From positions 1 through 26,099 of the IMG/VR virus record IMGVR_UViG_3300015367_000021: a DNA stretch of 26,099 nucleotides; one strand, written 5' to 3'. Within the stretch, counting starts at the first letter, position 1. Each line of letters begins with the position of its first letter. Source of the DNA: a virus. Positions 1 through 26,099 of the stretch are shown one piece after another. The translations under genes and the position numbers were made by a program. A model generated the notes under the pieces. The model worked only from the letters and a program-made list of their open reading frames with translations. It did no database searches and was not told the DNA's origin.

Positions 1-928
1 TGTTACTAATCACGGATAGTACACCAGACGTAGCTTGTACCGAACCTGTAGAGCTTCCAAAAGTGATGCCGCCAGTAAATGTATGTAACCCCGTCCATGT
101 AGGTACAATAGCTTGTGATAGGGCTGGAGCTCCATCTGAACGTAAAAAGGTAGTAGCTGTACCATTAACAGCCGTAAGCCCTACAGAGGCACTAGGATTG
201 GCCCCAGCAGCCCCGCTAGCAACAGCAGCCCATGATGGGTTAGCAGATGCTCCATTAGTCTGAAGAACATAGCCTGACGTACCAGGTGCAAGAACTACCC
301 AGCCAGAAGCTCCACGATAGAGTATGGATCCTTGTGCAGAACCAAACGTATCTAGATAAGATGATATGGTGTAGAAGGCTGGAGCTGCCGAACTACCCGT
401 GTTGTTACCAAAGATTGTGTTAGCTGCCGCGTTAGATAATGAGAATGTTAAAGCTGGAGTTGTTGAAACATTAGCAACGCTAGTAGTAAACAAAGGAGTT
501 AATGTTCCAGCACTGAAAGAAGTCACTGTCCCACCAGATGCTGTAGATGCTAACGTACCACCAGAGAACGTAAGACCTGTTCCTATTGTTACGTTTGAGA
601 ACCCGCCACTACCATTGCCATAAAGGATAGAGCTTCCTGTTGTTCCCCCACCTCCTGTAGCATTGATAGTAACAGCACCCGTACCACCTGATGGGCTTAT
701 GGTGACGTTAGTACCAGCAATGATCTGAGACACGCCTGACGTAAACGACGTAGGCAAATAAACCGTGGCGTTACGGAAATCCCATGTCTGTCCTGTGGCA
801 GCTAGGTAATAACTAATCTGTGGGTTGTTAAACGTCCCTGTGCCAGAACCATTAGGTTGTACCGTGACGTTCATGCTTTGAGCTGATAGCCCAAGAGCAG
901 TTAAAAGGAATAGGAATAGACGTTTCAT
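1..928 (-). CDS. Fibre/spike-like protein with N-terminal signal peptide (3' end outside window)
   Basis: An open frame of 309 codons runs off the left edge, so the C-terminus is missing. Residues 1-17 (MKRLFLFLLTALGLSAQ) look like a Sec signal peptide: two basic residues, a Leu/Phe-rich core and a small-residue cleavage site near A16-Q17. The rest is Gly/Ser/Thr/Asn-rich and beta-repeat-like, as in phage fibre shafts. A VNGTATTFLRSDGAP-type segment (about 254-268) followed by TWTGLHTF (278-285) is a familiar fibre-stalk pattern. Residues 65-93 nearly repeat residues 37-65 of the tailspike encoded just upstream. The chosen ATG lies 4 bases after the tailspike stop and has no clear SD. An in-frame ATG at 967 would add 13 residues, and an internal Met19 would remove the signal. 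It is probably a second receptor-binding or surface protein. Export by Sec would be unusual for a tail component, so a secreted or outer-surface role is possible. Confidence 0.8.
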   Translation of the reverse strand, partial: MKRLFLFLLTALGLSAQSMNVTVQPNGSGTGTFNNPQISYYLAATGQTWDFRNATVYLPTSFTSGVSQIIAGTNVTISPSGGTGAVTINATGGGGTTGSSILYGNGSGGFSNVTIGTGLTFSGGTLASTASGGTVTSFSAGTLTPLFTTSVANVSTTPALTFSLSNAAANTIFGNNTGSSAAPAFYTISSYLDTFGSAQGSILYRGASGWVVLAPGTSGYVLQTNGASANPSWAAVASGAAGANPSASVGLTAVNGTATTFLRSDGAPALSQAIVPTWTGLHTFTGGITFGSSTGSVQATSGVLSVISN

Positions 929-932
929 AAAG

Positions 933-3335
933 TTAGCATTTGATTTCCATGCAGAAGAATGATCCATAGCTTGAACGGATATTAAGAGCCCCACCACTGT
1001 CTTGTGTTGCTGTAACATAAAAACTTGTAGGGTTACTCATAGAAGCCAAATCAATCATACAAGTAAGTGTAGAATTATAATCAGAAGCAAAGTCTGCTGT
1101 AGTTGCCCCAGGTATTAAATTACCACCGTAAGTATTACCGTTATTATCTTTAATCTTAATTTGCCTATAACCTGTAGCGTTAGGATCCCAGTTAATAGAC
1201 GCTGTTAGTTGTACACGTTTAATGCCTACATTGTAAGGCACAGTTATTAAAGTTGGGCTAGAACTAGACCAAAAGCTACCATCATTATAAATAGATCTAT
1301 TCCATGAAACAGTAGTTTCTGAATTATTAGGAATAGATAATCCTGTTCCTCCAGAGTTTTGTTGCGTTACGTTTACACCTTTTGCAACCCAGTAATCAGT
1401 GGAATTACTGCTGCCGTAATCCATGTATGGAGTTGTTGTGTCATGGAATACATTGGCTTTAGTAACAATATTATTTGTACCAGCACCTAAATAAACACAT
1501 TGATTTAAGGAGTATTGAAAAGTGTTACCTGTTATACTTCCTCTTTGAGCATAAGGTAAATGAATGCCATCGTATAAAGTATTTGCAACATTACCTACGA
1601 ATGTAAAATCACTTAGCCAACCAGCTGTAGTAGATGAACCGCTTTGAGTTACCAAACTCATTGTGCTGGTTGCTGCTGCTGGAGGACTCCAAGCCATCTC
1701 GTTATTGTTAATTAAAACATTAAGTAAATAATCTGATGCAGTATTATTTACTAACAATATTGCGCTAGTTAACACATACTCCATGTGGTTATACATTATC
1801 CAGTAATCTGATAATGAACCTTGCGATGTACTATCTACAGTTATGTTTATGCAATAGTTGTTGTTATAAAAATAGTTATCAACAACAGTCATACCGTCGC
1901 TACCTAAAAATATAGCAGTATGTCCATTAGTGTTAATGGTACATTCTTTAATCATTCCAGCAGAGACGTCAGGCCAGCTAGGATTTTGTACACTAATACC
2001 AACATTCGCTGTACCTATGGTACAATTAGATATTGTCGAATCGTATATATTTAAGTTTAAACCAATAGCCATTGTGCCACTAGTTTGAACATTAAATATA
2101 ACTGAATTACTATTAAACGCTGCTTTATATCCTCCACTAGGGTAACTTAAATCAAGACCGTTTCCAGATGTTGATGTATTGGTAGTTAATTGCAGATGTT
2201 CTACAATGCACTGATAAGGAGTCTGTATAGTTAATACGTTATGTGTAGTATCGTATTGTTTAATTATAGAAAGATTAACGCCGTCACCACGCACATGACA
2301 TGGTACGGTTATAATTGTTAACGATGGTGTAGTACTAGATCCTATCACGTACGTACCTTTAGGAAAATATAGCTCTCCACCACCAGCGGCATTAAGTGCT
2401 GCTATGGCTAAATTGATATTAGTTGTATCATCAGTTGAACCATTGCCTGTAGCACCAAACGATTGTACGTTAAAATGTTCTGTGTACCAAGCTGTGCTAG
2501 AAGCATTCTTTAAAATTACTTGGCTTGTTGATCCACCAGATGGAACGCCTGCGCCTGTAGCTCCAGTGGCTCCTGTGGCTCCAGTAGGTCCTGTAAGGTT
2601 TTCTATTGGTCCTGTCCAACTGCCACTTGCTTTTAAATAAACATCTCCAGTGGTTGTGCGTAAATAGTAATCACCGTTGACTCCTGTGCCAGATGAGGGA
2701 GTTGCTGTACCGCTATACCAAGTTGCACCATTGGTTCCATTTGTACCGTTAGTTCCGTTTGTGCCATTAGTACCATTAGTACCTGGAGTTCCCGTAGCAC
2801 CTTTAATGTTTGTTATTACAATCCATGTGCTACTAACCTTCTGGTAAACATCTTCTGTTGTTGTATAAAGATAATAGTCTCCATTAACGCCTAAACCAGA
2901 ACTGGGAGTTGTACTGCCAGAATACCATGTAGCCCCATTCGTTCCGTTGGTTCCAGAACTTCCTGTAGCACCTGTAGCTCCTGTAGGACCAATTAACGAT
3001 GTAGGACTACCCCAAGGTGTGCCACTACTGTTCTTAGGTCCGTAAATAGTTTCGTTGGTTGTGTTGATGTAGAAGTCGCCAACATTACCTGTCCCGCTTG
3101 CTGGAGCTGTTGTACCGTTTAAAACAGTATTTGTAGATGAACCACCAGAAGCATTGATGGTTACATTTCCCGTACCGCCAGAAGGACTAATAGTTATATT
3201 AGTACCAGCTAATATTTGGGTTACTCCTGTGGTTGTAGTTCCAGTTACAGGAGTAGACGTAGCATTAGATAAAGCTCCACCAGCAACAACGTCTTGCTTG
3301 TTGTACGCTAAAACAAAGTTGGAAGTAGAAGCCAT
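933..3335 (-). CDS. Tailspike: collagen-like linkers plus pectate-lyase-type beta-helix
   Basis: This 800-aa protein is probably the main host-surface spike. Residues 1-70 form a short head with the motif ILAGTNITISPSGGTG (41-56). Residues 70-262 hold three repeats with a GDFY or GDYY core, separated by Gly-X-Y runs (about 116-134, 179-203 and 249-262), which suggests a trimeric collagen-like stalk. Residues 288-330 (FNVQSFGATGNGSTDDT, then a GGGELYFPKGTYVI-like stretch) match the start of the pectate-lyase-3 superfamily beta-helix used by many phage depolymerase spikes. The Asn/Ser/Thr-rich repeats that follow fit beta-helix rungs up to about residue 640. The C-terminal 150 residues look like a separate beta-sandwich tip. 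The start is 3 bases after the adaptor gene's stop, with no strong SD. Enzymatic activity and glycan target cannot be read from the sequence. Confidence 0.87.
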   Translation of the reverse strand: MASTSNFVLAYNKQDVVAGGALSNATSTPVTGTTTTGVTQILAGTNITISPSGGTGNVTINASGGSSTNTVLNGTTAPASGTGNVGDFYINTTNETIYGPKNSSGTPWGSPTSLIGPTGATGATGSSGTNGTNGATWYSGSTTPSSGLGVNGDYYLYTTTEDVYQKVSSTWIVITNIKGATGTPGTNGTNGTNGTNGTNGTNGATWYSGTATPSSGTGVNGDYYLRTTTGDVYLKASGSWTGPIENLTGPTGATGATGATGAGVPSGGSTSQVILKNASSTAWYTEHFNVQSFGATGNGSTDDTTNINLAIAALNAAGGGELYFPKGTYVIGSSTTPSLTIITVPCHVRGDGVNLSIIKQYDTTHNVLTIQTPYQCIVEHLQLTTNTSTSGNGLDLSYPSGGYKAAFNSNSVIFNVQTSGTMAIGLNLNIYDSTISNCTIGTANVGISVQNPSWPDVSAGMIKECTINTNGHTAIFLGSDGMTVVDNYFYNNNYCINITVDSTSQGSLSDYWIMYNHMEYVLTSAILLVNNTASDYLLNVLINNNEMAWSPPAAATSTMSLVTQSGSSTTAGWLSDFTFVGNVANTLYDGIHLPYAQRGSITGNTFQYSLNQCVYLGAGTNNIVTKANVFHDTTTPYMDYGSSNSTDYWVAKGVNVTQQNSGGTGLSIPNNSETTVSWNRSIYNDGSFWSSSSPTLITVPYNVGIKRVQLTASINWDPNATGYRQIKIKDNNGNTYGGNLIPGATTADFASDYNSTLTCMIDLASMSNPTSFYVTATQDSGGALNIRSSYGSFFCMEIKC
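2550..3128 (-). repeat. Collagen-like Gly-X-Y runs alternating with a 45-residue GDYY module
   Basis: Inside the tailspike, a module of about 45 residues occurs three times (about residues 70-115, 135-178 and 204-248), with the shared pattern PSSG.GVNGDYYL.TTT.DVY.K..G.W. Each copy is followed by Gly-X-Y triplets: GPTGATGATG, a run of GTN triplets, and again GPTGATG. At DNA level the triplet runs are 9-base codon repeats (Gly-Thr-Asn or Gly-Ala-Thr). Such tracts form triple-helical stalks in phage spikes and change length easily by replication slippage. Confidence 0.85.
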
Positions 3336-3339
3336 AGGC

Positions 3340-4032
3340 TTATCCCACTCTCACCCATATCAAGTTCTGACCAACACCGTGATAAAGCGGAATGACAAAC
3401 GCACCAGCTATGTTTACGGAAGGATCAGTAGTACCGTTGTTTTGTCTTAGCTTCCACCATTGTAGCCCATCTCCACCACCCGTGTATGTGATACTGGTAG
3501 CTACTATGATAGGAAGGGATGCTGTAGTAATGTTAGTTACATTAATACTATTTAAAGAAGTGGTTGTTCCCGTAGTTGCAGGCGTACCTGTTTCAGCGGT
3601 AATCCAAGGAATACATAAAGCCTGTGGTACTCCGCTGTTGTTAGGGAATGGGTAATATTGGCCTGCTGTTAGTTGCTGGGTGATGGTTGTTAGCTTATCA
3701 TCATCCTGTTCAATCATTAGCGGGGTTAGAATGCCCGTAGAACTGAAAGTAGTGGTCTGGGTAAGGGGTACGTTGCGTTGGATGGTTACAAGGTCGCCTA
3801 CGGTACAAGGAAACGATCCTGTGGTTAATAGCGTTATGCTACCCGTAAGCATCTGGTTGATGCTATTATAGCCGCCACCAGTAACTGTGTAGTCACTATT
3901 GTATACCAAGATGTTAGCACCATCTGTTACCAACAAGTCAGTAGGAAGGTTAAAAGGGAACGTCACCGTTAGCGTCTGGGTGGTAGACGATATGGTATAT
4001 TGTACCTTGCTGGTTGTGGTTGTAATGCTCAT
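3340..4032 (-). CDS. Tail-fibre/spike adaptor (T7 gp17 N-terminal-domain-like)
   Basis: The 230-aa protein resembles the particle-binding N-terminal domain of podovirus fibres such as T7 gp17. It starts with a TxxxxYTISSTTQTLTVTFPF-like strand, then a DGANILVYNSDYTVTGGG segment, then GDLVTIQRNVPLTQTTTF (about residues 80-97) and an acidic EQDDDKLTTITQQL helix (about 108-121). In T7 this domain is fused to the shaft and receptor-binding part. Here it is a separate gene directly upstream of the tailspike, so it probably links spike to tail hub. The last 70 residues (TYTGGGDGLQWWKLR and onward) look like a small beta-rich docking domain. The start is 2 bases after the ATP-grasp gene's stop. Confidence 0.75.
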   Translation of the reverse strand: MSITTTTSKVQYTISSTTQTLTVTFPFNLPTDLLVTDGANILVYNSDYTVTGGGYNSINQMLTGSITLLTTGSFPCTVGDLVTIQRNVPLTQTTTFSSTGILTPLMIEQDDDKLTTITQQLTAGQYYPFPNNSGVPQALCIPWITAETGTPATTGTTTSLNSINVTNITTASLPIIVATSITYTGGGDGLQWWKLRQNNGTTDPSVNIAGAFVIPLYHGVGQNLIWVRVG

Positions 4033-4034
4033 CG

Positions 4035-5333
4035 TTAGTCTGGTTTAGATTGTTTTTCTTCTTTGTCCATCTTGAAGGGCGAGATACCAATCTCCTCCAA
4101 CTCCTCGATAGCTTTGTTCACGGTGTCAATAGGACCCATGTTAAATTTGATGTTGTATCCCTTGATGGATTCTCCCGCTTCCCTAGCGTGCTCTACAGCT
4201 TCTTCTAGTGTATCACCCCAGCCTACGACAGCCCCTATCTCTATCATGTCTTCATGCTGGGTTACTACAAAGCGTTTACCATCAATGACTACGCAATTAT
4301 ATAGCTTTATCTGGTTAGCATACTTCTCTGGATAGTCTACAGCTTGCCAGTTGTCTTTAGCCCATTGAGACTTAATTAACACCTCTACGCCCCATCTGCC
4401 CGCAGGCTTAGGCTCTACAAGAATACCTTCAGACCCGTACCAGACTATCTCAGAAAGGTTGGTGAACAGCTCTTGCCATAGTTCTGATGGCGGGGATGGA
4501 GCCCTAATCGTGGCATCCACCATGTAAGGCTTTAGGTCTTTACCTATTCTAACCTCATTAGATACGGAAGCTCTACAGCCATATTGGGCAAACAAAGGGG
4601 CAAACATCTCGTTCCAACGGCGCAGGGGTTCTGGAATGTCGTCCCATTGCACCATCTGTCCTACGTACCCCATGTCCTTAGCCTCTATGCCAAACAGGGT
4701 GTTGGTAGGATACATGCCGTCTATGCAATAGGTGTCTATACCCACCTCAACGCGGTCTGGTAAATCGTCCTCACAAATGAATTCAAGCTGCTCTTTAAAG
4801 CCTCCTATGTCGTTAGCTATAGCATGTACCTTAGGTTCTACCACGTCCCATTCAGGGCTGTAGAAGGTTTCTGTTACGCCACGCCATTTATCAATCTTAA
4901 CATGCTGCTTAGGATTGGCACGTAGGTGGGCTTCTAAGGCCGTTACGCCCTTTACTACCTTCCATGGCTGTACAGGTAGCCCCATCTCTTCCATCTTCTC
5001 TTTACAGAGCTCTCTGTACTGTTCTAGTTCCTCGGCATTCCTTGGCCCCCAGACACGCTTGCCTAGCTTCTCTAGGTGTATCTGTAAGGCTGCTGTACCT
5101 AAGTCTGGGAATATAAAGATGTCCACCTCGTCAAAGTGCGGGCCAAAGACGTCATCCACCAACTCTACGTTCTTAAGCCCTGTGCCTATTAGGCCAGAGT
5201 TCATCGTAGGAAAGGATCCAGCGTAAGGGATGTGCAGGTAGACCTTCTTAAAGTCCCGCCCAAACCTTTCGGCTAAGGAACAGAATAAAGGGTTGCAACA
5301 TACTAAGGCTATCTTGTCGTTTACTTCACTCAT
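4035..5333 (-). CDS. PurD-like ATP-grasp ligase
   Basis: The 432-aa product follows the layout of phosphoribosylamine-glycine ligase (GARS/PurD). Residues 1-95 are an N-domain-like fold. The ATP-grasp entry is seen as RVWGPRNAEELEQYRELCKE (93-112), where GARS has VFGP then a Lys-rich helix, followed by HVKIDKWRG (144-152) with a candidate ATP-binding Lys. A central acidic region is at 186-215. The C-terminal segment GWGDTLEEAVEHAREAGESI (371-390) closely resembles the GARS C-domain. By eye, the metal-binding E.N.R site appears as D273-A-T-I-R277, so the usual Glu and Asn are changed. True purine synthesis is uncertain, and the tail-gene location suggests another carboxylate-amine ligation. 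I chose ATG 5333, not the earlier TTG at 5375, because GAGG lies 6 bases upstream and the ATG overlaps the stop of the 43-aa gene (ATGAGTGA). Confidence 0.8.
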   Translation of the reverse strand: MSEVNDKIALVCCNPLFCSLAERFGRDFKKVYLHIPYAGSFPTMNSGLIGTGLKNVELVDDVFGPHFDEVDIFIFPDLGTAALQIHLEKLGKRVWGPRNAEELEQYRELCKEKMEEMGLPVQPWKVVKGVTALEAHLRANPKQHVKIDKWRGVTETFYSPEWDVVEPKVHAIANDIGGFKEQLEFICEDDLPDRVEVGIDTYCIDGMYPTNTLFGIEAKDMGYVGQMVQWDDIPEPLRRWNEMFAPLFAQYGCRASVSNEVRIGKDLKPYMVDATIRAPSPPSELWQELFTNLSEIVWYGSEGILVEPKPAGRWGVEVLIKSQWAKDNWQAVDYPEKYANQIKLYNCVVIDGKRFVVTQHEDMIEIGAVVGWGDTLEEAVEHAREAGESIKGYNIKFNMGPIDTVNKAIEELEEIGISPFKMDKEEKQSKPD

Positions 5334-5457
5334 CGTCATCCTCGTAGTCTGGGTCACCTGAGCTATCATCGTCAATGTTAGGTATTAAACATCCAGAGCG
5401 TCCTGTCTCGGCAGGATCCATGTTGTATTCTACCTCGTCTGGAAATGGTGAACTCAT
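5326..5457 (-). CDS. 43-aa acidic mini-protein of unknown function
   Basis: This short gene starts with an ATG that overlaps the stop of the large ejection-protein gene (ATGA) and ends inside the start of the ATP-grasp gene (ATGAGTGA). It is therefore likely coupled to both by translation. The product begins MSSPFPDEVEYNMDPAETGR and ends SSGDPDYEDDDE. Overall 15 of 43 residues are Asp or Glu, there is one Cys (C23), one basic residue and no hydrophobic segment. I recognise no family. Its placement makes it a plausible partner or substrate of the ATP-grasp enzyme, but that is inference. It could also be a spacer ORF kept only by the overlapping starts. No obvious SD lies upstream, where the sequence is the AT-rich end of the preceding gene. 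Confidence 0.6.
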   Translation of the reverse strand: MSSPFPDEVEYNMDPAETGRSGCLIPNIDDDSSGDPDYEDDDE

Positions 5458-8400
5458 TTTAAAGACGTGTTAACATTACGCAACTTAGCTCTTTCTATTA
5501 AAGAAATAGCTTTCACATAATCATTCATTTTAATTTGCATTGCTTTATCGTAATCAACTTTTTCTTTAGGCGATAATGATTTAACAAACTGTGCTTCATC
5601 AACACGGCTACCAATAAAGTTCTTTAAATAAGAACGCTTCACAGCTTGTTCTATCTTTGCGTATTTAACCTCGTTGTTAGCTCCACGTTCTTTTGCAACT
5701 AAAGATCTTATTTCAGATATAGCCCTAGAATCATCTTTTTCACTTATATACTTTTTAAGATTACCAAACTCCGAAGGACCAAACTGTTCTTCAGTTTTAG
5801 CTATTCCTAATTGTTCTTTAAACAATTCTGCTTTTTGAAATGTACGTGTAATAGGAGTATCGGCTGGACCTTTCTTTACACCAGTTACTGCGCTCGCAAT
5901 ATCTTCACCAGCTTTTAAAACACCAGACCCAACCTTACTCGCTAAGCTAGCAGCCGTTGGTTCTTCCATAAATCCTTTTCCTGCTGAAGAAGCCAATGGA
6001 TTAACGCCTGTGAAACCATATAACAAATTACCAAAGCTAGTACCAGGTCTGCCAGTTTCTGGAGCTCGTCCGTTAAGTAACGAATAAGTAGTATGGCCTG
6101 TTAAGGCTAGTGATGCAACGTCAGCAGGCACTCCCGTGAATGGACGTATAATCTCACCAGCCATATCACGAGCAATGTGTGTAGTGGTTGTACTAAACGA
6201 ATCACCTTTCCTCATGCCGTCTATCATTGCCTCCACGCCTGTTGCTCGCATTCCTGTACGCATACCTGTCCATTGTAACGGATCTATGTATATAGGTTTA
6301 CTTTGTTTATCTACACCTATTTTAATAGCACCAGCAGGAACTCCATTAGGGAACGCATCTTTCCAAAGCATCAAGTTTAAAAGTAAAGGAGCAGACACAT
6401 ACCAAAAAGCAGCATTTGCCACTTTGCTCGCTACCATCCTTCTTCTGCCAGCATCACTGAGTCCTTTCATGCGAGGAGAAAGAAGCAGCATTTGATCTAT
6501 ACCATTCTGTAATTTATTAATACCAGCAGTAACAAACGGAGATATACCCGTCTGCTTTACCATTCTTTGTAAATTGCTTTGTAAACGTTCATTGTAGTTA
6601 CCAGATTTCTTTAACCACTCAAGACGATTGGCAGGTGTGTCTTCAAGAATCATCCCTTGTTTAAGGGCATCTTCGTACATATCGTTTATCACAAGCCTGC
6701 CAGCTAAATCTAAAGTGTTTATTAATTTACCTGTTTTAGACGTTTCCCATTTATTAGGATTTAATCTATTGAGTTGTTCATCAACAAATGGATTTCCTCT
6801 TATACCAAAGGACTTACTCACTTGATAAATAGAATCATAAAGCTCTGGATCTTTATCCATCAACTGTCTTGTTTTGTTATAAATCTTAGAGATAGCTAAA
6901 GGTATACTTACAAAAGGATTCTTTGTAGCAAGATCACTTAATAAACCCCTACCTTGAACAGTTTGAGCTACATTTCTTATTAAGTTAGCTGTATGATAAA
7001 CACCTTCAACGCCGCTAACTAAAGTAGCTTTATTTATCTTTGCAGCTAATGCACTCAATCCAGAAATCTGTAATTTAGGATCTAGATTAAGTACTTTTCT
7101 TAATTCTGGATATACACTATCCTTAACCCAAAGCGTTTCTCCCTTTGGATACCCTTGCACTGGTAGAGCTGTATATCCCTCACCTGGACTTGTTTTGCTA
7201 ATAACACCAGCACCATTCTTTATAACAGCGTCATACAGCTTGTTTCTAGTATATGATTCATAGTTACCAGACAACATTCTCTGAGTAAGAGTTTTGTAAT
7301 CAGTTAAGTATTCTTTTCCAGTACCAGTTCTTTCTTTGCTAAAGACGCTGCCACGTTTCATTGAGCCAGTGACATTACCAGCTTTACTTCCGCCAGATAA
7401 CAACACCTTGTCTGTATCTTCGCCAAAGACAGCTTTCATGTTTAAGTATATGCCAGTTTTTAAACCAGATATACCTAGCTTGCCACCAGTAGACGTGTGC
7501 ATTTCTTCTGCTGGTTTTTGAACAGATTCTTTGTGTTTAGCCACAGCTAATAAGATCTCTGGATCTTTGGATTCTCTTTCGTAGTCTTCATCAGACATGA
7601 AAGTGGTAACCTTAGAAGCATCTTCTACTAAACCTTTTTGTTCACGCTTGAGATTCCTTTTCTCTTCTGCGTCTGTAGCATTAGTAATCTTCTCGTCAAG
7701 TTTAGAAGCCTCATCAAGGTAATGCTGTTTTAAACCACGTTGCATATCCTCTACACCAAAAGTCCCAAGACGTTCGTTAAATTCAGCATCATTATACTTT
7801 TCTCCTAACACAGCGTAATGTGCAGCAAGAGGTAGTATTTGCCTAGACGTTGGAGAGTTAGCGTGATCTACAGCAGCATCTGTGATTTCCGATGATATTG
7901 CACTCATTTTAGGAAGTGCTGCATTTGAAGTTTCGTGTCTAAATTCTGCTACATCACTTACGTTTTCGCTAAGAGTATTCCATAACCCTGTAAATCTATT
8001 TACTTCTGGAGATTGTTTTGCCTGTGCGGTAGCAGCTTGCAGCATTTGCTTTCCTTCTGACGCAGCATAACCCTGTGCTAACTTTTCAATTTCATCTGCA
8101 TAAGGAGCAGCAGCTTCACCAAACATTTCTAGAATCTTTGCGGAAGCATCTGCGGCTTTAATAGCGCCAGAGTGTATTAGATCTGCTGTAACAATAGCTG
8201 CGTCTTCAATACTTTCTTTATCAAATCCACCAGCAAAGCCACGGGTCTTTATATTCTTAGCAAGACGTTCTTGTGCCTTATTAGCACGCTCAGACAAAGT
8301 CATGGGGCGAGCAGCTTCTTTAGGCATAGAACTTTGTTCTACAGCATTTCCAATTTGCTTGGTTATGTTCTCTTGATCTTTGACTTTAATTTTCTCCTCA

Positions 8401-10712
8401 ATGTGTTTAGCCATTTCTGGAGTGCTCGTGTTGGCTATAGGAACACCACTGCTTGTTTGTACTGAATAACTATCTTCTCCAGTCTTAACTGTTTTAATTC
8501 CATCGGGTTGTCCTAATGGCTCAGCAATCATGTGACTATGCAATAAGTCTTCACCAGCCCATGGTCCGTTTAATAAACCATATTTGCGAGCGTGCTTCAT
8601 TGCATCTTCTCTATTATAAAACGTACCCTCCTCATCTTCAAAGCCTTCTCTTATGCGATAGCCTTTGCCTTGAAAAATAATCCTTTGTCTTTCCGAAAAA
8701 TCAGTAGGTACAACGCCAATCTCTTTTGCTGGTGTAGCAGGAGTTTTTCCTGATCCTTCCACTTGCACAGGTTTCCCCCCATCTGATGGCGCTATAGTAA
8801 AATTACCTTCATTATCACGATAAAGAATTCCTTCCCATTCTAAGTATTTAACTTTTTCACCAACTAAATCACCTATATGAAAATCCATTGATGAATAAGC
8901 ATCGTCGTGCGTTGCTCCACGAAATGACCTACCATCGCCAATGCGAACGATTGCATTCTTTAAAGGAGCTACTGGTTGAGTTCTTTGGTTTAATTCATGT
9001 ACGGCAGTTTTCTGTCCTTCATCAAATTTCTTTTCTTCTTGGAATGCTTGTTGGAATATTTGTTGTTTAGCTTCCGTGTTAGGAGCTTCTCTTATTTCTA
9101 CTATCTTTTCATTGGGTATACCAACAGCCTTCATGCTGAGTTCGTCAGCCATTAAAGTCTTAGCATACGCAGAATGAAACTTACCCATTCCCAAACCAAG
9201 GATCATATATGCGCCTAGACCCATTGCTGTATTGGGTCCCGCTTCTACTAAAGGTTTTGTAAACTCTTCCTGCCAGTTAGGAGCCTTTAGATTAGTCCTT
9301 AGTTCTTCGGGTAAGGCATGATCTATCATTGCCATTACTTGCTGTGAAAAAGGTTTAGCAACTAACTGTCCTGCTGTAATGCCGCCAAACTCAGCTCCAC
9401 GAATAACTGTTTCTTTAGCTAAGGCTTTAGCTATTTGCGATGTTCCAATTTTACTTAGGTTAGCAAATGAACTTTCAGCAGATGGTGCTAAATTTCTAAA
9501 TAACTTACCAATGTAGTACTGAGAACCAGTTTGTATTAAAGAGGATGTTGCAGCTATGCCAACAGATTCTGCACCCGTAATACCCTGGTCTTTCAGTTCA
9601 GTCTTAATATTACCATAGTTACTTACTGCTAATACTCCAAGACCCGCACCAGTGTAAGATGCTATAATGACTGGTAATTGATTAGTTGTTGAAAGCATAA
9701 ACTTGCTTACAACATTACCGCCTTCTATTGGATCTATAGTACCATTTACTAATTGGTCTAAACGTCTTTGTACATCAAATTTCTTTTGGGATTGTTCTGG
9801 TAAAGCATCAGAAAAAGAACCCATTAAACCAGTGGCAAATTGACCTATACCACGATTAAGTTCCTCTCCAGCAGCTAAACCAAATGGACGTTCTTTAAGG
9901 GTTGTTTTGCCTGCTTTTTGAGAAGCTAATGCTGTAGCTATCTCTCTATCTTCGGGACTCAAATCAATCAATGCTTGTACAGCTTGATCTTTGTAAGATT
10001 CTAAATCTGATCTTTCTTGTATTGGTAAACCACCAAGTGTTTCTCCAGCGACGCTAGCTCCCTTGCTATTCTTAGCTCTTACTGCTTCAAGATATTTACT
10101 TAAAGTGTCTACTGAACTTGTAAGCGAGTGCCCTCGATTATCAATATAGTTTATAGCAGAATCTGCCGTAGCTTGAAGGAAATCATCATGCTTAGGATCG
10201 TACCCAGGCATGGTCTTATATTTCTCTCTGTTTTTTTGATAAGCCTGTCTTGATCCTTCTTTATTACCAGTAAGGTATCCTGTGTATATGTCGTTATATA
10301 TGCCAGCTACTAAATTTGAATGATCTTCGTACTTTTGAGAAAACTTACCCATTGCATCAAAGAACTTGTCACCTTCAACATCATCACCAAAACCCATAGC
10401 TTTAGCATACGAGCTTTGATAATAAGAAAGGTGTTGTGCTACATCCTCGCTATCTTTGTTTAATGCCGCACTAAGGTAGGATGTAGACAAAGTATCCTTT
10501 TCTGTGCCAGGTGTTAAAGTAGGAGCCTTCTTTGATAGTTTAGCCAATCCTTCTTGGCCTTTAAAATAAGGTAAAAAAGAAGTGCTATTAACACTTTCAT
10601 CTTTTTTAGAAAGTGTCGTATCACTAAAGTTCGGTGTATGCCAAAGATAAGATTCAGCAGTTTCTGGTGCTTGATTCTGTTCTTCGGTAGGACTTTGTAA
10701 TTGGTTGTCCAT
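5454..10712 (-). CDS. Large internal virion / DNA-ejection protein (T7 gp16-like)
   Basis: At 1752 aa this is the largest protein in the window. It sits last in the row gp13-like, gp14-like, gp15-like, giant protein, the same order as T7 genes 13-16. Such proteins travel in the capsid and form the trans-envelope ejection channel. The N-terminal 300 residues are helical and charged. Hydrophobic stretches lie at about 346-367 (LPVIIASYTGAGLGVLAV) and 494-511 (MGLGAYMILGLGMG). Residues 585-720 hold two small beta-like segments. The C-terminal third has a hydrophobic stretch near 1428-1450 (WYVSAPLLLNLMLW), typical of this class. I see no lytic transglycosylase catalytic region at the N-terminus, unlike T7 gp16. 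The start overlaps the previous stop (TAATG). The assignment rests mainly on size, order and composition. Confidence 0.75.
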   Translation of the reverse strand: MDNQLQSPTEEQNQAPETAESYLWHTPNFSDTTLSKKDESVNSTSFLPYFKGQEGLAKLSKKAPTLTPGTEKDTLSTSYLSAALNKDSEDVAQHLSYYQSSYAKAMGFGDDVEGDKFFDAMGKFSQKYEDHSNLVAGIYNDIYTGYLTGNKEGSRQAYQKNREKYKTMPGYDPKHDDFLQATADSAINYIDNRGHSLTSSVDTLSKYLEAVRAKNSKGASVAGETLGGLPIQERSDLESYKDQAVQALIDLSPEDREIATALASQKAGKTTLKERPFGLAAGEELNRGIGQFATGLMGSFSDALPEQSQKKFDVQRRLDQLVNGTIDPIEGGNVVSKFMLSTTNQLPVIIASYTGAGLGVLAVSNYGNIKTELKDQGITGAESVGIAATSSLIQTGSQYYIGKLFRNLAPSAESSFANLSKIGTSQIAKALAKETVIRGAEFGGITAGQLVAKPFSQQVMAMIDHALPEELRTNLKAPNWQEEFTKPLVEAGPNTAMGLGAYMILGLGMGKFHSAYAKTLMADELSMKAVGIPNEKIVEIREAPNTEAKQQIFQQAFQEEKKFDEGQKTAVHELNQRTQPVAPLKNAIVRIGDGRSFRGATHDDAYSSMDFHIGDLVGEKVKYLEWEGILYRDNEGNFTIAPSDGGKPVQVEGSGKTPATPAKEIGVVPTDFSERQRIIFQGKGYRIREGFEDEEGTFYNREDAMKHARKYGLLNGPWAGEDLLHSHMIAEPLGQPDGIKTVKTGEDSYSVQTSSGVPIANTSTPEMAKHIEEKIKVKDQENITKQIGNAVEQSSMPKEAARPMTLSERANKAQERLAKNIKTRGFAGGFDKESIEDAAIVTADLIHSGAIKAADASAKILEMFGEAAAPYADEIEKLAQGYAASEGKQMLQAATAQAKQSPEVNRFTGLWNTLSENVSDVAEFRHETSNAALPKMSAISSEITDAAVDHANSPTSRQILPLAAHYAVLGEKYNDAEFNERLGTFGVEDMQRGLKQHYLDEASKLDEKITNATDAEEKRNLKREQKGLVEDASKVTTFMSDEDYERESKDPEILLAVAKHKESVQKPAEEMHTSTGGKLGISGLKTGIYLNMKAVFGEDTDKVLLSGGSKAGNVTGSMKRGSVFSKERTGTGKEYLTDYKTLTQRMLSGNYESYTRNKLYDAVIKNGAGVISKTSPGEGYTALPVQGYPKGETLWVKDSVYPELRKVLNLDPKLQISGLSALAAKINKATLVSGVEGVYHTANLIRNVAQTVQGRGLLSDLATKNPFVSIPLAISKIYNKTRQLMDKDPELYDSIYQVSKSFGIRGNPFVDEQLNRLNPNKWETSKTGKLINTLDLAGRLVINDMYEDALKQGMILEDTPANRLEWLKKSGNYNERLQSNLQRMVKQTGISPFVTAGINKLQNGIDQMLLLSPRMKGLSDAGRRRMVASKVANAAFWYVSAPLLLNLMLWKDAFPNGVPAGAIKIGVDKQSKPIYIDPLQWTGMRTGMRATGVEAMIDGMRKGDSFSTTTTHIARDMAGEIIRPFTGVPADVASLALTGHTTYSLLNGRAPETGRPGTSFGNLLYGFTGVNPLASSAGKGFMEEPTAASLASKVGSGVLKAGEDIASAVTGVKKGPADTPITRTFQKAELFKEQLGIAKTEEQFGPSEFGNLKKYISEKDDSRAISEIRSLVAKERGANNEVKYAKIEQAVKRSYLKNFIGSRVDEAQFVKSLSPKEKVDYDKAMQIKMNDYVKAISLIERAKLRNVNTSLK

Positions 10713-12076
10713 TATTCTTGAACTTGACCAGTAATTAAACTTGTTAAATCTTTTGATTGTCTACCAGTTACAGATTTCTTTACCAAGCCATCTATGTGCT
10801 TAGTAATATCATCATAAGTCCATTCTGGATGTTTTGCGTGGTCTGCTTTAAATAAATCAAATATTTGCTGAAATCTTTTAATTGAATCTGGTGCTGGTCT
10901 ATTTGTAAGAACATCTCGATCACCTAATTTTCCAGTATTTAAATAGCTGTTTAAATAATCGTGAGCCTTTCCTTCTGTTTTTGTTTTTTCAGATTTTATA
11001 TCAGCAAATGTTTTATCTAAATCAAAAACAAATGGGGCATGTAGAGATCCGTATTGTGGAGTAGCTTTAAGGTCTGTTATAGCATCTTCTACTTGTCTGT
11101 CGTTCAATGCTGGATTGTTTGCTATTTCGTAAATTTTATCTCTTAAGAATTTAACAGTTGCTGCTTCTGCTTGTGTATCAACTTTGCCATTTTGCCATCT
11201 TAGATAATCTGATGCAGCACGTGGTCGTAAAAGTCCTTGCGATTCTAATGTCTTTACGTATTTATCATCGTAAGAAATGCCTGCGTTGTTGTGATCTTCT
11301 TGTAGCGTTCTAAGTTGATCAGTTTGGTTTTGTTTAATCCTAGTTCTAAACTGGCTTAACAAAGTTGTTTTTTCACCTTCTGGTACATCTAAACCAATTT
11401 TACCATCTTTGAAATCATTGTATGCTTTAATAACTGTTAATGGATCATCGTTATTAATACCGTTTTTAATTTCACTGCGACTAACATTTTGTTTCATTTC
11501 AATCATGTTAACATCCATCTCAGGCTGCGTCATTGCATTTTGATTTACTAATTGCCTATATGCAGCTTCGGCAACTGATATAGATGAACGATCACCTGTT
11601 ATTTCGATTCTTTTTCGTATAGCCGTTGCACTATTAATAGCATTTTTAATTTGTAAGCTATCTGCTGCCGCTTGAAATTCTGCTCCTATTTCGTGACCAC
11701 TCATCTCCATGTGGTAATTAATTGCTTGTTTGGCCTCAGGAGATGCGTTAGTTAAATTTTCATTTATTTGAGAAAAAGTACTATTCCTTACTTGTTCCCA
11801 TTGTTTGGGTATTTCATCTGGTGTATATTTACCAGTTGCTACTTCATGTCTAAAATTATCTGTTGCACTACGTAAGGTTAAAGATGCTTGGTTCTGTAGC
11901 GTTATATCTGTTATCTTTTGTTTCTTTTCTTCGTATGCGGATACGACATTTGCAGCAGTTTCAATGGCTTCACCAAATGCTGTGTTAGCTTGCAACCCAG
12001 CCCTTGGATCAATCTTTACGCCTAACTGCGGAGATTCTACAGCTTGTGTTCCTGGAATTGTAGGTATGTTAGCCAT
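10712..12076 (-). CDS. Internal virion protein (T7 gp15-like position)
   Basis: This 454-aa, mostly helical, Gln/Asn/Lys-rich protein lies between the gp14-like and the giant ejection-protein genes, where T7 has gene 15. Long amphipathic helices fill it, for example AFGEAIETAANVVSAYEEKK (about 34-53) and TLLSQFRTRIKQNQTDQLR in the middle. No enzyme motif, signal peptide or membrane segment is visible. In T7, gp15 joins gp14 and gp16 in the core stack and is ejected into the periplasm, and the same role is inferred here from order and character. The ATG follows the previous stop by 6 bases, with an AT-rich leader and no SD. Its stop overlaps the next start (TAATG), which suggests coupled synthesis of the two ejection proteins. 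Confidence 0.7.
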   Translation of the reverse strand: MANIPTIPGTQAVESPQLGVKIDPRAGLQANTAFGEAIETAANVVSAYEEKKQKITDITLQNQASLTLRSATDNFRHEVATGKYTPDEIPKQWEQVRNSTFSQINENLTNASPEAKQAINYHMEMSGHEIGAEFQAAADSLQIKNAINSATAIRKRIEITGDRSSISVAEAAYRQLVNQNAMTQPEMDVNMIEMKQNVSRSEIKNGINNDDPLTVIKAYNDFKDGKIGLDVPEGEKTTLLSQFRTRIKQNQTDQLRTLQEDHNNAGISYDDKYVKTLESQGLLRPRAASDYLRWQNGKVDTQAEAATVKFLRDKIYEIANNPALNDRQVEDAITDLKATPQYGSLHAPFVFDLDKTFADIKSEKTKTEGKAHDYLNSYLNTGKLGDRDVLTNRPAPDSIKRFQQIFDLFKADHAKHPEWTYDDITKHIDGLVKKSVTGRQSKDLTSLITGQVQE

Positions 12077-12082
12077 GATTAA

Positions 12083-12580
12083 TTATACGGTACTTGGACC
12101 ACCAGCACCTCCAGCAAATGCTGAAGCAAGACTTCCAACTCCTTTAAATATGTCAGCCATTTCTTCTAAATGATATGATTTAGCTTGTTGTTTGCCTTGT
12201 TGCACAGATTGTTGTGCCGCAGAATATCCAGCAGCTTCTTGCTGTTGAGCTGTAGTCCATTGTTGTTGGATGTTTTGTTCCATTCTAGCTGCCGTTGTAG
12301 CTTGAACCATCAACGCACTACCGCTGTCTGATAATATACCAGATGCTGCATATCCAGCTCTTTGACTAGAAAGGTATGAAGCATCAGAGATACGCTCTTT
12401 AGTTATGTTAGCCTGCGTATTCATAGCCTGCTGTTCAGCATTAGCTATATCTACTTTGGCGTTATAATCGGCAACTTTTGCCGCATAGGTAGCATTCTTG
12501 CTAGCTTCGTAGGCTTTTACGCCTGAGGCCGTTGCTGAGGCCACTGCTGCTACTGCTAATGGTATTGCTGGTAAAGCCAT
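12083..12580 (-). CDS. Internal virion protein (T7 gp14-like)
   Basis: The 165-aa product opens with MALPAIPLAVAAVASATASG, an Ala-rich hydrophobic helix. A long Ala/Gln coiled-coil-like region follows (about 28-150), including YAAKVADYNAKVDIANAEQQ and SGILSDSGSALMV, and it ends in a Gly/Ala tail. The layout (short hydrophobic N-terminus, AxYNAxV-type helix, SG-rich turn, Q-rich helix) is typical of gp14-like internal virion proteins of podoviruses, which are thought to build the outer-membrane part of the ejection channel. It lies between the GNAT-like gene and the gp15-like gene, as in T7. The start follows the GNAT-like stop by 2 bases, and no SD is visible. Confidence 0.8.
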   Translation of the reverse strand: MALPAIPLAVAAVASATASGVKAYEASKNATYAAKVADYNAKVDIANAEQQAMNTQANITKERISDASYLSSQRAGYAASGILSDSGSALMVQATTAARMEQNIQQQWTTAQQQEAAGYSAAQQSVQQGKQQAKSYHLEEMADIFKGVGSLASAFAGGAGGPSTV

Positions 12581-12582
12581 GA

Positions 12583-12984
12583 TTATAAGGTTTTTGAAAG
12601 AAGTATATGAGGGCTACTTACGTTATCAGTCCACCCGTTTCTTACCATAAAGCGATGCAATCCCGTATCCTTTGCCACAAATGACAGGATGCAGGGTATC
12701 TGCTCGTCCTTAGCGTTGGCCTCAAAGAAGCCTATAATGTGGTCTATAGCCTCTGTTGTGGTGGGACCCATAGCAACGCCAGGGTTGGTGGTTATAAAGT
12801 CTATAACGGCAATTCTACCGCCTTGGTCAATGTAGCACCATCCAGCGGCTATTCCGCAGCCATGTTCTACTATTACGCCTAAAGACGGTAGGCAGGCTAA
12901 TGGTACAGGAGATAGCCCGCGTCTAGTCCACCATGAGCTAATCTCAGCGTAGTCCTTGTTTAAGTCTATAAGTCTTAAGTTCAA
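12583..12984 (-). CDS. GNAT-fold protein (T7 gp13-like position), TTG start
   Basis: The 133-aa product fits the GNAT acetyltransferase fold. A strand pair is at GCGIAAGWCYIDQGGRIAVI (about 43-62), followed by DFITTNPG in the place of the usual acceptor-strand and P-x-x-R region, a helix (TTTEAIDHIIGFFEANAKDE), and the C-terminal FMVRNGWTDNVSS that resembles the FYxxxGF ending of GNATs. The acetyl-CoA loop (R/QxxGxG/A) is not clear, so catalysis is doubtful. T7 gp13 at the same place is needed for internal-core assembly, and related podovirus proteins have this fold. The start is TTG at 12984: GGAGG lies 6 bases upstream, and the stop of the nozzle gene overlaps it (TTGA). No ATG nearby fits as well. 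Confidence 0.75.
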   Translation of the reverse strand: MNLRLIDLNKDYAEISSWWTRRGLSPVPLACLPSLGVIVEHGCGIAAGWCYIDQGGRIAVIDFITTNPGVAMGPTTTEAIDHIIGFFEANAKDEQIPCILSFVAKDTGLHRFMVRNGWTDNVSSPHILLSKTL

Positions 12985-15785
12985 GGTGCGCCTCCAATGT
13001 CTTGTTTGATGGTTACGCCTAAAACAGTCATAGGCAGGGGATCTGTGCCTTGAAGGGTAAACGTAGCATCCAGCTCGTATTGCGTTAGGCCGCCAACATC
13101 TAGCTCGAGGTCTAAAGGCTTGTCTGGGTAGAAAGGAGGTGGGTTGCCAGAGTTCTCTGTAATTGGATAGGATTGTATATCTACTATGTCACCTTGGCTA
13201 GTAGCCCATTGTCCGCCAATGGAGTTCACCACGCGTACATAAAGTTTACTGATAGCTCTTGTAAGACCTACCACTTCACCAGCTCGTTGATCTACGTCTA
13301 GGCGCATAGGCTGTAGATACCATTGAATAGGTAGACCTACCCATACACAATCACCTGTTTTTGGTACGTAGTTATCTAAGACGACATTGCCATAGTTATT
13401 ACAAGAAACGATACGGTAACTAATCATACCTGTACCAGATGCGGGAATTAAGGCCGCAGTTACAAAACGATTATACAAGCAAACAGGCAGGCCAGACAAA
13501 ACATTAGTTCCACCTGTAGTTGGGAAATACTGGGTAGCACAATCCGCAAAGCAGGCTTGGGTCAAATCTGGCTGACCAACATTGTAGTTCTGCCATGCTA
13601 TAGGATAGACGCGTTCTATTTGACAAGTTGTTGCGTTTGCTGGGTTTCTTAAAACACTCACCCACACCTCGTCATCTGCCCCATTAGCTCCGTATATTAC
13701 GGCTACAGAAATAAACTTATCGCCGTTGTCTTGACCCGTATCATGTCTAGCCCATGCAAACATCTCTTGCTCCAAGCTATACGTCATGCTTATGAGAGTT
13801 CCGTCTCCGCATACAGCCCAAAGGATAGATTGATTTTCGAACTCTTGCTGGTAGTCAAAATTCTTGATGCCCGAATTAGTAAGATGCTGAGAATAACTAA
13901 GTACATCTTGGGACATATACTTATTCGTAAATACCGAGAATAACATCTGCTGAAAGTTAGTTCCGCGTCTTTGAACATAGAATGCAGCATTACCAATGAT
14001 CTTTCCAGTTTGTCCTTGTATAGATCCATTAGCTGAATGTTCTACGGCTGTAATGGATGTAGGGCTAATAGCGGTGTTAGGCTGTCCTGAGCCTATGATC
14101 CACTCTGCCGCAGCTAGTCCTGCCATAAGATCCGTTTGAGCATTAAGCCAGTTGATAGGACCGCGGCTAGGTGCGTTTAAATCAAAAGCTAGGCCATACG
14201 TAGGCTGAGACTGATCTATTAGCGCAAAGTTTTCTATGTCGTTTGTTTGAGTAGCCCAAACGCGTTGTGGTTGATATGACGTTGAAGCATACCACATACG
14301 TTCCTGATAAACAGTTACGGCTTGCGGGTATCCTCTAACGTTAGACCATGCGCCTTCTGACCAAAATGTTGTAGGCGTTGTAGCATATAAAGCATGTCCA
14401 ACAACTGTAGCTGTAGCTGTGTAAAGAGTGCTTACGTCTGTAATCTTAACCAGTCCGTAAACGTATTGATTATTTGCTGTAAGGACAACGCGTGGCGGTG
14501 TGGAGCTGGCAACAGTTGCTGTACTCCCACCGATAAAGCTAAAAGTATATAAACCACCAGTAAGTTCTTGGCCTGAGATTGAGTAGTTTGCATCGTTCTT
14601 ACTTGTTAAGGTTACAATGTTTTGATAAGTGGTTCCGTTGTCATAGCTAACTTGGGCTGTAAAATTACCTGTCCAAGTGCCATAGGTTTGTATTTCCCAT
14701 GTGCCAATAACGTAAAGAGTAGTAGTTCCGCCATTCCAAGAACCACTACCAAAGTTGTAACTGCCAGAACTTATAGTTGCTGCATCAAATTCTATGTTAG
14801 ACGTAGGACGGTTGTACGCTAATTGCCAATAGGATCCAACATGACCAGATAGGAAAGTGTTTTGCTGTGTCCAATATCCAAGAGCTAAATCCTGACCAAA
14901 CGCACCACTGGAGTTCGATGTGTTAGATACAATACAATTATAAATGTAAGTATTAACTCCGTCTGGACTTCCACTTACCGTATTGCCTGGTACGTAAACT
15001 GTACTGTTAGCCCAAGCTGCATTAGGGTTGGCTGATAAAGTAATACTTCCAGATACAGCAGAAGCTGTTAAAGTCATATCTGTAGCATTCTCATCCAACA
15101 TTGCTGGCGTGAGAAACTGCACTTGCTGCATTACCCAGTTGGTATCCGAATAACGTGTTAGCTTCCAAACGGGATAGTTAGGATGAACTATATAAACAAC
15201 GTCGTTTATTTGTTCAAATTGTAAGCTAAATATATCAGCAGCCCAATAATTAGGAGCTGTAAAGTTATTGGCGTTGTACGGCGTAGGTACTTGAAAGGCA
15301 GTTTGCGATCTCCAGAAATTGTTACCAATGCTTGTCCCTGGACGATTGGTACTGCTAGCTAACACAGGACCATTAAAACAATAATAGGTTACTCCCGCAT
15401 AAACTACATAAGCTCCTATAGCGTACCATGTGCCGTTAGTGTACGCTGGTAGGGTAGACTGTACTGTCTGTATCTGTGTAGCTGTAGTGCCACCTGTGTA
15501 AAATCTTATACCATTCTGAAAGAACTCTAGTATGTAAGTTGTCCCAGGAGCGTATTGAAACTTAATTAGTCTTGAAAGCGGGGATGTAAAAGCACCACGA
15601 GTCTGTCCTCCTTGTGCTACGAATTGCGTACCAGGACGTCTTGTAGCTCCTCCCTGTTTCATAGGAACCATGTTCCTTAGCTTGCGTGCAGCCTTTCTAT
15701 AGTTAGGCAAATCAACGCGAGAGTCCAACGTAGGCGACCATTCGCCTGCTGTGAACGCAGAGAGAGTATTAAGCGTGTGTGGCAT
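12981..15785 (-). CDS. Tail nozzle / tail tubular protein B (T7 gp12-like)
   Basis: The 934-aa protein starts LNTLSAFTAGEWSPTLDSRV and has RKLRNMVPMKQGGATRRPGT (35-54), the hallmark opening of podovirus nozzle proteins that form the distal tail tube. A core of beta-propeller-like strands follows (for example QFEQINDVVYIVHPNYPVWK and FEQINDV-type repeats). Two segments, about residues 114-162 and 256-309, break the usual sequence and look like small aromatic carbohydrate-binding modules. Family members are often 700-850 aa, so these insertions may account for the extra length. The gene follows the adaptor gene with a TAATG overlap and precedes the GNAT-like gene with a TTGA overlap. Function as a structural tail protein is well supported; the module role is inference. 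Confidence 0.88.
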   Translation of the reverse strand: MPHTLNTLSAFTAGEWSPTLDSRVDLPNYRKAARKLRNMVPMKQGGATRRPGTQFVAQGGQTRGAFTSPLSRLIKFQYAPGTTYILEFFQNGIRFYTGGTTATQIQTVQSTLPAYTNGTWYAIGAYVVYAGVTYYCFNGPVLASSTNRPGTSIGNNFWRSQTAFQVPTPYNANNFTAPNYWAADIFSLQFEQINDVVYIVHPNYPVWKLTRYSDTNWVMQQVQFLTPAMLDENATDMTLTASAVSGSITLSANPNAAWANSTVYVPGNTVSGSPDGVNTYIYNCIVSNTSNSSGAFGQDLALGYWTQQNTFLSGHVGSYWQLAYNRPTSNIEFDAATISSGSYNFGSGSWNGGTTTLYVIGTWEIQTYGTWTGNFTAQVSYDNGTTYQNIVTLTSKNDANYSISGQELTGGLYTFSFIGGSTATVASSTPPRVVLTANNQYVYGLVKITDVSTLYTATATVVGHALYATTPTTFWSEGAWSNVRGYPQAVTVYQERMWYASTSYQPQRVWATQTNDIENFALIDQSQPTYGLAFDLNAPSRGPINWLNAQTDLMAGLAAAEWIIGSGQPNTAISPTSITAVEHSANGSIQGQTGKIIGNAAFYVQRRGTNFQQMLFSVFTNKYMSQDVLSYSQHLTNSGIKNFDYQQEFENQSILWAVCGDGTLISMTYSLEQEMFAWARHDTGQDNGDKFISVAVIYGANGADDEVWVSVLRNPANATTCQIERVYPIAWQNYNVGQPDLTQACFADCATQYFPTTGGTNVLSGLPVCLYNRFVTAALIPASGTGMISYRIVSCNNYGNVVLDNYVPKTGDCVWVGLPIQWYLQPMRLDVDQRAGEVVGLTRAISKLYVRVVNSIGGQWATSQGDIVDIQSYPITENSGNPPPFYPDKPLDLELDVGGLTQYELDATFTLQGTDPLPMTVLGVTIKQDIGGAP
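14859..15020 (-). repeat. Carbohydrate-binding-like module, nozzle copy 2
   Basis: Residues 256-309 of the nozzle protein read AAWANSTVYVPGNTV, then YIYNCIVSNTS, and end in ALGYWTQQN. The spacing of Trp/Tyr, Gly-N/A-x-V, Tyr-x-Cys and a closing Tyr-Trp matches copy 1 and the adaptor copy. The pattern recalls CBM5/12 (chitin-binding type 3) modules. Confidence 0.5.
15300..15446 (-). repeat. Carbohydrate-binding-like module, nozzle copy 1
   Basis: Residues 114-162 of the nozzle protein read AYTNGTWYAIGAYVVYAGVT, then YYCFNGPVLASS, and close with NNFWRSQ. The arrangement (W-Y-G-x-Y-V-x-Y-x-G-x-x-Y-x-C, 20-25 residues, then aromatic-Trp) is shared with two other segments in this window and resembles small CBM5/12-type modules. 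Confidence 0.5.
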
Positions 15786-16657
15786 TATCCGTTAGTGCTT
15801 CTCCAACGACTCCTGATGAATCGGGATTCGCTTACGATATTATACCGACGTAGCTTGTCTTCACCAGCATTTTTAGTACGGGCTTCAGAAAGAACTTGTT
15901 TGTATTCCTGTCTAAGACGTAACGAAAGAGTGGCATCATCTTTACGCAGATCCGTGGCTATAGTTGCCGCGAGCTTTAAAGTTAATGCGTCTGTAAAAAG
16001 TGCATCATACTTGGTAGTATCTTGCTGATATTGCACATACTTAATGTTAGCGTATGTCTGGTTGGTATAGAGAGCATTTTGAAATATCTCGTGGCTTGCC
16101 CCTTGGCTACCAGCTGTACCCCATGCTGTTGCTCCTCCGCCCCATACATTATTGTTATTAAGCTCTATAAGAGTGATAAAGTCACCAGGTAGGGCATAGG
16201 CATAAGCCCATTCACTTGCAGGCACTGTGTTGCCAGGAAGTGGTCCTAAATAGGATGCAGAGAATAGGTTGGTCTGAAACCAATAACCTTTTGTTAAATC
16301 TCCTGCGAAATTGGTAGATGCGACGTTAGCTATCAAACATTGATAAAGATAACCCGCATACGTTACGTAAGCATTAACAGCGTAGGACACACCTGGAGTC
16401 CATACCGTTGCTGTTGATGGGATGTCTGGATTGTTTGGATTGGTTGCCGTTGATGGAACAACAAGCTGTGGCAACGTAGCCAGAGCCTTTAAACAATTCC
16501 ACGGAGCTTCACGAGCCACTGAACCAAACGCTTCATTCCATGCAACATTACAAGCAATCGCATTAGCGTCTGTTTGGTTGTTTATAGATTGTATCTTCCG
16601 TTGCCCTAATTGCATTAGAGCCAGATTACAAATGTCTGTCTGCGAGAGTTGTTGCAT
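15785..16657 (-). CDS. Tail adaptor / tail tubular protein A (T7 gp11-like)
   Basis: The 290-aa protein begins MQQLSQTDICNLALMQLGQR, then KIQSINNQTDANAIACNVAW and REAPWNCLKAL (49-59). This is the typical N-terminal helical half of podovirus gp11-like adaptors: an N-A-L-x-x-L-G opening, a cluster of alanines, and an APW before a C-terminal beta and helix part. It joins the portal ring to the nozzle. Between the two halves (about 84-130) is an inserted module with GVSYAVNAYVTYAGYLYQCL and YWFQTN, like the two in the next gene. Family members are commonly about 190-220 aa, so the insertion explains the longer length. The gene is preceded by a 72-base gap and no SD is visible (leader CTTTTTTATAAC). 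It overlaps the nozzle start. Confidence 0.87.
   Translation of the reverse strand: MQQLSQTDICNLALMQLGQRKIQSINNQTDANAIACNVAWNEAFGSVAREAPWNCLKALATLPQLVVPSTATNPNNPDIPSTATVWTPGVSYAVNAYVTYAGYLYQCLIANVASTNFAGDLTKGYWFQTNLFSASYLGPLPGNTVPASEWAYAYALPGDFITLIELNNNNVWGGGATAWGTAGSQGASHEIFQNALYTNQTYANIKYVQYQQDTTKYDALFTDALTLKLAATIATDLRKDDATLSLRLRQEYKQVLSEARTKNAGEDKLRRYNIVSESRFIRSRWRSTNG
16268..16408 (-). repeat. Carbohydrate-binding-like module in the tail adaptor
   Basis: Residues 84-130 of the adaptor (GVSYAVNAYVTYAGYLYQCL, then GYWFQTN) share the aromatic/Gly/Cys spacing of the two nozzle-protein modules at 14859-15020 and 15300-15446. This is a third copy in a separate gene. Confidence 0.5.
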
Positions 16658-16729
16658 GTTATAAAAAAGTTAGGGCTACCACCAGCGTCCAACTCGCGGA
16701 TGATAGCCCATATACTCTATGACGCCGAA
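16658..16729 (-). other. 72-base gap with an 11-codon ORF
   Basis: Between the decoration-like gene and the tail adaptor, the minus strand holds an 11-codon frame (16668-16703) reading MGYHPRVGRWW and ending in TAG. It has no SD. It may be only chance, or a leader peptide; no other signal is seen. Confidence 0.3.
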
Positions 16730-17296
16730 TTAAGGTTTAACAACCTTTAAGCGGAATACTAATGTACCACCAGTTGTAACGGTGGCTAATGTTGCGAATG
16801 TAGCATAAACCCATGCGCCTGCCACACCAGTACCAGCGGATGAACCCTGAGGCTCAACTGCTAATGCACCAATTTGGTAAGGGATGTTTAATGATACGCC
16901 ACCTGTAAAGCCGATCTGCGTTGTTGTAGCAGCAGCGACGTTTAAGGCAGTTGAGTAGCGAGTAGCTGATGCAACTACAGCAGTGGAACCATAAATATAG
17001 TTACCAGTTGTGTCGTCGTCACCTACGGTGATTGTAGCAGTTGTTGCAACGCCAGTTGAACAGACAGAGCTGTAAGCTGGATCAATCATTGTACCTGGTT
17101 GTGCCAAGTATAAACGGATTGTGTCCGATGCTGCTTCTGTGCCTGTCATCGTGTACGTAGCAATAACTTCTTTTACTGAACCGATTTCTAATGCTGGATC
17201 GTTAAATCCTGCTGATCCCTGTGCGGTCATACCGCCACCTGGGAAGTTCAGAAATGGTTGCTGTTCTGTTGCGATTGAAGAATAAAATGTAGCCAT
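16730..17296 (-). CDS. Probable head decoration or capsid-associated protein
   Basis: The 188-aa, Ala/Thr/Gly-rich, beta-strand-like protein follows the major capsid gene directly. It opens MATFYSSIATEQQPFLNFPG, has a VKEVIATYTMTGTEAASDTI stretch, and ends TGGTLVFRLKVVKP. There is no membrane segment or enzyme motif. Proteins of this size and composition after the capsid gene are often decoration or head-stabilising proteins, so that role is inferred from position. An AAAGGA lies about 12 bases upstream of the ATG, a spaced but usable SD. A high-expression role would fit the position next to the capsid gene. Confidence 0.6.
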   Translation of the reverse strand: MATFYSSIATEQQPFLNFPGGGMTAQGSAGFNDPALEIGSVKEVIATYTMTGTEAASDTIRLYLAQPGTMIDPAYSSVCSTGVATTATITVGDDDTTGNYIYGSTAVVASATRYSTALNVAAATTTQIGFTGGVSLNIPYQIGALAVEPQGSSAGTGVAGAWVYATFATLATVTTGGTLVFRLKVVKP

Positions 17297-17326
17297 GGTA
17301 GTTTGTTCCTTTGTTAATTATTATTC

Positions 17327-18235
17327 TTATTGTGTTTCGTCACAGGAGATGAGAACTACGCCAGCTTCTTCCATACGAGTTGCACCAGCAAAGTATGTGG
17401 TACGAACTTGGATTGCATGGGATTGCTGAGGTAAGATGTCTATCTTTGTGGACTGACCCTTTGTTTCACCAAGGAGTAAGAACTTCTTTTGGTAAGCGAT
17501 ACAGCTACGGATTGAAGGTGTACCAGCGGTTGGTAGTAATTGAGTGCGAACAAAGCGGAAGCCAGCGAACTCATCAAGACGGCCTTTCATTAAAGCACGA
17601 ACGTCGTTGTAGAGAACTGAGTCTACTTGGTCTACATTCAACAACAAATCATAAAGCTGTTTAGCTGCATAGACTAAAACGCGATCGTTTTCTGGAACGT
17701 CGTTTGCGTCTAATACGTAAACTGCTTCAAGCAACTTTGCTAGGGTCATGCCCGTGTTTGTGTTGCCTGGGAACTGAACGCCAATTTGCTGAGAAGAAGG
17801 TAGTGCAGTTGCTGTTGTTGCTTGTGCGCCTGTATAGTTAGTTCCAAGTGCAGCGTTGATGATGAGCTGATCCTTTAAACGATTAACAGCGATAGCGTGA
17901 TTCATCGCGATAATGTTCTGTGGATCAGGGAGTGAACCGAGAAGAACTGAATCATCCTCGTCAATCCATGTAGCTTTTTGATAAGCTGTTGGGATAACCC
18001 AACGGATAGCTGTAGGTACATCAGATGGTTCGGTCACTGCTGCACGAGCTGTTTTTTGGCTCATTGCATAGGACTGTGATCCCATTTGATCGTAGCGTTT
18101 TTGGTTACCAGCCACTGTGTCAGACACGTACATGCCTGCTAAACGGTGGTCGATTTGTTGCGCCATAATCTCGTGCCAGACTGTATCGAAAGCTGGCTCG
18201 TAATGCGGCGGTAGTGTAATAACTCCTGATGCCAT
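17327..18235 (-). CDS. Major capsid protein (HK97-fold, Phage_capsid_2-like)
   Basis: The 302-aa protein starts MASGVITLPPHYEPAFDTVW and has W-I-D-E-D-D (about 91-96), an ALGTNYTGAQ loop, LLEAVYVLDANDVPENDRVL (about 168-187) and a C-terminal FAGATRMEEAGVVLISC. This helix-strand layout with a VPENDRV-type P-domain motif is characteristic of the Phage_capsid_2 group of HK97-fold shell proteins found in podoviruses. It assembles around the scaffold-like protein encoded upstream and the portal ring. The leader just before the ATG is AT-rich (TTAATTTTTTACTACA) with no SD, and three hairpins lie 67-168 bases further upstream. That arrangement suggests special control of its mRNA. Confidence 0.88.
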   Translation of the reverse strand: MASGVITLPPHYEPAFDTVWHEIMAQQIDHRLAGMYVSDTVAGNQKRYDQMGSQSYAMSQKTARAAVTEPSDVPTAIRWVIPTAYQKATWIDEDDSVLLGSLPDPQNIIAMNHAIAVNRLKDQLIINAALGTNYTGAQATTATALPSSQQIGVQFPGNTNTGMTLAKLLEAVYVLDANDVPENDRVLVYAAKQLYDLLLNVDQVDSVLYNDVRALMKGRLDEFAGFRFVRTQLLPTAGTPSIRSCIAYQKKFLLLGETKGQSTKIDILPQQSHAIQVRTTYFAGATRMEEAGVVLISCDETQ

Positions 18236-18410
18236 TGTAGTAAAAAATTAAGTAAGTTGTTTTCTCTATCGTTTGTTGCCCTACCCCCAGAGTATCACTT
18301 ACGCGGTCTGGTTCTCGGAGCTGGTTATCCGATCGACCGCTGGGTCTAGCTAAGCTAGAGTGTCCTTTGTGTGGATCTGGCCCTATTGCAAGAGCCAGAC
18401 CCCAGATCTG
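18236..18410 (-). promoter_or_regulatory. Structured leader of the capsid gene: three hairpins
   Basis: The 175-base gap between the co-chaperonin and capsid genes holds three hairpins in a row. Hairpin A (18303-18340): outer stem GCGGTC/GACCGC with an inner TCGGA/TCCGA stem. Hairpin B (18345-18359): TCTAGC/GCTAGA with loop TAA. Hairpin C (18373-18402): a 12-bp stem with two G-U pairs and a 6-base loop. On the minus strand no T-run follows C, so it is not a standard terminator. It may be a processing or stability element for capsid mRNA, with or without a promoter. Confidence 0.6.
18373..18402 (-). other. Long hairpin (12-bp stem, 6-base loop)
   Basis: The left arm GGATCTGGCCCT and right arm AGAGCCAGACCC (plus-strand reading) enclose the loop ATTGCA. 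On the minus strand they pair with ten Watson-Crick and two wobble pairs. It is the strongest hairpin seen in the window and lies 8 bases past the co-chaperonin stop. Confidence 0.75.
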
Positions 18411-18701
18411 TCAAGTGGTTTCCTCGGTAGAAATACCGATTAAATCCTTTTCACGTAACATAGTAACTAACTCACCATCAAACTCCCAATCGTCTCCTGC
18501 CACGTTTTTGACCGCTACCCTATCGCCGACCTGTACCCAGTCGCATTTAGGGCCACGTCCAAGGACGGTAGCAAAGACGGTAGGACTAAAACGAGGGGTA
18601 CGCTCAGCTATTGCAGGAATAACTATGCCTCCCATCGTTGTCTCTTTTGGTCTATCTTTTAACACTAATACTTTAACGCCAGTTGGAATGACGGTTCTCA
18701 T
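18411..18701 (-). CDS. GroES-like co-chaperonin
   Basis: The 96-aa product matches the Cpn10 fold by eye. An opening IPTGVKVLVLKDRPKE (5-20) is like GroES RPLHDRVIVKRKE. A mobile-loop equivalent TTMGGIVIPA (21-30) contains the GGIVx triad that contacts GroEL in GroES. A VxATVLGRGP strand (42-51) and VGDRVAVKN (58-66) parallel GroES VGDIVIFND, and LVTMLREKDLIGI (78-90) resembles the GroES ending SESDILAI. It would form a heptameric lid on host GroEL, like T4 gp31 for its capsid protein. The next gene downstream is the major capsid protein, which fits a role in shell folding. The start overlaps the previous stop (TAATG). No SD is evident, so translation is probably coupled. Confidence 0.82.
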   Translation of the reverse strand: MRTVIPTGVKVLVLKDRPKETTMGGIVIPAIAERTPRFSPTVFATVLGRGPKCDWVQVGDRVAVKNVAGDDWEFDGELVTMLREKDLIGISTEETT

Positions 18702-19027
18702 TATTGTTTTTTAGGGACTTGAATGAACTCAGTTGTAGGCTCAACTATCTCTATATCAGATAGTTCTGTCAATTTATCTTTGTTTGTAACCTTAAGGATA
18801 AGGTTCTTAATTGGGTTATTAGTTGGAGGTAATCCTTGGGCCACCCTTCTGCGGGCTTGGATGACTGGCAGGATTTCTTCGTTATACCTTTTGGCGGCTG
18901 CGTTGGAGTCAACGGCGACTTGCGGGACTTTCTTGGCTGCTTTTTTGGCATATTGTTGTTCGTAGAGTTCGTCGTCGTGAGTCTCTTGAGCCTGTAGCTC
19001 TCTGTAAAGATCTTCGTGATTAGCCAT
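18701..19027 (-). CDS. Charged 108-aa protein of unknown function
   Basis: I chose the ATG at 19027, not the upstream non-ATG start at 19075, because it overlaps the stop of the scaffold-like gene (TAATG) and has a strong GAGGAGG SD about 9 bases upstream. The product opens MANHEDLYRELQAQETHDDE, has a Lys-rich stretch (QQYAKKAAKK), a helical region with RRRVAQGLPPTNNP (about 58-71), and a short C-terminal part with TELSDIEIVE. No family is recognised. It sits between scaffold-like and GroES-like genes and may aid head assembly. It has no membrane segment. Confidence 0.65.
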   Translation of the reverse strand: MANHEDLYRELQAQETHDDELYEQQYAKKAAKKVPQVAVDSNAAAKRYNEEILPVIQARRRVAQGLPPTNNPIKNLILKVTNKDKLTELSDIEIVEPTTEFIQVPKKQ

Positions 19028-20067
19028 TAGCGTGACCCTCCTCTTTGCGGACGATTGGATGCAGCTTTGACCCATAGCTTATTAACGCGGTTTACCACCT
19101 CGTCATGGTTCTTATGGTTCTTATCCCAATAGGCTTTATAGTCTGCATGTTCCTTATTGGTCGAAACATCCCTAGCTGCGGCGTTGGCTTGCTCAGGAGT
19201 CATCTGGTCTGGAGACAAAGACATGTTCTTTGCACTTTCTCCTTTTACCATATTATCCTCAGATAAAGCTTTACCAACCCTAGCTGCAAAAGCCAAGAAG
19301 GTGGCATTTTTGTAAAGCGGGTTCTGTGGGTCTGCCCCAAAACGAGCTCCTGCACGTTCGGCCAAGTCTTTAGCTTTGCCATAATCTAAACCTTCTTTTT
19401 GAGCTACCTCGCGGAATAGAGCGTCTTGCTTCTGAAACCACTCTTGTTCCATCTTCTGGTTTTGTTCTATAATCGCTTTGGTGTGGGTTATTTCGGCCTG
19501 TGCGAGCTTTTGCATAGCTGATGGTGACAAACCCTCTTCATAAGCTACTTGTGCCATATTATTGGCATACGTTTGATCCCAGAGGGCATCTGGTAGATCT
19601 TGAGGTTTAGTCAGATTATAACCTTCGGGCTTCTCGGGGGTTCCGTTTACCTTCCTCATAAGAGTCATATACTCTGCCCGCATTTCTGGAGTGGCATCCT
19701 TAGGCAGTGGTTCAATGATACCTTTCTTTGTAGCAAGTTCTTTTAAGCCGCCATAGCTTTTTAAAAAGTCGTCGCCGCTTTTATAGCGTTCAAGGTCTTT
19801 ACGCATCTTGCGTATGTCGTCTGGGGCTTTATCAAAAGCCGTATGGTCTAAGCTACCATCTTGCTTAAACCATGAGTTTATCCAGCTGTCTGGTTTAGAC
19901 TCTGCGGCTGGAGCCGTTGTACCTTGATCCGTCTTTACCTCCGTTCCTGAGAACGAAGAATAGTTAGGATCCAAACTACTTGGACTTGGAGCCGATGGGC
20001 TTGGCTGGGATGACTGACTTGTTGCTGTTTGTGGCGTTGGAGCTGCCACTGCTACTGGTTCGGGCAT
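19027..20067 (-). CDS. Scaffold-like capsid assembly protein
   Basis: The 346-aa protein is strongly charged and helical after a disordered Pro/Ser/Thr/Ala-rich N-terminus (about 1-50). Residues around 55-75 have SWINSWFKQDGSLDHTAFDK. A segment near 135-160 (KVNGTPEKPEGYNLTKPQDL) is the PE-x-Y-x-L element common in phage scaffolds. Long Gln/Glu/Lys helices follow (IEQNQKMEQEWFQKQDALFR). The C-terminus is basic (PQRGGSR), as expected for capsid-binding tails. Position between portal and major capsid genes supports the role. It would direct shell assembly and leave or be cleaved. The start has no SD, and an alternative frame overlaps it at 19976-20122. Confidence 0.75.
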   Translation of the reverse strand: MPEPVAVAAPTPQTATSQSSQPSPSAPSPSSLDPNYSSFSGTEVKTDQGTTAPAAESKPDSWINSWFKQDGSLDHTAFDKAPDDIRKMRKDLERYKSGDDFLKSYGGLKELATKKGIIEPLPKDATPEMRAEYMTLMRKVNGTPEKPEGYNLTKPQDLPDALWDQTYANNMAQVAYEEGLSPSAMQKLAQAEITHTKAIIEQNQKMEQEWFQKQDALFREVAQKEGLDYGKAKDLAERAGARFGADPQNPLYKNATFLAFAARVGKALSEDNMVKGESAKNMSLSPDQMTPEQANAAARDVSTNKEHADYKAYWDKNHKNHDEVVNRVNKLWVKAASNRPQRGGSR

Positions 20068-20122
20068 TTGTTGGAATGGGTTGTCCTACTGGAACTTTAG
20101 TTATGTTGAGTATCTTAAACAT
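19976..20122 (-). CDS. Possible 48-aa ORF overlapping the scaffold start
   Basis: An ATG that overlaps the stop of the 239-aa gene (TAATG) opens a 48-codon frame, which ends inside the scaffold-like gene in another frame. The peptide opens MFKILNITKVPVGQPIPTNA and then becomes Ser/Asn/Lys-rich. The TAATG junction is the same as at other real starts here. The Ser/Asn/Lys part, however, is what a shifted frame of the Pro/Ala-rich scaffold N-terminus would give. Coupling from this ORF could bring ribosomes to the SD-less scaffold start. The case is open. Confidence 0.3.
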   Translation of the reverse strand: MFKILNITKVPVGQPIPTNARTSSSGSSNATNSNKSVIPAKPIGSKSK

Positions 20123-20841
20123 TAGAACGAGCTACCAGCGGAAGCAGCAGCATGACGACGCCAAACAACTTCTATGTCGCCCTTCTTTTCCATCTTATCA
20201 ATTAACTCAGGAGAGTAACGATCTTCGTAAGGCTCGGTAGTAATCTGTACCAAATCGCCATTAACGTCTCTTGTTTCTTTAAGAATCTCTTTTTCAATAA
20301 ATGTAATATGGGATGCACGACGGGCAATGATTTGATCGCGGGCTTTGAAACGTGTGGACATATACTCTCCACCATTCGTGCCAGGCTTTGGACGGCTATC
20401 AGTACGGATGACGTCTGCACGCACCCATAACTCACGCGGATCCTTAGGTGCTTCTTCACCCTCTTTTAATTTACGTATCTTAATGCCAAGAACATTTTGG
20501 AATTTGATTGGAGCCCATTTCTGTAACCAATCTAAATACGCTGGTGTTAAGTCACCTTGCTGTGGGTGCATGTCAGGTATTGGCGGAGCTTTTGGACTAA
20601 TGACGTCTGGCTTTTGGCCTTCCATTAACGTCTGCACAATCAATATCTTTTCGTTTGTTAGATAGGCTTCTACCGATTTGTGGTAGCTATCACGCATTTC
20701 TGCATCCTTCCAATAGATGGTTGTATAACCGCCTGGGGGATCTAAGCGTGCTAGGACTGTCTTACGACCGCCATTGACGCCGTGTATACGAACAAGCTCA
20801 TGCTTATCGTTAATGTCTAATACTATTTGTGGAGTAGCCAT
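20122..20841 (-). CDS. Conserved-looking 239-aa protein of unknown function, head region
   Basis: The product opens MATPQIVLDINDKHELVRIH and has WKDAEMRDSYHKSVEAYLTN (about 44-63), a Pro-rich linker (KAPPIPDMHPQQGDLTP), then a beta-like half with LGIKIRKLKEGEEAPKDPRE and RELWVRADVIRTDSR. A helical C-terminus ends VVWRRHAAASAGSSF. There is no signal or membrane segment and no enzyme motif I can name. Its place between the Bbp19-like and scaffold-like genes argues for a head-assembly or virion role. The leader is AT-rich (CATAATCCAAC) with no SD. Confidence 0.65.
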   Translation of the reverse strand: MATPQIVLDINDKHELVRIHGVNGGRKTVLARLDPPGGYTTIYWKDAEMRDSYHKSVEAYLTNEKILIVQTLMEGQKPDVISPKAPPIPDMHPQQGDLTPAYLDWLQKWAPIKFQNVLGIKIRKLKEGEEAPKDPRELWVRADVIRTDSRPKPGTNGGEYMSTRFKARDQIIARRASHITFIEKEILKETRDVNGDLVQITTEPYEDRYSPELIDKMEKKGDIEVVWRRHAAASAGSSF

Positions 20842-20847
20842 GTTGGA

Positions 20848-21153
20848 TTATGTTGTTGGTTTTCCTCTGCGAATTTTGAGAGGGCGTGGTTCTATACCTG
20901 CCTTTAGGATGTTACCCCTAATGTGGAGATAAACAGAACGCCTACCCTCGTTAAAGTAAGTCTTAAGGTGTGCAATCTCTCCGTCTGTACGTGCTTCCGC
21001 AGACAGAGCATTCACCTTACAATGTTTTTCTAAATCAGCCCAGACCAGTCTTTGGTCCGCATCTCTCGTGTCTAACGGCCCGAATACCTTTAAGTAGGCT
21101 AGTTCGAGTCTGCGTGAATGAGAGATGGCGAGCTCGGTTGGATCGAGTGCCAT
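20848..21153 (-). CDS. Bbp19-like phage protein
   Basis: The 101-aa product resembles the small Bbp19-type proteins named for a Bordetella phage. It has an N-terminal helix (SHSRRLELAYLKVFG, about 10-24), then RLVWADLEKHCKVNALS, and the hallmark ending EGRRSVYLHIRGNI (about 69-82), where relatives have GRREVWLxI. Its function is unknown; homologues sit in structural clusters of podoviruses. It precedes the 239-aa gene and follows the small beta-rich gene. No SD is seen. Confidence 0.6.
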   Translation of the reverse strand: MALDPTELAISHSRRLELAYLKVFGPLDTRDADQRLVWADLEKHCKVNALSAEARTDGEIAHLKTYFNEGRRSVYLHIRGNILKAGIEPRPLKIRRGKPTT

Positions 21154-21161
21154 GTTATGTG

Positions 21162-21551
21162 TTAGTTAGCTGTAGCTGAGAATCCTTGCGCTGACCAATA
21201 AAGAGTAGCACCAGTGGTATTGCATTGAATGTATAATGCGTTACCAGGGCTGCTGTGTATTGGTGTAGTAAAATTAACTATGAATGGAACAGCAACGGTA
21301 GCTGAATTGTTATGATCTGCGTAACCAGTCCAGATAACAGTTGATCCATCTAATATGCTAACAAGTGTAGACACAGTACCATTTAAATTAATCAAGGATA
21401 GATCTGTTAAATAATTACGTAGCTGGCGTGTACCACCAGTTAAATCAGTTTGTGTCTGCCCTGCGATGAGCAGAGTTGCGGTCGTGGTAGATAAAGCGGT
21501 TGTGCCGCTTGTTGCCTGCCATTGGTATCTTAATGTGGTTGGTGTTGCCAT
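21162..21551 (-). CDS. Small beta-rich virion protein candidate
   Basis: This 129-aa Thr/Ser/Ala-rich protein lacks charge and looks like a beta-sandwich: MATPTTLRYQWQATSGTTAL, then LRNYLTDLSLINLNGTVSTL and VSILDGSTVIWTGYADHNNS, ending in TGATLYWSAQGFSATAN. No family is recognised. Position after the portal gene and composition suggest a capsid decoration or fibre-like protein. An AAGGA lies 7 bases upstream of the ATG (good SD), unlike most neighbours, which suggests efficient translation. Confidence 0.6.
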   Translation of the reverse strand: MATPTTLRYQWQATSGTTALSTTTATLLIAGQTQTDLTGGTRQLRNYLTDLSLINLNGTVSTLVSILDGSTVIWTGYADHNNSATVAVPFIVNFTTPIHSSPGNALYIQCNTTGATLYWSAQGFSATAN

Positions 21552-21554
21552 GAT

Positions 21555-23351
21555 TTATCCTTGAGCTGATTGAAGTTGATTTGATGCTGCGTCTTGAAGT
21601 TGTTGTGGTGCTTTGCCGAGTTTGCCAGCAGCATTTGCGGCAGTCTCTGCATTCTTGAGAGCGTTTTCTTTTGCGATCATCTGAGCGCGTTGGTTACGTA
21701 AATCTACGACTTCTTTCATAGAACGGAATGAAGCCTCAGGCATACCAAAGTTACGGCCTGTCATACGTACCAAATTATCAAAGTTAAAGTTGTCCATGAT
21801 CTCAGGACGCATCTGAGCTAAAGGTTGTAGCATACCAAGAGTTTTCTCAGTGCCTACATTCTTCACCTCGTTCATCGCAAGCGTTACACGGCTCTTGATA
21901 TTAATCTTAGGTGTAGCCAACTGCATTGGTTCCTTAGGATCGTTGTTAGGACGAACCATAAGTGCCTCTGGAGCTTTACCAAGTTTGTTAGCTCTGTACG
22001 CAATGCCTATGCAACGTAAGATAAGTGGGTTGATAAGGTCAGTGCGGTATTGATCGAATGTTCCTGTGAACTGATCTAGCTTCTCACCGATACGCTGACT
22101 CACCTCAGTGGCGGTCATACGCTTATCTTCCAAGTTTCCAAGAGCGTTAAAGATGTCTACGAAGAATGCTTTCTTAAGAGCATCACGTTTGTCATCTAAC
22201 ATTTCTTTAGTGTTTTGGTAATCACCTTGTGTCAGCCATTCCCTTGGAACAGCTTCAGGTTGATCTGCCTTGTAAGTTGTCACACCACCCGCAGCAAGTT
22301 GGATGTTGCCATCAAGGTTGTCTGGATACAGTAGACGCGGGAAGGCTTTTAACTCGGCTAGAGCATCCTGATACTGGGTGACGAAATTAAGTTGGCGTGC
22401 TTCTACAAGAGTCTCAAATGCTGGAGAACAACCGTATGCTTGGTCATCTGTACCCCAACGACTCCAACGTAAACAAAAGTATGGCATCTCATCGTAGCCC
22501 TGATAGCTAACGATTTTCTTTTCCACCACTGTCTGGTAAACAGAAGCAAACGCTTTACCGTTTGTTCCTAACTCACCGACTTTAAAATCATCATTAGGAA
22601 ATACGTGGTGCATGAACTCATACATTTCATCGTACTTCTTTTTATCAAACGCTTCCTGCATCTTCTTAGGAAGGTTCTCAATGCCGAACTTCTGTGCTGC
22701 TTGGCGTATGGTTAATTTAAACCAGCGTACAACAGTGTCGATTGTCTTCTCGTCGTTCTCACAGATAACAAATGTTCCAACTTTGAATTGCTCAAAGCGG
22801 TAGAGGTTGGCCTTGCCTTCTTCCATGAACATAAGAGCTGTACCGAATACACATGCACTTCTGTTGAATGGTTGAACAACGGAATAGAAATTAGACGCCG
22901 CAAGTTCTTGGAGAATAGTTTGCGCTGTGTCTGCTGACCAACGTGTAGCTTCATCTACTCCGTTTTCATCTACAGGCTGTGATTGCGGGTTAAGAAGTTT
23001 CTGTACGCGAGCACTACCAGGCTGACTCATGTCAGGCTGTCTAGCCATTGCGTTCTTAGTAAGATTGGTTGGTGGTGCTAAGTCTAACCAAGGTTCAGTA
23101 GACGGAGTAACCCAGTTACGAACACCAACAGAGCAAGTAGCTGAAGCTCGCATAGCGGTTGATTCGTATAGTCGGTCAAACCAACCAGTAGAGGATTCAG
23201 TTTTCTCCGTATTAATGTCGGATACATCAGGCCAAAAGTAGTCAGAGATTTCCTGCCAGCGTGGATCAAATATGCTGTTACGATAGCTCTTTAGCTTATC
23301 CGCACGTTTAAATAGCTTAAGTGCTAATTCGTTATCGTCTAAAGAGGCCAT
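21555..23351 (-). CDS. Portal protein (T7-type head-tail connector)
   Basis: The 598-aa protein has the classic opening of the podovirus head-to-tail connecting family: RADKLKSYRNSIFDPRWQEI (15-34) and DYFWPDVSD, then WFDRLYESTAMRASATCSVG (about 53-72) followed by VTPSTEPWLDL. Later parts include WGTDDQAYGCSPAFETLVEA (about 297-316), typical of the stem and wing, and a helical Gln/Ala-rich tail (550-598). Twelve copies form the ring through which DNA enters and leaves, and it also joins the adaptor. Length fits the family (about 500-700 aa). The leader CTTAATTAATC before the ATG has no SD; the start is 2 bases after the previous stop. Confidence 0.9.
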   Translation of the reverse strand: MASLDDNELALKLFKRADKLKSYRNSIFDPRWQEISDYFWPDVSDINTEKTESSTGWFDRLYESTAMRASATCSVGVRNWVTPSTEPWLDLAPPTNLTKNAMARQPDMSQPGSARVQKLLNPQSQPVDENGVDEATRWSADTAQTILQELAASNFYSVVQPFNRSACVFGTALMFMEEGKANLYRFEQFKVGTFVICENDEKTIDTVVRWFKLTIRQAAQKFGIENLPKKMQEAFDKKKYDEMYEFMHHVFPNDDFKVGELGTNGKAFASVYQTVVEKKIVSYQGYDEMPYFCLRWSRWGTDDQAYGCSPAFETLVEARQLNFVTQYQDALAELKAFPRLLYPDNLDGNIQLAAGGVTTYKADQPEAVPREWLTQGDYQNTKEMLDDKRDALKKAFFVDIFNALGNLEDKRMTATEVSQRIGEKLDQFTGTFDQYRTDLINPLILRCIGIAYRANKLGKAPEALMVRPNNDPKEPMQLATPKINIKSRVTLAMNEVKNVGTEKTLGMLQPLAQMRPEIMDNFNFDNLVRMTGRNFGMPEASFRSMKEVVDLRNQRAQMIAKENALKNAETAANAAGKLGKAPQQLQDAASNQLQSAQG

Positions 23352-23353
23352 GA

Positions 23354-23653
23354 TTAATTAAGAGCTGCTTTAAGTGCTTGGGCTTTGTTCTCTGCCTCTT
23401 GCACACGTTCAATAAAAATGTTTACCAGCTCGTCCATAGAGAAGCCTTGAAGTACACCTTTCTTCATTGCTTTACGGTTTATGCCTTCTAAGGTCATTAA
23501 CATATCTTGGAGTATACCAAATTCAAAATCCCACAAGGGACGTCCAAGAGCGCGAGTGCATTCATCCAAATGTCGTTGTGTAACAACAGGTGATGCTGCC
23601 GTCTCGTTCGGCAATGGGTTATTAACAATTTCGTCTGCTTGTGGTAAAATCAT
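23354..23653 (-). CDS. Small helical protein of unknown function
   Basis: The 99-aa protein opens MILPQADEIVNNPLPNETAA, then has TRALGRPLWDFEFGILQDML and a C-terminal helix (MDELVNIFIERVQEAENKAQ). The start overlaps the previous stop (ATGA) and has a strong AGGAGG 9 bases upstream. It lies between the Gly-rich gene and the portal gene. No family is recognised. A minor packaging or head-assembly role is possible from position. Confidence 0.65.
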   Translation of the reverse strand: MILPQADEIVNNPLPNETAASPVVTQRHLDECTRALGRPLWDFEFGILQDMLMTLEGINRKAMKKGVLQGFSMDELVNIFIERVQEAENKAQALKAALN

Positions 23654-23976
23654 GCTAGTCGGCCTCCTGCTGTACTTCCAGGATTTGGTTGATAGGATCC
23701 TGGTCCGCCACCTACGCCTGGACCTGAAGATGAACCACCACCCATGCTTCCACCAGAACCACTGCCAGGAGGAGTCATGCCAGCAGCGTAGCCTTGTAGA
23801 CCACCTGTGCCACCGTAGCCACCTTTAGATCCTGCAAACACTGTTTGACCAATGCCTTTGCGACGGAGTTGCTGGCGATAGGTTGCTTGCTCTACAGCAA
23901 CACTTGCCGCGTTATTTTGTGTAACGGGAGGCGTTGGTGTTGGTGCATCTGGAACTGTAGGAGTGGATCCGCCCAT
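23650..23976 (-). CDS. Gly/Pro-rich low-complexity protein next to terminase
   Basis: The 108-aa protein has a Pro/Thr N-terminus (MGGSTPTVPDAPTPTPPVTQ) and a short conserved-looking core (VEQATYRQQLRRKGIGQTVF, about 28-47), followed by Gly/Ser repeats (GGYGGTGG and GGSMGGGSSSG). Small Gly-rich genes with a basic RRKG core are common beside terminase and portal in podoviruses; their role is unknown. The start has no SD. Confidence 0.65.
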   Translation of the reverse strand: MGGSTPTVPDAPTPTPPVTQNNAASVAVEQATYRQQLRRKGIGQTVFAGSKGGYGGTGGLQGYAAGMTPPGSGSGGSMGGGSSSGPGVGGGPGSYQPNPGSTAGGRLA

Positions 23977-23979
23977 AAA

Positions 23980-24327
23980 TTATGTTTTGTTAGTTAAACG
24001 CCTTAAGGTTGATATGGCATAAAAGCGAGGAATTTCGTCAAAGCGTTCAAAACCAATCAACGGGAGAGGGTAGGGCAATATATTCCATGCCTTGTCCGTT
24101 TGTCCAGCCATACCGTATATCCACCACGCATCTTGTCTATAATCATCAAACGTATACGTTGGTTCTCTAATTAGGTTGTAGGACTCCTTGCTGTCTACAG
24201 GACGGCCCATTACAAAGAACTCAGGCGTGCTATAAACGAATCCGTGGGCATAGTGCATCTCAAGTATGGATGGGAAGTCTACGCCCTTCTGGGTGAATGT
24301 ATGTTGTATTTGATCTATTGGGCTCAT
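23980..24327 (-). CDS. 115-aa protein of unknown function, coupled to terminase
   Basis: The start overlaps the terminase stop (ATGA). The protein is rich in aromatic residues: a segment near 23-41 reads EMHYAHGFVYSTPEFFVMG, and DDYRQDAWWIYGMAG is near 61-75. It ends in FYAISTLRRLTNKT. This looks like a small folded alpha/beta protein; no signal peptide or membrane segment is seen. I do not recognise the family. Its tight coupling suggests a role in packaging or head completion. Confidence 0.65.
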   Translation of the reverse strand: MSPIDQIQHTFTQKGVDFPSILEMHYAHGFVYSTPEFFVMGRPVDSKESYNLIREPTYTFDDYRQDAWWIYGMAGQTDKAWNILPYPLPLIGFERFDEIPRFYAISTLRRLTNKT

Positions 24328-25697
24328 CGGAATGATTTAAACATCTTTCTAAAGCTGCTTTGTTTAACGGGCTCACGGGATACACGTATGTCTATAGTCT
24401 TGGTCTGCCTAGCAAACTCTGACGTACCTGTAAGCAGTCCATAGCTATAAGCCTCACCTAGTGTACGTATAGCATCAGCTCCGTGTGAGAACTCATCATG
24501 TACAGGACGTTCATTAGTAGCTGCCCCAGTTTGCACCTCACGCTTACGATAGTACTCTAAGCAGTCCAACCCTGATGGTATAGGAGTCATCTTAGTACCA
24601 AACTGCTTTGAACAGTTGGCTCTATGGATCACGAAGCGGGGCATGAGATCACGCACTTGGTTTATCCCTAGCCAAATGTCTGGCGTTCTAGGAACAACAC
24701 ATAGGTCTGTCATACCAGCATCCTTCAAATCGCTTATCCATGTCTTACCACCCCTATCTCTTGTGTTAGCATCATGGGGTAGATGGTGCATCTTGATAGG
24801 CTTGCCATACCTTTTCTCCCAAATGAGGCATTGATCTACGTAATAAGCAGGCGTCCTACCCGTGTCTGAGAAGTAGTTAAGCAGCAGAATGTCCCTATTG
24901 ACTAGCTGTACTAGCCATATACACGTGAAATCCGACTGCCCTAAGTCCCAGAAAGTATACATTGGATGGCCTTGCTCCATAGGAAAGTCCATAATTCTGT
25001 TCTCTTTACGTAGGTGGTTTATCTGATTGGCGTAAATAGAACCAGGAACAGGAGCCTCAAAGCTACATTCATACTCTCTATCAAAGGCTTCCTTACCCAT
25101 TACCTTTAAAGCTGAGTCCAATTCAGACTGCGGAAGAAGCTCAGACTTACTGGCTGGTAGGAACAAGGTGAAGTAGTCGTCGTCATGCAGCGCATTGTCG
25201 AACAACGTAAAGAAGCTATTGCGTCCCTTTGGCGTACCAATCCACAAACACCAACCAAGACGGTCAGACAAAGCAGGCCGTAGAATGTTCTTAAAGAAAT
25301 CCCCATCCATGTCAGCAGGCTCATCCACTACCACCCCATCTAAGTAGAGTCCACGAAGGCTTTCGCTATTGTCAGCACCATACAAGGTAATCCTACCACC
25401 CTTAGGAAGCTGTATGTACAACTCAGACTCACTCACTTTCCTGTCTGGTATCCCCGCCGTAAAGTCTTTCAAGTACTGCCAAGCAACAGCCTTAGCCTGT
25501 ATGCGATAGGGAGCTATGTATGCAAACCTAGGATTCTTATTAGCACAAAGCAAAGCACCCCTTATAAGCTGGTTTAAACTAGCCACAGTCTTTCCAGACC
25601 GTCTATGCGCCACAACCACCATCCACCGCTTCTTACACTCATGCAGCGGCATAAACTGATCCCGAGGACAATAAGCTATCTCTACATCCTTATTCAT
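24324..25697 (-). CDS. Terminase large subunit
   Basis: The 457-aa protein is the DNA-packaging motor and nuclease. Walker A is HRRSGKT (31-37), Walker B VVVDE (122-126), and the coupling motif LWIGTPKGRN (151-160). The RNase H-like nuclease has DLGQSD (251-256), HLPHDA (305-310, with D309) and a final HDEFSHGADA (400-409), supplying the metal-binding acids. The length is typical for the family. It acts at the portal vertex during head filling. The ATG overlaps the stop of a tiny membrane-peptide ORF (ATGA) and an AAGGAG lies 11 bases upstream. No small terminase gene is identifiable in the window; the truncated gene at the right edge could be one. Confidence 0.93.
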   Translation of the reverse strand: MNKDVEIAYCPRDQFMPLHECKKRWMVVVAHRRSGKTVASLNQLIRGALLCANKNPRFAYIAPYRIQAKAVAWQYLKDFTAGIPDRKVSESELYIQLPKGGRITLYGADNSESLRGLYLDGVVVDEPADMDGDFFKNILRPALSDRLGWCLWIGTPKGRNSFFTLFDNALHDDDYFTLFLPASKSELLPQSELDSALKVMGKEAFDREYECSFEAPVPGSIYANQINHLRKENRIMDFPMEQGHPMYTFWDLGQSDFTCIWLVQLVNRDILLLNYFSDTGRTPAYYVDQCLIWEKRYGKPIKMHHLPHDANTRDRGGKTWISDLKDAGMTDLCVVPRTPDIWLGINQVRDLMPRFVIHRANCSKQFGTKMTPIPSGLDCLEYYRKREVQTGAATNERPVHDEFSHGADAIRTLGEAYSYGLLTGTSEFARQTKTIDIRVSREPVKQSSFRKMFKSFR

Positions 25698-25795
25698 AAC
25701 TCGTCAGGCTCCTTAGGAAACCATATCATAGCCAAACAAAAAACTAAAACTAAGAAGGCCATTGCTATAAAGTAGGGGGAGTGGGGGGAGTACAT
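25694..25795 (-). CDS. Possible tiny membrane peptide before terminase
   Basis: A frame of 33 codons (from ATG 25795) or 22 codons (from ATG 25762) ends with a TGA that overlaps the terminase ATG. Its central run MAFLVLVFCLAMIW is a single membrane-spanning segment, followed by the charged tail FPKEPDEL. A topology with an outside or periplasmic N-terminus is possible. Neither start has a good SD. It could be a tiny holin-like or membrane peptide, or a leader that couples translation into terminase through the shared AAGGAG. Function is unknown and reality is uncertain. Confidence 0.45.
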   Translation of the reverse strand: MYSPHSPYFIAMAFLVLVFCLAMIWFPKEPDEL

Positions 25796-26035
25796 AGGGG
25801 GGTCTTAGAGAAAATCTATAAAATGTTCTGGAATGGGCTGTGGGATGTGGAGCTGTATAAAGGAATCCTCAATCGTCGAAGGGGGGTGGCGTGGTACATG
25901 GGGTAGGGTCACAACGAAAATTGGGCAGAATTCCCACGAATGATATAACACGCGCGCACACGCGCAATATAACCCGCGCCCGTATAATATCGCGGGCGTG
26001 AAACCGCGCGCAATACGCGCCCGTATAATATCAAA
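25796..26035. promoter_or_regulatory. Non-coding block upstream of the packaging genes
   Basis: No convincing gene is seen here. From right to left it holds a GC-rich repeat block (25961-26032), an AT-balanced stretch, and two G-rich tracts on the plus strand (about 25771-25806, which crosses the tiny ORF start, and 25879-25902). A 27-codon minus-strand frame starts at 25899 but lacks an SD. The place before the whole late operon fits a promoter and/or a terminator of the upstream gene. Confidence 0.55.
25961..26032. repeat. Duplicated GC-rich element with a hairpin
   Basis: A 17-base sequence, CGCGCCCGTATAATATC, occurs exactly twice (25975-25991 and 26016-26032). Each copy is preceded by CGCGCAATA (25961-25969 and 26007-26015), so the block is an imperfect duplication. 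CGCCCG and CGGGCG flank the first copy's TATAAT-containing loop, so a stem of 6 bp can form (25977-25998). Alternating CG/CA steps just before it (about 25950-25966) add to the unusual character. It may be a regulatory or packaging-recognition element. Confidence 0.75.
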
Positions 26036-26099
26036 TTATTCAATTTCAAGGGGTTGTGAAGGTTCTGCTTGTTTAAGTTCAACAGGTTTAGAAGCCCAA
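26036..26099 (-). CDS. C-terminal end of an unidentified gene (5' part outside window)
   Basis: An open frame enters from the right edge and ends in TAA at 26036-26038, giving 20 codons that read ASKPVELKQAEPSQPLEIE after a first Trp. The Pro/Glu/Gln-rich end looks like a protein tail. Position before terminase would suit a small terminase subunit or another packaging or late-transcription gene, but nothing in the sequence identifies it. The first GC-rich repeat begins 4 bases past the stop. Confidence 0.5.
   Translation of the reverse strand, partial: WASKPVELKQAEPSQPLEIE

Follow-up and report, generated by a model that had tools for sequence, protein, structure and literature searches.

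What would a virus do with a relative of the GAR synthetase PurD that lies among its tail genes, directly behind a reading frame for a 43-residue acidic peptide? We examined this question in a 26,099-base virus record (IMG/VR record IMGVR_UViG_3300015367_000021; the whole of this stretch is called the window below), which, like the records compared with it, is a fragment. A first-pass annotation had described a ligase with the domain layout of GAR synthetase and a tiny Asp/Glu-rich ORF at this place, inside the tail locus and outside any nucleotide cluster, and the ORFs show that everything it described is found there (Table 1). The ejection-type gene lies 5' of the ligase gene, and the tail-fibre-like gene, which starts 2 nt past the ligase stop, lies 3' together with the pectate-lyase-like tail spike; the surroundings are virion genes and no purine genes are found nearby. 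As had been noticed, the acidic ORF ends in the start region of the ligase gene, and it contains a GAGGA Shine-Dalgarno-like run. Among 43 non-redundant loci the ejection-type slot is homologous in 25 and the tail-fibre-like slot in 22. The tail spike of the window carries collagen-like GPTGATGATG repeats ahead of its pectate-lyase-like domain.

Table 1. Coordinates of the features of the ligase locus in the window.
Feature	Coordinates	Strand	Description	Basis
Predicted PurD-derived ATP-grasp ligase gene	4035..5333	minus	432 aa; ATG at 5333, stop at 4035-4037 included in the range	ORF
Mini-ORF with ETGRSGCLIP core	5326..5457	minus	43 aa, acidic	ORF and homologues
Overlap of mini-ORF end and ligase start	5326..5333	minus	8 nt	sequence
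Overlap of ejection-type gene stop and mini-ORF start	5454..5457	minus	4 nt, ATGA	sequence
Codons E260 to R277 of the ligase	4503..4556	minus	hold D273-x-x-x-R277, the altered ATP-grasp metal/substrate motif	alignment
Ejection-type protein, upstream	5454..10712	minus	1752 aa	position and overlap with the mini-ORF start
Tail-fibre-like protein, downstream	3340..4032	minus		PHROG tail families
Tail spike, pectate-lyase-like (PF12708)	933..3335	minus		family match

Iterative searches of IMG/VR with the ligase recovered 2, then 3, 15 and 59 loci, at identities as low as 30%. Single-sequence family scans of the window ligase gave nothing over cut-off and a direct PDB search with its sequence gave no match; the kinship to PurD emerged only with alignments. 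A profile of 43 sequences (A5) matched the PurD structure 2yw2 in the PDB with E=1.1e-9, and the NCBIfam model TIGR00877 (purD) matched 11 of 13 family members, with the window protein below threshold. An AlphaFold (AF2) model made with the 43-sequence alignment (pLDDT 92.7, pTM 0.91) has the PurD fold over the N, A, B and C domains. The 13 solved structures with the best Z in VIA are all GAR synthetases (Z 27-31, followed by PurT at ~24), superposed with an rmsd of 3.1-5.4 over 360-384 residues, and GAR synthetases fill the first 14 places in Foldseek (1.9e-20). Structure prediction and HMM search both point to PurD, and the GAR synthetase layout first read from the sequence extends over the full length of the 432-aa protein. 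No RimK-type family matched the ligase in Pfam or NCBIfam, and none is among the fold matches listed. Judged by fold and profile, the ligase is a PurD-type ATP-grasp enzyme descended from GAR synthetase.

The ligase family is absent from Pfam and PHROGs, BFVD holds no close viral relative, and no ligase was found in INPHARED (50,697 named phage records) or among PLSDB plasmids. Two scans of GTDB genomes, made with window-clade peptide patterns only, also found no ligase, and cellular cousins may exist. PADLOC detected no defence family at the locus, and we found no description in the literature of a phage ATP-grasp enzyme with SpeD, PurD or carrier systems.

Does the enzyme still make GAR? From the alignment, on which, and not on model coordinates, all our statements on the active site rest, the E-x-N-x-R metal ligands of PurD are altered to D-x-x-x-R. 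The D.T.R that had been read by eye is exact in the window (D273-A-T275-I-R277), and the middle residue is Cys in 42 and Thr in 25 of 72 non-redundant relatives. Two signatures of PurD are lost. The PS00184 motif R[LF]GDPEx[EQIM] reads RAPSPPSEL in the window, and 65 of the 72 relatives have Ser where PurD has the Asp; the GxGGREHA loop, aligned with E. coli PurD, is replaced at residues 13-17 mostly by (D/C)-N-(G/P)-L-F. In PMC3261824, PurD-like proteins are rejected as PurD when the Asp of R[LF]GDPEx[EQIM] is missing and the N-terminal P-loop is divergent. Compared with PurD itself (EC 6.3.4.13; PDB 1gso, 2yw2 and 3lp8), the phage ligase shares the full-length fold, the ATP-grasp Lys, the adenine-side Glu and the Arg of the metal/substrate motif. 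It differs in its identity of 13-17%, in its context, which is not that of purine synthesis, in the loss of the GNGGREHA loop, in the change of EFNCRFGDPE to D-x-(C/T)-x-R-x-x-S-P-P-x-E and in an additional invariant Glu260. An ordinary phage-borne GAR synthetase, carried as a purine auxiliary metabolic gene, would account for the fold and for the sub-threshold matches to TIGR00877. Against this, the window ligase reaches 16.9 bits where the equivalog cut-off is 288, the P-loop and the RxGDPE motif are lost in the whole family, and the neighbourhood lacks purine genes, making this explanation extremely unlikely. Because the N-terminal P-loop and the RxGDPE motif are lost, the ligase is, by motif, no functional PurD; the grouping with functional GAR synthetases that the first-pass annotation had allowed for does not apply to an enzyme without their signature motifs.

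The loss of these motifs is accompanied by strict conservation elsewhere. K146, R151, D200, E217, K219, E260, D273, R277, P281 and N292 are identical in 72/72 relatives and E188 in 70/72, so that the ATP-binding Lys/Glu and metal-binding carboxylates typical of the ATP-grasp superfamily are present throughout (K146/E260/D273/R277). Between the window ligase and that of locus L001 we counted 51 synonymous and 3 non-synonymous codon changes. Such a conserved set and synonymous excess would be expected of an active ATP-grasp ligase with changed substrates. Since the alternative active-site set is invariant in the 72 relatives, the ligase is probably an active enzyme for another substrate.

The mini-peptide has 15 D/E and one K/R among its 43 residues. 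A search with the peptide only recovered six loci (two already known) with the ligase directly 3' in each, and the motif [ED][TV][GS][RD]xGCL[ILV]P, searched in 2.9 million viral contigs, recovered eight loci, all with the ligase and one of them a new record. By profile the mini-peptide is present in 12 of the 14 records of the window's close clade; outside that clade there is one weak partial profile match only (E = 0.029). The search of related phages thus bore out a conserved short acidic ORF adjoining the ligase, and the possibility raised at the outset that the ORF would prove unconserved did not hold. In the ligase tree, which is a quick tree, the mini-peptide occurs in 11 of the 13 rows of one clade, and the remaining two rows (L030 and L040) have a gene of another type, termed HExxE-type, in its place. 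Across 12 aligned mini-peptides, whose identity to that of the window drops to 29%, the G, C, L and P of a G-C-L-x-P core never vary and the net charge ranges from -10 to -15. The upstream ejection-type proteins vary in length and sequence among these phages, and the start of the mini-peptide is unchanged. By these comparisons the mini-ORF is real, beyond chance.

In five loci (L001, L002, L006, L008 and L010) an extra domain of ~75-90 residues, with a weak likeness to phrog_839, lies between the mini-ORF and the ligase and is fused in frame to the ligase (L001:7743-8000, L006:5116-5390, L008:5107-5373); it is missing in the window, L028, L031, L035, L037 and L042.

The overlaps at the two ends of the mini-ORF raise the possibility that it is a translational coupler whose peptide is incidental, the overlap and the SD-like GAGGA within D/E codons setting ligase expression. 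Overlaps of 4 and 8 nt are what such a coupler would show, and unrelated ORFs of 33-43 aa take the same slot in other loci (L045/L053, L049/L050, L066/L079 and L076), among them a very acidic 43-aa ORF in L045/L053 that is unrelated to the mini-peptide and overlaps the ligase start. However, substitutions over codon positions 1:2:3 (six close copies, pooled over all pairs) are distributed 108:62:280, and the invariant G-C-L-x-P lies far from the overlap. This codon-position bias and the invariant core indicate that the peptide, and not the frame alone, is under selection, which pure coupling does not explain, and we regard a mere coupler as improbable.

The first-pass annotation had also pointed to graspetide pathways, in which a small acidic peptide is encoded beside an ATP-grasp enzyme. 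Here the ligase would form cross-links within the mini-peptide, between Asp/Glu side chains and Ser/Thr/Lys residues, and an acidic peptide with a conserved core and variable flanks adjoining an ATP-grasp ligase fits that picture. On the other side, PurD and not a RimK-type peptide ligase is nearest by profile and among the fold matches listed, the 12 aligned mini-peptides show no conserved Ser/Thr/Lys acceptor, and they contain a single G-C-L-x-P core between variable acidic flanks, with no repeated core of Thr/Ser/Lys and Glu/Asp. No protease or exporter gene was seen adjoining the mini-ORF or the ligase. A graspetide-like RiPP is therefore very unlikely. Even as an analogy the comparison is weak: the ligase derives from PurD, a repeated Thr/Glu-type core is absent, and only one clade has the peptide, other clades carrying a SpeD-like or HExxE-type gene in that position. 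The mini-peptide has no relative in the PDB.

We then compared what occupies the position before the ligase across the family. At 72 non-redundant loci, the slot overlapping or abutting the ligase start holds the mini-peptide in 11, an HExxE-type gene in 17 and a SpeD-like gene in 40 (nine loci have both of the latter). Kinship among many of these loci means that the counts do not represent independent events, and the search that started from SpeD raises the SpeD share, which is 9/43 among ligase-first loci. Gene order varies between SpeD-HExxE-ligase and HExxE-SpeD-ligase, as does spacing. That the links are kept through these changes speaks for function over inherited position alone, although operon linkage can also persist by position alone. 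Other genes were seen at the ligase start: a SET-domain protein gene (PF00856; L069:5571-5984) directly before and overlapping the ligase gene, and an AP2/HNH homing-endonuclease-like gene (L054:3897-4370) that reaches the ligase start.

The HExxE-type protein is about 115-130 aa long, with the pattern VGDW...HELVE...EPGDxPxAPYxxEH, and gave no convincing match in Pfam, PHROG or PDB. A search starting from this protein found a PurD-like ligase within 3 kb in 66 of the best 80 loci (L144-L223); 41 of these ligases clearly belong to the window family, and about 25 to a second PurD-like family of phages. The second family, which also pairs with the HExxE-type protein, has an EWTPRFGYDAS motif and matches TIGR00877 with E down to 5.5e-21, below the cut-off (examples are L188:1694-2998, L195:1712-2998 and L151:1616-3001). 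In L025:8126-9004 an HNH domain is fused to the HExxE-type protein. Replacement of the mini-peptide by the HExxE-type gene in two clade members indicates that the ligase does not need the mini-peptide in general.

The SpeD-like neighbours bear on the identity of the amine. PF02675 is over cut-off in those of L046, L047, L048, L062 and L083, and a SpeD-first search found 51 loci with the ligase close downstream in 49, one of the exceptions being cut by a contig end. These proteins are 117-137 aa long, and the pyruvoyl/cleavage Ser and the catalytic Cys are present in 61/61. The position taken to align with His68 of Thermotoga SpeD is Asp in 61/61, leaving the Ser/His68/Cys83 set incomplete, and because of this substitution their decarboxylase activity is putative and not certain. 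Near the cleavage site we find Q in 44, T in 54, F in 59 and Y in 60 of the 61 proteins, residues placed by nearness and not by published logo columns; Gln, Thr, Phe and Tyr are the four residues that mark SpeDC enzymes (PMC10407285). Among phage SpeD homologs of 117-122 aa, ornithine decarboxylation has been shown, and another homolog decarboxylates arginine (PMC9992855). The neighbours described here resemble these phage enzymes in size, Ser and Cys, and mostly have Q, T, F and Y around the cleavage Ser, but they have a ligase partner, carry Asp at the His68 position and are not found in the window's clade. Neither PMC9992855 nor PMC10407285 mentions a ligase. In the L045/L053 lineage a pyruvoyl-dependent arginine decarboxylase (PvlArgDC; PF01862, E = 4e-45; L053:7254-7796) overlaps the ligase end. 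Should these decarboxylases prove active, they would supply the ligase with putrescine or agmatine as its amine.

The SpeD-ligase pairs of L094-L143 often lie between the terminase and the portal gene. On the flanks of the pair are small basic proteins (L100:2991-3218, L103:3758-3979, L131:5738-6016 and others) that differ from one another except for a common C-terminal KRGMISEKAAKRHL-like tail, which recalls SHOCT-type ends.

Taken together, the reading that we favour, with modest confidence, is a PurD-derived carboxylate-amine ligase that no longer makes GAR, whose amine is probably putrescine- or agmatine-like and for which the mini-peptide serves as partner or substrate in the window clade. 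As PurD does, the ligase would use ATP to activate a carboxylate as an acyl phosphate and pass it to an amine to form an amide. The decarboxylase partners in relatives suggest that this amine is a small product of amino-acid decarboxylation, putrescine or agmatine, which would come from the host where the phage encodes no decarboxylase. No SpeD or PvlArgDC was found in the window clade records, so for the window the choice of amine is carried over from relatives of about 30-43% identity, and we infer amide chemistry with a polyamine by analogy with them.

How far the mini-peptide belongs to this chemistry has to be weighed against the prospect that the ligase acts on free metabolites only, for instance making a soluble amide from putrescine or agmatine and an amino acid, for DNA packaging or altered host metabolism, with the mini-peptide an independent small phage protein that travels along. 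In favour of this, most family members are paired with a SpeD-like or HExxE-type gene and not with the mini-peptide, the close relatives L030 and L040 do without the peptide, and the substrates that PurD joins are themselves two small molecules. Yet every mini-peptide recovered in our searches came with the ligase, and even where the extra domain is fused to the front of the ligase, the mini-ORF immediately precedes the gene for the fusion protein. We consider the restriction to free metabolites rather unlikely, and hold with moderate confidence that the mini-peptide is a functional partner of the ligase. In the window clade this dedicated partner would most likely be a substrate or carrier whose carboxylates are used, which would explain the strict linkage, the constant acidity and the conserved core; a non-covalent regulator is less likely. 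Taken over all alternatives, a covalent substrate or carrier is nevertheless only a tentative proposal.

Small acidic proteins that act as a carboxylate scaffold for an ATP-grasp ligase provide a working analogy in the LysW/ArgW carriers of LysX/ArgX. Members of that family have zinc-binding CxxC Cys pairs and a conserved C-terminal Glu. The mini-peptide, in contrast, conserves a single Cys, lacks zinc CxxC pairs and does not consistently end in Glu, its C-termini reading DDDE, DDED, DETD, DEAT, DWED, ADDE, SDDE or DEGE, and a LysW-type carrier identity was set aside for the absence of the zinc Cys pairs and the C-terminal Glu motif. Glutathionylspermidine synthetase differs from the phage ligase in ATP-grasp family and in substrates. 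We detected no relation between the two; the likeness lies in the joining of a carboxylate to a polyamine, as proposed here for the ligase, and in being phage-encoded with polyamine genes. Glutathionylspermidine synthetase is present in some phages (PMC9992855).

A more elaborate proposal is a phage post-translational system in which the ligase of PurD descent couples a polyamine or an amino acid to the mini-peptide at its carboxylates, or in which the mini-peptide is a carrier that loads a virion component, while sister phages feed the ligase by their own pyruvoyl decarboxylase. We know of no report of such peptide modification for ATP-grasp enzymes of the PurD line, and in this full form we think the proposal unlikely. 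Peptide modification by the ligase, first raised as speculation on the ORF pair, stays conjectural.

Overall these results point to an undescribed enzyme family in uncultivated phages, encoded in the midst of virion genes and associated with partner genes of three kinds. The SpeD-like proteins found here are almost always accompanied by the ligase, which suggests a next enzyme for phage ornithine and arginine decarboxylases of the sort reported in 2023, with amide formation, and not spermidine synthesis, as the step that follows, and the 43-mer and the 432-aa ligase are a candidate pair for a new peptide modification or carrier chemistry.
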